From NCBI RefSeq assembly GCF_020037015.1, contig NZ_JAIQDE010000001.1:496001-560000 (forward strand): a stretch of 64,000 nucleotides of DNA, in the 5' to 3' direction. A program made the translations under genes and the position numbers. The notes beneath the pieces were generated by a model. The model worked only from the letters and a program-made list of their open reading frames with translations. It was not told the origin of the DNA and ran no database searches. This document shows, in pieces, positions 1 through 64,000 of this stretch (positions are counted from its first letter, which is position 1; every line of letters begins with the position of its first letter). The stretch comes from Corallococcus sp. AS-1-6. Its GTDB lineage: Bacteria > Myxococcota > Myxococcia > Myxococcales > Myxococcaceae.

Positions 1-122
1 TCGCGCGCCTGCGCCGTCACGGTACGGCCCGACAGGAGCACCTTCACCTGGAGCCGGGCTTCGACGCGCGGGTGATAGCGCTCGCGCTCGTTCGGACGGG
101 GACCATTGGAGGGGTTCATCAT
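1..122 (-). CDS. PilZ-domain protein, N-terminal fragment
   Basis: Only the first 40 codons are inside the window; the gene runs off the left edge. Two adjacent ATG codons (117-122 on the reverse strand) can start it. The visible protein begins MMNPSNGPRPNERERYHPRV and continues into a beta-strand-like segment (ARLQVKVLL). The RERYHPR stretch matches the RxxxR arginine motif that opens PilZ domains and contacts c-di-GMP. The second PilZ motif (D/NxSxxG) would lie outside the window. It is transcribed away from the type III secretion cluster that starts about 230 bases away, so the two share an intergenic promoter region. Role inferred: c-di-GMP-responsive regulator or adaptor. The domain call is reasonable; the full architecture is unknown. 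Confidence 0.6.
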   Translation of the reverse strand, partial: MMNPSNGPRPNERERYHPRVEARLQVKVLLSGRTVTAQAR

Positions 123-348
123 CGGGGGCTCACCTTCGGGTGCGACAGGACGCGACAACTGTGAAGCAGGTTGGCGCGGTGGCAAGTTTTCGGGTCTTCC
201 CCAGCCGTCCCGCGCCGTGGACGTGGAGCGCGCGCACTGGAGACGCCTGACGCGAAGGTGATGGAGCGCGCCCCTGTCGTTTCAAGGGGTTGGCCCCTGG
301 CACGGACGGTGGAAGGCAGCCCCGGCGAATCCCTGCCGGAGGCACCCC

Positions 349-846
349 TTGGAAGACCGTCGCATCCCGTCGTTGAGCATCGCCCCGTCCATCGCGCGCC
401 AGACGCCGAAGACGGAGTTCGGCCCCACGCTGGCGCGAGCGGCGCGCGAGGTGGTTCGCACGGGCGCGGGGCTCGTGGGCGGCATGTTGCCGTCGGGGGC
501 CATCTCCAGCGCCGTGGTGTCCTCGCTGGCGGGCACGGTGTCCGCAGCGGTGCCGGCCGAAGCGGTGTCGTCGGTGCCGGCGGCGGGCGGCGCTTCCGCG
601 ATGTCGGCGCGCGCGAGCACGGCGGGGATGGCGGCTTCGACGGGGAGCGCGGCGGCGGGGCAGGGGGACGCGTGGGACCTGCTGGAGGCCCAGAAGCTGA
701 TGGCCGCGGACGGCCAGAAGTTCAACATGGCCTACCTGTCGCTCCAGAACGAGATGCAGAAGGAGAGCCGCGAGCACAACGCCCTCTCCAACATCATGAA
801 GGTCCGCCACGACTCGGCGAAGGCCGCCATCAACAACATCCGCTGA
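349..846 (+). CDS. Candidate type III needle-like (SctF-like) protein
   Basis: A 165-residue protein starting with TTG; the choice rests on a perfect GGAGG (338-342) six bases upstream. The first ~95 residues are low-complexity and rich in Ala, Ser and Val, with no clear signal peptide. Residues ~100-165 look like an alpha-helical hairpin. The last 22 residues (from N144) match the C-terminal end of T3SS needle subunits: NALSNIMKVRHD aligns without gaps to NAQSNTVKVFKD of Salmonella PrgI, and both proteins end 10 residues later with an Ile/Asn/Arg-containing tail. It precedes the inner-rod gene by 12 bases and heads the export operon. Seen: the motif and position. Inferred: a needle or filament subunit, which would be twice the usual needle length (~80 residues). 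It could instead be an unrelated helical substrate. Confidence 0.5.
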   Translation: MEDRRIPSLSIAPSIARQTPKTEFGPTLARAAREVVRTGAGLVGGMLPSGAISSAVVSSLAGTVSAAVPAEAVSSVPAAGGASAMSARASTAGMAASTGSAAAGQGDAWDLLEAQKLMAADGQKFNMAYLSLQNEMQKESREHNALSNIMKVRHDSAKAAINNIR

Positions 847-858
847 GGCGCGTTCGCG

Positions 859-1347
859 ATGGCCATCGACAAGTTGGGAGCCGTGGGCGGCGCGGGTCCG
901 TCGCCCGCGGTGGAGTCCGGCAGGGAGACGTTCGGCAAGGTGCTGGAGGGTGTGCGCACGCCCCCGTCGCGCCCCGTGCCGGTGACGACGGAGGGGCCGC
1001 CGAAGCCGGTGCGCACGCCCACCGAGGCCACCGCCGGCACGTCGCGTGCGGACGGCGTGGAGCGGGCGAAGGCGGGCTGCGCGGAGGTGAAGCCGGGGGC
1101 CCGCGTGGACTCGGCCCAGGCCGCGCGCGGTCAGCAGGCGGTGGAGGTGCTGGACCGGGTGGGGCAGGCGCAGCAGCGGCTGGACCACATCCTGAAGCTC
1201 GCCGAGTCCGGCCGCACGTTCAGTCCCGCTGAGCTGCTCGCGCTCCAGGCCCACGTCTACCGCGCCAGTCAGGAGCTCGATCTCGCCGGCAAGGTCGTCG
1301 AGAAGGCCACCGGCGGCGTCAAGCAGGTCCTCCAGACCCAGGTGTGA
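859..1347 (+). CDS. sctI: Type III secretion inner rod protein SctI-like
   Basis: 162 residues. The first ~85 are Pro/Ala/Gly-rich and look disordered; the C-terminal ~60 are helical and match the inner-rod family: a LLALQ segment, then an amphipathic stretch with SQELDLAGKVVEKATGGVK and the end QTQV, as is typical of YscI/HrpB-type rod proteins. In characterised injectisomes this protein forms the periplasmic rod that connects the SctR/S/T export gate to the needle base. It lies directly upstream of sctJ, the usual sctI-sctJ order. The ATG at 859 follows the previous stop by 12 bases. The N-terminal extension is longer than in most rod proteins. Family assignment rests on the C-terminal pattern and gene order. 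Confidence 0.7.
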   Translation: MAIDKLGAVGGAGPSPAVESGRETFGKVLEGVRTPPSRPVPVTTEGPPKPVRTPTEATAGTSRADGVERAKAGCAEVKPGARVDSAQAARGQQAVEVLDRVGQAQQRLDHILKLAESGRTFSPAELLALQAHVYRASQELDLAGKVVEKATGGVKQVLQTQV

Positions 1348-1362
1348 GGAGTCCTCTCTTCC

Positions 1363-2178
1363 ATGCGTTCCGCTCCCCTTCGTTGTCTCTGTCTCCTCCT
1401 GCTCCTGGGCGCCTCGGCGTGCCGGGAGCGCATCCAGCACGGCCTCGACGAGCGTCAGGCCAACGAGCTGCAGACGGTGCTCGTCGAGCGGGGGCTCGAC
1501 GCGCGCAAGGTGCCCGAGCCGGGCAAGAAACCCACCTGGGCCATCGAGGTGACGGACGCGCAGTCCTCGGACGCGGTGCGCATCCTGGCGGAGCTGGGGC
1601 TGCCCCGGCTCGCGGCGGAGACGGGCTGTGACGTGTTTGGCGGGAGCGGGCTGGTGCGCTCGCCGCTGGAGGAGCAGGTCTGCCGCGTCCGGGGCATGGA
1701 GCGGGAGCTGGAGAAGACGCTCCAGACGGTGGACGGCGTCCTGCTGGCGCGCGTGCACCTGGTGGTCCCACCGCCGCCGAGGCCGGGACAGGCGCCCGCG
1801 CCCTCGAAGGCATCGGCCATGCTGCGCACGGCGCCCGGCGAGGCAACCCGCGTCCGCAAGTCGGCGGACACATTGCGTGAGCTCATCGCGGGAGGCGTGG
1901 AGGGGCTGTCACCGGAGGCGGTCTCGCTGCTGGTGGACGAGGTGACGACGCACGTGGAGGCGCCGTCCCCGAAGGGAGGTCCCGTCCCGCTGCGGCTGCG
2001 CGTGGTGCTCGCCCTGCTGGGCGTGCTGGTGACGGGGCTGTCCGGAGCGCTCGTCTGGACGACGCTGCGCTGGAGGCACTACCGGGCCCTGTCGGAGCAG
2101 CCGCCCGCGGCGCCGCCTGCACCGCCCACGCCCGCGAGGCCGGTGGTGACCCCGGGCTCCACGCGCAAGCTGGCCTGA
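1363..2178 (+). CDS. sctJ: Type III secretion inner-membrane ring lipoprotein SctJ (YscJ/FliF family)
   Basis: 271 residues. An N-terminal hydrophobic signal ends in a lipobox (LGASAC, Cys20), followed by the YscJ/PrgK ring-building region: a first domain (~25-75), the conserved GLP turn (LGLPR), and a second domain with LEEQV, a GMERELEKTL helix and a DGVLLARVHLVVP strand. A single transmembrane helix lies near residues 205-230, with a short Pro-rich cytoplasmic tail. Family members form the MS-ring-like inner-membrane ring of the injectisome. ATG at 1363 follows a GAGGAG (1346-1351) at somewhat long spacing. Being a lipoprotein, not a two-TM FliF, marks it as injectisome-type rather than flagellar. 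Confidence 0.9.
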   Translation: MRSAPLRCLCLLLLLGASACRERIQHGLDERQANELQTVLVERGLDARKVPEPGKKPTWAIEVTDAQSSDAVRILAELGLPRLAAETGCDVFGGSGLVRSPLEEQVCRVRGMERELEKTLQTVDGVLLARVHLVVPPPPRPGQAPAPSKASAMLRTAPGEATRVRKSADTLRELIAGGVEGLSPEAVSLLVDEVTTHVEAPSPKGGPVPLRLRVVLALLGVLVTGLSGALVWTTLRWRHYRALSEQPPAAPPAPPTPARPVVTPGSTRKLA

Positions 2179-2187
2179 GCACGCGCC

Positions 2188-2667
2188 ATGGACGTCACAC
2201 GTGTGGGACGGGTGCTGCGCCAGGCCCGGAAGCTCCTGCCCGCGAGGAAGGAAGCCCCGCGGGCCACGGTGGCGGAGGTCACGCTGCCCGCGCTGTCCCT
2301 GCCGTTGGAACGCATCGCGCTGGTCGTCTGTGTCCTGGCGCGGGACCGCGCCGCGGAGCTGCTGGGGGGACTGGTGGACGCCGAAGCGGGCAGGGCGCTG
2401 CGCCACCTGGAGCGCTTCGCCGCCATGCCCTCCGCCCAGCGGCAGGCCAAGGTGGCGCTGGAGTTCGGCGAGCGGGCGGACGGCGCGCACCGTCTGGCCC
2501 TCTTCCTGGAGGCAGCACCCGAAGCCCTGCGCCAGGAGGCCCTCCGCGGCCTTCCGCCGTACCACCGCAGCCGCTTTCCCCAGTGGGAGGGCGCCGCATC
2601 GCGAGCGGATGCTGCTCCGGCCCTGACCGCGCTGGCGGAGCGGCGCATCCGCGAAGCCCTGCGCTGA
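2188..2667 (+). CDS. Small protein with FliG N-domain-like pattern, in the type III cluster
   Basis: 159 residues, no signal or transmembrane segment. The central part (~38-95) reads as a helical repeat: ERIALVVCVLARDRAAELLG, then a GLVDAEAGRAL helix and an AKVALEFGER end. The order hydrophobic helix / AAELL / LRHLERFA / xxEF recalls the FliG N/M domains (AAxxLxxLGEExAAEVLKHL ... EEF), which bind the C-terminus of FliF. Its gene lies 9 bases after sctJ, the FliF relative, where sctK/sctL usually sit. I cannot assign it to SctK or SctL by sequence. Seen: helical pattern and position. Inferred: a cytoplasmic connector between ring and sorting platform. Function otherwise unknown. Confidence 0.5.
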   Translation: MDVTRVGRVLRQARKLLPARKEAPRATVAEVTLPALSLPLERIALVVCVLARDRAAELLGGLVDAEAGRALRHLERFAAMPSAQRQAKVALEFGERADGAHRLALFLEAAPEALRQEALRGLPPYHRSRFPQWEGAASRADAAPALTALAERRIREALR

Positions 2668-2800
2668 GCGTCCCCGGGCATGGAGGGCCATCCCGAAGAC
2701 GGACCTCCACCCCCTGCCAACACCTTGATTCCACGAGCCGGCCCCCTGGCCACGGCCGTGCACAGGGGACGTGTGTCCCATCGCCGTCCTGGAGCTCCGG

Positions 2801-3949
2801 ATGCAAACGAACCCAGTCAGGTCCCCCAGCGCCGCGAAGAAGCCCACGCGACCGTTCCGCCCGGGAGCGCGCCGGCTGACGCGCGCCCACCTGGTGTTGG
2901 ACCAGCGGCCCCAGGTGGGGCGCTGGGGCGCGGAGCTGCTGCGCGACGTAGGCGCGGCGCTGTCGAGGGACCTGGGGGCGGCGGTCAAGGTGGAGGGGCA
3001 CCTGGTGCCGGCGGCGGTCCAACCGGAGCGCGAGCTGGCGGTGGGAATGGTGTTCGCGCTGGTGGAGCTTTCGGCGGGGGGCACCGCCATCGTGGAGCTG
3101 GAGGTGCCGCTGGTCTTCGCGGCGCTGGCGAGGCTGGCGGGGACGGGGCCGCGGCCGGCTCCCGTGGCGGAGCTGACGCGGCTGGAAGAGTCCACGCTGG
3201 TGTACCTGCTGCTGTCGGCCCTGGCCGCGATGCGCGGGCAAGGCGAATGGGTGCGAAGGCTGGGACCTCGTCTGTCCGCGGTGTCGATGCGGCGCGCTGA
3301 CGTGCTGACGCGGGTCGACCCGAGACAGCCCTATGTGGCGGTGTTGCTGACGGCGACGGTGGAGGGCGCGACGGTGGGCGGCCGGGTGCTCCTGCCCGCC
3401 CGTGCCGTGCAGACCGCGTTCCAGGAGCTGCCCGTGGAGTCAGCAGGCGCGGTGGCGCCCCAGGTGCTGGCGGCGTCGATCCCCGCGCGCTGCCTCATGG
3501 GGCGCAGTCCATTGCAGGCCTCGGCGGTGGATGCGCTGGCCGCGGGAGACGTCGTGCTCATCGAGGGCGTGCGTCTCCGGGACGGTCGGGTGGAGGGCCA
3601 GGGCCAGTTGATCACCCGGGGCTTCGCGCTCCGGGGTGGGTTTCTCGCGGAAGGATTTTCGACGGGGAGCGTGCACTCGCGCGCGGCCCGACAGGAGTCG
3701 GACATGGTGGCGACGAACAAGCGGAGCGAGGCGATGCCGCCGCTCCCGGTGGATGTGGAGATCGAGCTGACCCGGTTGATGTTGCCCCTGGCCGAGCTGG
3801 CGGCGCTCAAGCCGGGCACGTTGCTGCCGCTGCACGTGAACGCGAGCAGCCCGGTGCTGTTGCGCGTGGGCGACCGCGTGGTCGCGCGCGCGGAGTTGGT
3901 GGAGATCGAAGGCGAAGTGGGCGCCCGCATCCTGGCGTTGCTGCCGTGA
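2801..3949 (+). CDS. sctQ: Type III secretion C-ring/sorting platform protein SctQ (SpoA domain)
   Basis: 382 residues from ATG 2801, chosen over an in-frame GTG at 2771 because GGAG (2791-2794) is well spaced. The C-terminal ~70 residues form a SpoA/FliN-type domain: PLPVDVEIELTRLMLPLAEL, then LKPGTLLPL, SPVLLRVGDRVVARAELVEI and GARILAL. A degenerate upstream SpoA-like segment (VEGATVGGRVLLPA ... DVVLIEGVRL) sits at about 195-260. SctQ/FliM-FliN proteins form the cytoplasmic sorting platform that receives substrates and docks the ATPase complex; no ATPase or stator gene is visible in this window. Its stop codon overlaps the next start (GTGA). Length fits SctQ (~300-380). Confidence 0.88.
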   Translation: MQTNPVRSPSAAKKPTRPFRPGARRLTRAHLVLDQRPQVGRWGAELLRDVGAALSRDLGAAVKVEGHLVPAAVQPERELAVGMVFALVELSAGGTAIVELEVPLVFAALARLAGTGPRPAPVAELTRLEESTLVYLLLSALAAMRGQGEWVRRLGPRLSAVSMRRADVLTRVDPRQPYVAVLLTATVEGATVGGRVLLPARAVQTAFQELPVESAGAVAPQVLAASIPARCLMGRSPLQASAVDALAAGDVVLIEGVRLRDGRVEGQGQLITRGFALRGGFLAEGFSTGSVHSRAARQESDMVATNKRSEAMPPLPVDVEIELTRLMLPLAELAALKPGTLLPLHVNASSPVLLRVGDRVVARAELVEIEGEVGARILALLP

Positions 3950-4416
3950 GCGCAACCGTGAACACGCTGCTGTCCTCCTTCTCGCCCCGCGGCAGGTTGC
4001 TGTTCGCGTCGGCCCTGCTCGTGGGGCTGGCGACGCTCGCGCCCCTGGGGGGCCTGTCGCTGGTGGGCACCTCGCGCCTGCTGATGGGCTCGATGGCGCT
4101 GGCCGGACTGGGCTGGGTGCTGCTTCGCAAGGGAGGCGTGGCCAGGAGTGCCGACGCGGCCTCTCCGGCGCCCTTGAGCATCGTCTCGAGGACGGGGCTT
4201 TCCCAGCGCTGTGGCCTCGCGCTCGTGGAAGCGGAGGGACGGCGGTACCTCGTGGCCTACGGCGACACCTTCGCGCAGATCCATGAGACCCACGCCAATC
4301 CCATGCCGGCGATGAAGTCCCGGTTCGACCTGGACCTGGAGCCGACGGTGCTCTTCCCCCGTGCGCGACAGCCCAGGACGGCGTGCGGCGCGCTCCGGAA
4401 GCGGGGTGGGGGATGA
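3946..4416 (+). CDS. FliO-like membrane protein of the type III export cluster
   Basis: 156 residues, GTG start overlapping the sctQ stop by four bases. Two hydrophobic segments occur (~residues 18-38 and 42-60), followed by a soluble domain with a FliO-like pattern: PLSIVSRTGLSQRCGLALVE, then AEGRRYLVAYGDTFAQIHE. FliO domains read 'vv.r..lg....l.lve..gr.lllgv....i..l'. FliO assists assembly of the FliP/FliQ/FliR gate in flagella, and fliO directly precedes fliP; here the gene directly precedes sctR, the fliP homologue. FliO is normally absent from injectisomes. The last ~45 residues after the domain are basic and probably disordered. Call based on short pattern plus synteny. Confidence 0.6.
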   Translation: MSATVNTLLSSFSPRGRLLFASALLVGLATLAPLGGLSLVGTSRLLMGSMALAGLGWVLLRKGGVARSADAASPAPLSIVSRTGLSQRCGLALVEAEGRRYLVAYGDTFAQIHETHANPMPAMKSRFDLDLEPTVLFPRARQPRTACGALRKRGGG

Positions 4417-5138
4417 AGGCCCTCGGATGGGGATGCGGCGTGCTCCTGCCCGCGAGCGCCTTCGCCGCGGAGCAGTCCCTGTCGCAGGCGTCCTATGCCG
4501 GCAGCCCGCTGGCGATGATGGGGATGCTCGCGCTCCTGTCGCTGCTGCCGTTCGCGGTGCTGATGCTGACGAGCTTCTCGAAGATCGCCGTGGTGCTCTC
4601 CCTGGCCCGCTCGGCGATGGGCACGCAGCAGGCACCGCCGACGCTGGTGCTCACGGGGCTGGCGGTGGTGCTGACGGGGCACATCATGGCGCCGGTGATG
4701 GAGCGCATGTACGACGCGGGACAGGCGGCGTACGACGAGGTGCATTCCGGAGCGCAGGTCCTCTCCGCCGCGAAGCAGGTGACGGAGCCCCTGCGCGCCT
4801 TCCTCATGAAGCACGGCGGTCCGGAGGAGCGGGCCCGCTTCGTGGACCTGGCCCGCGAGCTGCGTCCTCCGGAGGAGTCCGAGCAGGTGCAGGAGACGGA
4901 CCTGTTCGTCGTCATCCCGGCCTTCGTCATCACCGAGCTGAAGGAGGCCTTCCAGATTGGCTTCATCGTCTTCCTGCCCTTCCTGGTGCTCGACATGGTC
5001 ATCGCCAACGTGTTGCTCGCGTTGGGCATGCAGACGTTGTCGCCGGGCCAGGTGAGCCTGCCCTTCAAGATCCTCCTCTTCGTCGCCGTGGATGGCTGGG
5101 CCCTGCTCGCGCGGGGACTCATCCTCGGCTACCGGTGA
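4413..5138 (+). CDS. sctR: Type III export gate protein SctR (FliP/YscR family)
   Basis: 241 residues from ATG 4413, which overlaps the previous stop (ATGA) and follows a G-rich ribosome site; an in-frame start 30 bases upstream is less likely. A signal-peptide-like N-terminus (ALGWGCGVLLPASAFA) precedes the export-gate core. SctR features are visible: LLPFAVLMLTSFSKIAVVLS near the N-terminus, a periplasmic-side charged loop (~100-160), then VVIPAFVITELKEAFQIGF, FLPFLVLDMVIANVLLALGM and PFKILLFVAVDGW. SctR forms five copies of the SctR5S4T1 pore complex through which substrates pass. A cleavable signal is typical of flagellar FliP, again a flagellum-like trait. Confidence 0.95.
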   Translation: MKALGWGCGVLLPASAFAAEQSLSQASYAGSPLAMMGMLALLSLLPFAVLMLTSFSKIAVVLSLARSAMGTQQAPPTLVLTGLAVVLTGHIMAPVMERMYDAGQAAYDEVHSGAQVLSAAKQVTEPLRAFLMKHGGPEERARFVDLARELRPPEESEQVQETDLFVVIPAFVITELKEAFQIGFIVFLPFLVLDMVIANVLLALGMQTLSPGQVSLPFKILLFVAVDGWALLARGLILGYR

Positions 5139-5142
5139 CGCC

Positions 5143-5412
5143 ATGACCCAGGACGTCCTGCTCACCCTGGGGCGTGAAGCCCTGCTGTTGATGGTGCTCG
5201 CGTCGCTGCCGCCCATCGGCGCGAGCCTGCTGGTGGGCTTCCTGATGAGCCTCTTCCAGGCGACGACCCAGTTGCAGGAGAGCACGCTGTCGGTGGTGCC
5301 CAAGCTGTGCGCGGCGGTGCTGTCCCTGGTGCTCGCGGGGCCGTGGATCGCCGGACAGCTCACGCGCTTCACCCACCAACTCTTCATGCTCATCGCGGAG
5401 GTGGCGCTGTGA
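5143..5412 (+). CDS. sctS: Type III export gate protein SctS (FliQ/YscS family)
   Basis: 89 residues with two transmembrane helices, the standard size and topology of FliQ/SctS. The start MTQDVLLTLGREALLLMVLA and the FQATTQLQESTLSVVPKL loop are the family signature (loop with Q.QE.TL..PK). Four copies wrap the SctR/SctT cone in known export gates. ATG 5143 lies four bases after the sctR stop, and its own stop overlaps the sctT start (GTGA at 5409-5412), indicating translational coupling. Nothing unusual is seen. Confidence 0.95.
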   Translation: MTQDVLLTLGREALLLMVLASLPPIGASLLVGFLMSLFQATTQLQESTLSVVPKLCAAVLSLVLAGPWIAGQLTRFTHQLFMLIAEVAL

Positions 5413-6203
5413 ACCCGGAAGCGTTGGGCGAACAGCTCCTCGCCCTGGGGCCGCACATGGTCGCGGTGGCGCTGTGCGCGGCGAGGCTCGTGCCCATCGC
5501 GTTCCTCTGTCCATTGCTGGGAGGCCAGGCCGCGCCGACGACGGTCCGGCTGGGACTGGTGCTCGCGCTCTCGCTCTTCCTGCACGTCGAGGCGGGCGTG
5601 GAGTTCCGCGGCACGGTGGAGACGCCGGTGGTGATGGCGGCGCTCGTGGTGCGTGAGCTGGCCTACGGCGTCTCCGTGGGGCTCGTGGCCGCGCTGCCCT
5701 TCGACGCGGCGAGGATGGGCGGCCGGTTCATCGACCTGTTCCGGGGAACCTCCGCGGAGGCGAGCCTGCCGCAGGCGGGCAGCCGTGAGTCGGCCACGGG
5801 CGACGCGCTGTACCACCTGCTGGTGGCGCGGGTGGTGTCGGGCGCGCTGTTCCCCGTGGTGCTCTCCGCCCTGCTGCGAGGCTTCGGAGTGGTTCAACTG
5901 GGGGCCTTCGTGCCCACGGAGGCCTCGGCCCTGCACGTGGTGGTGATGGTGGGCGGCGCCATGGCCACGGGGCTCGCGGTGGGCGCCCCGGTGGCCGCCG
6001 CATCGCTCGCGGTGGACTGCTTCCTGGGCATGGCTTCGAGGGCCGCGGCCCAGGTGAACCTCCAGGAGCTGGGGGCTCCGCTGCGCATCCTCGGAGGCGG
6101 CGCGCTCTTGTGGCTGGGCGTGGGCCTGCTGTGTGAGCGGCTGCTCGCGGGCGTGGCCTCGACGGAGGGCGCGCTGGCGCTGCTGGGCGAGGTCTCCCGG
6201 TGA
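5409..6203 (+). CDS. sctT: Type III export gate protein SctT (FliR/YscT family)
   Basis: 264 residues, GTG start overlapping sctS. A strongly hydrophobic protein with about six membrane segments; typical FliR/SctT features are the VALCAARLVPIAFLCPLLGG first helix with a Pro, the conserved REL.YG turn (VRELAYGVSVGL), a GRFIDLFRG plug-like segment (with the GGRFID motif close to FliR's GxxID), and C-terminal repeated hydrophobic stretches. A single SctT subunit completes the export gate pore. Length matches the family (~255-265). The stop overlaps sctU (GTGA, 6200-6203). Confidence 0.93.
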   Translation: MNPEALGEQLLALGPHMVAVALCAARLVPIAFLCPLLGGQAAPTTVRLGLVLALSLFLHVEAGVEFRGTVETPVVMAALVVRELAYGVSVGLVAALPFDAARMGGRFIDLFRGTSAEASLPQAGSRESATGDALYHLLVARVVSGALFPVVLSALLRGFGVVQLGAFVPTEASALHVVVMVGGAMATGLAVGAPVAAASLAVDCFLGMASRAAAQVNLQELGAPLRILGGGALLWLGVGLLCERLLAGVASTEGALALLGEVSR

Positions 6204-7246
6204 GCGGCGAGAAGACGGAGCAGCCCACCGCGAAGCGGCTGCGAGAGGCCAGGCGCAAGGGGCAGCTTCCGCGCAGCCGGATGTTGACCTCCAGCGCGAC
6301 GACGCTGGGCGGGCTGCTGGGCTTCATCGCCTTCGCGCCCGAGGGCTTCGCTCGGCTGAAGGACTGGACCGCGCGGTTGATGCTGGAACAGACCGCCGCT
6401 GGCGCCTGGGAGGACGGGGCCTGGGCCGCCGCGCGATTGTGCGGCCCTGCCCTGGGCGGAGCGCTCGTGGCCTCGCTGGCGGTCTCCGTGGCCACCGTGG
6501 GCTTTGAAATGGACGCCCGCCATGCCGCGCCGAAGCTCGAGCGCATCAACCCCGCCGCGGGCCTCAAGCGCCTCTTCAGCGTCCGGCCGCTGCTCGAAAT
6601 GGGCAAGGCGCTGTTCGTGGCGGCGCTGCTGGGCCTCATCGTCTGGAACGAGGTGGAGGACGTGGGCCCCGATGCCTTGCGGACCGCGTGGCTCGAGGGG
6701 ACCCGGGGAATGGAGTTCCTGGTCGGCCGATTGGCGGCGCTGGTGACTCGACTGGCGTGGGTGGTGCTGGGGTGCGGCGCCGTGGACTACGCGCTCGCCC
6801 GCCGCCGTCACCTGCGCGAGCTGATGATGACCCGCGAAGAGGTCAAGCGGGAGCACAAGGAGAGCGAGGGCGACCCGCGTCACAAGGGCCAGCGGCGGGC
6901 CCTGCACCGCCAACTGGCGCAGGGCGGTCCGGCACGTGGAGTGCAGAAGGCCACCGCCGTGATCGTCAACCCCACGCACATCGCGGTCGCGCTCCGCTAC
7001 GACGCGGGCGAATGCGACGCGCCCTACCTCGTGGCCAAGGGCCGCGAACAGGACGCGCTCGCGCTCAAGGAGGAGGCGCGCCAGCGGGGCATCCCCGTGG
7101 TCCGGGACGTGCCGCTGGCCCGCAGCCTCATCCACTTCGACGTCGGAGAGTCCATCCCCGAGGAGCTGTACCAGGCGGCGGCCGTCGTGTTGCGGACCGC
7201 GATGGAGCTTCGCGAGCCGGACGACCGTCCACGGAGACAGACGTGA
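6200..7246 (+). CDS. sctU: Type III export autoprotease/switch protein SctU (FlhB/YscU family)
   Basis: 348 residues. Begins with the family hallmark SGEKTEQPTAKRLREARRKG, a cytosolic helix rich in positive charge. Four transmembrane segments lie between ~30 and ~215, then the linker LRELMMTREEVKREHKESEG and a C-terminal cytoplasmic domain containing the self-cleavage motif NPTH at residues 257-260 (VIVNPTHIAVALRY). Cleavage between Asn and Pro in homologues switches substrate specificity from early (rod/needle or hook) to late substrates. An intact NPTH implies that substrate switching is retained, although this system class has been described as needle-less. GTG start overlaps sctT; its stop overlaps the sctV ATG. 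Confidence 0.96.
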   Translation: MSGEKTEQPTAKRLREARRKGQLPRSRMLTSSATTLGGLLGFIAFAPEGFARLKDWTARLMLEQTAAGAWEDGAWAAARLCGPALGGALVASLAVSVATVGFEMDARHAAPKLERINPAAGLKRLFSVRPLLEMGKALFVAALLGLIVWNEVEDVGPDALRTAWLEGTRGMEFLVGRLAALVTRLAWVVLGCGAVDYALARRRHLRELMMTREEVKREHKESEGDPRHKGQRRALHRQLAQGGPARGVQKATAVIVNPTHIAVALRYDAGECDAPYLVAKGREQDALALKEEARQRGIPVVRDVPLARSLIHFDVGESIPEELYQAAAVVLRTAMELREPDDRPRRQT

Positions 7247-9321
7247 TGCCCCCATTCCTGAAGGTCTTGCTGAAGGCCCGTCAGTCCTCAGACGTCGTGC
7301 TCGCGGTGGCGATGGCGGCGGTGCTGGGGGCGCTCATCATCCCGCTGCCGGCATGGCTCCTCGACATGGGGCTCGCGGTGAACCTGGCCGCGGCGGTGGC
7401 GCTGCTGGTCGCGGCGCTGAACGCGAAGGACGCGCTGCGGGTGACGTCGTTCCCCACGCTGCTGCTCTTCACCACGCTGTTCCGGCTGTCGCTCAACGTG
7501 TCGTCCACGCGTCTGGCCCTCTCCGAGGGCCACGCGGGCGAGGTCATCCAGGCCTTCGGCGAGTTCGTGGTGCGAGGCGACTACGTGGTGGGCGCGGTGG
7601 TGTTCGCCATCCTCACGCTGGTGCAGTTGCTGGTGGTGACCAAGGGCGCCGAGCGCGTGGCGGAGGTGTCCGCCCGCTTCACGCTGGACGCCATGCCCGG
7701 CAAGCAGATGTCCATCGACGCGGACCTGCGCGCGGGCGCCATCGACCAAACGGCGGCCCGGCGCAGGCGGCGCGACCTGGAGCGCGAGTCCCAGATGTTC
7801 GGCGCCATGGACGGCGCGATGAAGTTCGTGAAGGGCGACGTCGTCGCGGGCCTGGTCATCGTCGCGGTGAACCTGCTGGGCGGCACCCTCATCGGCGTGT
7901 TGCAGAACGGCCAGTCCTTCTCCGAGGCCGCCGCCACCTTCGCCCTCATCGCCATCGGCGACGGGCTCGTGTCCCAGGTGCCCTCACTGTGCATCGCAGT
8001 GGCCGCGGGCCTCGTCGTCACGCGGGTGGCGTCGGAGAAGGAGGAGGACTCGCTCGGCACGGAGATCGGCTCGCAGTTCTTCGGTGACTTCCGCACGCTC
8101 GCCACCGTCGCGGGCCTGTGCGTCGCGCTGGCCTTGATGCCGGGCATGCCGCACCTGACCTTCCTCGCGTTGGCGGCGGGCCTCGGCGGGCTGGGGTATG
8201 CGCTGCGGCGCAAGAGCCAGTCACCGGAGAAGTCACCGACGAAAGAGGGCGCCTCCCCGGAAGCCGCGATGCCCGCTGGCGCCGCGGGCAAGCCGCCGGA
8301 GAGCGCGAAGGCACCCGTGGGGGTGACGCCGCTCACGCTGGACCTGTCCTCGCAGTTGACGCCGCTCGCGGAGGCTGACGGAGGCGCCTTCGTGCACACC
8401 GTGCTGAACGCCGTGCGCGACGAGCTGTTCTTCGAGCTGGGCGTGCGCATCCCTGGCATCCGGGTGCGGACCCACGCCGCCTACCTGGGCCCGGGCGAGT
8501 ACCGCATCCTGCTGGACGAAGTGCCCGCCGGTGGCGGCGTGGTGCAGCCCGGCGCCCTGTACGCGCTCGTTCCTCCCGGCGAGCTGGCCTTCCTGGAGGT
8601 CCAGGCGGAGGCGTCGGTGGAGCCCGCCAGCGGGCGGCCCATCAGCCGCGTGGGGGAGGGGGCCCGTTCCCGGCTGGAGCTGGCCCAGGTGCCGGTGCGC
8701 AAGCCCTCGGAGCTCATCGCGGACCACCTGCGGGCCGTGCTGCGCCTGCGCGCCGCGGCGCTGCTGGGACTCCAGGAGGTGCAGGGACTGCTGGAGGGAC
8801 TGGAGGCCCAGTCGCCCGTGCTGGTGAAGGAGGCGCTGCAGAAGGTGCCGCTGCCGCTGCTGGTGGACGTGCTGCGGCGGCTCGTGCAGGAGCAGGTGAG
8901 CATCCGCGACCTGCGCGCCATCCTGGAGGCGCTCGTGGCGCCCACCACCGAAGGCGACGCCACGGCCCTGGCCGAGCGCTGCCGTCAGGCCCTGCACCGC
9001 TACCTGAGCCACCAGTTCGCGCCCACGGGCCCGCTGTACGCGTACCTCGTGGACCCGGAGGTGGAGGAGGTGCTGCGCGCCAGCGGTCCCCGGGGGCCCG
9101 CGCCGGAGCCGGAGCGCATCCTGGAGATTCTGGAGGGGGTGCGGCTCATCGCCAACGGGGGCCGGGCGGTGCTGCTCGCGGCCCCGGACATCCGCCGGCC
9201 GCTGCGCAAGCTGTGCGAGGGACCGTTCCCGGACGTGGCGGTGCTCACCTACGGTGAGCTGGACGGGGACCTGCAGATTCGCCCCATCGGCCGGCTGTCG
9301 CCGGTCGCCGTGGGGCGCTGA
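7246..9321 (+). CDS. sctV: Type III export channel protein SctV (FlhA/YscV family)
   Basis: 691 residues, start ATG 7246 overlapping the sctU stop (TGATG). The N-terminal half carries about eight transmembrane helices. The FHIPEP-family signature is present (FTLDAMPGKQMSIDADLRAG, Met-Pro-Gly at residue ~150). After a Pro/Lys/Ala-rich linker (~325-360) the cytoplasmic domain follows, with PLTLDLSSQLTPLAE and ELGVRIPGIRVR, and the family's GEYRILLDEVPAG segment. SctV forms a nonameric ring that binds chaperone-substrate complexes and uses proton-motive force. Length is normal. It ends the export run; the next gene is convergent only three bases away. Confidence 0.96.
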   Translation: MPPFLKVLLKARQSSDVVLAVAMAAVLGALIIPLPAWLLDMGLAVNLAAAVALLVAALNAKDALRVTSFPTLLLFTTLFRLSLNVSSTRLALSEGHAGEVIQAFGEFVVRGDYVVGAVVFAILTLVQLLVVTKGAERVAEVSARFTLDAMPGKQMSIDADLRAGAIDQTAARRRRRDLERESQMFGAMDGAMKFVKGDVVAGLVIVAVNLLGGTLIGVLQNGQSFSEAAATFALIAIGDGLVSQVPSLCIAVAAGLVVTRVASEKEEDSLGTEIGSQFFGDFRTLATVAGLCVALALMPGMPHLTFLALAAGLGGLGYALRRKSQSPEKSPTKEGASPEAAMPAGAAGKPPESAKAPVGVTPLTLDLSSQLTPLAEADGGAFVHTVLNAVRDELFFELGVRIPGIRVRTHAAYLGPGEYRILLDEVPAGGGVVQPGALYALVPPGELAFLEVQAEASVEPASGRPISRVGEGARSRLELAQVPVRKPSELIADHLRAVLRLRAAALLGLQEVQGLLEGLEAQSPVLVKEALQKVPLPLLVDVLRRLVQEQVSIRDLRAILEALVAPTTEGDATALAERCRQALHRYLSHQFAPTGPLYAYLVDPEVEEVLRASGPRGPAPEPERILEILEGVRLIANGGRAVLLAAPDIRRPLRKLCEGPFPDVAVLTYGELDGDLQIRPIGRLSPVAVGR

Positions 9322-9324
9322 AGC

Positions 9325-9675
9325 CTAGAGGGTGCCGGTGCCGCTGCTGCCCTTGAACTCGGAGGAGGGCGGCAGGTCCGACTGGGCCTGCAGCGGCGCG
9401 GGGCGGTTGACCCGGTCGCGCAGCTCCTTGCCCGTGCGGAAGAGCAGGCCGCGCTTGGGCTTCACCGGGATGACCTGGCCCGTCTTCGGGTTGCGGCCCT
9501 GGTAGCCCTGGTAGTTCTTCACGTGGAAGGCGCCAAGCCCGCGGATCTCGATGTTCTCCCCGCGGCAGAGGGCGTCCTTCATCGACTCGAAAATCGTCTC
9601 GATGGTCGCCTCCGCCTGCTTCTGGGTCACGCCTCGTTTGGCGACGAGGATGTTGATCAGATCGGACTTGAGCAT
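9325..9675 (-). CDS. HU/IHF-family DNA-bending protein
   Basis: 116 residues. The HU/IHF fold is plain in the first ~92: MLKSDLINILVAKRGVTQKQ, then a dimerisation helix, IEIRGLGAFHVKNY with the conserved GLGxF turn, and the DNA-binding arm GRNPKTGQVIPVKPKRGLLF with the minor-groove Pro (RNPKTG..IPV). The GENIEIRG wording is closer to IHF-beta than to HU. A ~25-residue Pro/Gln/Ser-rich tail is an addition to the usual ~94 residues. ATG 9675 follows GGGAG at seven bases. Likely role: nucleoid architecture, and bending of DNA between activators and sigma54 promoters, which myxobacteria use heavily. It is convergent with sctV and has its own promoter upstream. Confidence 0.9.
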   Translation of the reverse strand: MLKSDLINILVAKRGVTQKQAEATIETIFESMKDALCRGENIEIRGLGAFHVKNYQGYQGRNPKTGQVIPVKPKRGLLFRTGKELRDRVNRPAPLQAQSDLPPSSEFKGSSGTGTL

Positions 9676-9742
9676 CGGACGCTCCCGCAAACCCCGTGAC
9701 CCCTTGGTGACAGGGCTCTCTGGCCCGTGGTCGAGTCCCGAA

Positions 9743-9770
9743 TACATAACAGAACACCTCCTCCTTGCAA
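9743..9770 (-). promoter_or_regulatory. Candidate sigma70-type promoter of the HU/IHF gene
   Basis: On the reverse strand TTGCAA (9765-9770) and TATGTA (9743-9748) are separated by 16 bases, about 68 bases upstream of the HU/IHF ATG. The -10 hexamer is the same as the one proposed for mraZ. Only a sequence match; no start site is known. Confidence 0.4.
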
Positions 9771-9800
9771 GCCGGGTAGGCTCCCAACCCTCTAAAAACG

Positions 9801-11204
9801 TTACGGATTTCCGCCGCTGGCCGCTGCCTTGGGGGCCTCTGGGGCGGGCGGGGCGAGCAGCCCCGGGCGCAGCGGTGTCACCAGGTCCAGCCACCGGGTG
9901 CGGCGCAGCAGGTCGACCCCGGCACAGTCGGCCGCCTGGAACAGCGGTTCGAACTGTTCGAAGCCCGGGGCCCTGGGCCCCGTCCAGGTCTCCGGGCCGC
10001 CGGAGATCATCACCCCGTGCACGGCGAGCGTGGTGTCGGCGAGGGTGATTTCGGCGGGATCCCTCGTGGGGCGCAGGCCGCCCCGCCGCGCCCGCTCCAG
10101 CAGGCGGGCCTCCACCAGACGGTCCACCACCTCGTGCACCAGCGACTCCGGCACGCGCAACCGAGTGGCCAGCTCCCGGGGCAGGGGCGGGGTGCGGCCA
10201 TCCACCCAGCACAGGGTGACGTCCTGGGCGACGCGCGCGGCCACCAATTCGTGCGCGCGCGGGTGGCCGCCGAAGGCGAAGAGTGAGTCGCGGAAGGAGA
10301 CGTGCTCCACCGCGTAGGACAGCCGGGCGCCGAACAGCATCACCAGCCAGCTCACGTACACCCAGGCGAGGAACAGGGGCAGGGCGCCCAGCGACGCGTA
10401 GAGGGGGTTGTAGAGGAAGCTGCGCGCGGCGAACTCGGCGTACACCTGCTTCGCCAGCATCCAGCCCAGGCCGGCCACCAGTCCGCCCGCCAGCGCCGAG
10501 CGCACGCGCACGTGGGCATACGGCGTCCAGAGGTACAGCAGCGTCAGGCTGCCCATGGCGATGAGCGTGGTGCCCACCCCGATGAACAGCGGCGCGGAGG
10601 GGGCGTAGGTCTGCAGGAGCACGCGGACCCGGCCCGTGCCGGAGAAGGAGATGGCCAGGAAGATGGGGCCCAGGAGCAGCAGGCCCGCGTAGATGGCCAG
10701 CCGCGTGAGCCACGGGCGCTGGCGCCGGATGCCCCACAGCTCGTTCACCGCGCCGTCGATGTGGCGCAGCAGCGAGCCCGCCGACAACAGCACCGCGAGG
10801 AAGCCCACGCTGCCCACCGCGATGGAGTCGCCCGGGTGCAGGAACCGGTCGAGCAGGGCGGCGGACTCCTCGCTGACCCCCGGCGCCAGCACCTCGGAGA
10901 TGACGAAGCGCAGCTTCCGCTGGAACTGCTCCTGGTGCAGCGTGCGCAAGAGCACGATGCCCACGGTCAACAGCGGCACCAGCGAGAACATGCTGATGTA
11001 CGTGAGCGCGGCGGCGCGCAGGCGCAGGTTCTCGCCCATGAAGCCGCGCGCCACGGTGCGCCCCGCGAGGAAGATGTCCGCCGCGAAGCGGCCCGCCGAC
11101 GTGGCCCCGAGGGGCGCCCACGCGCGGGCCGCTGTCTGGACCGCCCAGGCCCGCGCGCGCACCAGCGAACGCCGCACGCCCCACGACAGCTTCCGGAGCC
11201 TCAC
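9801..11204 (-). CDS. YihY/BrkB family membrane protein with C-terminal winged-helix-like domain
   Basis: 467 residues, GTG start with GGGAGGG about five bases upstream. Residues ~60-320 form the YihY/virulence factor BrkB domain with six membrane helices: RLRAAALTYISMFSLVPLLT (conserved A-x-A-L-x-Y....S..P), LLSAGSLLRHIDGAVNELWG and a C-terminal WVYVSWLVMLFGARLSYA (G.......). The family was once called RNase BN by misannotation; its true role is unsettled. The extra ~130 residues are cytoplasmic and contain a winged-helix-like segment (LPRELATRLRVPESLVHEVV followed by LVEARLLE), as in many proteobacterial YihY proteins. The gene lies alone between an HU gene and rne, all on the same strand. 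Confidence 0.85.
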   Translation of the reverse strand: MRLRKLSWGVRRSLVRARAWAVQTAARAWAPLGATSAGRFAADIFLAGRTVARGFMGENLRLRAAALTYISMFSLVPLLTVGIVLLRTLHQEQFQRKLRFVISEVLAPGVSEESAALLDRFLHPGDSIAVGSVGFLAVLLSAGSLLRHIDGAVNELWGIRRQRPWLTRLAIYAGLLLLGPIFLAISFSGTGRVRVLLQTYAPSAPLFIGVGTTLIAMGSLTLLYLWTPYAHVRVRSALAGGLVAGLGWMLAKQVYAEFAARSFLYNPLYASLGALPLFLAWVYVSWLVMLFGARLSYAVEHVSFRDSLFAFGGHPRAHELVAARVAQDVTLCWVDGRTPPLPRELATRLRVPESLVHEVVDRLVEARLLERARRGGLRPTRDPAEITLADTTLAVHGVMISGGPETWTGPRAPGFEQFEPLFQAADCAGVDLLRRTRWLDLVTPLRPGLLAPPAPEAPKAAASGGNP

Positions 11205-11557
11205 GACGCCCTCCCGGCGCGCTTCCAGCCCGGTGCGTCCAGGTCGCGGGAGTCCAGGGGCGTGCGAAGGCGCGGAGGCGAGCGGTTCATCCCAGGCGAT
11301 TCAAATGGGGCCGGGGACTCGAGTGACACCCCCCAGCGTGGAAGTGCCACCGTAGCCAAACCCCGCCCCGCTGAACCAGCCCTCCCACCCCGCCCGAACG
11401 GACGGTGTCCGCACATGCACGGACCTCGGCCGCCCGGCTGCCCACCCTGCGAGAGGCCGTGCCCCGGCTCCAATGCGAAAGGCCCGGCGGGATGCACCCA
11501 CCGGGCCTTCGCGGTCACTCACGGTCCGGACTCAAGGGCCCGGTGTCGCTGATGCGC
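11205..11557. other. Intergenic region between rne end and yihY-like start
   Basis: 353 bases with no credible gene on either strand; open frames here have no ribosome sites or recognisable products. It holds the rne terminator (11475-11512) and must hold the promoter of the YihY-like gene in its left part; I see no convincing hexamer pair. Confidence 0.6.
11475..11512 (-). terminator. Intrinsic terminator of rne
   Basis: Inverted repeat GCGAA-(A)-GGCCCGG (11475-11487) against CCGGGCCTTCGC (11501-11512): 12 paired bases with one bulged A, plus inner GGG/CCC pairing. On the reverse strand it lies 46 bases after the rne stop. The stem is strong; the trailing T tract is short (TTTCGCATT). Confidence 0.75.
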
Positions 11558-14275
11558 TCAGCCTTCGCTGCTCCCGCCGGACGGCTCGGACGAGCCTCCG
11601 CCGGACGCCGCGGGAGGCGCGCCGCCACCATTGCCACCATTATGGTTGCCGTTGCCCTGGCCACCGCCGGAGCCGCCGCCGCGCTCGGAGCGCTCTCCGC
11701 GTTCGCCGCCACGGTTCTCACCGCCGCCGCGCTCGCCGCCACGGCCCTCGCCGCCGCCGCCGCGACGCTCCCGGTCCCGGTCCCGGTTGCGGTCACCGCC
11801 ACGCTCGCCGCGCTCGGGACGGCGGCCCTCGCGACGGTCACCGCCGCCGCGCTCGCCTCCGCGTTCCCCGCCGCGCTCACCGCCGCCGCCGCGCTCACCA
11901 CCGCCGCCGCGGTTCTCACCGCCGCCGCGCTCGCCACGGTCGCGGTCCCGGCCACCGCCCCGGCGGCCCTGGTCCTGACGGCCGCCGCCGTAGTTGCTCT
12001 CCGGGCGGCGCTGCTGCATCGCCAGCTCGCCGTCACCGGAGCCCGGCGATGAGGCCACCTTGTGCTCGGGGCCCGTGGCCGACCGGCCGTAGATGTCGTA
12101 CTGCTCGCGGTGGTAGTTCTGCTGCGCCTTCACCTGGATGGACTTGTTGTAGCGGTCCATCAGGTGCCGCAGCTCGTTGCGCTCCTCGCCCTGGAGCAGG
12201 CGCGCGACCTCCGCGTTGCAGTTGATGACGAGCGTGGAGTCCTTGTAGCCCGGCGCCTCGCGGCGGATCTCCCGGAAGATCTCGTACGCCACCGTGGTGG
12301 CCGTCTTCACGAAGCCCTTGCCGTCGCAGTACGGGCAGTCCTCGTGCAGCACGCGGCCAATGGACTCGCGCACGCGCTTGCGCGTCATCTCCACCAAGCC
12401 CAGCTCGGAGATGCGCAGCACGTTCGTCTTGGCCTTGTCCCGGCCCAGCGCCTCCTGCAGCGACTTGAAGACCTTGTCGCGGTTCTGCGCCTTCTCCATG
12501 TCGATGAAGTCGCAGATGATGATGCCGCCGATGTTGCGCAGCCGGAGCTGGTAGACGATCTCCTTGGCCGCCTCGACGTTGATCTTGGTGATGGTCTCCT
12601 CGAGGCTCTTCTTGCCGACGTAGCGGCCCGAGTTGACGTCGATGGCGGTGAGCGCCTCCGCCTGGTCGATGATGAGGTAGCCGCCGCTCTTCAGCCACAC
12701 CTTGCGCTGGGTGGCGCGCTGCAGCTCCTGCTCGATGCCGTAGGCGTCGAAGACGGGCTCGTCCGTCTCGTGCAGCACCACGCGGTCGCGCAGCGCCGGG
12801 TCCTGCGCGGTGACGAAGCCCTGGATGCGCTCGTACTCCTCCGCGTCGTCCACGACGAGCTTCTCCACGTCGTGGGCGAACAGGTCGCGCGTGGCGCGCA
12901 GGATGAGGTCCAGGTCCGGGTGCAGCAGGCCCGGTCCGCCGCGCTTCTCGTTGCGGCGCACCACCTGGTTCCACACCTCGATGAGGAACCGGATGTCGCT
13001 CTCCAGCTTCTCCTGGGGAACGTTCTCCGCCACGGTGCGCACGATGAAGCCCGTGCCGGGCGGCCGCAGCCGGTCCACGATTTCGCGCAGCCGGCGGCGC
13101 TCCTTCTCGTTGGAGATGCGGCGGCTGATGCCCACGTGGTCCACCGTGGGCATGAACACCAGGTGACGGCCGGGGATGGAGATGTGCGAGGTGAGCCGCG
13201 CGCCCTTCGTGCCGATGGGGTCCTTGGAGATCTGGACCACCACCTCCTGGCCCACCTTCAGCAGGTCTTCAATCTTGTCCGTCTTGCGCTGCTTGGGCTT
13301 CTCCTTCTCCTCGTCGCGCTTCTCGCGGCGGGGCTGCTCCTGGCGGCGCTTGTCCTTGTCCTTCTCGCGGCCGTCCCGGTTGCGCGGCTCGCGGGCCTCG
13401 CGCGCCTCACGCGGGGTGCGGCGCTCGCCTGAGACCTCGGCGGGGCGGGCGGGCTCGGCGGCGGGGGAGGGGATGAGCTCCCCCAGGGCGGCCGCGTGCG
13501 GCGGCGGCTCGGCGGCGCTGCCCTCCGTCGCGGGCGCCACGCCGGACTCGGCGGCGGCGATGGCGCTCTCCGCGGGCGTCTCCTGCACCACCGCGGGGGC
13601 CTCCACCGCGGCGGGCGTGCCGTTCTCCGTCAGCGGCACCGCCACGGCGGCGGTGGACACCTCCACCGGGGACTCCGGCGAGGCGCCCTCGGCCGGGGTC
13701 TCCTCGATGACGGCCACGGCGTCCGGGGCGGCCTGGGCCTCCACCGGGGCCGGGGCGGCCTCCAGGGCCGGCTTCACGGCCTCGGGCGCCTCGACGTGGG
13801 ACGCTTCGGGGGACTCCGGCTGGGGGACGGCCTGGGCCTGGACGTCCAGCGCCAGCGCGCCGTCATGCGCCAGCACCGGCGCCGGGGCGCCCGCGGGGGC
13901 TTGCGTGCCGGCCGGCAGCGCGTGCGTGGCGTCCGGGACCGTGGAGGCGGCGGCCTCGACGGCGTCGGCCTCGGATTCGGTGGGGACCTCCGGGGCGTCC
14001 TCGTGCTCGCCCTCGGTCAACTCGAACTGCGCGCGGGCGAAGTCCGGGTCGTAGACGACGTCGCTGACGTACAGGAAGGCGGCCTTCTCCAACCCGATGT
14101 CCACGAAGGCCGCCTGCATGCCCGGGAGCACCCGGACGACGCGACCCTTGTAGATGTTTCCGACGACGCCCTTGTCCTTCTTACGCTCGAGGTAGAACTC
14201 CGCGATATGGCCGCCCTCGACGAGGGCCACCCGGGTCTCCCGACCCGCGGCATTGATGACGAGCACACTGCTCAT
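11558..14275 (-). CDS. rne: Ribonuclease E/G with large insertion and Arg/Gly-rich tail
   Basis: 905 residues. Endoribonuclease of the RNase E/G family, which cuts single-stranded AU-rich RNA, processes rRNA/tRNA and drives mRNA decay. Seen: an S1-type start (MSSVLVINAAGRETRVALVE, GNIYKGRVVRVLPGMQAAFV), then an insertion of ~240 residues (~90-330) first Glu/Pro/Ala-rich, then Arg/Lys/Glu-rich. The S1 fold resumes with VGQEVVVQISKDPIGTKGAR. Catalytic parts are intact: DVNSGR and DFIDMEK aspartates, and the Zn-link CPYCDGKG. The C-terminal ~170 residues are almost only Arg, Gly, Glu, Asn and Asp (RGG-type). No membrane-anchor helix or degradosome scaffold like E. coli RNase E is recognisable. 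ATG 14275 follows AGGA at seven bases. A stem-loop terminator follows the gene. Confidence 0.95.
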   Translation of the reverse strand: MSSVLVINAAGRETRVALVEGGHIAEFYLERKKDKGVVGNIYKGRVVRVLPGMQAAFVDIGLEKAAFLYVSDVVYDPDFARAQFELTEGEHEDAPEVPTESEADAVEAAASTVPDATHALPAGTQAPAGAPAPVLAHDGALALDVQAQAVPQPESPEASHVEAPEAVKPALEAAPAPVEAQAAPDAVAVIEETPAEGASPESPVEVSTAAVAVPLTENGTPAAVEAPAVVQETPAESAIAAAESGVAPATEGSAAEPPPHAAALGELIPSPAAEPARPAEVSGERRTPREAREAREPRNRDGREKDKDKRRQEQPRREKRDEEKEKPKQRKTDKIEDLLKVGQEVVVQISKDPIGTKGARLTSHISIPGRHLVFMPTVDHVGISRRISNEKERRRLREIVDRLRPPGTGFIVRTVAENVPQEKLESDIRFLIEVWNQVVRRNEKRGGPGLLHPDLDLILRATRDLFAHDVEKLVVDDAEEYERIQGFVTAQDPALRDRVVLHETDEPVFDAYGIEQELQRATQRKVWLKSGGYLIIDQAEALTAIDVNSGRYVGKKSLEETITKINVEAAKEIVYQLRLRNIGGIIICDFIDMEKAQNRDKVFKSLQEALGRDKAKTNVLRISELGLVEMTRKRVRESIGRVLHEDCPYCDGKGFVKTATTVAYEIFREIRREAPGYKDSTLVINCNAEVARLLQGEERNELRHLMDRYNKSIQVKAQQNYHREQYDIYGRSATGPEHKVASSPGSGDGELAMQQRRPESNYGGGRQDQGRRGGGRDRDRGERGGGENRGGGGERGGGGERGGERGGERGGGDRREGRRPERGERGGDRNRDRDRERRGGGGEGRGGERGGGENRGGERGERSERGGGSGGGQGNGNHNGGNGGGAPPAASGGGSSEPSGGSSEG

Positions 14276-14847
14276 GGATGAATCCTGGTAGCGCGCGCGG
14301 TAGGGGGGACCTCACCGGACGGGAGGCGGCGAGACGCCACACCTCCGAGCACGCCGCGAGGGGAGAGGCGGCCAGCGGCCCCCCGGCGTGTGCACGCCTT
14401 CCGGAGGACCCGGAGGGAGAACGCATCACCTGGGTGGGGGACGAGGACATCGCCGCCTGCTCCTCCGAGTTCATGTCGCCCCGCATTGCGACCGGCACCG
14501 TGCCGGGCGGGGCTGCTTCTCTTCACGCGCTCGAGGCTCCCCCCACGCCCGTGCCGTCCGCCCCCTCTTCCGCACCCGGTCGGTGCCCGTCAGTGGGCCA
14601 CCTTGGGGGGGTGTCTGGGGGCCCCGGAGCAGCAGGGGTCCGGAGGAAACCGGAAGCGCAACCCGTCGAAATTCCTGCCTGGGCGTGATGTCCCGCCAAC
14701 GCGGGGCGTCACACAACCGCCCAGAAACACGGAGAGTTTTCCACGCCCCTCCAGGTGTGTAAAGGCCCGATGCGCCCGTTCATCCACTGTCGGGCAGATG
14801 GAAGGCGGGCCCGCCCGGCGGGTCCCCGGGCGCTCGGAAACGGACGT
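14276..14847. other. Long intergenic region upstream of rne
   Basis: 572 bases without a convincing gene. Several open frames exist on both strands but lack ribosome sites and credible composition. Because rne reads leftward from 14275, this holds the rne promoter and probably a long 5' untranslated leader; long leaders used for autoregulation are known for rne in other bacteria. It also contains the 3' end of the DUF3052 transcript (GC-rich inverted sequences around 14800-14835). No clear promoter hexamers. Confidence 0.5.
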
Positions 14848-15291
14848 TCAGGCCTGGGCGGGGGCCTGCTTGCGCCCCTCCGGCTTGTCCAGCTTCCCGC
14901 GCGGACGCCGCACCAGCCTGAGGCCCGTCCAGGTCTCGTCGATGATGCAGATCTTGTTGTCCACCAGGCCGATGTCGAGCGCCGCCTGGCGCACGAAGTC
15001 CTCGGACAGGCGCGTCTTCACGCCCTCGCCGGCGGGCCAGCAGACCCAGATGCCGCCGTTGAGCGTGGTGGCGCGCGACAGCGCGGGCAGTCGCTGCACC
15101 AGCTCCGTGGCGTCGGAGGTGAAGAAGAGGATGACGTCCAGCCCCGTCTGGGCCGTGACGAGGAACTCCACCCCGTCCGGCAGCGGGTTGAGCTTCTGCA
15201 CGAAGCCCCGCGGGGGGTTGATGACGGAAACCTTGGTGCCGGACCGGATGCCCAGCATGGCCGGCAGGGAAGCCAGCGCGTAGGGCGTCAT
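14848..15291 (-). CDS. DUF3052 family protein
   Basis: 147 residues from ATG 15291; the start overlaps the stop of the acylphosphatase gene (ATGA), so the two are translationally coupled. The sequence fits the DUF3052 family: [20 protein letters not shown], a central [20 protein letters not shown] segment, [10 protein letters not shown], then the ending [20 protein letters not shown]. The Lys-rich last ~20 residues ([16 protein letters not shown]) look disordered. No signal peptide or membrane segment; function of the family is unknown to me. It is the last gene of a ligA-acylphosphatase-DUF3052 run. Confidence 0.8.
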
Positions 15292-15575
15292 GATGTGCGC
15301 TCCACGGTGAAGGTGCGGAACTCGCCAGAGGCCTGCCCGTCCGTGCGCGCCACGTCCGTGACGCGCGCCGTGCGGGGACCCGTGTGACACCAGCGGATGA
15401 ACTCTTCCAGCGCGCCCGGTTCGCCTTCCACCGTGGCCTCCACGGAGCCGTCGCCCCGGTTGCGCACCCAGCCGGAGAGCCCAAGGCGCAGCGCCTCCTG
15501 GCGGGCGCTCTCCCGGTAGGAGACGCCCTGGACCGTGCCCTGGATGCGCAGGGTCGCCCGGCGCTGCGTGCTCAT
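15288..15575 (-). CDS. Acylphosphatase
   Basis: 95 residues, the usual size of acylphosphatases, which hydrolyse acyl phosphates such as acetyl or carbamoyl phosphate. Conserved active-site features are visible: [19 protein letters not shown], with the phosphate-binding loop V-Q-G-V-x-Y-R (Arg catalytic), and [20 protein letters not shown] with the catalytic Asn of the NRGDG loop. The last ~25 residues carry the acidic/aromatic end [10 protein letters not shown]. It starts 10 bases after the ligA stop and its own stop overlaps the next start, so it belongs to the ligA operon. Confident family call; physiological substrate unknown. Confidence 0.95.
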
Positions 15576-15585
15576 GCCTCTGGCC

Positions 15586-18109
<2,524 letters not shown>

Positions 18110-19723
18110 ATGGCCAAAGCCCGTTCCCCCCGAGAGAAGGTAGTCGAGCCGGAGTTCACCGAGGAGAAGCCCCGCCGCAAGCGCGCGGCGGCGAAGGAGG
18201 CGGAGAAGCCCGCTCCCCGGTCGCGCCGCGCGCCCGCTCGTCGTGAAGAGGCTCCCGCCGAGGAGGCCGAGGCCCCCGAGGTCGCCGCGGAGGCGCCCCG
18301 CCCGGTGCTCACGCCCATCTCCCGTCCCGTGCGCGACGACGAGCTCCAGGAGCTGCGCGGCACGGAGGAGGAGGCGCCCGCCGAGGAGGCCGCTCCGGCC
18401 GCCCCGCAGGAGTCCGCGGAGGGCCCCGCCATCACGGAGGTGCAGCGCGACGGCACCCCGATGCAGGTCATCAAGCTCAATGACCTGAAGCGGATGAAGA
18501 TCGTCGACCTGGCGAAGATGGCCCACGACACGGGCATCGAGGGCTACCAGGGGCTCAAGAAGCAGGACCTCATCTTCGCGCTGCTGGGCGGCATCGCCGA
18601 CAAGCGCTTCGAGGTCCACGCGGAGGGCGTGCTGGAGCTCTTGAGCGACGGCTTCGGCTTCCTGCGCAGCGCGGACAGCGACTACCAGCCGTCCCCGGAC
18701 GACATCTACGTGTCGCCGTCGCAGGTGCGCCGCTTCAACCTGCGGCCCGGCGACACGGTGACGGGCCCCATCCGCCAGCCCCGCGAGGGCGAGCGCTTCT
18801 TCGCGCTGCAGAAGGTGGACAAGGTCAACTTCGCGGACCCCATGTCGGACGCGGCGCGCGAGCGCATCCTGTTCGACAACCTCACGCCGCTCTATCCGAC
18901 GCGCAAGCTCAAGCTGGAGCACGAGTCGTCGGAGATGACCACGCGCATCATCGACATGTTCTGCCCCATCGGCCTGGGCCAGCGCTGCCTCATCGTGGCG
19001 CCCCCGAAGGCCGGCAAGACGGTGCTCCTGCAGAACATCGCGCACGCCATCAGCCGCAACCACCCGGACGTCTACCTCATCGTGCTGCTCGTGGACGAGC
19101 GCCCGGAGGAGGTGACGGACATGGAGCGCAGCGTGCGCGGCGAGGTGGTGTCCTCCACCTTCGACGAGCCCGCCACGCGCCACGTGCAGGTGGCGGAGAT
19201 GGTCATCGACAAGGCGAAGCGCCTGGTCGAGCAGAAGTACGACGTCTGCATCCTGCTGGACTCCATCACCCGTCTGGCGCGCGCCTACAACACGGTGGTG
19301 CCCGCGTCCGGCAAGATTCTGTCCGGCGGCGTGGACGCCAACGCGCTCCACAAGCCCAAGCGCTTCTTCGGCGCGGCCCGCAACATCGAGGAGGGCGGCA
19401 GCCTCACCATCATCGGCACGGCGCTCATCGACACCGGCAGCCGCATGGATGAAGTGATTTTCGAGGAGTTCAAGGGCACGGGTAACTCCGAAATCGTCCT
19501 GGACCGGAAGTTGATGGAGAAGCGCATCTTCCCAACGCTCGACATCAACAAATCCGGCACCCGCAAGGAGGAGCTCCTCTTGTCTCCGGCGGACCTGGTG
19601 CGCATTACGGCGTTGCGCCAGGTGCTCCACCCGTTCACCCCCATCGACGCGATGGAGTTCGTGCTCAAGCACATGCGTCCGACGGCGGCGAACGCGGAGT
19701 TCCTGGGCTCGATGAACCGGTAG
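18110..19723 (+). CDS. rho: Transcription termination factor Rho
   Basis: 537 residues. Hexameric RNA-dependent ATPase that ends transcription. An N-terminal ~115-residue Lys/Arg then Glu/Pro/Ala-rich extension precedes the conserved protein: [20 protein letters not shown] (Rho N-domain), the RNA-binding cold-shock-like domain ([20 protein letters not shown]), then the ATPase with Walker A ([12 protein letters not shown]), Walker B ([12 protein letters not shown]), Q-loop/R-loop (SGGVDANAL) and the arginine finger region. Ends with [16 protein letters not shown]. Start ATG 18110 chosen because it opens the Lys/Arg-rich extension typical of high-GC Rho; no good ribosome site is visible, so the exact start is uncertain. 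Long leader upstream. Confidence 0.96.
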
Positions 19724-19748
19724 TTCCCTTCCGGCCCAAGGAGCCCCC

Positions 19749-20069
19749 ATGCGTCGTGCCCGCCTCCCGCTGCTCGTCGCCCGCGCTGTCGCGGGCCTCA
19801 CCCTGGGGCTGTTGGCGGGCTGCGACCTGGGGGTGGAGGACCTGCCCATTGGAGACACCCCGCCGGTGCTCTCCAGCCAGGTCTGCTACGACGACTCGGA
19901 CTGCGTGGCGAACGCGTGCTGCGGTGAGGGCACCGCCATCACCCACCGCGACGTGGGGCCGGACTGCGCCGGCGTGCGGTGCGACGGGACGTGTCCCCCC
20001 AACAGCGTGGACTGCGGCCGGTGCATCCCCACGTGCCGCGAGGCGCGCTGCGCCGCCGCCTGCCAGTAG
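19749..20069 (+). CDS. Small Cys-rich lipoprotein
   Basis: 106 residues. A signal peptide with twin basic N-terminus (MRRARLPLLVARAVAGLTLG) ends in lipobox LLAGC (Cys25). The mature part is Cys-rich: about fourteen cysteines in the last ~65 residues, in patterns like CYDDSDCVANACCGEG and CPPNSVDCGRCIPTC, as in disulfide-knotted extracellular domains. Myxobacterial genomes hold many such Cys-rich surface lipoproteins; no specific function can be given. It starts 25 bases after rho with AAGGAG close to the ATG (spacing ~5) and may be cotranscribed. It is convergent with the hybrid kinase gene, 22 bases away, with no obvious terminator between. Confidence 0.75.
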   Translation: MRRARLPLLVARAVAGLTLGLLAGCDLGVEDLPIGDTPPVLSSQVCYDDSDCVANACCGEGTAITHRDVGPDCAGVRCDGTCPPNSVDCGRCIPTCREARCAAACQ

Positions 20070-20091
20070 CGGCGCGGCCCCTGCCTCCCGT

Positions 20092-22650
20092 TCAGCTCGC
20101 GAGCCCGCCGGCCATGTCCACCGGCGGGTCCCGCAGGGGCAGCGTCACGCGGAACGTGGTGCCGCCGCCCGGCGTGTCCTCCACGTCGATGCGGCCCTGG
20201 TGCGCCTCCACCACCTGGCGTGACACCCAGAGCCCCAGGCCCAGGCCGCCGTAGTGGTGCGTGGACACGGCGCGCTCGAAGCGCTCGAAGATGCGCTCGC
20301 GGTCCTCCGGCTTGATGCCGATGCCGTGGTCCACCACGGACAGGCGCACCACCTCTCCGTCGGGCTGAAGCGACACGTCCACCGGGCGGCCCCGGCCGAA
20401 CTTCAGCGCGTTGGCGACCAGGTTGTGCACCACCTGCGAGATGCGGGACGGGTCGAAGGTGCCCGTCACCGGGCCCTTCACGTCCACGGTGAGCGGCGTG
20501 CCGTCACGGCGCGCCTCCTCCTCCGCGAAGCGCGTCACCTCCACCAGCAGGTCGCCCAGGTCCACGTCCGTGCGGGTGAGCTTCAGCCGGCCGCTGGTGA
20601 TTTGCGACACGTCCATCAGCACGTCCACGAGCATCGCCAGCCGGCGGATGAAGGACCGGGCATGCCGCAGGCGCTCCACGGCCTTGGGCGGCGCGTCCCG
20701 GCCCAGGCCGCGCTCCACCAGCTCCAGGTGGAGTTGGAAGGCCGCCAGGGGCGTGCGCAGCTCGTGCGCCGCCACGGAGAGGAAGTCGTCGCGGGCGCGC
20801 AGGGCCTCCGCCAGGTTCTCCGCGCGGGCGCGCTCGTTGGCCATCTCCCCGCGCATCCTCGCGAGCTTCAGGTTGGACGCGATGCGCGCCAGCAGCTCGC
20901 CCGCGGAGAAGGGCTTCACCAGGTAGTCGTCCGCGCCGGACGTCAGGCCCTGCACCGTGGCCTCCTCTCCGGCCTTCGCGGACAGGAGCAGGATGGGCAG
21001 CTCGCGCGTGGTGGGCGCGGCGCGCAGGGCCTTCAGCAGGCCCATGCCGTCCAGCTTCGGCATCATCACGTCCGACAGCACCAGGTCCGGCGGCCGGGCC
21101 AGCGCGGCCTCCAGGCCCTTCTGGCCGTCCGTCGCCACCTCCACGTCGTACTCCGGGGAGAGCACGCGCTGGATGTAGTCGCGCATGTCCCGGTTGTCAT
21201 CCACCAGCAGGATGCGCGCGCGGGGCAGCGCGTGGCCGTCCGCGGACGCCGGGTGATGGTGGTGCGAGGACTGCGTGCGGTCCTTGGGCTTCGCGTTGCT
21301 CCACAGCAGCGCTTCCTCCACGTAGGCGGACGTGGCCTCGCGCGCCGCGGAGCGCGGCCGGGCGGTGGTGCGGATGCGCTCCGGCGGCAGGTGCGCGTGG
21401 CCCAGGGGCAGCTCCACGCGGAAGGTGCTGCCCTCGCCCTCCGTGCTGCTCGCGGACACGCTGCCGCCGTGCAGCCTGGCGAACTCCTGCACCAGCGCCA
21501 GTCCAATGCCGCTGCCCTCCACCGTGCGCGACGGCGAGCCCGACACGCGGTGGAAGCGCTCGAAGAGGCGGGGCAGCTCGTGCGCGGGGATGCCCGAGCC
21601 GGTGTCCTCCACCTCCAGGGACACGCGCTGCCCGTGCTCGCGCAGGCGCAGCGTGACGCCGCCCTGGAGCGTGAACTTGAACGCGTTGGAGACCAGGTTG
21701 AGGACGATCTGCTCCCACAGGTCCGGCGCCACGTAGACGGGCTGGGACAGGGGAGGGCAGTCCACCGTGAGCTTGAGCCCCGCGCGCTCCATGGCGGAGC
21801 GGAAGCTGGACGCGGCGTCCTTCGTCAGCGCGGCCAGGTCCGTGGGCGCGAAGCGCTCCTCCTTCGGGCCCGCCTCCAGCTTCGACAGGTCCAGGAGCGC
21901 GTTCACCAGCTTGAGCAGGCGCCCGGCGTTGCGGTGCACCCGCTCCATCTCCTTGCGGACCTCGTCCGACAGCGGGCCCGCGCGCCCGGCGAGCAGGTCC
22001 TCCGTGGGGCCCAGCATCAGCGTCAGCGGCGTGCGGAACTCGTGGCTGACGTTGGCGAAGAACTCCGACTTGAGCCGGTCCAGCTCCCCCAACTGCTCGT
22101 TCGCCACGCGGAGCTGCTGGTTCGCCTCTTGAATCTGCTGGGCGCGCCGGAAGATTTCGCCCTCCATCTCGTCCGCGCGGGCGCGCAGCTCGGCGTGCTG
22201 GCGGCTCTGCTCCTCGTCCAGGTGCCTCAGGCGGATGAAGTCGGTGACGTCCTCCACCCGGTGGATGACGTAGCGCACCTGCCCGTCCTCGCCGAACACC
22301 GGGGTGTTCAGCGGGCTCCAGTAGCGCGGCTCGAACCCGCCGCCGGCCTCCGCGGGCCGGGGGAGGTCGTACTTCTGGACCGCCATCGCGTCCGCGGTGC
22401 GCGCCTTCACCGTGCGCTCCAGCGACGCGCGCAGGTTGGTGACGCCGTTGGCCCGCGGGTCGTCCGGGTTGTCCGGGAAGACGTCGAAGATGACGCGGCC
22501 CAGGATGTCCTCGCGCCGCGTCCGCGTGACGCGCAGGTACGCATCCGTCACCGCGACGATGACGAACTCCGGCGTCAGCACCAGGTACGGGTTGGGCGCG
22601 GCTTCGAACAGGCTCCGGAAGTCCGGGGCCGGTGAGGGGCTGGGGGGCAT
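20092..22650 (-). CDS. Hybrid sensor histidine kinase with two kinase cores (PAS-HK-REC-HK)
   Basis: 852 residues from ATG 22650 (GAGGA six bases upstream). No transmembrane segment, so cytoplasmic. Order: PAS domain (~10-140, FRSLFEAAPNPYLVLTPEF, ending HRVEDVTDF), coiled coil (~145-195), first HisKA with phospho-acceptor His ~203 (NVSHEFRTPLT) and ATPase (N-box VLNLVSNAFKF, GSGIPAHELPRLF, GSGIGLAL), His-rich linker, receiver domain (ILLVDDNRDMRDY, phospho-Asp in LVLSDVMMPKLDG, Lys in YLVKPF), then a second HisKA (SVAAHELRTPLAAF) and second ATPase (VVHNLVANALKF, GIGIKPEDRERIFERF, GGLGLGLWV). All catalytic motifs look intact in both cores. No separate response regulator is adjacent; partner unknown. 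Confidence 0.93.
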   Translation of the reverse strand: MPPSPSPAPDFRSLFEAAPNPYLVLTPEFVIVAVTDAYLRVTRTRREDILGRVIFDVFPDNPDDPRANGVTNLRASLERTVKARTADAMAVQKYDLPRPAEAGGGFEPRYWSPLNTPVFGEDGQVRYVIHRVEDVTDFIRLRHLDEEQSRQHAELRARADEMEGEIFRRAQQIQEANQQLRVANEQLGELDRLKSEFFANVSHEFRTPLTLMLGPTEDLLAGRAGPLSDEVRKEMERVHRNAGRLLKLVNALLDLSKLEAGPKEERFAPTDLAALTKDAASSFRSAMERAGLKLTVDCPPLSQPVYVAPDLWEQIVLNLVSNAFKFTLQGGVTLRLREHGQRVSLEVEDTGSGIPAHELPRLFERFHRVSGSPSRTVEGSGIGLALVQEFARLHGGSVSASSTEGEGSTFRVELPLGHAHLPPERIRTTARPRSAAREATSAYVEEALLWSNAKPKDRTQSSHHHHPASADGHALPRARILLVDDNRDMRDYIQRVLSPEYDVEVATDGQKGLEAALARPPDLVLSDVMMPKLDGMGLLKALRAAPTTRELPILLLSAKAGEEATVQGLTSGADDYLVKPFSAGELLARIASNLKLARMRGEMANERARAENLAEALRARDDFLSVAAHELRTPLAAFQLHLELVERGLGRDAPPKAVERLRHARSFIRRLAMLVDVLMDVSQITSGRLKLTRTDVDLGDLLVEVTRFAEEEARRDGTPLTVDVKGPVTGTFDPSRISQVVHNLVANALKFGRGRPVDVSLQPDGEVVRLSVVDHGIGIKPEDRERIFERFERAVSTHHYGGLGLGLWVSRQVVEAHQGRIDVEDTPGGGTTFRVTLPLRDPPVDMAGGLAS

Positions 22651-22791
22651 CACACGTCCTCAGAGGCGGAGGCGTGCGTGGAATTAGTCACTCCCTCCCG
22701 GGATGGCCAGGGGGGAAAGTAGGACCCGGCCCCGGGTCTTTCCACCGGTGGACGCTTGGGACGCCCGCGCGTCCCGCCCCGTTGGAGAAGT

Positions 22792-24009
22792 TCAGGCCGC
22801 GGGGGCGGCGTCCGTGGAGGCGACCGCCTGCTGGGGCGTCGCGGCCACCAGCGGGGGCGGCTGCGCCTTGAGGCGCGCGAAGTCGAAGCAGGCCACCGCG
22901 ATGGAGGCCACCGGCACCGCGAACAGCGCGCCCCAGAGGCCGAAGAGCTTCTCGCCCGCGATGAGGGAGAAGGCCACCACCACGGGGTGGATGCGCGCGG
23001 CCTCGCCCATGATCTTCGGGTTGAGGAAGTACGCCTCCAGCGCGTGGATGCCGATGATCCACAAGAGGAGCGCGACGCCTTTCTGGAAGCCGTCCGCCAG
23101 CGCGATGAGGACGATGGGCACCGAGCTGATGATGGTGCCGAAGATGGGGATGAGGCTGAAGAGCGTGGCGATGGTGGCCAGCAGGAACGCGAACTTCACG
23201 CCGAACAGCAGCAGGCCCAGCAGCGTGAGGCCGCCGTTCACCAGGCAGATGGTGACCTGTCCGCGCACCACGCCGGACAGCGACTTGTCGATGCGCGCCA
23301 CCAGCGTCTTCGCGTCCGGCAGCAGCTCCGCGGGGATGAGCGTGCCGAAGTAGCGGCGGATGGCCTGCGCGTCGATGGAGAAGAACGCGGCGACCATCAG
23401 GATGAAGAACAGCATGAAGACGCCGGCCAGCACCTCCGTGACGATGCGGCGCGACACGTTGACGATGTCCGCCAGGTTCTCCTTCACGAGCGACGTCACG
23501 CGCGCCACCGCGTCGGTGAGCATCTGCTCCAGGTCCAGCGCCAGGCTGAAGCCGCCCGCGGACCCCGCCGCGCCCTCCATGGCCCGGTCCGACAGGGCCA
23601 CCGGGATGCCGTACGTGTTGAGCCACCCTTCCGCGCGCTGCGCGAGCCCCTGCACGTGCTCCGGCGTGAGCGCGCTGGCGAAGCCGGCCATCTCCCGGCT
23701 GATGCGCACCACCTCCCGGTAGAGCTGCGGCACCAGCGCGACGAAGAAGAGGTACACCGCGAGGAAGAACCCCGCGTAGATGAGCAGGATGGCCACCCAG
23801 CGCGGCACGTAGCGGCCGGCCACCTCCAGCCGGGTGATGCGCGCCACCAGCGGCTGCACCAGGTACGCGATGAGCGCCGCGCCCGCGAAGGGCATCACCA
23901 CCGAGCGCAGGGCGAAGAGCGTCACCGCGAGGGCCACCCACAACCCCGCGAGGAGGATCAGGCGCTTGCGGCGTTCGTCGGGGGCGGTGGCTTCCACAGG
24001 CGGCGACAT
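22792..24009 (-). CDS. AI-2E family transporter (PerM/UPF0118)
   Basis: 405 residues from ATG 24009; an upstream in-frame start would add 20 Cys/Gly-rich residues with no ribosome site. Multi-pass membrane protein with the family layout: two or three N-terminal helices (LILLAGLWVALAVTLFALRS, PFAGAALIAYLVQPLV), a long amphipathic loop (~120-200), and C-terminal helices including FLLATIATLFSLIPIFGTII and GIHALEAYFLNPKIMGEAAR, the latter a strong family signature. Members export small solutes, possibly autoinducer-2 in E. coli (TqsA), or act in osmotic/pH response; substrate here unknown. Monocistronic, flanked by a hybrid kinase and a small hypothetical gene. Confidence 0.9.
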   Translation of the reverse strand: MSPPVEATAPDERRKRLILLAGLWVALAVTLFALRSVVMPFAGAALIAYLVQPLVARITRLEVAGRYVPRWVAILLIYAGFFLAVYLFFVALVPQLYREVVRISREMAGFASALTPEHVQGLAQRAEGWLNTYGIPVALSDRAMEGAAGSAGGFSLALDLEQMLTDAVARVTSLVKENLADIVNVSRRIVTEVLAGVFMLFFILMVAAFFSIDAQAIRRYFGTLIPAELLPDAKTLVARIDKSLSGVVRGQVTICLVNGGLTLLGLLLFGVKFAFLLATIATLFSLIPIFGTIISSVPIVLIALADGFQKGVALLLWIIGIHALEAYFLNPKIMGEAARIHPVVVAFSLIAGEKLFGLWGALFAVPVASIAVACFDFARLKAQPPPLVAATPQQAVASTDAAPAA

Positions 24010-24138
24010 GCACCCGGGCTTAAGGCAGCGGCCTCCCTCCTGACAAGCTCCCGGGACGAAAGCTTCCACGCGGCCCGGCTCCTATGCCCCCCAAGGGTCT
24101 GGAACCCCTCGGATGGAGGCAGGCGGGCGGCCGGGGGC

Positions 24139-24600
24139 TCACGCCTGGGGCAGCCGGAACCGGTCGCCCAGGCGGGCCTCCACGCGGTCCAGGCAGTCGC
24201 GCATCAGGGGGCGCTTGATGCGGCCCTGGGTGGCCTCTCCCAGGCCCAGCATCTGTTCGGTGAGCCAGCGGGTGAGGAAGAGCAGGGGGACGCGGTCGTC
24301 GGGGCCCAGGCCCCGCTCCAGGTAGCGCTTGTTGCGCAAGTAGTCGTCGAAGGCGTCGAACTCGCGGGCCAGGTCCCACTTCGCCAGCCGCAGGGCCTCC
24401 GTGTAGACGGCCGGGGCGGGGCGCCGGGTGGCCTCCTGGAACAGCGGGGCGAACTCGCCCAGGGTCGCGGGGTCCAGGTCCTGGACGGGCGGGGGCCAGG
24501 ACTCCAGGTCCTTGGCGAGCAGCCGCGCCACCTCGTCCAGCAGGTGGTCCACGAGGGCGACGGGCTTGAGGTCGAAGAGGTGGTCCCAGCGCGAGGGCAT
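24139..24600 (-). CDS. Hypothetical protein paired with lipase-like hydrolase
   Basis: 153 residues, not recognised. No signal peptide, no membrane helix; mainly helical with many Leu, Arg, Asp and Glu (FDLKPVALVDHLLDEVARLL, YLRNKRYLERGLG, PLLFLTRWLTEQMLGLGEA). The start MPSRWDHLF is an ATG three bases after the hydrolase stop, so the two genes are almost certainly cotranscribed. Codon use is like the neighbours. It could be a cytoplasmic partner or regulator of the hydrolase, but this is only from position. Confidence 0.65.
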   Translation of the reverse strand: MPSRWDHLFDLKPVALVDHLLDEVARLLAKDLESWPPPVQDLDPATLGEFAPLFQEATRRPAPAVYTEALRLAKWDLAREFDAFDDYLRNKRYLERGLGPDDRVPLLFLTRWLTEQMLGLGEATQGRIKRPLMRDCLDRVEARLGDRFRLPQA

Positions 24601-24603
24601 GTG

Positions 24604-25437
24604 TCAGGGGCTGGCGGCGGCGGCGGGCAGGGCCACCGGAAGGGGAGGGGACGGAAGCACCGCGACGGGCGCGGCCACGGGGGCGTCAGCATAGCCCAGC
24701 GCCAGCTCCCGCTGGATGACCTCCCACACGGCCCGGCGCGTGAGCAGCTCGCCGTGGGGCACCACGCCGGACAGCTCCACGTTGAAGACGTTGGGCTGGC
24801 CCTCCACGTCCAGCACGGACGAGGGGTAGCGCGCGATGACGTCGTCGCGCGAGTAGATGGACACCAGCCGCACGTGGCGCGGGAAGGCGCCCACGTTGAG
24901 CTCCTTGATGAAGCGCGACGTCGGGGTGAGCTGCCACATGCTGCGGCTGAACCAGCCCAGCGTCGCGCAGCCCAGGTAGGCCATGCGCGTGCCCTTGTGC
25001 GGGGTGCCCAGGGTGATGAGGCTCCTGACGCGCGTGTCCCCGCCCAGCCGCTTCACGTAGTACGTGCCGATGAGGCCGCCCTTGGAGTGGCCGATGATGG
25101 TGAGCGGCCCCATGCCCGGGTGGCGCTCGTAGAGCCGGTCCACCTTGCCCTGGACCTTGCGCGCCAACTCGTCGATGCGGTGCGTGTTGAAGCGGTCCAT
25201 GGTGCCGCCCAGGTGGATGGACCAGACGCAGTAGCCCTCGCGGCGCAGGCGGTGCTCCAGCACCTCCAGGACGCGGCGCGTGCTGAAGAAGCCGTGCAAC
25301 AGGAGCACCGGCTTCTGGCAGCGCTTGAAGTCCGTGCGGCGCACGACCTGGTTGCCGCGTGGATCCAGATCCACGTAGCTGGCCAGGTACTTCAACTGGC
25401 ACTTCAGCTTCCGGTACTGCAGCACGAACGGATTCAT
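24604..25437 (-). CDS. Alpha/beta hydrolase, lipase-like
   Basis: 277 residues from ATG 25437 (an upstream TTG in frame is less likely). Alpha/beta-hydrolase fold: oxyanion-region HGF motif after a strand (KPVLLLHGFFSTRRVLEVLE), the nucleophile elbow GHSKGG (LTIIGHSKGGLIGTYYVKRL), the acidic residue probably in SIYSRDDVIARYPSS and catalytic His in GVVPHGELLTR. This resembles triacylglycerol lipase/esterase proteins of the LipA-PGAP1-like group. No signal peptide; the protein ends with an Ala/Pro/Val-rich tail. Substrate unknown. Followed after three bases by a hypothetical gene. Confidence 0.82.
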   Translation of the reverse strand: MNPFVLQYRKLKCQLKYLASYVDLDPRGNQVVRRTDFKRCQKPVLLLHGFFSTRRVLEVLEHRLRREGYCVWSIHLGGTMDRFNTHRIDELARKVQGKVDRLYERHPGMGPLTIIGHSKGGLIGTYYVKRLGGDTRVRSLITLGTPHKGTRMAYLGCATLGWFSRSMWQLTPTSRFIKELNVGAFPRHVRLVSIYSRDDVIARYPSSVLDVEGQPNVFNVELSGVVPHGELLTRRAVWEVIQRELALGYADAPVAAPVAVLPSPPLPVALPAAAASP

Positions 25438-25512
25438 CCCCAGCCCCCGTCCTGGAACACGGAGCAAGCTAGGGAGCGGGTCTTCCCACGGCCTGGAGCA
25501 GCGCCCGTCCGG

Positions 25513-26250
25513 TCAGGTGAAGTGTTGGAGAAAATTCATCAGTACCCGGTGCGCGTGTGGCGTCGGGGTGATGCCGGACAACAGCCGGGGGACGTATTCG
25601 CCCTCGGGGACGCCCTTCTCCTGGGCGAGCGCGTCCAGCTTGTCCTCGCGGGCGAGGATGACCGCGCGCATGGCGTCCGTGGGCATCTCCGGGTGGAACT
25701 GCACGCCGCGCACGTTGTTCCGGAACGCGAGCGCCTGGTTCGCGGTGTTGGCGTTGCCCGCGAGCACCGTCGCGCCTTCGGGTAGGCGCGCGACGATGTC
25801 CTCGTGGGTGGCCTGCACCGCGAAGCGCTCCGGCAGGCCGGTGAACAGCGGATCCGCGCGGCCCTCGGGTGAGAGCGCCACCTCCACGGTGCCCGTCTCG
25901 CGGCCGTTGGGGTTGCGCGTCACCTTGCCGCCGTAGGCCTCGGCGAGGAGTTGTTGGCCAAAGCACACGCCGAGCACGGGGATGCCCTGCTCGCCCGCCT
26001 CCACCATGAAGGCGCCCGCGCGCTCCATCCACGGCTCGCGCTGCGTCACCGACAGGGGCGAGCCCGTCATCATCACCGCGTCGTAGCCCTTCGCGTCCTT
26101 CGGCAGCGGCGCCCCCCGGTGCACGGGGAGGATGTCGAAGCGCTGACCGGACAGTCCAATGGTTTGCAGAAACCACCGCTCGTAGTCGCCCACGGAGAGC
26201 TGGACGGAGGTCGCCGCGTCGCCGGCTTTCAGCAGGAGGACGTTCTTCAT
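25513..26250 (-). CDS. Class I glutamine amidotransferase-like protein
   Basis: 245 residues from ATG 26250; an alternative ATG at 26271 (adds MTRQAAP) has a better AGGA. Class I GATase fold: KNVLLLKAGDA start, MMTGSPLSVTQREPWMERA, nucleophile elbow GVCFGQQLLAEAYGG with Cys, and C-terminal catalytic His-Glu in VRGVQFHPEM. It is a stand-alone GMP-synthase-GATase-like protein. Such enzymes hydrolyse gamma-glutamyl amides or supply ammonia. Its divergent neighbours are an aldehyde dehydrogenase and a glutamine-synthetase-like ligase, so I infer hydrolysis of a gamma-glutamyl intermediate (as PuuD does in the putrescine pathway, though PuuD is a different subgroup). The intergenic region of ~110 bases should hold both promoters. 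Confidence 0.8.
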   Translation of the reverse strand: MKNVLLLKAGDAATSVQLSVGDYERWFLQTIGLSGQRFDILPVHRGAPLPKDAKGYDAVMMTGSPLSVTQREPWMERAGAFMVEAGEQGIPVLGVCFGQQLLAEAYGGKVTRNPNGRETGTVEVALSPEGRADPLFTGLPERFAVQATHEDIVARLPEGATVLAGNANTANQALAFRNNVRGVQFHPEMPTDAMRAVILAREDKLDALAQEKGVPEGEYVPRLLSGITPTPHAHRVLMNFLQHFT

Positions 26251-26359
26251 GGGGGCAGCTTGCCGCGTCATGTCTCCATTCCTACCGTGTCCAGCCGTCC
26301 GTGTCCGGTGCCCGCCACTTCCAGGTCGCTCGCGCGCCGTGCTCACCCGAGGCCTCGTC

Positions 26360-27847
26360 ATGACCGACGCTCGTTCGCTTACTCCCAAGCTCCCCGTGCT
26401 CAAGCTGCTCATCGACGGGCAGCAGGTGGACCCCGTTGAAGGCGGCACCTTCGCGGTGGTGAACCCCGCCACCGGCCAGAAGATCGCGGACGTGCCCGCG
26501 GGCACCGCCGCGGACGTGGACCGCGCGGTGAAGGCCGCGCGCCGCGCCTTCGAATCCGGGCCGTGGGGGAAGATGACCGGCCGTGAGCGCGGCAAGCTCA
26601 TCCGCAAGCTGGCGGACCTGCTCTACGAGCGCCGCGAGGAGTTCGCGCTCGTCGAGTCGCTGAACAACGGCAAGACCTTCAAGGACGCCATCCGGGGTGA
26701 CGTGGCGCCGGCCGCCGCGACGCTCGCGAACTTCGCGGACATGGCCAGCACCATCACGGGCGAGGTGCTGCCCGTGGACGGCCCCTTCCACACCTACGCG
26801 CTCAAGGAGCCGGTGGGCGTGGTGGGCGCCATCGTGCCGTGGAACTACCCCACGTGCATGCTGGGCTGGAAGCTGGGCCCCGCGCTGGCCGCCGGCTGCA
26901 CGGTGGTGGTGAAGCCCTCCGAGTACACGCCGCTCACCGCGCTGAAGCTGGGCGCGCTGGCGCTGGAGGCGGGCTTCCCGCCCGGCGTCATCAACGTCAT
27001 CACCGGCCTGGGCGACCCCGCGGGCGAGGCCATCGCGCGGCACCCGGACGTGGACAAGATCTCGTTCACCGGCTCCGGCCGCACCGCGCGCCGGCTGCTC
27101 CAGGCGTCCGCCGCGAGCAACCTGAAGAAGCTGACGCTGGAGCTGGGCGGCAAGAGCCCGCAGATCATCTTCCCGGACGCGGACTTCGACCGCGCGGTGG
27201 ACGCGTGCTTCTGGGGCATCTTCGGCAACAAGGGTGAGACCTGCAACGCGGGCAGCCGCGTGCTGGTGCATGAGAAGGCCTACGACGCCTTCGTCGCGAA
27301 GCTGGTGGAGAAGGCGCGCACGATGAAGGTAGGCGACCCGCTGGACGCGACCACGGAGATGGGCGCGCTGGTGAGCCAGAAGCAGATGGACGTGGTGCTG
27401 GGCTACATCGAGAGCGGCAAGCAGCAGGGCGCCAAGCTGCTCGCGGGCGGTGGCCGCGACACGGAGGGTTTCAAGGCGAAGGGCTGCTTCGTGAAGCCCA
27501 CCATCTTCGGCGACGTGAAGCCGGACATGAAGATCGCCCAGGAGGAGATCTTCGGCCCGGTGCTCAGTTGCCTGCGCTTCCGCGACGACGCGGAGGCCAT
27601 CGCGATGGCGAACAGCACGCAGTACGGCCTGGCCGCGTCCATCTGGACGGGGGACGTCGCGAAGGCGCACGCGCTGGCGAAGCAGGTGAAGAGCGGCGTG
27701 GTGTGGATCAACTGCTTCAACGAGTTCGACGACGCTGCTCCCTTCGGTGGCTACAAGGAATCCGGCTGGGGCAAGGACCTGGGCCACCACGCGCTGGACG
27801 GCTACCTCCAGACGAAAGCCGTGTGGACGAAGCTGCCGTCACCCTGA
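26360..27847 (+). CDS. NAD(P)-dependent aldehyde dehydrogenase
   Basis: 495 residues, the normal ALDH length. Oxidises an aldehyde to the acid. Motifs: PWNYPTCMLGWKLGPALAAG, cofactor-binding FTGSGRTARRLLQ, catalytic Glu in LELGGKSPQIIF, catalytic Cys in GNKGETCNAGSRVLVH, and C-terminal PFGGYKESGWGKDLG. Closest in style to betaine-aldehyde/gamma-glutamyl-aminobutyraldehyde dehydrogenases (PuuC-like), by position next to a PuuA-like ligase. ATG 26360 begins MTDARSLTPKLPV; no strong ribosome site. First gene of a three-gene run with the ligase and an iron alcohol dehydrogenase. Confidence 0.93.
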   Translation: MTDARSLTPKLPVLKLLIDGQQVDPVEGGTFAVVNPATGQKIADVPAGTAADVDRAVKAARRAFESGPWGKMTGRERGKLIRKLADLLYERREEFALVESLNNGKTFKDAIRGDVAPAAATLANFADMASTITGEVLPVDGPFHTYALKEPVGVVGAIVPWNYPTCMLGWKLGPALAAGCTVVVKPSEYTPLTALKLGALALEAGFPPGVINVITGLGDPAGEAIARHPDVDKISFTGSGRTARRLLQASAASNLKKLTLELGGKSPQIIFPDADFDRAVDACFWGIFGNKGETCNAGSRVLVHEKAYDAFVAKLVEKARTMKVGDPLDATTEMGALVSQKQMDVVLGYIESGKQQGAKLLAGGGRDTEGFKAKGCFVKPTIFGDVKPDMKIAQEEIFGPVLSCLRFRDDAEAIAMANSTQYGLAASIWTGDVAKAHALAKQVKSGVVWINCFNEFDDAAPFGGYKESGWGKDLGHHALDGYLQTKAVWTKLPSP

Positions 27848-27913
27848 CGCGCGCGTGCACTCCCCTCCATTCCACCGCTTCACCGCCGCATGACGAAGAA
27901 AAGGAAGGTCCGC

Positions 27914-29377
27914 ATGGCGTCGCGTCCCAAGGCCAAGGTGCTCACCCATCCGGCGATGGCCCGCCGGGCCCGCGCGAAGGAGCGGAGCGAGGGAGGGCCG
28001 CGAGCGGTGTCCGGACAGCAGGGGGACATGGACGCCCTGCGCCGGTGGATGGACGAGAAGGGCGTCCGCAAGGTGAAGCTGGGCGCCATCGACGTGGATG
28101 GCGTCTTCCGCGGCAAGTACGTCTCGCTGGAGAAGTTCTACAGCGCCGCGAAGGGCCACATGGGCTTCTGCGACGTCGTCTTCGGCTGGGACCTGGGCGA
28201 CGAGCTGCTGGACAACACGAAGGTGACGGGCTGGCACACGGGCTACCCGGACACGCCCGCGAAGGTGGACCTGTCCACCGCGCGCATCATCCCGTGGGAG
28301 CCGGACACCGCGGCGTTCCTGCTGGACTTCGTGAACCCGGACGGCACGCCCTTCGAGGCGAGCCCGCGCCAGCTCCTCCAGAAGATGGGCCAGCGCGCGC
28401 GCAAGCTGGGCTTCCTGCCCAAGTTCGGCGCGGAGTACGAGTTCTTCCTCTTCAAGGAGGGCCCGCAGAGCCTGCATGAGAAGGGCTTCAAGGACCTCAC
28501 GCCGCTGACGCCGGGCATGTTCGGCTACTCGTGGCTGCGCACGTCCATGAACGCGCCGCTGGTGCACGCGCTCATCGACGGGTGCAACGCGTACGGGCTC
28601 AACATCGAGGGCTTCCACACGGAGACGGGCCCCGGCGTCTTCGAGGCCGCCATCCGCTACGACACGCTGGAGCTGGCGGCGGACCGCGCGGCGCTCTTCA
28701 AGACGGTGGTGAAGGAGATCTGCGCGAGGCACGGCGTGTCCGCGTGCTTCATGGCGAAGGTGGACCCGAAGCTGCCGGGCTGCTCCGGCCACGTGCACCA
28801 GTCGCTGTGGAACCTGAAGGACGAGGAGAACCTCTTCCACGACCCGTCGCAGAAGCACGGGATGAGCAAGCTGATGCGGCACTACATCGGCGGGCAGGTG
28901 GCGCTGATGCCGGAGCTGACGGCGCTCTACTGGCCCACCATCAACAGCTACAAGCGCAGCGTGGAGAACACCTGGGCGCCCACCACCGCGACGTGGGGCC
29001 TGGAGAACCGCACCTGCGCCATCCGCGTCATCGGTGACAGCGGCAAGTCCATGCGCATCGAGTACCGCCAACTGGGCGCGGACATGAACGCGTACATCGG
29101 CATGGCGGTGAGCCTGGCCGCGGGCCTGTGGGGCATCGAGAACGAAATCGAGCCGCCCGCGCCCGTGCTGTCCAACGCCTACGAGGCGAAGAACACCAAG
29201 CCGCTGCCCCGCAACCTGAAGGACGCGGTGGCCCTGCTCAAGAACAGCGAGCGCGCCCGCGAAATCCTGGGCGACGGCTTCGTGGACCATTTCGTGCGCA
29301 CCCGCGAGTGGGAGGTGCGCCAGTACGAGCGGGCGGTCACCTCCTGGGAGCTGGAGCGCTACCTGGAGCTCATCTGA
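27914..29377 (+). CDS. Glutamine synthetase-like gamma-glutamyl-amine ligase
   Basis: 487 residues from ATG 27914 (AAGGAAGG, spacing five); an ATG 24 bases upstream has no ribosome site. Glutamine-synthetase fold: DVDGVFRGKYVSLEKFY, metal-site GAEYEFFLFKEG, ATP-site ACFMAKVDPKLPGCSGHVHQ (the SGHVHQSLW form of PuuA/GS-III-like enzymes rather than NGAGxH of GlnA), and RIEYRQLGADMNAYI. GlnA-type adenylylation loop is not seen. I infer ATP-dependent ligation of glutamate to an amine (putrescine, ethanolamine or a similar amine), the first step of a gamma-glutamylation pathway. Preceded by the aldehyde dehydrogenase and followed by an alcohol dehydrogenase. True substrate unknown. Confidence 0.88.
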   Translation: MASRPKAKVLTHPAMARRARAKERSEGGPRAVSGQQGDMDALRRWMDEKGVRKVKLGAIDVDGVFRGKYVSLEKFYSAAKGHMGFCDVVFGWDLGDELLDNTKVTGWHTGYPDTPAKVDLSTARIIPWEPDTAAFLLDFVNPDGTPFEASPRQLLQKMGQRARKLGFLPKFGAEYEFFLFKEGPQSLHEKGFKDLTPLTPGMFGYSWLRTSMNAPLVHALIDGCNAYGLNIEGFHTETGPGVFEAAIRYDTLELAADRAALFKTVVKEICARHGVSACFMAKVDPKLPGCSGHVHQSLWNLKDEENLFHDPSQKHGMSKLMRHYIGGQVALMPELTALYWPTINSYKRSVENTWAPTTATWGLENRTCAIRVIGDSGKSMRIEYRQLGADMNAYIGMAVSLAAGLWGIENEIEPPAPVLSNAYEAKNTKPLPRNLKDAVALLKNSERAREILGDGFVDHFVRTREWEVRQYERAVTSWELERYLELI

Positions 29378-29396
29378 TTTCGAAGGAGGACCGTTC

Positions 29397-30581
29397 ATGA
29401 AGCCTTTCGACATTCCCTCGGAGCCGCGCGTCACGGAGATGGCGTGGCCCACGCGCATCGTGTTCGGCGCGGGCGCGCTCCAGAAGCTGCCCGCGCACGC
29501 GGCGCGGTTGAACATGAAGCGCCCGCTGCTGGTGACGGACGCGGGCGTGGTGAAGGCGGGGCTCGCCGCGCGCGTGACGGACGTGCTCAAGGGCGCGGGG
29601 CTGGACTGCGCGGTGTTCGACCGCGTGGAGCCCAACCCCACGGAGAAGGACGTGTTCGCGGGACTGGAGGCGTACCGCGCGCACAAGGCGGACGGCATCG
29701 TCGCCCTGGGCGGTGGCAGCGCGCTGGACGCGGGCAAGCTGGTGCAGTTGCTCACCACGCACGAGCCGCCGCTCAGCCGCTACGACGACGCGAAGGGCGG
29801 CGACCAGTACGTGCGCGACGACCTGCCGCCGCTCATCGCCATCCCGACGACGGCGGGCACGGGCTCCGAAGTGGGGCGCTCGGGCGTGGTGACGCTGGCG
29901 GACACGGGCCGCAAGACGGTCATCTTCAGCCCGCACCTGCTGCCGAAGGCGGCGGTCATCGACCCGGAGCTGACGCTGGGCCTGCCCCCGTCCGTCACGG
30001 CCGCCACGGGCATGGACGCGCTCACCCACTGCATCGAGGCGTATGTCGCCAATGGCTTCCACCCGCTCGCGGACGCGGTGGCCATCGACGGGGTGATGCG
30101 CGTGGGGCGCTCGCTGGTGACGGCGGTGAAGGAGGGCCGCGACCTGGCGGCGCGCACGGACATGATGGTGGCCGCGATGGAGGGCGCCATGGCCTTCCAG
30201 AAGGGCCTGGGCGCGAGCCACGCGCTGGCGCACGCGCTCACGCCCATTTCCCACGTGCCGCACGGTCTGGCGAACGCCATCGTCCTGCCCGCGGTGATGG
30301 AGTTCAACCGCGCGTCCTGCACGGCGCGGCTGGCGCGCATCGCCACGGCGCTGGGGGACACGACGAACGCGCGCGAGGAGGTGCTCGCGGCGAACGCCAT
30401 CGACCGCGTGCGCAAGCTGGCGGCGGCCGTGGGGATCCCCACGCGGCTGCGCGACGCGGGCGTGCAGGAGAAGGACCTGGGGCACATCGCGCAGAAGGCG
30501 TTCCAGGACGCGTCCCACCAGGGCAATCCGCGCGCCGTGACGGAGGCGGACCTGCTGGCCATGGCCCGCGAGGCGTACTGA
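29397..30581 (+). CDS. Iron-containing alcohol dehydrogenase
   Basis: 394 residues; strong AAGGAGGA (29383-29390) six bases before ATG 29397. Iron-type ADH family: GAGALQKLPAHAARL start, NAD-binding GGGSALDAGKL, IPTTAGTGSEVGRSGV, and metal ligands in TGMDALTHCIEAYVANGFHP and ASHALAHALTPISHVPHGLA (Asp, then three His). Interconverts a primary alcohol and an aldehyde. In this run with ALDH and a gamma-glutamyl ligase it would feed alcohol-derived aldehyde to ALDH; an amino alcohol substrate would fit. No obvious T-rich terminator follows; a hairpin at 30621-30655 may serve. Confidence 0.93.
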   Translation: MKPFDIPSEPRVTEMAWPTRIVFGAGALQKLPAHAARLNMKRPLLVTDAGVVKAGLAARVTDVLKGAGLDCAVFDRVEPNPTEKDVFAGLEAYRAHKADGIVALGGGSALDAGKLVQLLTTHEPPLSRYDDAKGGDQYVRDDLPPLIAIPTTAGTGSEVGRSGVVTLADTGRKTVIFSPHLLPKAAVIDPELTLGLPPSVTAATGMDALTHCIEAYVANGFHPLADAVAIDGVMRVGRSLVTAVKEGRDLAARTDMMVAAMEGAMAFQKGLGASHALAHALTPISHVPHGLANAIVLPAVMEFNRASCTARLARIATALGDTTNAREEVLAANAIDRVRKLAAAVGIPTRLRDAGVQEKDLGHIAQKAFQDASHQGNPRAVTEADLLAMAREAY

Positions 30582-30620
30582 AAAGCGGCTTCACTCCGGC
30601 TTGATTTCAGAGTGTTTCAG

Positions 30621-30655
30621 CGGGGCCTTTTCCGAGGGAAACGGGAGGGGCCCCG
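30621..30655 (+). terminator. Hairpin in the unit-1 leader, possible terminator of the alcohol dehydrogenase run
   Basis: CGGGGCC (30621-30627) pairs with GGCCCCG (30649-30655); inside it TTTTCC faces GGGAAA. It lies 40 bases after the alcohol dehydrogenase stop and before the Arg/Glu-repeat gene. The corresponding spot in unit 2 has a different small hairpin (CCATC-TTCC-GATGG), so it is not conserved between copies. Confidence 0.35.
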
Positions 30656-30740
30656 TGCCTTTGGAGCGGTTGAATCGGGCAGGGACTCCTCCGTCAGAAG
30701 GTTCAGAACGCAGCAACAACGCGGCTCACGGAGGCAGGTC

Positions 30741-31181
30741 ATGAAGACGATGCTCAAGAAGATGGTGGTGGCTGTGGCGCTCGTCGCGAGCTCCCCGGTG
30801 ATGGCGGCGGACTTCCACGGCGCCTCTCCCTTCGTGAGCCGCCAGGACCAGGCCCGCATGGAGCGCGAGCGGCAGGAGCGGGAGCGCCTGGCGCGGCTGG
30901 AGCGGGAACGGCAGGAGCAGGCGCGGATGGAGCGCGAGCGTCAGGCCCGGCTGGAGCGCGAACGGCAGGAGCGCGAGCGTCAGGCCCGCATCGAGCGGGA
31001 GCGGCGGGAGCGCGAGCGTCAGGCCCGCATCGAGCGCGAGCGGCGGGAGCGGGAGCGCCTGGCCCGGATCGAGCGGGAGCGCAGGGAGCGGGAGCGCCTG
31101 GCGCGGCTGGAGCGCGAGCGGCAGGAGCGGGAGCGGCTGGCGCGGCGCGACTCGCACTACCGGGGCGGCTGGGTGAACTAG
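30741..31181 (+). CDS. Exported Arg/Glu-repeat helical protein, copy 1
   Basis: 146 residues. A signal peptide (MKTMLKKMVVAVALVASS, cut probably after VMAA) is followed by SPFVSRQDQ and then ~105 residues made almost only of Arg, Glu, Gln, Leu and Ala in repeated 5-6 residue words (RLERERQERE, QARIERERRE). This predicts a very long, charge-balanced single alpha-helix or coiled coil. The end HYRGGWVN is shared with copy 2. GGAGG at six bases before ATG 30741. Function unknown; the position in the envelope is inferred from the signal peptide. Copy 2 is at 31982 and is 38 residues shorter through loss or gain of repeats. Confidence 0.75.
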   Translation: MKTMLKKMVVAVALVASSPVMAADFHGASPFVSRQDQARMERERQERERLARLERERQEQARMERERQARLERERQERERQARIERERRERERQARIERERRERERLARIERERRERERLARLERERQERERLARRDSHYRGGWVN

Positions 31182-31213
31182 GCGACCATGGTGGCACCGC
31201 TTGAAGCAGCACG

Positions 31214-31247
31214 GAGGCCCGGGGGCGGAGATCCACCCTCGGGCCTC
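31214..31247. terminator. Bidirectional intrinsic terminator, unit 1
   Basis: Twelve-pair stem (31214-31225 against 31236-31247, GAGGCCCGGGGG with one G-T pair) and ten-base loop, between convergent genes whose stops are at 31181 and 31262. Conserved in unit 2. Confidence 0.8.
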
Positions 31248-31261
31248 TTCGCGTCTGGAGC

Positions 31262-31786
31262 TCAGCGGGGGCCGGACTCCACGGTCCGCGTGCGGGCGCC
31301 GGCGTCGGGGTCGGTGCTTCCCGCGTCCGCGACGGCGGCGGTCTCCGGCGTGAACTCCAGCGTCTCCACGAAGATGTGCCCCGGCAGCCGCAGGTCCATG
31401 GCGGTGATGCGCTCGCGGTCGCGCAACTCGTAGAGCTGCCGAGCCACCCAGTTCGCCTGCACGGGTTCGTCGGTGAAGAAGACGTAGACGCGCACCTTCC
31501 CCTCCTGCACCGGCACGCGGAAGCGCGTGTTGGCGACGGGCTGGTTCGCGTCGCAGCGGATGGAGCGGTTCTCGCGGGTGAGCGTGAGCTGCCGGATGAC
31601 GCCCTTCTCGGACATGGTGAAGAGCAGGCAGTAGGGGAGCTGTCCCTCGAAAGGGATGATCTCCATCGTCGCGGGGCCCGTGCGCTTCACCAGCGCACGC
31701 GTCACCTTCACGGGCTTCGCGTCGTCGCAGCTCACGGAGCCCGCGCCCAACGCCATCACCGTCAACAAGCCCGTCCAGCGCGTCAC
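31262..31786 (-). CDS. Lipoprotein of the duplicated unit, copy 1
   Basis: 174 residues, GTG start. Signal MTRWTGLLTVMALGAGSVSC gives a lipobox Cys20 followed by DDAKP (Asp at +2). The mature part is a compact beta-rich domain: TMEIIPFEGQLPYCLLFTMS, IRQLTLTRENRSIRC, VPVQEGKVRVYVFFTDE and a final DLRLPGHIFVETLEFTPE, then a Pro/Ala/Asp-rich tail. Three Cys in the mature chain beside the lipid Cys. No known family recognised. About 80 percent like copy 2 (32389-32955) by eye. Unlike copy 2 it starts with GTG and its upstream region reads GGGAAGAA where copy 2 has GGGAGGAA, so it is probably translated less. Confidence 0.75.
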   Translation of the reverse strand: MTRWTGLLTVMALGAGSVSCDDAKPVKVTRALVKRTGPATMEIIPFEGQLPYCLLFTMSEKGVIRQLTLTRENRSIRCDANQPVANTRFRVPVQEGKVRVYVFFTDEPVQANWVARQLYELRDRERITAMDLRLPGHIFVETLEFTPETAAVADAGSTDPDAGARTRTVESGPR

Positions 31787-31981
31787 GTGTTCTTCCCAGG
31801 AAAGGTGGAATGCAGCGGCCGCGAGCCTACCCCTCCTGTCCGCCTACGGAGCGGCTTCACTCGGACTTGATTTCGGAGTGTTTCAGCAGGGCCATCTTCC
31901 GATGGCGAGGTTGAATCGAGCAGGCGCTCCTCCGTCCGTAGGGTCAGAACGCAGCGACAACGCGGCTCACGGAGGCAGGTC

Positions 31982-32308
31982 ATGAAGGCGATGCTCAAGA
32001 AGATGGTGGTGGCTGTGGCGCTCGTCGCGAGCTCCCCGGTGATGGCGGCGGACATCCACGCCGCCAGCCCCCTCGTGAGCCGTCAGGACCAGGCCCGCAT
32101 GGAGCGCGAGCGGCTGGAGCGCGAGCGGCAGGCCCGGCTGGAGCGCGAGCGGCAGGAACGCGAGCGGCAGGCGCGGGAGCGGCAGGCGCGCCTGGAGCGG
32201 GAACGGCAGGAGCGGGAGCGTCAGGCCCGGCTGGAGCGGGAACGGCAGGAGCGCGAGCGCCTGGCCCGGCTGGAGCGCAGCCGCTACGGCGGTGGCTGGC
32301 TGAACTAG
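31982..32308 (+). CDS. Exported Arg/Glu-repeat helical protein, copy 2
   Basis: 108 residues. Signal peptide nearly identical to copy 1 (MKAMLKKMVVAVALVASS), then DIHAASPLVSRQDQ and a ~70-residue Arg/Glu/Gln/Leu helix (LERERQARLERERQ) ending in RYGGGWLN. GGAGG at six bases before the ATG is conserved. The charged helix is shorter than in copy 1, and here contains an irregular step (RQARERQARLE), consistent with repeat-length change by slippage. Function unknown; possibly a periplasmic spacer or a cell wall-interacting protein, only from composition. Confidence 0.75.
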   Translation: MKAMLKKMVVAVALVASSPVMAADIHAASPLVSRQDQARMERERLERERQARLERERQERERQARERQARLERERQERERQARLERERQERERLARLERSRYGGGWLN

Positions 32309-32340
32309 GCGGCCACGGTGGCACGGCTTGAAGCAGCACG

Positions 32341-32374
32341 GAGGCCCGGGGGCGGACATCCACCCTCGGGCCTC
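32341..32374. terminator. Bidirectional intrinsic terminator, unit 2
   Basis: Same twelve-pair stem as in unit 1 (32341-32352 against 32363-32374), loop differing by one base, between convergent stops at 32308 and 32389. Confidence 0.8.
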
Positions 32375-32388
32375 TTCGCGTCTGGCGC

Positions 32389-32955
32389 TCAGTTGGCCAG
32401 CGGCTCCATGGTCAGCGCGCGGGTGCCCGCGTCCTGGGCCGTGCCTCCGTCGGAGGTCACCACGCCGCCCGCGCCCACGATGCCGCCCGTCTGCTCCGGC
32501 TCGCCCGTCTCCGGCGTGAACTCCAGCGTCTCCACGAAGACGCGCCCCGGCAGCCGCAGGTCCATGGCCGTGACGCGCTCGCGGTCGCGCAGGTCGTAGA
32601 GCTGCTGCGCCACGGAGCCCGCCGGCACGCGCTCGTCGGAGAAGAAGATGTAGATGCGCACCTTCCCCTCCTGCACCGGCACGCGGAAGCTGGTGTTGGC
32701 GACCGGCCGGCCCGGGTCGCAGCGGATGGAGCGGTTCTCGCGCGTGAGCGTGAGCTGCCGGATGACGCCCTTCTCGGACATCGTGAAGAGCATGCAGTAG
32801 GGGAGCTGCCCCTCCACGGGGATGATCTCCATCGTGGCGGGGCCCGTGCGCTTCACCTGCGCGCGCGTCACCCTCGCGGGCGGCTTCGCGTCGTCACAGC
32901 CGACGAAGCCCACGCCCAGCGCCATCACCGTCAACAAGCCCGTCCAGCGCGTCAT
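32389..32955 (-). CDS. Lipoprotein of the duplicated unit, copy 2
   Basis: 188 residues, ATG start with GGAGGA about five bases upstream. Lipobox GFVGC (Cys20) and DDAKP follow the same signal sequence as copy 1. The core domain is conserved (TMEIIPVEGQLPYCMLFTMS, VPVQEGKVRIYIFFSDE, DLRLPGRVFVETLEFTPE), and the tail is longer and Gly/Ala/Thr-rich (GGIVGAGGVVTSDGGTAQDA). Function unknown. Conservation of core and lipobox in both copies indicates that both remain coding and probably useful. Confidence 0.78.
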   Translation of the reverse strand: MTRWTGLLTVMALGVGFVGCDDAKPPARVTRAQVKRTGPATMEIIPVEGQLPYCMLFTMSEKGVIRQLTLTRENRSIRCDPGRPVANTSFRVPVQEGKVRIYIFFSDERVPAGSVAQQLYDLRDRERVTAMDLRLPGRVFVETLEFTPETGEPEQTGGIVGAGGVVTSDGGTAQDAGTRALTMEPLAN

Positions 32956-33104
32956 GTGTTCCTCCCCGGGAAGGTGGAATGGCCGACAGCCACGAGCCTA
33001 CCCCGGCGCCACGCCTTTCCGTCCTGTCCGCTTTTCGTGGACGCCCGGGAGGCCGCCGAGTGCACGGTCGTGCACATGGCCCCCTGCGTCATGCTGGCCC
33101 GCTG

Positions 33105-34955
33105 CTACTCCGGGCGCTGGTAGACGATGACCTGCGGCGTTTCGTCCAGGTACAGCCCGGTGACGGGCGTGCGCGTGCCGAAGGCCTGCCACGTGAGGAA
33201 CTCGTGCTCGCGGAACTCCTGGTGGTACTGGTACGCGACGATGTCCGCGTCGAACGGGCTGTTCACCGGCCGCACGTCCGGACGCAGCATGCCGTTGCGC
33301 TGGTAGTCGCGGAACGAGAAGCCGTTCACCTCGTGCAGGTAGATGCGCGCGCCCGGCTTCGCGTGTTCGTTGATCCACGGCAGCACGCCGGTGACGTGGC
33401 TGGACCAGAACTGCCGCTGCATCCCCAGCGTCGCAGCGCCCGGCAGCCCGCCCGCCAGCTCCGAGTACGCCGCCGTGCCGTACGGGAACACCCGCACCAG
33501 CCCCAGCAGCGCGGGCACCAGGAGCAGCGCGAACACCGGCACCGTCACCCCCCACGGTGACACCGAGGGCCGCCGCGCCTTGAGCACCTCCCACAGCGCG
33601 AAGCACCCGCGCGCCACCGCCGCGCCCGCGAGGATGCCCAGGAAGGGCATGGACGGGAACCAGTGCTTCACGCCGCCGAAGTGCGGCACCTGCGGGTGGC
33701 TGATGATGAGGATGGACGTCACCGCGTTGACGCCCACCAGCGCCTCCGACGCGGTGGGCATCCGCACCCAGTCCCGCGTGCGCGCGCTCAGGCTCAGGAG
33801 CGCGCGGCCCACGAGCGCCACGAAGCCCGTCACCATGGGCGCGAAGAGGCTGGTGGGCACCGTCAGCGCCGTCTTCACCACCACGTAGCTGAGCGGGAAG
33901 GGCGGCCCGCGCATCAGCGTGCCCAGGTAGAACCAGGCGTAGTGGTTGTGCGTCGCGTGGAAGGCCAGGTACCACGCCGTGCGGTCCACCGGCGCGTGCC
34001 ACAGGTAGGGCCAGTGCAGGTAGAAGAGGACCGGGCCCAGCACCGCCATGGCCGCCAGCGGCACCAGCGCCCGCGTCACCGGTGGGCTCACCCGCCCCAG
34101 GTCGCGCAGCAGCACCACGCTGCCCACCGCGAGCCCCACGAAGAACAGCGTGTGCGGGCTCAGGAGCAGGAACTTCTTCTGGAACCCGGCGGGCCCGCCC
34201 AGGAACACCACCAGCAGGCCGTACAGCACCGCCACCGCCGCGAACAGGCCCACGAAGCGGACGAGCCGCACGCGGGCCTCCGGGGCGCCCTCGCTCGCGT
34301 GCCACGCGCGCCACAGCGCGAACGGCGTCAGCACGAACGGCAGGAAGAGCGCGTTGTGCTTCGTGGCGATGGCCAGGCCGAACGCCACGCCGCACGCGAT
34401 GCCCCAGCGGGTGCTCTCCAGCGCGCGCCAGAAGCAGTACACGACGAGCAGCCACATCGCGGCCACCGGCATGTCGAAGCACGCCAGCTCCGCGTTGAAG
34501 TACTGGCGCGGCACCAGCAGGAAGGAGAGGGCGGCGAACCACCCCGCGGTGCGGCCGTACAGCGCGCTGCCCAGGAGGAAGCACAGCGCGGGCACCAGCG
34601 CCGCCATCGCGAACGCGGGCAGCCGGTACGCCGTCGCGTCGCGCATCACGCCCAGCGTGTCGTGGAAGAGCAGGTGGCTCAACCCGAACAGCGTCTTCAT
34701 CAGCGCCGGGTGCTCGTGGTTGTAGTCCCACAGGCGCACGATGGCGCTGTCCGTGAACGCCTGCGCGGGCGAGTGCAACAGCAGCCGGAACCACTGCGAG
34801 TAGCCCTCCGCCGCGGCGAAGTAGACGCTCTCGTCGCGCGTGAAGCCCACGGCGGCTTCCGTGCTCCACAGCGCCGCGAACGCCAGCACCCACAGCACCA
34901 GCGCCGTGAGCTTCTCCTCGCGCGTCGCGGGGCGTCCGGTGCCCAGCGCGCTCAT
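33105..34955 (-). CDS. GT39/ArnT-like membrane glycosyltransferase
   Basis: 616 residues from ATG 34955, whose start overlaps the stop of the upstream gene (ATGA). At least ten membrane helices. The N-terminal first loop carries the GT-C signature acid residues (STEAAVGFTRDESVYFAAAE, with DE), then NHEHPALMKTLFGL, a second typical GT39/PMT motif (D.HPP/E.P..K), and the helices FALSFLLVPRQYFNAELAC-like. The C-terminal soluble part (~520-616) includes HEVNGFSFRDYQRNG. Family members use a polyprenyl-phosphate sugar (dolichyl- or undecaprenyl-linked) to glycosylate proteins or lipid A. Acceptor unknown. It is linked to a membrane-anchored hypothetical and the carD-carG genes. Confidence 0.82.
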   Translation of the reverse strand: MSALGTGRPATREEKLTALVLWVLAFAALWSTEAAVGFTRDESVYFAAAEGYSQWFRLLLHSPAQAFTDSAIVRLWDYNHEHPALMKTLFGLSHLLFHDTLGVMRDATAYRLPAFAMAALVPALCFLLGSALYGRTAGWFAALSFLLVPRQYFNAELACFDMPVAAMWLLVVYCFWRALESTRWGIACGVAFGLAIATKHNALFLPFVLTPFALWRAWHASEGAPEARVRLVRFVGLFAAVAVLYGLLVVFLGGPAGFQKKFLLLSPHTLFFVGLAVGSVVLLRDLGRVSPPVTRALVPLAAMAVLGPVLFYLHWPYLWHAPVDRTAWYLAFHATHNHYAWFYLGTLMRGPPFPLSYVVVKTALTVPTSLFAPMVTGFVALVGRALLSLSARTRDWVRMPTASEALVGVNAVTSILIISHPQVPHFGGVKHWFPSMPFLGILAGAAVARGCFALWEVLKARRPSVSPWGVTVPVFALLLVPALLGLVRVFPYGTAAYSELAGGLPGAATLGMQRQFWSSHVTGVLPWINEHAKPGARIYLHEVNGFSFRDYQRNGMLRPDVRPVNSPFDADIVAYQYHQEFREHEFLTWQAFGTRTPVTGLYLDETPQVIVYQRPE

Positions 34956-35902
34956 GGCTTCACCCCCACCGCGGGCTCCAGCGCCATCACGTCCAGGCAC
35001 ACCTGCCGCGACTCCGCGTTGTCCGCCTGTGTCCAGACCTTCACCGTGCGCGGCGGCCCGGGCGGCAGCACCACCTCCGCCTTCTGCACGCCCTCGCGGC
35101 CCGGGGGAATGGGCACGTACATCAGCCGCTCGCCCGTGACCGCGTCATCCACGCCCACGTACGCGGTGGACAGGCGCGGGTCCTTGGGGTGCGCGAACTC
35201 GAAGATGATGCCGCCCTCCATCCGCAGCCCCATGCCGGAGGGCACGTTGGCGAACTCCGCCACGAGCCGCTGCGCGCCTTCGGGCGCGTGCATCCACAGG
35301 CAGTGCCGGGGCTCGTAGAAGATCTCGTGCCACTCCGGCGCCACGTACAGGTGCGGCGGGCCGGGGCAGCGGTGCACGCGCCCGTCGAAGGGGCAGTCCT
35401 TGCGCGAGCCGTCCGGCTGCTCCAGGTACACGCGCGCCGCGCTCGCGGACTCGCTCGCCACCCAGTGGCGCGGGCGGTAGCGGCCGTTCTCGTAGAGGCG
35501 CAGCGACAGCGGGCCCATGCGCGACCCGGGGCCCAGCGCCTTGCGGCCGGGGAGGAAGGCCGCTTCGAACGCGCCCTCGTCGGAGCGGGGCAGCTCCGGC
35601 TGGCCCAGCACCCAGATGCGCGGGTGCGCGCTCAAGTCCGCGCCGTCCGACTCCAGCCACCCGTACACGGGCACGGAGGGCGGCACGAAGAGGCGGGCGC
35701 GCTCGGTCCACCAGGGGAACAGCAGCACCGCGTCCCCGGGGCGCGCGTCGCGGGCCAGCACGTCCGCCACGGCGCGCTCATCCGCGTCCGTGGGCAGCCG
35801 GCCCGGGAGCCGCAACTGGAAGGCCAGGCACAGGAGCGCGACGAGCAGCAGGGCCCCCAGCTCCACCAGGGGCAGGGCGCGCAGGGCCTTAGGACTTGGC
35901 AA
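34952..35902 (-). CDS. Membrane-anchored hypothetical protein next to GT39
   Basis: 316 residues if the TTG at 35902 is used, overlapping the carG stop by 14 bases; a GTG at 35866 is another option. One N-terminal transmembrane helix (LVELGALLLVALLCLAFQ), then a periplasmic region beginning with a segment typical of proteins that accompany GT39 glycosyltransferases: ADERAVADVLARDARPGDAV, LLFPWWTERARLFV, PRIWVLGQPELPR. The rest is beta-rich with Cys pairs (RKDCPFDGRVHRCPG). Its stop overlaps the next start, so it is coupled to the glycosyltransferase. No family recognised. Likely a partner or substrate-handling protein of the glycosyltransferase. Confidence 0.7.
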   Translation of the reverse strand: MPSPKALRALPLVELGALLLVALLCLAFQLRLPGRLPTDADERAVADVLARDARPGDAVLLFPWWTERARLFVPPSVPVYGWLESDGADLSAHPRIWVLGQPELPRSDEGAFEAAFLPGRKALGPGSRMGPLSLRLYENGRYRPRHWVASESASAARVYLEQPDGSRKDCPFDGRVHRCPGPPHLYVAPEWHEIFYEPRHCLWMHAPEGAQRLVAEFANVPSGMGLRMEGGIIFEFAHPKDPRLSTAYVGVDDAVTGERLMYVPIPPGREGVQKAEVVLPPGPPRTVKVWTQADNAESRQVCLDVMALEPAVGVKP

Positions 35903-36401
35903 GACGGATCTTCTGCTCGCTCTTTTCGCGGCAGAAGGTGCAGAAGATGTGGTCGCCCTGGTTGAAGGACGGCGTCCAGGGTGGGTACATCGAGCAGCGC
36001 GGATCCAGGCAGTGGTGCAGCTCCCAGAGCGTGCCCAACTGGTGCAGCGCGTGCCGCGCGATGGGCTTGAAGTCCTTCTCCAGGTCCTTGAACGGCGCGA
36101 TGGAGAGGATGGCGCGGTCCTTGCCGTACCTCGCGAAGCCCGACGTGGGCGCCTTGCCGCTGGGCAGGTCCCGGTCCTTCAGCTTGCGCGAGGTGAGCAG
36201 CAGCACCTTGTCGTCCTTGTAGGCCCGGATGCCCTTCACCTCATCGAGCAGCTTCTCCGCGTCCAGGGGCTCGGACATGCCCGCGGGCACTTCCGCGGAG
36301 CCGCTGTGCTCGCTGCCCACGCCGAAGGCCGTGTAGAGCGTGCGGTTGAACTTGGCGAGCTGCTTGTCGTCGAAGGGGTCCAGCGTCACGACGCGAATCA
36401 C
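35889..36401 (-). CDS. carG: CarG, zinc-binding archaemetzincin-like partner of CarD
   Basis: 170 residues, GTG start with GAGGTGA at ~8 bases. In M. xanthus CarG is a zinc-bound factor of about this size which binds CarD and not DNA, and is needed for light-induced carotenogenesis and development. Seen: archaemetzincin-like layout, with KVLLLTSRKLKDRDLPSG, SGFARYGKDRAILSIAPF, then the metal motif HALHQLGTLWELHHCLDPRC with following SM, and the downstream CTFC pair. In true archaemetzincins the motif is HExxHxxGxxHCxxxxCxM...CxxC; the Glu and first His are lacking here, so no protease activity is expected. Adjacent to carD, as in M. xanthus. Confidence 0.88.
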   Translation of the reverse strand: MIRVVTLDPFDDKQLAKFNRTLYTAFGVGSEHSGSAEVPAGMSEPLDAEKLLDEVKGIRAYKDDKVLLLTSRKLKDRDLPSGKAPTSGFARYGKDRAILSIAPFKDLEKDFKPIARHALHQLGTLWELHHCLDPRCSMYPPWTPSFNQGDHIFCTFCREKSEQKIRLAKS

Positions 36402-36486
36402 GGGGCGTCACCTCGGCGGGAAGGCCCTCGCGGCGTGCCGGGCGCGCTGGGACGCGCGCCGCGGGCGGCCGGGAGGGCCGTGGGGT

Positions 36487-37443
36487 TCACTCGTCCTCGG
36501 GCGGCTTCGCCTTGGGAGGACGGCCACGCTTCTTGGGCGCGGCGGGCTCCGCGGGCGCGGCGCCTTCGGGCGGCTTCGCCTTGGGCGGACGGCCGCGCTT
36601 CTTCGGGGCGGCGGGTTCGGCACCCTCCGCCACCTCCGGCTTCGGCTTGGGCGGACGGCCGCGCTTCTTCGGGGCGGCGGGCTCCGCGCCCTCGGCCGGC
36701 TTGGCCTTGGGCGGACGGCCGCGCTTCTTGGGGGCGTCCTCGGCCCCCTCCTCGCCGCCTTCCTCCTCGCCACCCTCCTCGGAGGACTCCTCCTCGGACT
36801 CGGACTGCGGCTCCTCGTCCGAGGGCAGGTCCAGCTCTCCGCCCTCCAGACCCATGAGGTCGCCGTCCAGGTCCATGTCGTCCTCGTCGCCACCGGGCCG
36901 CGCGAACTCCGCGGCGGTGCGCTTGGGACGCTCCTTCCCGGGCGGGAAGAGGACGATGTCGATGGAGTCCTCGGCGTTGGCCTCGGCGGTGCCCAGCGCG
37001 GCGGCGACCTCCGACACCAGCAGGTGCCGGGCGTTGTCGTAGAGCTCGCGCTCCTTGGTGGGCAACGGCCGCAGCTCGCTGAGGACCTGGAGGCCCTTGA
37101 CGACCTCCGCCAGCCCCAGGATTCCGCCCTGGGTCATGCGGTCCAGGTTGGTGCGCGCGCGCTGCTTCCAGTCCAGGTCCGCCTTGTCGCTGTCCGAGCG
37201 GAGGAACGCGTAGATCTCCTCCACGTCAGCGGGACTGGCCACCTTGCGGACGCCAATGGAGACAATCTTTCCCTGCGGCACCATCACGACCGCGCCGTCT
37301 TCCTCCCGGCGCATGGTGACGAAGGTGAGGCTCTGGCCCGCCACCTCCTTCACGTCGATGGCGGCGACGCGGCAGACCCCCTGGTTGGGGTAGACGACCC
37401 GGTCTCCAACCTGGAGCTGGAGTGCAGCGGACCCTTCTGGCAT
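36487..37443 (-). CDS. carD: CarD, HMGA-like transcription regulator with AT-hooks
   Basis: 318 residues from ATG 37443 (MPEGSAALQ), close to the 316 of M. xanthus CarD. N-terminal ~160 residues are the CarD/CdnL RNA-polymerase-interacting domain (LQVGDRVVYPNQGVCRVAAI, DWKQRARTNLDRMTQGG, LYDNARHLLVSEVAAALG). Then an acidic stretch (~210-245, EEPQSESEEESSEEGG), and four AT-hook repeats KKRGRPPKxK separated by Ala/Glu/Pro linkers, which bind the minor groove of AT-rich DNA like eukaryotic HMGA. Known roles in M. xanthus: ECF-sigma-dependent genes, carotenogenesis and development. carG lies downstream, 85 bases away. The four DNA hook repeats are near identical and could recombine. Confidence 0.95.
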   Translation of the reverse strand: MPEGSAALQLQVGDRVVYPNQGVCRVAAIDVKEVAGQSLTFVTMRREEDGAVVMVPQGKIVSIGVRKVASPADVEEIYAFLRSDSDKADLDWKQRARTNLDRMTQGGILGLAEVVKGLQVLSELRPLPTKERELYDNARHLLVSEVAAALGTAEANAEDSIDIVLFPPGKERPKRTAAEFARPGGDEDDMDLDGDLMGLEGGELDLPSDEEPQSESEEESSEEGGEEEGGEEGAEDAPKKRGRPPKAKPAEGAEPAAPKKRGRPPKPKPEVAEGAEPAAPKKRGRPPKAKPPEGAAPAEPAAPKKRGRPPKAKPPEDE

Positions 37444-37521
37444 GGCCCCCTCGTGGGCGGGTGTGATGAGCACCGAAGCGAGCGCCGGTCGTAGCACCGT
37501 GCCCCGCCGGATGCCACGAGA

Positions 37522-37737
37522 TTACCGGGGAAGCGGTGTCGTCCGGTGGGCATTGCGCTGCGCTTCCAACAGCTTGGCCATGACCTCGTGCGCCCGCGAG
37601 TCCAGGACCGCGTCGATCTGGGCGTCGGTCGGCCCCTCGTCCACCGTGCTTCCGGGCCGCGCGTCCACGCGGGTGGAAAGTCCCACTGTCGCCATCACCG
37701 CGAACCCCAGGGCCAGCACCGCCAGCAGCTTCTTCAT
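37522..37737 (-). CDS. Small exported protein
   Basis: 71 residues. Strong ribosome site GGAGG at six bases. Signal peptide MKKLLAVLALGFAVMATVGL, cleavage probably near VDARPG. The remaining ~45 residues are Asp/Glu/Ala-rich with one helix (DAQIDAVLDSRAHEVMAKLL). No Cys and no known family. It lies between the kinase and carD on the same strand. Function unknown. Confidence 0.65.
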   Translation of the reverse strand: MKKLLAVLALGFAVMATVGLSTRVDARPGSTVDEGPTDAQIDAVLDSRAHEVMAKLLEAQRNAHRTTPLPR

Positions 37738-37834
37738 GAGCGTCCTCCGTGGCTGCCCAGGGTAGGGGCGGCCTCCGGATGATCAATTTTTCGGCTACAG
37801 GCTGGCGGTGCCCTGTAGCGGCCCGTCGCGCGCG

Positions 37835-40111
37835 CTACTGGTGCAGCGGCGCCACCGGCGTCACCTCCAGCGTGAGGCCGCCGGAGTTGTCGTGGACGTC
37901 GTCGTCCGGGAACGCGAGCCGCAGCCAGCTCGCGCCGCGCATCACCGTGGGCTGGTTGACCTCCAGCACCTCCAGCGTGCCCGGGGCCACGGCCGGGGAC
38001 GGCCCCGCGCCGTGCAGCGCGAGCACGCCGTCCACCGCGCCGCCGCCGAAGCCGCGCGTGCGCGCCGGCTCCCCGGACGAGCGCACGACGACGCGGTAGG
38101 TGGTGGACGGATCCAGCTCCCGCAGGGTGAAGCCGTCATGGGGGGACAGCGAGACGGCGTGCCGGCGCGCGTCCAGGAGCAGGGTGGTGATGGCGCCGCT
38201 CGCCTGCTCGCGCACGTGCACCTGGAGCGCGCCGCGGTTGTCGTCGGGGCGGTCGTCCCAGAGGAACACGTAGAGGACGGAGGCGTCGCGCACCAGCACC
38301 TCGTCGGCGCCCACCAGGCCGAAGCTGTCGCGCGCGGCCAGCGCCGTGCCGCCCTCCAGGAAGTACACGGCCTGGGCCACCGGCAGCGGGCCGCCCACCG
38401 ACACGCGGCCCTCCACGCGCAGGCCATAGGCGCGGGTGGGGTCCAACCGCAGGCGCGCCGCCTGGGACGAGGGCACGCGCAGGGCGTGCGCCGCCGGACT
38501 GAGCGCGAACGGGCCGCCGGAGGAGTAGCGGGCGATGGACGCGGGCGTCTCGGCCGGACCCGCGGGGGGCAGGGCGCGCGCCGTGGCCGCATGCTTCGGG
38601 GCGAGCCGCGCGTGGACCGCCAGCGTGGTGCCGCGCTCGGCGTGGATGCGCTGGCTGAAGGGCACCATGCCCGGCAGCAGCACCTCCAGCACGTGGTCGC
38701 GGTCCGACGGCAGTTGGGTGATGAGCGTGGGCGTCGTCTCCACCAGCGTCCGGCCGTTCACGCGGATGGTGGCGCCCGCGGGCGAGGAGCTGAGCTCCAC
38801 CGCGAACGTGTTGGAGCCGCCCATCATCAGCCCCAGCCACGTGGCCACGAGCGCCGCCACCGCCACCGGCGCGCCGCGCACCGCCCAGCCTCGCAGGGAG
38901 CGGTGCCACGCGGGCGGCGGCTCGGGAGGCATCGCCTGCGGGGGCAGGGGCTGCGTCGTCAGGTCGCCCCGGGGCTCGCGGGGCTCCCCCCCGGGCTCGG
39001 AGTCGTGGCGGGGTACCTCCGGGGGCGTGGCGATGGGCGGCGGCTCGGCGACGCCGCTCCAGCGGCCCACCCGCGCGATGAACTCGCGCGGCAACTGCAC
39101 CGGGCGGCCGGCCTCCACGAGCTCCGGCTCGAAGAGGTAGCCCATGAAGTGCCCCAGGTCGCTGGCGGACACGTCCGGCGCGGTGACGTGGAGCTGGCGC
39201 GCCAGCGCCTCCGCGAAGGCCTGCGCGGTGGGGTAGCGCTGCTCCGGGCTGGTGGCCATCGCGGTGAGCAGGATGCGCTCCAGCGCGGCCGGGATGTTCG
39301 GCGTCCACTCGCGCGGGCGGGCGAAGTCGCCCTGGGCAATCTTCCGCAGCACGTCCTGGAGCGAGCCCTCGAAGGGGCGCCGCCCGCAGAGCATCTCGTA
39401 GAGGACCGTGCCCGCGGCGAACACGTCCGTGCGCGCGTCCAGCGCCTCGCCGCGCGCCTGCTCCGGAGCGAAGTAGACGTACTTGCCCTTCGCCGGATCC
39501 ACCTTGGTGTCGGAGCGCCCGGCGAGCCGCGCCCGCGCGATGCCGAAGTCCACCAGCTTCACCTGCCCCTCGAAGGAGAGGAGCACGTTCTGCGGGCTCA
39601 CGTCCCGGTGGACGATGTGCAGCGGGCGGCCGTTGTCATCCAGCCGCGTGTGCGCGTACGCCAGCCCCCGCAGCATGTCGATGGCCACCAGCACCGCCAG
39701 CGGCGGCGGCAGCGCGGGCAGCCCCTTCTCCCTCGCGCGGCGCAGCACGCGGGAGAGCGGATGGCCGTCCACCCACTCCATCGCGAGGAAGTACTCGCCC
39801 TCCACCTCCCCGAAGTCGAAGATCTGCGCGATGTTGCCGTGCGACAGCCCCAGCGCGATGCGCGCCTCGTTGATGAACATGGACACGAACGCGCTGTCGT
39901 CCGCGTAGCCGGGGAGGATCTTCTTGATGACCACCGGCTTCGTCACGCCCGCCACCGCCGTCATCCGGGCGCGGTAGATCTCCGCCATGCCGCCCGTCGC
40001 GATGCGCTCGAGCAGCTTGTACTTGCCGAACTGGAAGCCGGCGGAAGGCGGCACGTTCGAATCGGCTCCGGTGGAGGGGAGTCCTTCGCAAAAACCGCGA
40101 GACGCTATCAT
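37835..40111 (-). CDS. Ser/Thr protein kinase with PEGA domain
   Basis: 758 residues from ATG 40111, or 739 from a GTG at 40054 that has GGAG upstream. Eukaryotic-like kinase domain (~25-290): glycine loop LLERIATGGMAEIYRAR, Lys in VVIKKILPG, catalytic HRDVSPQN, DFG in VDFGIARARL, APEQARGEALDARTDVFA. Then a Pro-rich linker, one transmembrane helix (~APVAVAALVATWLGLMMG) and a periplasmic PEGA domain (SSSPAGATIRVNGRTLVETTP). The last ~250 residues are beta-rich and unrecognised. Myxobacteria carry many such Pkn2-type kinases. Its 5' end overlaps the start of the divergent lipoprotein gene by two bases if both ATGs are real. Confidence 0.9.
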   Translation of the reverse strand: MIASRGFCEGLPSTGADSNVPPSAGFQFGKYKLLERIATGGMAEIYRARMTAVAGVTKPVVIKKILPGYADDSAFVSMFINEARIALGLSHGNIAQIFDFGEVEGEYFLAMEWVDGHPLSRVLRRAREKGLPALPPPLAVLVAIDMLRGLAYAHTRLDDNGRPLHIVHRDVSPQNVLLSFEGQVKLVDFGIARARLAGRSDTKVDPAKGKYVYFAPEQARGEALDARTDVFAAGTVLYEMLCGRRPFEGSLQDVLRKIAQGDFARPREWTPNIPAALERILLTAMATSPEQRYPTAQAFAEALARQLHVTAPDVSASDLGHFMGYLFEPELVEAGRPVQLPREFIARVGRWSGVAEPPPIATPPEVPRHDSEPGGEPREPRGDLTTQPLPPQAMPPEPPPAWHRSLRGWAVRGAPVAVAALVATWLGLMMGGSNTFAVELSSSPAGATIRVNGRTLVETTPTLITQLPSDRDHVLEVLLPGMVPFSQRIHAERGTTLAVHARLAPKHAATARALPPAGPAETPASIARYSSGGPFALSPAAHALRVPSSQAARLRLDPTRAYGLRVEGRVSVGGPLPVAQAVYFLEGGTALAARDSFGLVGADEVLVRDASVLYVFLWDDRPDDNRGALQVHVREQASGAITTLLLDARRHAVSLSPHDGFTLRELDPSTTYRVVVRSSGEPARTRGFGGGAVDGVLALHGAGPSPAVAPGTLEVLEVNQPTVMRGASWLRLAFPDDDVHDNSGGLTLEVTPVAPLHQ

Positions 40112-41000
40112 GAGGCCATTCAGACGCTCCGGGTGGAATATTCTGCTACGCCCGCCAGCCCGTTCCCGTAACCCTGCATTCTTCCTCTTGGTGTGGAGCA
40201 GCCTCACATGGGGTGGTTGCCGGGAGTCTCCGCCCGCCGGACCCACACGCGCGGTGGCCCAAACGCCCTCACTCGCAGTGGATGCGGGGGCCCCTTCAAC
40301 CGCTCCCGTGGACGCGGGCACCTGGGCGGACGCGACCGTCACGGCCGTGGCCGCGCCCGTCTGGGGCGAGCCCCTTCCGGACGACGTCCTGCGCCTGGAG
40401 CTGTCGGGAGAGCAGGTGCGCCTGGGCGCGGAGGCCTTCACTCCGGCCCGGGCTCCGGACTCGGCCCGGCTCGCGGAGCGGGTGCGGGGCAGGGACGTGC
40501 TCATCGCCGTAGGGGACGTGGACACGTTCCTCGCGCAGGTGTCGGACGCGCTGGCGGTGCTCCGGACGCAGGCGGACGGGGTATGGCTCCAGCACCCGGA
40601 CGCGCCGGTGGCCTACCGGGTGGTGCTGCGCGACGAGCAGGGCTTCCGGGCGTGGCTGGAGGAGGTGGCGCCCGGCAAGCTGCGCGTCATCCAGCGCGCG
40701 GACGGCTTCGAGCTGACCACCAGCGTGGGCAAGCTGCCGGGGCCGGACCGCAACGGCCCGTCCGTGCCGGTGCGCGGCGGGCGCCAGGACATCGCGACGC
40801 TGCGGCGGGAGCTGGCCCGGCTGAAGACGCGCTTCACCACTTCGGATGACCTGTGCCTCGTCCCGTCGTTCGGCACGGAGGTGGTGCAGGTGGCGCGGGC
40901 GCTCGGCGGCACGTACGTCGCGCCGCGGGAGGGGCTCTTCGACACGCTCTGCCTCGTGTACCCCACGCCCCGCGCCGCTCCGGACGCGGATTCCCCGTAG
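40110..41000 (+). CDS. Putative lipoprotein, divergent from the kinase gene
   Basis: 296 residues if ATG 40110 is used. Basic N-terminus (MRPFRRSGWNILLRPPARSR), short hydrophobic stretch (FFLLVWSSLTW) and a GGC that is a weak lipobox, then a Pro/Ala/Asp-rich linker (SLAVDAGAPSTAPVDAG) typical of exported myxobacterial lipoproteins. Mature part is alpha/beta (RVRGRDVLIAVGDVDTFLAQ, PVAYRVVLRDEQGFRAWLEE, LCLVPSFGTEVVQVARALGG). No family recognised. The ATG lies within the reverse-complement start of the kinase gene; a later GTG at 40191 would not leave a good signal. Start uncertain. Confidence 0.6.
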   Translation: MRPFRRSGWNILLRPPARSRNPAFFLLVWSSLTWGGCRESPPAGPTRAVAQTPSLAVDAGAPSTAPVDAGTWADATVTAVAAPVWGEPLPDDVLRLELSGEQVRLGAEAFTPARAPDSARLAERVRGRDVLIAVGDVDTFLAQVSDALAVLRTQADGVWLQHPDAPVAYRVVLRDEQGFRAWLEEVAPGKLRVIQRADGFELTTSVGKLPGPDRNGPSVPVRGGRQDIATLRRELARLKTRFTTSDDLCLVPSFGTEVVQVARALGGTYVAPREGLFDTLCLVYPTPRAAPDADSP

Positions 41001-41180
41001 GACGGGGGCCCTGAAGCCTCCCGCCTGGCGGGCGGGCACGCACCCCGGGTGGAGTCCCGGGTCGCATTGAGGCGGTGGGGCCTCGCCGCTACTACCGGTG
41101 ACGTGTCGCGCGCCCTAATGTGCCGCGCGCCTTTTTCCCGAAGGCTTCGGAGGGACATGCTCCCTCCCCGGAGGTCGTCG

Positions 41181-42989
41181 ATGGTCGCCGCAACCGAGCC
41201 CGCTTCCCGCCCCCAGGATGTCCTCGCCGGGGGCACCTTCCTCTTCCAGGAGGTGGGCTCCACCCGCATCCTCACGCCCGAGACGTTCTCCGAGGAGCAG
41301 CGGCTCTTCTTCAAGACGGCGCTCCAGTTCTGCCGCGAGCAGGTGCTGCCCCAGGCCGAGCGCATCGAGGGCAAGGACAACGCGCTCCTGCGCGACCTGC
41401 TGCGCCGCGCGGGCGAGCTGGGCCTCCTGAGCGTGGACATCGCGGAGACCTACGGCGGCACGGGCCTGGACAAGACGACGTCGCTGCTGCTGGCGGAGGC
41501 CATGAGCCTTTTGGGCTCCTGGTCGGTGACGTCCAGCGCGCACACCGGCATCGGCTCGCTGCCCATCGTGTGGTTCGGCAACGAGGCGCAGAAGGCGAAG
41601 TACCTGCCCAGGCTCGCCTCGGGTGAGTGGGTGGCGGCGTACGCGCTGACGGAGCAGGGCAGCGGCAGCGACGCGCGCGGGGCGAAGACGAAGGCGGTGA
41701 AGTCCGCGGACGGCAAGCACTACGTCCTCAACGGCTCCAAGCTCTACATCACCAACGCGGCCTTCGCGGACGTGTTCGTCGTCTTCGCGCAGGTGGACGG
41801 CGACAAGTTCACCGGCTTCATCGTGGAGAAGGACACCCCGGGCCTCACCGTGGGCCCGGAGGAGCACAAGATGGGCATCCGCGGCTCGTCCACGTGCCCG
41901 CTCTACTTCGAGGACGCGCAGGTGCCCGTGGAGAACCTGCTGGGCGAGCTGGGCAAGGGCCACCGCATCGCCTTCAACATCCTCAACTACGGCCGCCTGA
42001 AGCTGGGCGCGGGCGTCATCGGGAGCATGAAGCTGCAACTGCAGAGCGCGCTGCGCTTCGCCCAGGAGCGCAAGCAGTTCAAGGCGCCCATCGCCACCTT
42101 CCCGCTCATCCGCGAGAAGCTCGCGCGCATGGCCACGCTCGTCTACGCGGTGGAGAGCATGACGTACCGCACGGCGGGGCTGGTGGACGGGCGCCTCGCG
42201 TCCAAGGAGCGCTCGGACGCGGACTACGACGCGCACGTCATCGCCGCCATGGAGGAGTTCGCCACCGAGGCCTCCATCATGAAGGTCTTCGGCTCGGAGG
42301 CCATCGGCTTCCTGGTGGACGACGCGGTGCAGGTGCACGGCGGCGCCGGCTACATCGAGGAGTACCCGGTGGAGCGCGCCTACCGCGACGCGCGCATCAA
42401 CCGCATCTTCGAGGGCACCAACGAAATCAACCGGATGCTCATCACCGGCATGCTGCTCAAGCGCGCCGTGAAGGGCGACCTGCCGCTGTTCGCGCAGGCG
42501 CGCGCCGTGGCGGAGGAGCTGGGCCGCGGCGAGCGCCCCCGCGCGGGCCGCCAGGACGCGCTGGCCAACGAGGAGATCGCCGCCGAGTGCGCCAAGCACC
42601 TGGCCATCCACGGCATGCGCCTGGCCGCGGAGACCTTCGGCACGGAGCTGGACAAGCACCAGGAGGTCATGGCCGCGCTGGCGGACGTGGTGATGGACGC
42701 GTACGCGCTGGACTCCATGGTGACGCGCACCCGTCAGGCCGCCACCGGCGGCGTGCAGGACCCCGTGCGCGTGGCGCTGGTGCGGCTGTACGCGATGGAG
42801 TCCACCGCGCGCGCCTTCGAGCGCACCCGCCGCGCGCTCTGCGCCACGCTCAAGGGGGACGCGCTCACGCTGGAGCTCAAGCGCCTGTCCGCGCTGGACG
42901 CCTTCACGCCGTATGATCCGGCGGAGCTGCGCGAGGCCGTCGTCGCGGGCCTGGAAGAGGCTGGCGGCTACCCGTACAACCCGCTGTAA
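41181..42989 (+). CDS. Acyl-CoA dehydrogenase, long (VLCAD-like) form
   Basis: 602 residues from ATG 41181 with GGAGG (41170-41174) six bases upstream. Flavoenzyme of fatty-acid beta-oxidation. ACAD domain features: FCREQVLPQAERIE, the FAD/substrate motif YALTEQGSGSDARGAKT, MGIRGSSTCPLYFEDAQVPV, QERKQFKAPIATFPLIREKL, and catalytic-Glu region RDARINRIFEGTNEINRML. The extra C-terminal ~180 residues (EELGRGERPRAGRQDAL, VMDAYALDSMVTRTRQAATGG) are as in VLCAD/ACAD9-type long forms, which act on long-chain acyl-CoA. Stands alone; the 180-base gap upstream has GC-rich inverted repeats near 41020-41036. Length is normal for the long class. Confidence 0.93.
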   Translation: MVAATEPASRPQDVLAGGTFLFQEVGSTRILTPETFSEEQRLFFKTALQFCREQVLPQAERIEGKDNALLRDLLRRAGELGLLSVDIAETYGGTGLDKTTSLLLAEAMSLLGSWSVTSSAHTGIGSLPIVWFGNEAQKAKYLPRLASGEWVAAYALTEQGSGSDARGAKTKAVKSADGKHYVLNGSKLYITNAAFADVFVVFAQVDGDKFTGFIVEKDTPGLTVGPEEHKMGIRGSSTCPLYFEDAQVPVENLLGELGKGHRIAFNILNYGRLKLGAGVIGSMKLQLQSALRFAQERKQFKAPIATFPLIREKLARMATLVYAVESMTYRTAGLVDGRLASKERSDADYDAHVIAAMEEFATEASIMKVFGSEAIGFLVDDAVQVHGGAGYIEEYPVERAYRDARINRIFEGTNEINRMLITGMLLKRAVKGDLPLFAQARAVAEELGRGERPRAGRQDALANEEIAAECAKHLAIHGMRLAAETFGTELDKHQEVMAALADVVMDAYALDSMVTRTRQAATGGVQDPVRVALVRLYAMESTARAFERTRRALCATLKGDALTLELKRLSALDAFTPYDPAELREAVVAGLEEAGGYPYNPL

Positions 42990-43023
42990 CCGGCGGGACC
43001 GCGCGGGTGCCCTGGAAGCAGCG

Positions 43024-43734
43024 TCAGGGCATCCGCGACACGGCATCCAGGCCGAAGCTGACCCGGGCCCGCCAGGGCGCGGGCGGCAGGTGCTCCAGCG
43101 CCATCAGGTCCTCCAGCCGCTGGAGCATGTCCGGCCGCAGCCGGCCGAACGTCGCGCCGAAGCCCGGCGTCACCGCCTGCGCCACGCCCTTGCGCGGCAC
43201 GGACGACGTCCACGCCACCTCGCCGTGGAGCAGGAGCGGCCCCTCCGTCATCTCCATCTCCATGAAGAAGGGCGTGCCCACCTGCACCTCGCGGGGCAGG
43301 GCGGGGGCGTCCACCTCCAGGCCCACGCCGCCCCGGGAGATGTCGCGCACGTAGAAGAACGGCGCCCGGGGGTCGGCCTCCCTCGCGCGCAGGTGCAGCG
43401 GCAGGCGCGGGAAGCGGCGCAGCCCGTTCTGCTCCTCCTGGGCGAAGATGAACTGGAGCACCGCGTCCAGCGCGCTGCGATCCTCCGCGCCGTCGTAGCG
43501 CACGGTGAGCAGGAAGCGCTCGCCGGGGCGCGGCTCCACCTTGACGACCTCGCCCAGCACCTCCACCGGACGCGGCATGCCGCCCGCGTGCAGCTCGAAG
43601 GTGAAGCGGGTGCCCAGCGGAAGGGCCCTGCGCGTCTCCAGGGTGACGCCGCCCTGACCCACGCTGCGGGTGTACTCGCCGACCAGCGACTGCGGCGTCT
43701 TGTAGGCCACCTTCAGTCGAACGTTCGTGTTCAC
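43024..43734 (-). CDS. Double PilZ-domain protein
   Basis: 236 residues, GTG start. Two PilZ-like units. The first (~1-90) has a relaxed pattern (KVAYKTPQSLVGEYTRSVGQ, GGVTLETRR), lacking the RxxxR arginines. The second (~100-225) is canonical: QNGLRRFPRLPLHLRARE with RRFPR, and FYVRDISRGGVGLEVDAP with the D-x-S-x-x-G motif. So only the second is expected to bind c-di-GMP; the first may mediate dimerisation. Such proteins (TIGR02266-type) are common in myxobacteria and act in motility and development. Divergent from mraZ, sharing its upstream region. Confidence 0.82.
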   Translation of the reverse strand: MNTNVRLKVAYKTPQSLVGEYTRSVGQGGVTLETRRALPLGTRFTFELHAGGMPRPVEVLGEVVKVEPRPGERFLLTVRYDGAEDRSALDAVLQFIFAQEEQNGLRRFPRLPLHLRAREADPRAPFFYVRDISRGGVGLEVDAPALPREVQVGTPFFMEMEMTEGPLLLHGEVAWTSSVPRKGVAQAVTPGFGATFGRLRPDMLQRLEDLMALEHLPPAPWRARVSFGLDAVSRMP

Positions 43735-43864
43735 GCGCCGCCAGTCTCAGCCTGGGAGCGGAAGAACTCAAGTTTACCCCATCCTCAAAGGTAGGCCGCG
43801 CGGCGTGTGCCCTGGCGGATGTCCGGCCCCGGGCGCGCGGTGTTCCAGCCTGTTGCGCGCTTTC

Positions 43865-43893
43865 TTGACCCCCCTGGGGGGGGCGCGTATGTA
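43865..43893 (+). promoter_or_regulatory. mraZ: Candidate sigma70-type promoter of the dcw cluster
   Basis: TTGACC (43865-43870) and TATGTA (43888-43893) are 17 bases apart, about 80 bases before mraZ. The spacer contains the palindrome CCCCCC-T-GGGGGG. Good spacing, -10 a partial match. Confidence 0.5.
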
Positions 43894-43917
43894 TGCCGGC
43901 CGCAGAGGGGTAAGAAG

Positions 43918-43932
43918 TGGGAAGGAGTGGTG
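43918..43932 (+). promoter_or_regulatory. mraZ: MraZ-box-like direct repeat
   Basis: TGGGA (43918-43922) and TGGTG (43928-43932) are spaced by five bases, like the TGGGN-N5 repeats that MraZ binds in E. coli to repress its own operon. The second box is imperfect. Lies 40 bases before the mraZ start, downstream of the candidate promoter. Confidence 0.45.
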
Positions 43933-43971
43933 GTCCGTCCCGTGTCGGGCTGAAAAGGTGGATCGTCCCGC

Positions 43972-44424
43972 GTGTTCCGAGGCGTCTATGAGCACCAGAT
44001 CGACGCGAAGGGGCGCACCAGCCTCCCGGCGAAGCTCCGGGAGACGCTGGTGGGCGCCTACGACGAGCGGCTCATCGTCACCACGGCCCTGGACCCCTGC
44101 CTCCACGCCTACCCGGTGCGGGAGTGGGAGGCGTTGGAGACCGCGCTCGCCCGGCGCAACCCCATGGAGCCGGGGGTCAAGACGTTGATGCGGCTGTACG
44201 TGGCCAGCGCGCAGGAGTGCCCGCTGGACAAGCTGGGGCGGCTGCTGATTCCGCCGTCGCTCAGGGCGTACGCGAAGCTGGAGAAGGACGTGGTGTGGGC
44301 GGGGATGGTGAAGGTGATTGAGCTTTGGAGCCAGGAAGGCTGGGCGAAGGCGCAGGAGGACGCGCGCCAGGAAGCCACCTCCCCGGACGTGTTGCGGGTG
44401 CTGGGCGAGCTGCGCCAGCCGTAG
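43972..44424 (+). CDS. mraZ: MraZ, transcriptional regulator of the dcw cluster
   Basis: 150 residues, GTG start (usual ~145-155). Two AbrB-like halves: [20 protein letters not shown] in the first and [20 protein letters not shown] in the second, both with the D.KGR/LGR..IP loop that binds DNA in the MraZ ring. MraZ represses division genes through repeats upstream of its own start; such repeats are present at 43918-43932. First gene of the cluster; the next gene follows at 50 bases. A typical MraZ. Confidence 0.95.
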
Positions 44425-44474
44425 CCAGGAAGTCGACAGCTTCAGGTTTCGCAAAGAGAAGGGTGGGCAGGCGC

Positions 44475-44858
44475 ATGGACCAGGTGCAGGAGGTTCGTCG
44501 GAACAGGGCGGTGGTGGCGGCGTCCGAGCGCGTGGAGACGCTGATGCTGGAGGGCGAGCTGGAGGAGGCGGACCTGCTCAAGCTGTGCGAGGACCTGATG
44601 CACCGGCTGCACCGGGGCACCCGTCAGGTCGTCCTGGACTTCGCGGACGTGTCGCACCTGAACTACCGCGGCGTGCGCCCGCTGATGGCCCGCACGGACG
44701 CGTTCCGCCGCGCCGGTGGGGACGTGAAGCTGTCCGGGCTGTCGCCGTACCTGGCCGCCATCTTCCGCGCGGCCGGCGCCCACGACGCCTTCGAGCTGTA
44801 CCCGCACATGAACGATGCCCGGGCCGCCTTCCAGCTCGCGCGCGCTCCCTTCGTCTGA
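44475..44858 (+). CDS. STAS-domain protein within the dcw cluster
   Basis: 127 residues. STAS (anti-anti-sigma/SpoIIAA-like) fold: a first part [20 protein letters not shown], strand [20 protein letters not shown], then [20 protein letters not shown] and [15 protein letters not shown]. The loop that normally holds the phospho-Ser (D-S-[ST]-G) here reads LNYRGV, with no Ser or Thr at that place, so switching by phosphorylation is unlikely. It lies between mraZ and rsmH, where most dcw clusters have no gene. Inferred: a protein-binding partner in division or stress control, unlinked here to a kinase or a sigma factor. Confidence 0.75.
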
Positions 44859-44881
44859 CCCCGCACCCAAGGCCCCCTCCC

Positions 44882-45787
44882 GTGGACTTCCAGCACCAGA
44901 CCGTCCTGCTCCACGAGACGGTGGAGCTGCTGAACCCGGCGGAGGGCAAGGTCATCCTCGACGGCACGCTCGGCGGCGGGGGCCACACCCAGGCGCTGCT
45001 CGCCCGGGGCGCCACGGTGGTGGGCGTGGACCGGGACCCCGTGGCGCTCGCCGCGGCCACCGCCCGCATGGGCGGCAACCCGCGCTTCCAGGCCCGGCAG
45101 GGCAACTTCGCGGACCTGCCCCGCGTGGCGCACGACCTGCTGCCCGTGGACGGCGTGCTGGTGGACCTGGGCGTGTCCTCGCCCCAGTTGGACGTGGCCG
45201 AGCGCGGCTTCTCCTTCATGAAGGACGGCCCGCTGGACATGCGCATGGGCGACAGCGGCGTCACCGCCGCGGAGCTCATCGCGGAGACGGACGAGCGCGA
45301 CCTGGCGAAGCTGCTCAAGGACTACGGCGAAGAGCCCTTCGCGCGGCCCATCGCGCGGGAGCTGAAGAAGGCGCTGCCCCAGCGCACGCTGGAGGCCGCG
45401 GAGGTGGTGAAGCGCGCCGTGCCGCGCAAGGCGTGGCCGGACCGCATCCACGTGGCCACCCGCACCTTCCAGGCGCTGCGCATGGCGGTGAACGGCGAGC
45501 TGGAGGCGCTGGACGCGCTGCTCGCCGCGCTGCCCTCGCTGCTCAAGGTGGGGGGCCGCGCCGCGGTCATCTCCTTCCACTCCCTGGAGGACCGGAAGGT
45601 GAAGGAAGCCTTCCGCGCCCTGGTGGGCGGGTGCACCTGTCCGCCGGGCTTCCCGGTGTGCGTGTGCAACAGCCAGGGTGACTTCGCCCTCGTGTCCAAG
45701 AAGGCCGTCGCGGCTTCCGAAGCGGAAGTCGAGGCCAACCCCCGCTCTCGCAGCGCGCACCTGCGCGCGGTGGAGAAAATCCGATGA
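44882..45787 (+). CDS. rsmH: 16S rRNA (cytosine(1402)-N4)-methyltransferase RsmH (MraW)
   Basis: 301 residues, GTG start; no good ribosome site, but the start [19 protein letters not shown] agrees with family members. S-adenosylmethionine methyltransferase acting on C1402 in 16S rRNA. Motifs: [20 protein letters not shown] (SAM loop), [58 protein letters not shown], and a terminal [14 protein letters not shown]. Normal length. Its stop overlaps the ftsL ATG (ATGA). Confidence 0.97.
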
Positions 45788-46176
45788 GCAAGGCCCTCTC
45801 GCGTCCCTCCGTGTCCGTGGCTGGCGTGCTGATGCACCTCTTGCCCGCCGTCATGCTCTTCACCCTGTTCGCGGCCGTGGGCATCCTCCACGTCACCAGC
45901 CGCGTGCTGGTGGTGGACATGGGCTACCGCCTGTCCAACGCGGAGGGCGAGAGCCGCTCGCTCACCCGGGAGAACGACCGGCTCAAGCTGGAGCTGGCCA
46001 CGCTCAAGGCCCCGACCCGCCTGGAGCGCGTGGCGCGTGAGCAGTTGGGCATGGCCATGCCCAAGGGCAGCGCGGTGGTGTCCCTCGCGGACGAGCGCGT
46101 GAAGGGCTCCAGCACCGCGCAGGCCCGCTCGGCGGCCCCGGCCGTCCGCGTGGCGGAGCGGGGGACCGGGCGGTGA
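45784..46176 (+). CDS. ftsL: FtsL-like division protein
   Basis: 130 residues. One transmembrane helix near the N-terminus (~16-42, [20 protein letters not shown]), then a coiled-coil-like segment ([20 protein letters not shown]) and [18 protein letters not shown], the typical FtsL/DivIC end (ER.A...LGM..P). Bitopic protein that with FtsB and FtsQ activates FtsWI at the septum. Position between rsmH and ftsI is the standard place. Starts overlap both neighbours. The Ala/Ser-rich C-terminal ~35 residues are an extension. Confidence 0.9.
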
Positions 46177-48194
46177 GGGACCTCAAGAGCGCGCGGCTTC
46201 CGGAGTCGAACACGAAGGGGCTCAGGCTGCGGGTCCAGCTCCTGTTCGGGCTGTTCCTCGCGCTCTTGGGCACGGCGTTCGGCCGCGCGGTCTACCTCCA
46301 GGTCTTCCAGCAGGAGAAGCTGCGCGGCCTGGCGCAGGACCAGTACGTCCGGCAGATCGACATCCCCGCCCGGCGCGGAGACATCTACGACCGGCGCGGC
46401 ACGCCGCTCGCGCAGAGCGTGGAGGTGGACTCCATCTGGGTGGACCCGTCCATGCTCCCCGACGTGCCGCAGGCGGCCCGCCAGCTCGCCCGCGCCGTGC
46501 ACCTGGACAGCCGCGACCTGACCGCGCGCCTGTCCCGCGCCAAGCGCTTCGCGTGGGTGAAGCGCCAGGCGAAGCCCCAGGAGGTGGAGGCGGTGAAGGC
46601 GCTGGGCCTGCCGGGCCTGGGCTTCACCAAGGAGCCCAAGCGCTTCTATCCCCAGCGCGAGCTGGGCGCGCACATCGTGGGCATGGTGGGCACCGACGGG
46701 CACGGCCTGGAGGGCCTGGAGCTGGCCTTCGAGGACGAGCTGTCCGGGCAGAACTCGCGCACCTCCGGCTTCCGCGACGCCAAGGGCCGCAAGCTGATGG
46801 TCCAGGGCGCCATGGATCCGCTGGAGCGCCAGGGCGCCACCGTGACGCTCACGCTGGACCGCCACCTCCAGTACGTGGCGGAGAAGGCGCTGGCCAAGGC
46901 CGTGGACGACGCCAAGGCGACGGCGGGCATGGCGGTGGTGCTGGACCCGCGCACCGGGGAGCTCCTGGCGCTGGCCAACAACCCGCGCTTCAACCCCAAC
47001 ACGCCGGAGGACGGCGTGAAGAACGCCATCCGCAACCGCGCCGCGCTGGACGCCTTCGAGCCCGGCTCCACGATGAAGGCCTTCGTGGTGGCCGCCGCGC
47101 TGGAAGAGAAGGCCATCACCCCGGACCAGTTGTTCTTCTGTGAGAACGGCGCCATGCGCATCGGCCGGCACACCATCCGGGACACCCACCCGCACGGCTG
47201 GCTCAACGCCCAGGGCATCCTCCAGGTGTCCTCCAACATCTGCGCCGCGAAGGTCGCCGAGGCCCTGGGCCGCGAGAAGTTCGTCGCCGCCTACCACGCC
47301 TTCGGCTTCGCGGAGCGCACCGGCCTGGCGCTCACCGGCGAGAGCCGCGGCGTCATCCCGTTTCCGAAATCGGACATCTCCCTGGCCACCCAATCCTTCG
47401 GCCAGGGCATGACCTCCACCGCCGTCCAGCTCGCGGCGGCCTACGGCGCGCTGGCCAACGACGGCGTCCTGATGCGCCCGTACCTGGTCTCCAAGGTCGT
47501 GGACCCGGACGGCGTGGTGCTCCTGGAGAACCAGCCCACGGAGCTGCGGCGGGTCGTCTCCCAGAGGGTGGCGCGCCAGGTCGTGGGCATGCTCGAGAGC
47601 GTGGTCGTCAAGGGAGGGACCGCGCCCAAGGCCGCCATGGACGACTACCGGGTGGCCGGAAAGACGGGCACGGCGCAGAAGGCGGACCCCGTGGCACGGG
47701 GGTATTCCGACAAACGCATCGCGTCGTTCGCGGGCATGGTGCCAGCCGAGGCCCCGCGCGCCGTGATTCTCGTGGTGGTGGACGAACCCAAGACAGACGT
47801 ATACGGGGGGAACGTGGCTGCCCCTGCCTTCAAGGAAATCGCTACCGCCGCCATGGCCCACCTGGCCGTGCCCCCGTCCCGGACGGTGGCACCCGCCGAG
47901 GTGGCCGCGGCCGCCGCGCCCGTGGTGCCCCCTCCGGCACCGAAGGCGCTGGCGAAGGCCGTGCCCTCACGGGCCGGCCTGGAGGATGCGGTGACCGAGA
48001 CCCCGGAGCCCGGCACGGTGCGTGTGCCGGACGTCCAGGGACAGGCGGGACGGGAGGCCGTGGTGAAGCTGCTCGCCTCGGCGCTGGAGCCACAGTTGCA
48101 AGGAAGTGGACGAGTCGTATCTCAGACCCCCCCCGCCGGTGCGCTGGTGGAGAAGGGGGCCCGGGTGACGCTGGAACTGGCGACGCGGCAATGA
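46173..48194 (+). CDS. ftsI: FtsI/PBP3-type septal transpeptidase with PASTA domain
   Basis: 673 residues, GTG start overlapping ftsL. N-terminal membrane helix (LQLLFGLFLALLGTAFGRA-like), dimerisation region (DIPARRGDIYDRRGTPLAQS), then transpeptidase domain: active Ser299 in EPGSTMKAF (STMK), SSN at 353-355 (QVSSNICAAK), KTG at 497-499 (VAGKTGTAQKAD). The last ~60 residues form a PASTA domain (VRVPDVQGQAGREAVVKLLA, VVSQTPPAGALVEKGARVTL), preceded by an Ala/Pro-rich linker. PASTA on a class B PBP is usual in Gram-positive and spore-related SpoVD proteins, less so in Gram-negative FtsI. Cross-links septal peptidoglycan with FtsW. Confidence 0.95.
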   Translation: MRDLKSARLPESNTKGLRLRVQLLFGLFLALLGTAFGRAVYLQVFQQEKLRGLAQDQYVRQIDIPARRGDIYDRRGTPLAQSVEVDSIWVDPSMLPDVPQAARQLARAVHLDSRDLTARLSRAKRFAWVKRQAKPQEVEAVKALGLPGLGFTKEPKRFYPQRELGAHIVGMVGTDGHGLEGLELAFEDELSGQNSRTSGFRDAKGRKLMVQGAMDPLERQGATVTLTLDRHLQYVAEKALAKAVDDAKATAGMAVVLDPRTGELLALANNPRFNPNTPEDGVKNAIRNRAALDAFEPGSTMKAFVVAAALEEKAITPDQLFFCENGAMRIGRHTIRDTHPHGWLNAQGILQVSSNICAAKVAEALGREKFVAAYHAFGFAERTGLALTGESRGVIPFPKSDISLATQSFGQGMTSTAVQLAAAYGALANDGVLMRPYLVSKVVDPDGVVLLENQPTELRRVVSQRVARQVVGMLESVVVKGGTAPKAAMDDYRVAGKTGTAQKADPVARGYSDKRIASFAGMVPAEAPRAVILVVVDEPKTDVYGGNVAAPAFKEIATAAMAHLAVPPSRTVAPAEVAAAAAPVVPPPAPKALAKAVPSRAGLEDAVTETPEPGTVRVPDVQGQAGREAVVKLLASALEPQLQGSGRVVSQTPPAGALVEKGARVTLELATRQ

Positions 48195-48243
48195 GGCCGT
48201 GTCCTTTCCAGGCCCCGCAAGCAATGCGTGTGAAGGGGAAGAG

Positions 48244-49782
48244 ATGAAGCTGACGGATGTCCTCGCAGGGTGTGGAGCCGAGCAGACCTCGGGCGGCCGT
48301 TCCGCGGTCGACGTCACGGGAGTGACGCAGGATTCGCGGCGCGTGAAGCCGGGGGATCTCTTCATCGCCGTGCCGGGCCTGAAGGAAGACGGGGCCCAGT
48401 TCATTGGTGAAGCCGTGTCGCGCGGCGCCGTGGCCGTGGTGTCGGAGAAGCAGGGGCAGTCCTCGCAGGTGCCGTTCTTCAAGGTGAGCAGCGCGCGCAA
48501 GGCGCTGGCCCTCATCGCGGCCAACTTCCACGGCCGCCCCGCGGACAAGCTGACGCTCCTGGGCGTCACCGGCACCAACGGGAAGACGACCACCACGTAC
48601 CTGCTGGAGGCCATCCTCGCCACCGCCGCCATGTACACCGGCTCTCCGGCGCCGGGCGTCATCGGCACGCTGGGCTACAAGTTCGGCGGCAAGACGACGG
48701 AGCTGGCCAACACCACCCCGGACCCGCTGGAGCTGCACCGCATCTTCCGCGAGATGGTGGACGCGGGCGTGGAGACGGTGGTGATGGAGGTCTCCAGCCA
48801 CGCGCTCGCGCAGGAGCGCGTGCACGGGCTCACCTTCAAGGCCGCGGGCTTCAGCAACCTGTCGCGCGACCACCTGGACTACCACAAGGACCTGGAGGAG
48901 TACTTCCAGGTGAAGCGCAAGCTCTTCGTGGAGAACCTGGGCGCCTCCGGCACCGCGGTCGTCAACGGCGACGACACCTTCGCCAGCCGCATCTACACGG
49001 AGCTGCGCAACCAGAAGCGCATGGCGTGGAAGTTCAGCCGCACGGGCGCGGGGGAGATCTCCGCCGCGGACGCCACCTATTCGCTCAAGGGCATCGAGGC
49101 CACCCTGAAGACGCCCGCGGGCGACATCAAGGTGAAGAGCAAGCTCCTGGGGCCCCACAACCTGGAGAACATCATGCTCGCCGCCGGCATCGCGCTGGGC
49201 GCGGGCATCAGCCGCTCGGACGTGAAGAGCGGCATCGAGCTCGTCACGGGCGTGGCCGGCCGCATGGACCGCGCGGAGAACCACCGCGGCGGCCCGGCGC
49301 CCGCCGTCCTGGTGGACTACGCGCACACGGATGACGCGCTCAAGCGCTCCATCGAGGCGGCGCGCGCGCTGGCCAAGGGCCGCGTCATCGTCGTCTTCGG
49401 CTGCGGCGGCGACCGCGACAAGGGCAAGCGCCCGCTGATGGGCACGGTGGCCGCGGAAGGCGCCGACCTGGTGATGGTGACCAGCGACAACCCGCGCACC
49501 GAGGACCCGGAGACCATCATCTCCGAGGTGACGCCGGGCCTGGAGAAGGGCGGCCTGCGCCGCATCTCCGAGGGCAAGGCGAAGAACGGGGAGAAGGGCT
49601 ACCTGGTGGACGCGGACCGCCGCGCCGCCATCGAGCAGGTCATCAACCTGGCCAAGGACGACGACGTCGTCCTCATCGCCGGCAAGGGCCACGAGACCTA
49701 CCAGACGGTGGGCACCGAGAAGCTCAAGTTCGACGACCGCGAGGTCGCCGCGCGCGCGCTGGCCAACCGCATCCCGGGCTGA
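48244..49782 (+). CDS. murE: UDP-MurNAc-L-Ala-D-Glu:meso-DAP ligase MurE
   Basis: 512 residues from ATG 48244 (GAAGGGGAAGAG directly upstream). Adds the third residue of the peptidoglycan stem. Motifs: VTQDSRRVKPGDLFIAVPG, ATP loop GVTGTNGKTTTTYLLE, NTTPDPLELHR, VMEVSSHALAQERV, GRMDRAE, and SDNPRTEDP, the DNPR signature that selects meso-diaminopimelate. So the cell wall is of the DAP type, as expected for a Gram-negative. Gap to ftsI is 49 bases, larger than most in the cluster. Confidence 0.97.
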   Translation: MKLTDVLAGCGAEQTSGGRSAVDVTGVTQDSRRVKPGDLFIAVPGLKEDGAQFIGEAVSRGAVAVVSEKQGQSSQVPFFKVSSARKALALIAANFHGRPADKLTLLGVTGTNGKTTTTYLLEAILATAAMYTGSPAPGVIGTLGYKFGGKTTELANTTPDPLELHRIFREMVDAGVETVVMEVSSHALAQERVHGLTFKAAGFSNLSRDHLDYHKDLEEYFQVKRKLFVENLGASGTAVVNGDDTFASRIYTELRNQKRMAWKFSRTGAGEISAADATYSLKGIEATLKTPAGDIKVKSKLLGPHNLENIMLAAGIALGAGISRSDVKSGIELVTGVAGRMDRAENHRGGPAPAVLVDYAHTDDALKRSIEAARALAKGRVIVVFGCGGDRDKGKRPLMGTVAAEGADLVMVTSDNPRTEDPETIISEVTPGLEKGGLRRISEGKAKNGEKGYLVDADRRAAIEQVINLAKDDDVVLIAGKGHETYQTVGTEKLKFDDREVAARALANRIPG

Positions 49783-49809
49783 ACCGGCTCAAGGCCACAC
49801 CCCCCCTCC

Positions 49810-51210
49810 ATGGCCGCTCGATTCTCCGATGACGAGGTGGTGCAGGCGACGGGTGCGACCCGGCGCGGGGATCCCGTGGAAGCGGGCTTCCCCGCGGTCT
49901 GCACCGACACGCGGTCGCTCACCCCCGGGTGCCTCTTCGTGGCGCTGCAGGGCGAGCGCTTCGACGCCCACGACTTCGTGGACGGTGCCCAGCGCCAGGG
50001 AGCGGCCGGGGCGGTGGTGAAGCGGGGGAGGGCGCTGCCGGCCCTGCCCCCGGGCTTCGCCCTGTACGAAGTGGACGACACCCTGGCCGCGCTCGGCGGC
50101 CTGGGCGCGCTGCACCGCCGCCGCTTCCGCATCCCGGTGGCGGCGGTGGGGGGCTCCAACGGGAAGACGACCACCAAGGAGATGGTGGGCGCCATCCTGG
50201 CCACGCGCGGCCCCGCGCTGAAGACGGAGGGCAACTTCAACAACGAGGTGGGCGTCCCGCTCACGCTCTTCCGGCTGGAGCCGTCCCACGTGGCGGCCGT
50301 CATCGAAGTGGGGATGAACCAGCCGGGCGAAATCGAACGGCTCACCCGCAAGGTCCAGCCGGACGCCGGGGTCATCACCGTCGTCCAGCCGGAGCACCTG
50401 GAGGGGCTGGGCAGCCTGGAGGGCGTGGCGGAGGCGGAAGGGGAGATGTTCCGCGAGCTCCTGCCCCAGGCGACGGCCGTCGTGAACCTGGACGACGCGC
50501 TCATCGTGCGCCAGGCCGCGCGCAGCGGCGCGAAGCACCTGACGTTCGGCCGGGCGGAGGGGGCGGACGTGCGCCTCACGGCGGTCCACACGCTGGGCCG
50601 CGACGGCATGGTGGCCACCGTGCGCTACCAGGGGAAGGACTGGCCGGTGCGCCTGCACTTCGTGGGGCCGCACAACGCGCAGAACGCGACGGCGGCGTTC
50701 GCGACGGCGCTGGCCCTGGGCTACTCCCCCGAGGAGTGCGTGAGGGGCCTGGAGTCCGCGCGGCCGTACGCGCGCCGGCTCAACATCGTGGATGGCCGCA
50801 ACGGCATCACGGTGGTGGACGACTGCTACAACGCCAACCCGGCCTCCATGGAGGCCGCGCTCGTCACGCTGGGCACGCTGGTGCCCGAAGGTGGCCGGGC
50901 GGTGGCGGTGCTGGGCGACATGCTGGAGCTGGGCGCGGGCGAGGCGGAGGAGCATGCCCGGCTGGGCGAACTCGTCGTGCGGCACGCGAAGCTGGTCGCG
51001 TTCTTCGGCCCCCGGTCCGCGGGCGGCCTGGGCAGCGCGGACATGGGAGATTCCGCCGCCCACTTCACCGAAGTGGAGCCGTTGGTGGCGTGGTTGACGC
51101 CCCGGCTTCAGCCCGGTGACGTGGTGCTGGTGAAGGCCAGTCGCGGCATGCGGCTGGAGCGCGTGGTGGCGGCCCTCACGGGCGCGGCCCCCCCCGGAGG
51201 GAGTCACTAG
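49810..51210 (+). CDS. murF: UDP-MurNAc-tripeptide:D-Ala-D-Ala ligase MurF
   Basis: 466 residues. Adds D-Ala-D-Ala to complete the pentapeptide. Motifs: TDTRSLTPGCLFVALQGERF, ATP loop GGSNGKTTTKEMVGAIL, EGNFNNEVGVPLTLFRLEP, VIEVGMNQPGEIERLT, GPHNAQNATAAFATALAL and VDDCYNANPASMEAAL (a strong MurF signature). Start ATG 49810; no strong ribosome site in the 27-base gap after murE. Its stop codon overlaps the mraY GTG by one base. Confidence 0.97.
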   Translation: MAARFSDDEVVQATGATRRGDPVEAGFPAVCTDTRSLTPGCLFVALQGERFDAHDFVDGAQRQGAAGAVVKRGRALPALPPGFALYEVDDTLAALGGLGALHRRRFRIPVAAVGGSNGKTTTKEMVGAILATRGPALKTEGNFNNEVGVPLTLFRLEPSHVAAVIEVGMNQPGEIERLTRKVQPDAGVITVVQPEHLEGLGSLEGVAEAEGEMFRELLPQATAVVNLDDALIVRQAARSGAKHLTFGRAEGADVRLTAVHTLGRDGMVATVRYQGKDWPVRLHFVGPHNAQNATAAFATALALGYSPEECVRGLESARPYARRLNIVDGRNGITVVDDCYNANPASMEAALVTLGTLVPEGGRAVAVLGDMLELGAGEAEEHARLGELVVRHAKLVAFFGPRSAGGLGSADMGDSAAHFTEVEPLVAWLTPRLQPGDVVLVKASRGMRLERVVAALTGAAPPGGSH

Positions 51211-52388
51211 TGCTGTACCTTCTGTACGAGCTCATCCAGAACACCGAGGCCGGGCGCGTCCTCAACTTCCTGCGCTACCCGACCTTCCGCATCATCGCCG
51301 CGGGCGTCTTCGCCCTGCTCCTGGGGATGCTCATCGGTCCGCGCCTCATCGCGCGGCTGCGCCTGAAGCAGCACGGGCAGAGCAACGTGCGCGAGGACAC
51401 CCCGGACAGCCACCAGAAGAAGAAGGGCACGCCCACCATGGGTGGCGCGCTCATCCTCATCTGCATCGCGGCGGGCACGCTCCTGTTCGCGGACCTGAAG
51501 TCGCGCGGCGTCTGGGTGATGATCCTCCTCACCTTCGGCTACGGCTTCATCGGGTTCCTGGACGACTGGCTGAAGCTGTCCAAGCGCAACTCCAAGGGGC
51601 TGGCCGGGCGCAAGAAGATGGCGCTGCAGACGCTCTTCTTCCTCATCGCCATCTTCGGCCTGATGTGCACGTGGACGAAGGCGGACGGCTCCTTCGGGCC
51701 CACGCTGCTCATCGACACGCGGCTGACGCTGCCCTTCGTGCCGTCCCATTGGTTCAACCCGGACCTGGGCTGGTTCTACGTCGTCTTCGCGTGGATCGTC
51801 ATCGTGGGCACGTCCAACGCGGTGAACCTCACGGACGGCCTGGACGGCCTGGCCATCGTGCCCACCATCGTGTCGGCGGTGACCTTCTGCGTGCTCTGCT
51901 ACGTGGCGGGCACCACGCTGCACATCGCGGACACGGAGACGGTGAACGGCGTCGCCAGGCTCACGGCCACGCCGCTGTACCGCTACCTGGGCATCCTCCA
52001 GGTGCCGGGCGGCGCGGAGCTGGCCGTCTTCTGCGCGAGCATCGTGGGCGCGGGCATCTCCTTCCTCTGGTTCAACACCTACCCGGCGTCCGTGTTCATG
52101 GGCGACATCGGCTCGCTGGCCCTGGGCGGCGCGCTGGGCGGGCTGGCCGTGTTCTCCAAGAACGAAGTGGTGTCCGCCATCATCCACGGCATCTTCTTCG
52201 CGGAGGCGCTCTCCGTGATGATCCAGGTGGCGTCCTTCAAGATGACGGGCAAGCGCGTCTTCAAGATGGCGCCCGTGCACCACCACTTCGAGCTCAAGGG
52301 ACTGGCCGAGCCGAAGATCATCGTGCGTTTCTGGATTGTCGCCATCCTCTGTGGTGGCGTGGCCCTGCTGTCCCTGAAACTGCGCTAG
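51210..52388 (+). CDS. mraY: Phospho-N-acetylmuramoyl-pentapeptide transferase MraY
   Basis: 392 residues, GTG start overlapping the murF stop, with GGAGGG ~8 bases upstream. Ten-helix membrane enzyme that makes lipid I. Motifs: KKKGTPTMGGALILICIAAG, GFLDDWLKLSKRNSKGLAGR (the DD acidic pair), NAVNLTDGLDGLAIVPTIVS, NTYPASVFMGDIGSLALGGA, and APVHHHFELKGLAEPKIIVR (HHH motif). Slightly longer than the usual ~360, mainly from a loop of ~30 residues around WTKADGSFGPTLL and after TLHIADTETVNG. Confidence 0.97.
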   Translation: MLYLLYELIQNTEAGRVLNFLRYPTFRIIAAGVFALLLGMLIGPRLIARLRLKQHGQSNVREDTPDSHQKKKGTPTMGGALILICIAAGTLLFADLKSRGVWVMILLTFGYGFIGFLDDWLKLSKRNSKGLAGRKKMALQTLFFLIAIFGLMCTWTKADGSFGPTLLIDTRLTLPFVPSHWFNPDLGWFYVVFAWIVIVGTSNAVNLTDGLDGLAIVPTIVSAVTFCVLCYVAGTTLHIADTETVNGVARLTATPLYRYLGILQVPGGAELAVFCASIVGAGISFLWFNTYPASVFMGDIGSLALGGALGGLAVFSKNEVVSAIIHGIFFAEALSVMIQVASFKMTGKRVFKMAPVHHHFELKGLAEPKIIVRFWIVAILCGGVALLSLKLR

Positions 52389-52418
52389 TCGCTTTCCCGT
52401 AGAGGTCGGCCCGCCCAT

Positions 52419-53789
52419 ATGAACCCCTCGCTGTCCGGTCGGAAGGTCGCGGTGTTCGGGCTGGCCAAGAGCGGCGTCGCGGCGCTGCGGCTGCTGGTCC
52501 AGCACGGCGCGAAGGTGACGGCGCTGGACGCGCGCTCCGAGGACGCGCTCGGCGACGTCGCGAAGGAGCTGCGCGCGAAGGGCGTGGAGCTCGTCACGGG
52601 CGCCACGCCCCCGGGGCTGCTCACCCGCCAGGACCTGGTGGTGGTGAGCCCGGGCGTGCCGCTGTCCCTGCCGGAGCTGGAGGCCGCGCGCACGTCCGGC
52701 GTCCCCGTGTGGGGCGAGATCGAGCTCGCGGGCCGCTTCCTCACGGGCACGCGCCTGCTGGGCATCACCGGCACCAACGGCAAGAGCACCACCACGGCGC
52801 TCACCGGCGAGCTGTACGCGAAGGCGGGCCTGCGCACCTTCGTGGGCGGCAACCTGGGGCGCCCGCTGGCGGAGGCCGCCATGTCCCCCGGGGACTGGGA
52901 CGCGCTGGTGGTGGAGCTGTCCAGCTTCCAGTTGGAGGGCATCCACCAGCTCAAGCCCACGGGCGCGGCCATCCTCAACCTCACGCCGGACCACCTGGAC
53001 CGCTACGCCAACCCCGCCGAGTACGGCGCGGCCAAGGCGCGCATCTTCATGAACCAGGACCCGGGCAGCGACTTCGCCGTGGTGAACGCGGACGACGCGG
53101 CGGTGATGGGGCTGGCCACTTCCGCGCGCGCGCCCGTGTACGGCTTCAGCCTCACGGGCCGCCCGGTGGTGGCCGCGCCGAGGCTGGCGGGGCTGGCCAT
53201 CGCGCGGCCCGGCGGCTTCGAGCTGGAGTTCGCGGGCGAGTCCTACACGCTCACCAACCGCTCGCTCCGGGGCGCGCACAACGCGCAGAACGCGATGGCG
53301 GCGGCGCTGCTGGCCCGGCTGGGCGGGGTGGCGAAGGACGCGGTGCAGGCGGGCCTGGACAGCTACCCGGGCCTGGCGCACCGGCTGGAGAGCGTGCGCG
53401 TGCTGGACGGCGTGGAGTGGGTGAACGACTCCAAGGCCACCAACGTGGACTCCGTGCTGGTGGCGCTCAAGGCGTTCGCCGGGGACGTGTGGCTCATCGC
53501 GGGCGGCAAGGGCAAGGGCGCGCCGTACGCGCCCATGGTGGAGGCGGGCCGGGGCAAGGTGAAGGGCGTGCTCACCATTGGCCAGGACGCGGACGCGCTG
53601 GCGCGGGCGTACGCGAACGACGCGCCGGTGCACGCGTGCGGCACGCTGGACGCGGCGGTGGCGAAGGCGCGCGAGCTGGCGAGGGCGGGGGACACGGTCC
53701 TCCTGTCCCCGGCGTGCGCGTCGTACGATCAGTTCAAGAACTTCGAGGACCGGGGCGACACGTTCAAGCGCCTCGTCGGGGCGCTCTGA
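52419..53789 (+). CDS. murD: UDP-MurNAc-L-Ala:D-Glu ligase MurD
   Basis: 456 residues. Adds D-Glu, the second stem residue. Motifs: GRKVAVFGLAKSGVAALRLL (UDP-binding start), VVVSPGVPL, ATP loop GITGTNGKSTTTALTGEL, VELSSFQLEGI, LNLTPDHLDRYAN, RGAHNAQNAMAAALL, VNDSKATNVDSVLVAL and LLSPACASYDQFKNFEDRGD, the classical MurD end. Start ATG 52419 about 30 bases after mraY. Normal length. Confidence 0.97.
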   Translation: MNPSLSGRKVAVFGLAKSGVAALRLLVQHGAKVTALDARSEDALGDVAKELRAKGVELVTGATPPGLLTRQDLVVVSPGVPLSLPELEAARTSGVPVWGEIELAGRFLTGTRLLGITGTNGKSTTTALTGELYAKAGLRTFVGGNLGRPLAEAAMSPGDWDALVVELSSFQLEGIHQLKPTGAAILNLTPDHLDRYANPAEYGAAKARIFMNQDPGSDFAVVNADDAAVMGLATSARAPVYGFSLTGRPVVAAPRLAGLAIARPGGFELEFAGESYTLTNRSLRGAHNAQNAMAAALLARLGGVAKDAVQAGLDSYPGLAHRLESVRVLDGVEWVNDSKATNVDSVLVALKAFAGDVWLIAGGKGKGAPYAPMVEAGRGKVKGVLTIGQDADALARAYANDAPVHACGTLDAAVAKARELARAGDTVLLSPACASYDQFKNFEDRGDTFKRLVGAL

Positions 53790-53794
53790 CCGTG

Positions 53795-54958
53795 ATGAAG
53801 ACCTCTCCTCCGGCCGCCCCCGTGCGGTTCGATCCGATCCTGCTGTGCGCGGTGCTGGCGCTGGTGGCGCTGGGCCTGGTGATGACGTACTCGGCCAGCG
53901 CGGTGCTCGCGCAGGACAAGCTGGGTGACAGCCTCTACTTCCTCAAGCGCCAGGTGTCCGCCGCGGGCCTGGGCCTCGTGGCCATGGCGGTGGCCATGAA
54001 GCTGGGGTGGCGGAAGCTGGCGCGGCTGGCGTACCCGCTCCTGCTCATCGCCATCGTGCTGCTCATCGCCGTGGCCATCCCCGGCATCGGCACCACGGCG
54101 GGCGGCGCGCGGCGGTGGATCCGCCTGCCGGGCTTCAGCCTCCAGCCGGCGGAGATCGCCAAGTTCGCGTGGCTCGTCTACCTGTCCTATTCGCTGGCGA
54201 AGAAGCGGGAGAAGGTGGCCACGTTCTCCATCGGCTTCCTGCCGCACCTGGCCCTGTGCGGCATCCTGGTGCTGCTGTGCATGCTCCAGCCGGACTTCGG
54301 CAGCAGCGTGCTCCTGGTGTTCATGCTCTTCGTGCTGCTGTTCGCGGCGGGCACGAAGCTGTCGTACCTGGTGGGCTCCGTGCTGCTCGCGCTGCCCCTG
54401 GCCTTCGTCGCCATCGCGACCAGCCCCTACCGCATGAAGCGCATCCTCGCGTTCCTGGACCCGTGGGCCCACCGGCACGACGTGGGCTACCAGGTGGCGG
54501 AGTCGCTGATGTCCATCGGCTCGGGCGGCATCACCGGCCTGGGGCTGGGGGACGGCCGGCAGAAGCTGTTCTTCCTGCCGGAGGCGCACACGGACTTCAT
54601 CTTCTCCATCCTCGGTGAGGAGCTGGGGCTCATCGGCGTGGGGCTCCTGGTGGTGCTCTACGCCATCGTCCTGTGGCGCGGCATCCGCGCGGCCCTGGCG
54701 GCGGGGGAGACCTTCGGCACGTACCTGGGCCTGGGCATCAGCTCCATCATCGCGTTCCAGGCCACGGTGAACATGTGCGTGGCCATGGGCCTGTTGCCCA
54801 CGAAGGGCCTGACGCTGCCGTTCGTGTCCTACGGCGGCACGTCGCTGGTGGTGCTGATGGGCTCCGCGGGCGTGCTCCTGTCGCTCAGCGCGAACACGCA
54901 GGGCGCGACGCGGCCGGTGCGCACGGGCACGACGGACCTGCGGGAGGTGACGGCGTGA
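53795..54958 (+). CDS. ftsW: FtsW septal peptidoglycan polymerase
   Basis: 387 residues from ATG 53795; the GTG just before it could also serve. SEDS-family membrane glycosyltransferase with ten helices that polymerises lipid II with FtsI. Signatures: VMTYSASAVLAQDKLGDSLY, GGARRWIRLPGFSLQPAEIA (SEDS motif with R-W....G...QPSE), LQPDFGSSVLLVFMLFV (with the catalytic Asp), HDVGYQVAESLMSIGSGGIT and FVSYGGTSLVVLMGSAGVLL. Location between murD and murG is standard; its stop overlaps the murG start (GTGA). Confidence 0.96.
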   Translation: MKTSPPAAPVRFDPILLCAVLALVALGLVMTYSASAVLAQDKLGDSLYFLKRQVSAAGLGLVAMAVAMKLGWRKLARLAYPLLLIAIVLLIAVAIPGIGTTAGGARRWIRLPGFSLQPAEIAKFAWLVYLSYSLAKKREKVATFSIGFLPHLALCGILVLLCMLQPDFGSSVLLVFMLFVLLFAAGTKLSYLVGSVLLALPLAFVAIATSPYRMKRILAFLDPWAHRHDVGYQVAESLMSIGSGGITGLGLGDGRQKLFFLPEAHTDFIFSILGEELGLIGVGLLVVLYAIVLWRGIRAALAAGETFGTYLGLGISSIIAFQATVNMCVAMGLLPTKGLTLPFVSYGGTSLVVLMGSAGVLLSLSANTQGATRPVRTGTTDLREVTA

Positions 54959-56102
54959 AGGTGCTCATCGCGGGCGGCGGCACCGGCGGCCATCTGTTCC
55001 CGGGCATCGCGCTGGCGGAGGAGGTCGTCACGCGCCACCCGGCTAACGAAGTGGTGTTCGTGGGCACGGAGAAGGGCCTGGAGGCGCGCGTGGTGCCCAA
55101 GGAGGGCTACCCGCTGGAGCTGGTGAAGGTGCAGGGGCTCAAGGGCAAGGGGCTCCTGGGCCTCATCAAGGGGCTGCTCGCGCTGCCCCTGGCGTTCCTC
55201 GCGTCGTTCCGCATCCTGTCGCGCCAGAAGCCGGACGTGGTGGTGGGCGTGGGCGGCTACGCGAGCGGGCCGGTGGTGCTGGCCGCGTGGCTGATGGGCA
55301 TCCCCACCGCCATCCAGGAGCAGAACGCGCTGCCGGGCCTCACCAACAAGGTGCTGGGCCGCATCGTGAAGGTCGTCTTCACCGCCTTCGAGGAAGCGCG
55401 CGCGTTCTTCCCCGAAGCGAAGGTGCAGATGATTGGCAACCCCATCCGCAAGAAGCTGATGGACAACTACCTGCGCAGCAGCGCCGCGCACGAGAAGTTC
55501 TCCGTCCTCATCTTCGGCGGCAGCCTGGGCGCGCGCGGCCTCAACACCCGCGTGCTGGAGGCGCTGGACTCGCTGGGCGACGTGAAGGACCAGCTCTCCA
55601 TCGTGCACCAGACGGGGAAGCTGGACCTGGAGACCGTGAAGAAGGGCTACGCGGACAAGGGCTTCGCGGACGTGGCGCAGGTGGTGGAGTTCATCGACGA
55701 CATGTCCTCCGCCTACGCGAAGGCGGACCTGGTCATCTGCCGCGCGGGCGCCACGTCGCTGGCGGAGCTGACGGTGTGCAAGAAGGCCAGCATCCTGGTG
55801 CCCTTCCCGCACGCCACGGACAACCACCAGGAGGTGAACGCCCGCGCGCTGGTGGACGCGGGCGCGGCCATCATGTTCCGCGAGTCGGAGCTCACCGGGC
55901 AGAAGCTGGCGGAAACGCTGCGCGGCCTGATGACGGACCCGGCGAAGCTCAAGCAGATGGCGAAGAAGGCGGGCATCCTCGGCCGCCCCGCCGCCGCGAA
56001 GGAGCTGGCGGACGTGTGCGTGGACCTCACCACCCAGGCCTGGGGCCCGGGCGGACGCGACCGCGGACAGAAGGACGTGAAGAAGGCACCCGGGAGCAAG
56101 GC

Positions 56103-56106
<4 letters not shown>
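54955..56106 (+). CDS. murG: MurG, lipid II-forming N-acetylglucosaminyltransferase
   Basis: 383 residues, GTG start overlapping ftsW (GTGA). Transfers GlcNAc to lipid I on the inner face of the membrane. GT28 features: [20 protein letters not shown] (first Gly-rich loop), [50 protein letters not shown] (third loop), and the UDP-GlcNAc site [20 protein letters not shown] with [14 protein letters not shown]. About 25 Lys/Gly-rich residues are added at the C-terminus. Stop overlaps murC start. Confidence 0.97.
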
Positions 56107-57527
<1,421 letters not shown>

Positions 57528-57530
57528 GGG

Positions 57531-58463
57531 ATGCAGCCGGGGCAGGTGACACCGCTCGCGGCGCGCGTGGCGCGGCTGCCGGGCCTGGACGTCAAGCCGG
57601 GCGAGCCCCTGGCGCCGCTCATCAGCGTGCGCGTGGGCGGCCCCGCGGAGGCGCTGGTGCGGCCGCGCTCACCGGACGCGCTGGTGGACCTGCTGCGCCT
57701 GGCCCGCGACGAGGGCATCCCCGTGACGGTGCTGGGCGGCGGGGCCAACACGCTGGTGGGGGACGGCGGCGTGCCGGGGCTCACCGTGAAGCTGCCCCCG
57801 GATTTGTTCCCGGAGGCCCTGGACGTGGGCCCGGACGACGGCCGGGTGACGCTGGGCACGGGCGCGGCCATCGCCCGGCTGGTCAACGTGATGCGCGCGC
57901 AGGGCCTGGTGGGCGCGGAGTTCCTCGCGGGCATCCCCGGCACCCTGGGCGGCGCCGTCACCATGAACGCCGGCACCAAGAACGGCGAGTGCTTCCGGGT
58001 GGTGGAGGCCATTGAAGTCGCCACCGCGGACGGCGTGGGGTGGCTGACGAAAGCGCAGGTGCCCCACACCTACCGTCACGCCACGCTGCCCGCGGGAGGT
58101 ATCGTCACCCGCGTGCGCTTCCATCTTCCCAAGGGCGATGTCGCGGCCAGCAAGGCGGCCATGGACGCGGACCTGGGCTACAGGAAGCGCACGCAGCCCT
58201 TGAGTCAGCCCAACTTCGGCAGCGTGTTCACCAACCCGCCGGGCGACCACGCCGGGCGGCTCATTGAACTCGTGGGCCTGAAGGGGCACACCCTGGGGCG
58301 CGCGCAGGTGTCCCCCCTGCACGCGAACTGGATCGTCAACCTGGGCGGCGCGGCCGCTCGCGACGTGCGGGGCCTCATCACCCTGATGCAAGAGCGGGTG
58401 AGGGAAGCCTCCGGCGTCGTCATGCACCCCGAAGTCAAATTCGTCGGAGTCTTCCTGCCATGA
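57531..58463 (+). CDS. murB: UDP-N-acetylenolpyruvoylglucosamine reductase MurB
   Basis: 310 residues, ATG 57531 three bases after the murC stop. FAD enzyme that reduces the enolpyruvyl group to give UDP-MurNAc. FAD-binding: ISVRVGGPAEALVRPRSPDA and VTVLGGGANTLVGDGGVPG; substrate region EFLAGIPGTLGGAVTMNAGT (conserved GIPG..GGA...NAG), then SQPNFGSVFTNPPGDHAGRL with the catalytic Ser of GSVF, and a final Glu in HPEVKFVG. This is the shorter type IIb-like MurB (NPPGDHAGRLIE). Stop overlaps ddl. Confidence 0.96.
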   Translation: MQPGQVTPLAARVARLPGLDVKPGEPLAPLISVRVGGPAEALVRPRSPDALVDLLRLARDEGIPVTVLGGGANTLVGDGGVPGLTVKLPPDLFPEALDVGPDDGRVTLGTGAAIARLVNVMRAQGLVGAEFLAGIPGTLGGAVTMNAGTKNGECFRVVEAIEVATADGVGWLTKAQVPHTYRHATLPAGGIVTRVRFHLPKGDVAASKAAMDADLGYRKRTQPLSQPNFGSVFTNPPGDHAGRLIELVGLKGHTLGRAQVSPLHANWIVNLGGAAARDVRGLITLMQERVREASGVVMHPEVKFVGVFLP

Positions 58464-59416
58464 CCATCGGTCCCCGAGGCTTCACCCCCGCCGAGTTGAA
58501 GGCGAAGCGCGTCGGCGTGCTGTACGGCGGCCTCTCCAGCGAGCGAGAGGTGTCCCTGCGCACGGGCGCCGCGGTCGCCGGCGCCCTCAAGGGGCTGGGC
58601 TACGACGTGGTGGAAATCGACGTGGGCAAGGACCTGCCCGCGCGCCTCGTCGCGGAGAAGGTGGACGTGGCGTGGCTCGCGTTGCACGGCCGCTTCGGCG
58701 AGGACGGCTGCATCCAGGGCCTCCTGGAGGCCATGTTCATCCCCTACACCGGCAGCGGCGTGATGGCGTCCGCCGTGGGCATGGACAAGGTGTACGCGAA
58801 GGAGATCTTCGTCGCGCGCGGCATCCCCACGCCGCCCTACCGCGCCTTCGACTCGGCGGAAGGAGCGCTCGCGGAGGCGGACCGGCTGCCGTTCCCCTTC
58901 CCGGTGGTGGTGAAGCCCAGCCGCGAGGGCAGCAGCGTGGGCGTGCACATCTGCAAGACGCGCGAGGAGTACACCGCCGCCGTCCAGGACGCCGCGAAGT
59001 ACGCGGGCACGCTCCTGGTGGAGCAGTTCATCAAGGGCCGGGAGGTCCAGGGCGGCGTGCTGGACAACGAGGCCCTGGGCGTCATCGAAGTGAAGGCCGC
59101 CCGCGAGTTCTACGACTACGAGGCCAAGTACAAGGCCGGCAGCGGTACTCAGTATCTCTTCCCCGCGCCGCTGCCCCCGGACCTGTACGCGCGCGTCAAC
59201 GAGGTCTCCCTGGGCGCCCACAAGGCGCTGGGGTGCTCCGGCGGCTCGCGCTCGGACGTCATCGTCACGGACAGTGGCGACGTGTTCCTGCTGGAAATCA
59301 ACACGCTGCCCGGAATGACGGCCTCCAGCCTCCTGCCCAAAATCGCGGCGGGGCGGGGCATCGACTTCCCGGCCCTCTGTGAGCGGCTGCTCCAGGGCGC
59401 TTCACTCAAGGCCTGA
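58460..59416 (+). CDS. ddl: D-alanine-D-alanine ligase Ddl
   Basis: 318 residues, start overlapping murB (ATGA). ATP-grasp ligase making D-Ala-D-Ala for MurF. Motifs: RVGVLYGGLSSEREVSLRTG, VAWLALHGRFGEDGCIQGLL (Glu-containing), PYTGSGVMASAVGMDKVYAK, FPVVVKPSREGSSVGVHICK (ATP Lys), KGREVQGGVLDNEALGVIEV and VFLLEINTLPGMTASSLLPK (metal Glu, Asn). After this gene a hairpin (59443-59462) separates it from ftsQ. Compact DdlB-like length. Confidence 0.97.
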   Translation: MTIGPRGFTPAELKAKRVGVLYGGLSSEREVSLRTGAAVAGALKGLGYDVVEIDVGKDLPARLVAEKVDVAWLALHGRFGEDGCIQGLLEAMFIPYTGSGVMASAVGMDKVYAKEIFVARGIPTPPYRAFDSAEGALAEADRLPFPFPVVVKPSREGSSVGVHICKTREEYTAAVQDAAKYAGTLLVEQFIKGREVQGGVLDNEALGVIEVKAAREFYDYEAKYKAGSGTQYLFPAPLPPDLYARVNEVSLGAHKALGCSGGSRSDVIVTDSGDVFLLEINTLPGMTASSLLPKIAAGRGIDFPALCERLLQGASLKA

Positions 59417-59442
59417 GCCGCTGCGCGTTCTTTCCTGGAGTT

Positions 59443-59462
59443 CCGGCCTCTTGTGAGGCCGG
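59443..59462 (+). terminator. Perfect hairpin between ddl and ftsQ
   Basis: CCGGCCTC-TTGT-GAGGCCGG: eight perfect pairs with a four-base loop, 27 bases after the ddl stop and 88 bases before ftsQ. No T tract follows (CGTGTCCCCCC), so it could be a weak terminator, a processing site, or an attenuator that sets ftsQ-ftsA apart from the mur genes. Confidence 0.45.
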
Positions 59463-59550
59463 CGTGTCCCCCCGTGCCGCTACAGCGACGTGCCTGTAGC
59501 CAAAAACTGGCGTGGTTCGACGTCCGCACGCAGCATGCGCCTCCCTAGTC

Positions 59551-60408
59551 ATGGCCTTCGGAAAATCCAAGAACCGCCGCCGCCTGGACGCCGCACCGCG
59601 CAATGACGCGGTGAAGGGCGCGGTCCGTTCGCACGGGCCGTCGGTGGCGAAGGCGCTGGGGCTGGCGGTGGCGACGGCGGGGCTCATCTGGGGTTCCATC
59701 GAGCTGCGTGCGTGGGCGGTGGTGTCGCCGCGCTTCGCGCTGGAGTCGGTGAACTTCACCGGCCTGGAGCGCGCGTCGCGCCCGGAGCTCCTGAAGCTGT
59801 CCGGCCTCACGGCGGGGCAGAACCTGTGGACGCTGGACCCGGCCGCGCTGGCCCGGGCCATGGGGCAGCACCCCTGGGTGCGCACGGTGGAGGTGACGCG
59901 GCGGTTTCCGCGCGGGGTGTCCGTGGAGGTGACGGAGCACGCACCCGCGGCGCTGGCGGTGCTGGGCGACCTCTACGTGCTGGACGAGGAGGGCGAGCCC
60001 TTCAAGCGCGTCACCCCGGGGGACGGGCTGGACCTGCCGCTCGTCACCGGCGTGGAGCGCGACGCGTACGTGGCGGACCCGGACGCGGTGCGTTCGAAGT
60101 TCCGCGAGGCGCTGGATGTAACCCGTGCTTATGCGCGGCTGTCGCCGGGGCGATCCGACCGGCTGTCCGAGGTGCGCCTGGAGAACACCGGGCTTGCGCT
60201 GGTGACGGCGACGGGGCAGGAGGTGCGCCTCGGTGCTGGCGACACGGAAGTCAAGCTCCAGCGGCTGGCGCGCGTTCGTCGCGAGCTCAGCACAAGGGGG
60301 CTTGCAGCCGCGATCATTCGCCTGGATAACCGTGCCCGACCGGGTTGGGTGGCGGTGAGGCTTTCGAGTGGGTCCGACTCCGAGAGGAGCGGGGGCTCGA
60401 CGCAGTGA
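59551..60408 (+). CDS. ftsQ: FtsQ division protein (POTRA domain)
   Basis: 285 residues from ATG 59551 (MAFGKSKNRRRLD). Cytoplasmic basic N-terminus, one membrane helix (~35-58, SVAKALGLAVATAGLIWGSI), then a POTRA domain (FALESVNFTGLERASRPELL, KLSGLTAGQNLWTLDPAALA, HPWVRTVEVTRRFPRGVSVE) and the beta domain (LAVLGDLYVLDEEGEPFKRV, RLDNRARPGWVAVRL). Links FtsB/FtsL to the septum. The 134-base gap upstream contains a hairpin and may hold its own promoter. Sequence is typical; family members are poorly conserved, but position is diagnostic. Confidence 0.92.
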   Translation: MAFGKSKNRRRLDAAPRNDAVKGAVRSHGPSVAKALGLAVATAGLIWGSIELRAWAVVSPRFALESVNFTGLERASRPELLKLSGLTAGQNLWTLDPAALARAMGQHPWVRTVEVTRRFPRGVSVEVTEHAPAALAVLGDLYVLDEEGEPFKRVTPGDGLDLPLVTGVERDAYVADPDAVRSKFREALDVTRAYARLSPGRSDRLSEVRLENTGLALVTATGQEVRLGAGDTEVKLQRLARVRRELSTRGLAAAIIRLDNRARPGWVAVRLSSGSDSERSGGSTQ

Positions 60409-60449
60409 GGATGCTTCCTTCACGAAAGTGAGGGAGCCTGGGAGGAGTC

Positions 60450-61685
60450 ATGGCGAAGCAGAAGTCGGGGGAGATCATCGTCGGCCTCGACATCGGCACG
60501 ACGAAGATCTGCGCCATCGTCGGCGAGCTGACCGATAGCGGTATCGACATCATCGGTATCGGTACGCATCCGTCGAAGGGGTTGCGCAAGGGCGTCGTGG
60601 TCAACATCGAGGCCACGGTGTCGTCCATCCGGCGCGCCGTGGAGGAAGCCGAGCTGATGGCCGGGGCGGAGATCTCCCACGTCTACACGGGGATCGCCGG
60701 CGGCCACATCAAGGGCTTCAACTCCCAGGGCATCGTCGCGGTGAAGGACAAGGAGGTCCGCGACGCGGACATCGCGCGCGTCATCGACGCGGCGAAGGCG
60801 GTGGCCATCCCGTTGGACCGGGAGGTCATCCACGTCCTGCCGCAGGAGTTCATCATCGACGACCAGGGCGGCATCAAGGAGCCCCTGGGCATGGCCGGCG
60901 TGCGCCTGGAGGCCAAGGTGCACATCGTCACGGGCGCCGTCTCCAGCGCGCAGAACATCGTCAAGTGCGCCAACCGCACGGGCCTGAACGTCTCCGACAT
61001 CGTGCTCCAGCCGCTGGCCTCCGCCGAAGCCGTGCTGAGCGAGGACGAGAAGGAGCTGGGCGTGTGCCTCGTCGACATCGGCGGCGGCACCACGGACATC
61101 GCCATCTTCTCCGGCGGCTCCATCGTCCACACGGCCGTGATTGCCCTGGGCGGCAACAACCTGACGAGCGACATCGCCATCGGCCTGCGCACCCCCGCGC
61201 ACGAGGCCGAGCGCATCAAGCAGAAGTACGGCTGCGCGCTCGCGTCCATGATCAACAAGGACGAGACGATTGAAGTGCCCAGCGTGGGCGGCCGTCAGCC
61301 GCGCGTCCTGGGCCGGCAGATCCTCTCGGAGATCCTGGAGCCGCGCGTGGAGGAGATCTTCCAGCTCGTGCACCGGGAGATCCAGAAGTGCGGCTACGAG
61401 GACCTGCTCGCGTCCGGCATCGTCATCACGGGTGGCTCCACGCTGCTCGCGGGCATGCCGGAGCTGGCGGAAGAGGTGCTGGGACTGCCGGTGCGCCGGG
61501 GCATGCCGCGCGGCATCGGCGGCCTGGTGGACGTGGTGAAGAGCCCCATGTACGCCACGGGCGTGGGCCTGGTCGTCTACGGCGCCAAGCACATGGACCG
61601 CCGCATGTTCCGCATCCGCGAGGACGGCAACGTCTACAAGAAGGTGAAGGGCCGGATGCGCGAGTGGCTGGAAGAGATCTTCTAG
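60450..61685 (+). CDS. ftsA: FtsA, actin-like division protein
   Basis: 411 residues, ATG 60450 with GGGAGGAG upstream. Tethers FtsZ to the membrane and signals to FtsQLB/FtsN. Actin-fold motifs: IIVGLDIGTTKICAIVGELT (phosphate 1), GAEISHVYTGIAGGHIKGFN (1C domain), VCLVDIGGGTTDIAIFSGGS (phosphate 2), ASGIVITGGSTLLAGMPELA (adenosine) and a terminal amphipathic, basic helix KVKGRMREWLEEIF for membrane binding. Normal length. A strong terminator follows and ftsZ is not the next gene. Confidence 0.97.
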   Translation: MAKQKSGEIIVGLDIGTTKICAIVGELTDSGIDIIGIGTHPSKGLRKGVVVNIEATVSSIRRAVEEAELMAGAEISHVYTGIAGGHIKGFNSQGIVAVKDKEVRDADIARVIDAAKAVAIPLDREVIHVLPQEFIIDDQGGIKEPLGMAGVRLEAKVHIVTGAVSSAQNIVKCANRTGLNVSDIVLQPLASAEAVLSEDEKELGVCLVDIGGGTTDIAIFSGGSIVHTAVIALGGNNLTSDIAIGLRTPAHEAERIKQKYGCALASMINKDETIEVPSVGGRQPRVLGRQILSEILEPRVEEIFQLVHREIQKCGYEDLLASGIVITGGSTLLAGMPELAEEVLGLPVRRGMPRGIGGLVDVVKSPMYATGVGLVVYGAKHMDRRMFRIREDGNVYKKVKGRMREWLEEIF

Positions 61686-61716
61686 TCCGGTTTCCGGAAC
61701 CGTGACGCGCTGAGCC

Positions 61717-61739
61717 AAGGGCCCCTCCGGGGGCCTTTT
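61717..61739 (+). terminator. Intrinsic terminator after ftsA
   Basis: Stem AAGGGCCCC (61717-61725), loop TCCG, GGGGCCTTT (61730-61738), one G-T pair, nine pairs in all, followed by further T and TTTC. It lies 31 bases after the ftsA stop and ends the dcw transcript. Confidence 0.88.
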
Positions 61740-61830
61740 CGCGTTTCTGGAGCCTGTGTCCGGGGACTGGATTGACGTGTCAGAGGAGGACGCTGACGCG
61801 TCTGTCCAGGACGCGGAGGGTCTTCCAGAA

Positions 61831-61856
61831 TCCGGAATCTGGATCCGACTTCCGGA
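61831..61856. promoter_or_regulatory. Inverted repeat, candidate activator site upstream of a sigma54 promoter
   Basis: TCCGGAA (61831-61837) and TTCCGGA (61850-61856) are perfect reverse complements with a 12-base spacer. About 73 bases upstream of the -24 element, a usual distance for an enhancer-binding-protein site. No binding protein can be named. Confidence 0.45.
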
Positions 61857-61928
61857 CGGCCGCCTTGGGCACGGGCGACCGGCCGTGCAAGTTCCAGGAT
61901 TTGGACGGATTGGGAATTCGACAGAGGA

Positions 61929-61944
61929 TGGCGCTCCGCTTGCT
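61929..61944 (+). promoter_or_regulatory. Candidate sigma54 (-24/-12) promoter
   Basis: TGGCGC-TCCGC-TTGCT fits the TGGCRC-N5-TTGCW consensus; the invariant GG and GC are ten bases apart. It lies 58 bases before the ATG of the secreted repeat protein. Confidence 0.6.
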
Positions 61945-62002
61945 AGGGGGAGCCCATCGCTCCCGGAATGGATTTCTCCGCTCCTGGTGAGCCTCTGAAC
62001 TT

Positions 62003-64000
62003 ATGACTCCACAAAAGACTTCGCGGTTGCTGACGTCCCTCACGGGACTTCGCCGCTCGGCTGCGGGCCTGTTGGCCCTGCTGTGTACCGTGCTGTTGGC
62101 GTCGCCCGCCTCCGCTGAACCCGACATCATTGGCCTGGGCGATGGCCACAGCGGTGCGCTGACGGTCAACACGCCCAACACGGTCGTCAACACGTACGCG
62201 CGGCTGACGGCGGGTGCTCCCGTTGGCCAGACGTTCGTGAACGTCACGGACACGACGGGCTTCGCCGTGGGCGACCTGGTGATGATCTACCAGTCCACCG
62301 GCTTCACGGGCGCGGTCACCTCCGGTGCGACGGGCCCGTTCGACTTCAACGCGAACGCGGTGGGCAACTGGCAGTTCGTGCGGGTGACGGCGCTGACGGG
62401 CACGCGCCTGACCTTCACGGGCACGCCGCTCACGGCGGCGTTCACGGGAGGCACGAGCGCGACGGCCATCCGCACCTCGGCGCAGGCCATCCGGGTGCCG
62501 GAGTACACGAACGTGACCATCAACGCGGGCGCGAGCATCGTCGCCCGTCCGTGGTCCAGCGCCGACATCAACGACACGGTGGGTGGCGTCGTCGCCTTCT
62601 TCGCCACGGGGACGGTGACGAACAACGGCGCCATCTCCGCCACGGGCGCGGGGTTCCGCGGCGCGGATTACTTCAACAGCAGCGGAGATAACTGCGCCGC
62701 GAACGCGTATGACCTGTCGCAACCCAATGGCGGCGCCATGAAGGGCGAGGGGCTTGTGCCTGCCCGCTACAAGCCGCCCACGGTGTTCTTGCAGACCGCG
62801 CCAATCTCGGGCCGGGGCAACATCCTCAACGCGGGGGGTGGCGGCATCTGCCACAACTCCGGTGGTGGTGGTGGTGGCAACGGCGGCGCGGGGGGGATCG
62901 GCGGTCGGACGTGGACCGGTGACACCGCTCCGGCGCGTCCGGTGGGCGGCCTCCCCGGTGGCCAGATGCTGTTCAGCCCGGCGGCTCGCGTCCTGTTCGG
63001 CGGCGGCGGTGGCTCGGGTCACGGCAATGACGATACTGGCTCCGGCGGCGGAAACGCGGGCGGTGTCGTCTTCGTGCGCGGCGCGGCGCTTGCGGGAACA
63101 GGCAGCATCACGGCGGACGGCGTCTCCGCGGCGGACTCCCAGAACGACGCGGCGGGTGGTGGTGGCGCGGGCGGTACCCTCTCCCTGCGGTTCACGGGCG
63201 CCCTGGCGTGTAGCGGTACCGGCGCGCTGTCCGCGAAGGGTGGAAACGGCGGCAACAGCACCTTCTTGGATTCGCCGCACGGCACGGGTGGTGGCGGTGG
63301 CGGTGGTTACATCCACCTGCAGGCCAGCTCCTACGCCTGCCCCGCGTCGGTCTCGGGCGGCGCGGCGGGCATCCAGCCCACGCTGACCGCTCCGGATGGT
63401 GCGACCTACGGCTCGGCGCCGGGCAACCCGGGTGTCATCACCATGGGCCCGGCTCCCACCGTGCTGACCCCTGCCAATGGTTCGTCCACGTCGAACCCCA
63501 CGCCCCCCATCACGGGCACGACGCCGGGCCCGAACCAGACGGTCCGCATCTACATCGACGGTCAGCCCCAGGCCACGACGGTGACGTCCGACGCGGCGGG
63601 CAACTTCAGCTTCACGCCGACGGTGCCCCTGAGCGTGGCCGCGCACACCGTCTACGCGGTCACGGTGACCAGCGGCGTCGAGAGCGCCCCGAGCAACACC
63701 AACACCTTCACCGTCACCGCCCCCGCGACGCCGACGGTGGCCATCACCGCGCCGGCCAACGGCGCCACGGTGACCAACCCCACCAACGTGACGGTGTCGG
63801 GTACGGCGGCCAACGCCACCTCCGTCACGCTCACCGTCAACGGGACGAACTACGGCCCCATCCCGGTGACCGGCGGCGCATGGAGCCAGGTGCTCAGCCC
63901 GAGCCCGCTGCCCAACGGCACCTACAACGTGTCCGCGGTGTCCACGAACGGCACAGTCAACAGCACCACGGCGACCTCCACCTTCACGGTGGCAGCGCCG
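62003..64000 (+). CDS. Large secreted protein with Gly-rich and Ig-like segments, N-terminal part
   Basis: Open frame from ATG 62003 past the right edge; 666 residues visible. Signal peptide (MTPQKTSRLLTSLTGLRRSA then LLALLCTVLLASPASAEP). Residues ~45-190 are beta-rich and begin DIIGLGDGHSGALTVNTPNT. From ~285 to ~480 comes a Gly-rich beta-helix-like region (NAGGGGICHNSGGGGGG, GTGGGGGGGYIHLQASS) with Cys. From ~485 start ~85-residue repeats of Ig-like/Big type (TVLTPANGSSTSNPTPPITG; VAITAPANGATVTNPTNVTV). The layout recalls large outer-surface proteins annotated AgmC-type in myxobacteria, but I cannot confirm that. It replaces ftsZ in the usual order and has its own sigma54-like promoter. Inferred: cell-surface or slime-associated protein. 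Confidence 0.75.
   Translation, partial: MTPQKTSRLLTSLTGLRRSAAGLLALLCTVLLASPASAEPDIIGLGDGHSGALTVNTPNTVVNTYARLTAGAPVGQTFVNVTDTTGFAVGDLVMIYQSTGFTGAVTSGATGPFDFNANAVGNWQFVRVTALTGTRLTFTGTPLTAAFTGGTSATAIRTSAQAIRVPEYTNVTINAGASIVARPWSSADINDTVGGVVAFFATGTVTNNGAISATGAGFRGADYFNSSGDNCAANAYDLSQPNGGAMKGEGLVPARYKPPTVFLQTAPISGRGNILNAGGGGICHNSGGGGGGNGGAGGIGGRTWTGDTAPARPVGGLPGGQMLFSPAARVLFGGGGGSGHGNDDTGSGGGNAGGVVFVRGAALAGTGSITADGVSAADSQNDAAGGGGAGGTLSLRFTGALACSGTGALSAKGGNGGNSTFLDSPHGTGGGGGGGYIHLQASSYACPASVSGGAAGIQPTLTAPDGATYGSAPGNPGVITMGPAPTVLTPANGSSTSNPTPPITGTTPGPNQTVRIYIDGQPQATTVTSDAAGNFSFTPTVPLSVAAHTVYAVTVTSGVESAPSNTNTFTVTAPATPTVAITAPANGATVTNPTNVTVSGTAANATSVTLTVNGTNYGPIPVTGGAWSQVLSPSPLPNGTYNVSAVSTNGTVNSTTATSTFTVAAP

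What the first reader, a model, noticed from the sequence alone, without database searches (positions are those of the whole stretch)
349..846. Needle-like C-terminus in a myxobacterial type III system thought to be needle-less
The 165-residue protein ends with NALSNIMKVRHD plus a ten-residue tail, which aligns without gaps to the end of the Salmonella needle protein PrgI (NAQSNTVKVFKD plus ten residues); about 11 of 24 positions agree from memory of PrgI. It is the first gene of the export operon, directly before the rod gene sctI. Type III-like systems of M. xanthus have been described as lacking a needle. If the match is real, a longer, two-part needle or filament protein has been overlooked because of its low-complexity N-terminal half.
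Basis: partly seen in the sequence, partly recalled or inferred. Interest (0 to 1): 0.75.

Follow-up and report, generated by a model that had tools for sequence, protein, structure and literature searches.

The report
Overlooked needle-like genes in myxobacterial injectors
The first gene of a syringe-like secretion system in a predatory soil bacterium ends in a stretch related to the needle protein of known bacterial syringes, and the sister system that is called needle-less carries such genes too, so these machines may have needles after all.

Summary
Window 349-846 encodes 165 aa (LF1), first gene of an 11-gene non-flagellar type III (T3SS) operon, directly before sctI-sctJ. Its last 22 residues match PrgI at 11 positions; of 1,274 open frames the next best, 8, is its own paralogue, the others 5 or fewer.

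The match looks like homology. A profile of six solved needle C-termini aligns end-to-end with the LF1 family (hhalign 86%, E 5e-6); 12 controls give 1.6% or less. The gene lies before sctI-sctJ in 57 of 72 testable loci, where sctF lies elsewhere (recalled).

Corrections: by content this is the second system, T3SS(2), not the predation T3SS*; no hairpin is predicted; no curated needle cut-off is reached, and LF1-only profiles find no needle in the PDB.

Wider result: the T3SS*-type locus, published as needle-less, carries a 187-aa paralogue and mostly 69-77-aa needle-sized genes, often in tandem, also in a Myxococcus xanthus strain. Polymerisation is untested.

The parts
338..342 (+). GGAGG, probable ribosome-binding site of the needle-like gene
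   Evidence: sequence; six bases before TTG 349
349..846 (+). needle-like gene, here called LF1 (165 aa), first gene of the operon
397..438 (+). conserved N-terminal motif RQTPKTEFGPTLAR (residues 17-30); a low-confidence helix is predicted over 24-42
490..525 (+). conserved hydrophobic motif PSGAISSAVVSS (residues 48-59)
529..663 (+). variable Ala/Ser/Gly/Thr-rich linker (residues 61-105), mostly under pLDDT 50
736..843 (+). SctF-like C-terminal segment (residues 130-165), within a helix predicted over residues 106-164 (block means of pLDDT 88-95 for 111-160)
859..1347 (+). sctI-like inner rod gene (162 aa)
   Evidence: PF17001 E=3.9e-4; NF038054 E=0.0081; both under cut-off
1363..2178 (+). 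sctJ-like inner ring lipoprotein gene
   Evidence: PF01514 72.5 bits, over its cut-off of 24.4; TIGR02544 134.7 bits, under its cut-off
2188..2667 (+). ORF of 159 aa kept in the operon, function not assigned (weak FliG_M, E=0.015)
2771..3949 (+). sctQ, C-ring protein (start not settled)
   Evidence: TIGR02551 104.0 bits, over its cut-off of 100.8
3946..4416 (+). fliO-like gene
   Evidence: PF04347 22.4 bits, cut-off 22
4383..5138 (+). sctR
   Evidence: TIGR01102 226.5 bits, over its cut-off of 208.6
5092..5412 (+). sctS
   Evidence: PF01313 E=4.4e-25
5409..6203 (+). sctT
   Evidence: PF01311 E=1.3e-32
6200..7246 (+). sctU
   Evidence: PF01312 E=1.5e-96
7246..9321 (+). sctV, last gene of the operon
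   Evidence: ORF; 691 aa; FHIPEP 691.5 bits at G000:C11:503321-505270

Best explanation
LF1 is a divergent relative of the T3SS needle subunit SctF: a secreted axial subunit whose last 35 or so residues are the SctF C-terminal helix, preceded by a variable disordered linker and a conserved N-terminal part. It is made first from the operon, exported through SctRSTUV, and packs by its C-terminal helix onto the SctI rod to form a short rod or needle, the linker pointing outward. Shown here by computation: likeness of the C-terminal segment to SctF beyond controls, the gene position before sctI-sctJ, the conservation pattern, co-occurrence with non-flagellar T3SS. Inferred: export, polymerisation, place on SctI. 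None of the eleven genes was recognised as a secretin, so the structure may stay in the periplasm or borrow another outer-membrane pore. In genomes that also have the T3SS*-type locus, that locus codes for a long paralogue (LF2) and for mostly 69-77-aa needle-sized proteins (SF), the better candidates for a true needle subunit.
For: hhalign of six solved SctF C-termini against the LF1 family: 86.0%, E=5.2e-6, columns 10-56 to 113-159, both at the end; SF 90.7%, pooled domain 97.2%; 12 controls (4 reversed profiles, SctI twice, six other operon families) 1.6% or less, E 0.03 or more. LF1 to SF by hhalign 97.4%, E=1.4e-11; SF profile to chain 7y6c_F, E=3.4e-4 over the whole PDB (the PDB title calls this chain a needle co-chaperone, but its 7 other hits, each weak at E 0.14-1.4, are all needle proteins or a needle fusion); pooled profile A5: the best 12 of 16 PDB hits are SctF chains or fusions. 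PF09392 matched in 6 of 21 LF1 C-termini and 0 of 21 reversed. LF-sctI-sctJ in 57 of 72 testable loci. LF proteins in 43 of 58 genomes, all 43 among the 46 with an SctV/FlhA-type protein. Slot proteins beside sctV in a relative (L261) pass the Pfam cut-off, 33.0 versus 29.4 bits.
Against: No LF1 sequence that I scanned reaches the Pfam needle cut-off. NCBIfam gives no needle hit for the window's LF1, nor for 12 SF or the M. xanthus SF. Profiles of LF1 or LF2 alone find no SctF in the PDB at E up to 10. Unrelated helical models score as well for some members (Arg_decarb_HB 5.8e-5 in 3 of 21), and for the genome's own SF another family, PEP-utilisers_N, is slightly ahead (0.072 against 0.085). 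No hairpin predicted. The protein is twice the size of a needle subunit. No secretin, SctD or SctN was recognised in this operon.
Confidence: 0.6

Rival explanations
1. LF1 is a needle-related protein that is not the needle shaft: a rod extension, cap or tip, or pore-forming part, in which the SctF-like helix docks on the rod while the conserved hydrophobic N-terminal part (residues 39-60) does the work.
For: Conserved N-terminal part shared with LF2 (hhalign 99.2% on the N-terminal parts); hydrophobic motif kept; the T3SS*-type locus carries both LF2 and needle-sized SF, so LF2 need not be the shaft there.
Against: In the window operon no other needle-like gene was found (one search lists only LF1 from this locus); gene position is that of sctF, not of tip or translocator genes (recalled).
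Confidence: 0.25
2. The C-terminal helix is a shared export or chaperone-binding tag, derived from SctF, on T3SS substrates of different function; LF1 is then an effector or other substrate.
For: Open frames of 72 to over 500 codons carry it at their very end, one of them far from T3SS loci (L257:6129-7751); TPR genes lie beside LF2 and SF in the T3SS*-type locus.
Against: LF1 lies before sctI-sctJ in 57 of 72 testable loci and co-occurs with the apparatus; no TPR hit among the ten operon genes scanned.
Confidence: 0.12
3. The likeness is chance between short amphipathic helices.
For: Single-protein scores are weak (E=0.096); helical models of unrelated families also hit some members; LF1-only profiles miss the needles in the PDB.
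Against:: reversed profiles, other operon families and other open frames do not show it, and the ends coincide.
Confidence: 0.03

Closest known systems
SctF needle subunits (PrgI, MxiH, YscF, PscF; PF09392, TIGR02105)
   Same: C-terminal helix with the SN..K...D....I.N pattern ending at the stop; gene before sctI-sctJ (canonical order recalled); found with non-flagellar T3SS
   Different: 165 aa rather than about 80; conserved N-terminal part and disordered linker; no hairpin predicted; below the Pfam cut-off
LF2, long paralogue in the T3SS*-type locus (L045:7734-8297:-, 187 aa; M. xanthus AM003 L296:4805-5371:-)
   Same: homologous to LF1 from end to end (hhalign 99.9%); upstream of sctI and sctJ; PF09392 E=0.0026; TIGR02105 E=0.017 for the M. 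xanthus one, all under cut-off
   Different: a TPR gene and a 131-aa gene lie between it and sctI; its locus has SctN
SF, mostly 69-77-aa genes beside sctV of the T3SS*-type locus (L044:11309-11527:-)
   Same: 37 C-terminal columns align with LF1; PF09392 at E=0.085 over 6-69 of 72 for the genome's own copy, second to PEP-utilisers_N at 0.072
   Different: needle-sized, no long linker, one to six copies
SctI inner rod (PF17001)
   Same: neighbouring gene; a nine-column likeness around the FG motif (23.4%)
   Different: canonical SctF profile does not match SctI here (1.2% or less)
HrpF (PF06266)
   Same: matches 8 of 21 LF1 C-termini, best E=0.0031; for the window's it is the HrpF end, 45-74 of 74
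   Different: the window's score is below cut-off (14.2 of 22.8); relation of HrpF to needles not tested here

Membership tests
SctF needle subunit (PF09392) | reaches the curated Pfam score | tested here: not met
   13.3 bits against 29.4; in the phylum only 2 of 195 genomes have a protein over the cut-off, and those proteins are not LF1
SctF needle subunit (PF09392) | profile likeness to solved SctF C-terminal helix | tested here: met
   hhalign 86.0%, E=5.2e-6, 12 controls 1.6% or less; but hmmsearch with LF1-only profiles finds no SctF in the PDB
SctF needle subunit (PF09392) | about 80 aa forming a helical hairpin | tested here: not met
   165 aa; single helix 106-164, 39-100 under pLDDT 50
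SctF needle subunit (PF09392) | gene next to sctI-sctJ | tested here: met
   57 of 72 testable loci of 79; 4 farther, 11 without a sctI hit
SctF needle subunit (PF09392) | present where a non-flagellar T3SS is present | tested here: met
   43 of 58 genomes, all among the 46 with FHIPEP; the other 3 of 46 have one copy each of 805-814 bits, like probable flagellar copies
SctF needle subunit (PF09392) | exported and polymerises into a needle | not testable with these tools
   needs experiment
SctI inner rod | matches the SctI models | tested here: not met
   no SctI model hit for LF1; the next gene is the SctI-like one
non-flagellar T3SS (the operon) | SctQ and SctR over the curated NCBIfam cut-offs | tested here: met
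   TIGR02551 104.0 of 100.8; TIGR01102 226.5 of 208.6; SctI, SctJ and SctU models are under theirs
M. xanthus T3SS* (predation system) | SctN, SctL, SctD and LcrH-like TPR genes in the cluster (as described in PMC10433427) | tested here: not met
   none recognised in the window operon; the one SctN over cut-off is in the C81 locus, which also has TPR genes; SctL and SctD there were named by position only

The most novel reading that the evidence does not exclude
The myxobacterial T3SS, including the T3SS* called needle-less, do build needles or periplasmic rods: T3SS* from tandem needle-sized SctF-like subunits together with the long paralogue LF2, and the second system from LF1 alone, a needle subunit with a large insert. 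They would then be secreting machines whose shaft was overlooked, not bare basal bodies.
Probability: 0.4. Interest if true: 0.87.

Novelty: new variant of a known kind. Interest (0 to 1): 0.72.

Why it matters
The absence of SctF, with that of an outer-membrane channel, is the stated reason for doubting that the Myxo systems secrete to the outside (PMC3459982, section 9), and the missing needle complex is why Kil pilus tips are proposed to stand in for it in prey lysis (PMC12075869, passages). Needle-related genes in both loci, one kind of them needle-sized and repeated in a M. xanthus strain, make that premise directly testable with gene deletions in a laboratory strain. It also bears on what the earliest injectisomes looked like, since PMC3459982 roots the tree between the Myxo group and all others.

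Tried and rejected
Chance likeness: disfavoured. SctI identity for LF1: rejected. Fold search: one Foldseek hit at E=5.5, of no use with a model of pTM 0.29. Single-sequence PDB searches: no needle for LF1 (best listed was the repeat protein Ika8, E=6.2e-8 for the whole chain from weak pieces, none passing alone) or SF. Profiles of LF1, LF2 and LF1 C-termini alone: no needle in the PDB (best was haemolysin BL L1 at 0.013); only the SF profile and the pooled profile reach it. The pooled profile A5 holds rows first found through PF09392, so its Pfam count (18 of 31) and PDB hits are not independent of that model; with the LF1-only alignment and with SF are. At E up to 10 the Pfam needle model also rings in 6 of 14 control genomes; at 0.01 in none. 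The 79 loci were found through C-terminal patterns, so conservation counts on them (0.80) lean towards that end; one search uses relatives found with the whole protein. A shared SctI-like N-terminal motif in LF1: nine columns, 23.4%, not taken as homology. An ATPase gene next to the short locus: not so in this genome; in G056, one contig with a single SctV/FlhA-type protein, the ATPase gene lies 1.7 Mb away, and in the seven other genomes it is on another contig than the short locus or far from it, which in broken assemblies does not prove separation.

Full report
What is there. The gene at 349-846 (called LF1 here) encodes 165 aa with a TTG start six bases after GGAGG. It opens an operon of eleven genes that ends at 9321: LF1, sctI-like, sctJ, a 159-aa ORF, sctQ, fliO-like, sctR, sctS, sctT, sctU, sctV. 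SctQ and SctR pass curated NCBIfam cut-offs, so this is a non-flagellar type III system. The closest named relative is from Corallococcus exercitus (94%), so the window is probably Corallococcus (inference). Changes against four relatives fall mostly on third codon positions (14-20, against 6-12 and 1-5), as in a coding gene.

The last 22 residues agree with PrgI at 11 positions. Of 1,274 open frames none comes near except LF2, a paralogue, with 8; the rest have 5 or fewer. In Pfam the only family listed for the protein at E up to 10 is T3SS_needle_F, at E=0.096, residues 130-164 to positions 37-71 of 71. By itself this is not significant.

Conservation. LF relatives (best E under 1e-8) occur in 44 of 59 genomes searched with the whole protein. 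In 29 relatives taken from there, mean identity to the window is 0.83 for the last 30 residues, against 0.44 for 11-35, 0.39 for 36-60 and 0.19 for 61-105 (bits per column). On 50 relatives found through C-terminal patterns it is 0.80 and 0.17, a set that leans towards that end. LF was found in 43 of the 58 genomes that were also searched for SctV/FlhA; all 43 are among the 46 with such a protein, none of the 12 without it has LF, and the remaining 3 of 46 have one copy each that scores like probable flagellar copies.

Three related families. The genome has a second T3SS locus at C81, about 97.5-118.7 kb, with its only ATPase over the fliI/yscN cut-off. It holds LF2 (187 aa, L045:7734-8297:-), which aligns with LF1 from end to end (hhalign 99.9%, E=3.8e-34), and SF (72 aa, L044:11309-11527:-), whose C-terminus aligns with that of LF1 (97.4%, E=1.4e-11). 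Of 51 SF-like frames trimmed at a nearby start, 42 are 69-77 aa, most with a ribosome-binding site before ATG; a few of the 51 lie elsewhere in their genomes. The genus has one to four copies at this place; Archangium lansinium has six hits (title). LF2 scores E=0.0026 with the Pfam needle model, and that of M. xanthus AM003 hits TIGR02105 (SctF) at E=0.017 as its only NCBIfam family at E up to 1; both are under the cut-offs.

Is it homology to SctF? A profile from six solved needle C-termini was compared with each family: LF1 family (51 sequences, A4, a few of them LF2-like) 86.0%, E=5.2e-6; LF1 C-termini 79.1%; SF 90.7%; LF2 C-termini 67.0%; pooled domain 97.2%. Twelve controls (four reversed profiles, SctI twice, six other operon families) gave 1.6% or less. 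These E-values are for single comparisons. The SF profile has chain 7y6c_F as its best PDB hit at E=3.4e-4. The PDB title calls that chain a needle co-chaperone; its own 7 other hits (E 0.14-1.4 each) are YscF, PscF, MxiH and other needle proteins or a needle fusion, so I take it for the needle chain. With the pooled profile the best 12 of 16 PDB hits are needle chains or fusions, but some of its rows were first found through the Pfam model. Against: profiles of LF1 or LF2 alone find no needle in the PDB; NCBIfam has no needle hit for the window's LF1, for 12 SF or for the M. xanthus SF; an unrelated helical model scores 5.8e-5 among 3 of 21 LF1 C-termini; and PEP-utilisers_N is slightly ahead of the needle model for the genome's own SF. 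The Pfam needle model matches 6 of 18 LF1, 4 of 12 SF, 2 of 11 LF2, 6 of 21 LF1 C-termini and 0 of 21 of the same reversed. HrpF, another T3SS family, matches 8 of 21. In the phylum, 28 of 195 genomes have a Pfam needle match at E of 0.01 or less and 0 of 14 control genomes; at E up to 10 it was 32 of 39 relatives and 6 of 14 controls. Among the 28 is an LF1-type protein of another family (L166, 149 aa, E=0.0057) followed by sctI and sctJ.

Position. Of 79 loci from named records, 72 had at least 2 kb downstream; in 57 a sctI hit follows within 700 bases and sctJ after it; in 4 sctI is farther; in 11 none was found. Many of these loci are closely related and do not count as independent. In the T3SS*-type locus the order is LF2, TPR gene, 131-aa gene, sctI, sctJ, which resembles yscF-yscG-yscH-yscI-yscJ, where YscG is the TPR-like needle chaperone (both recalled). 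SF has its own slot beside sctV. I looked at 20 regions outside the genus; one (L281) proved to be the short locus and was set aside. In the 19 others (three of them chosen because of needle hits) the pooled profile finds a C-terminal match at E of 0.001 or less in 17, the LF1-only profile at 0.01 or less in 14; L280 had none and L267 was weak at 0.043. The pooled profile contains rows from some of these genomes; the LF1-only one does not contain slot proteins. In L261 this slot holds two tandem proteins that pass the Pfam needle cut-off. In several genera the slot protein has an open frame of about 180-300 codons instead of a needle-sized one.

Myxococcus xanthus. The genome behind L181 (strain AM003) has five hits: LF1, LF2 (188 aa, L296:4805-5371:-), a 74-aa SF (L294:2293-2517:+) about 2.7 kb from sctU and on the other strand, a second SF cut by the contig end, and a hit in a 516-codon frame. 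The papers name T3SS* as MXAN_2434-2464 and T3SS(2) as MXAN_5643-5654, the latter not involved in prey killing (passages of PMC10196010). By content the window operon is the T3SS(2) type and C81 the T3SS* type; I had no DK1622 sequence to prove this by locus tag.

Structure. AlphaFold2 on 51 sequences: mean pLDDT 63.6, pTM 0.29; helix 106-164 with block means of 88-95 from residue 111 to 160, helices 24-42 and 54-66 at low confidence, 39-100 under 50. No hairpin.

How it may work. Inference: LF1 is exported early, the SctF-like helix packs on SctI, and the linker faces outward; whether this is a needle, a short periplasmic rod or a cap is open. The T3SS*-type locus has both LF2 and SF, so there the two may be adaptor and shaft. 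No secretin was recognised in the operon (not searched genome-wide); the route across the outer membrane is open.

Novelty. PMC3459982 (section 9 read) states that Myxo systems lack SctF and that it should have been found; PMC10433427, PMC12075869 and PMC11509652 (passages) repeat that they have no needle. Searches for Myxococcus, myxobacteria or Myxococcota with SctF, needle, needle protein, injectisome, T3SS or the locus tags listed no paper whose title or shown abstract reports a needle gene there; I read only the passages named. The 2022 Cell Reports paper is not held.

Noticed in passing
L257:6129-7751:+ (G000:C11:276129-277751): A protein of about 540 aa, far from both T3SS loci, ends in the same needle-like helix (A5 E=7e-11); a similar match outside the loci is listed in 13 of the 15 genus genomes. 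Possible substrate, cap or alternative subunit.
   Followed up: partly
L044:13365-13646:-; L260:16875-17162:-; L261:12970-13260:-; L294:4870-5154:-: A separate gene of 93-96 aa resembling the C-terminal (switch) domain of SctU lies next to full-length sctU in the T3SS*-type locus.
   Followed up: no
L044:10980-11089 (G000:C81:100980-101089): Fragments of a second SF copy with a stop codon lie just beside the intact SF gene, so the array has decayed or is misassembled in this genome.
   Followed up: no
L139, L140, L142; G002:C201:8789-8962; G013:C1:2632416-2632589: Some genomes have further short SF-like open frames on other contigs or far from the T3SS*-type sctV.
   Followed up: no
window 3946-4416: A fliO-like gene inside a non-flagellar T3SS operon; already reported for Myxococcota in PMC12248157 (passages).
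   Followed up: partly
window 349-9321; L297-L300: The short T3SS operon has no ATPase gene; in genomes with a single SctV/FlhA-type protein a fliI/yscN-type ATPase gene lies elsewhere or on another contig, in L299 next to a sctL-like gene.
   Followed up: partly
L182: The record titled Comamonas sp. KCTC 72670 carries a typical myxobacterial T3SS operon; the label or the assembly looks wrong.
   Followed up: no
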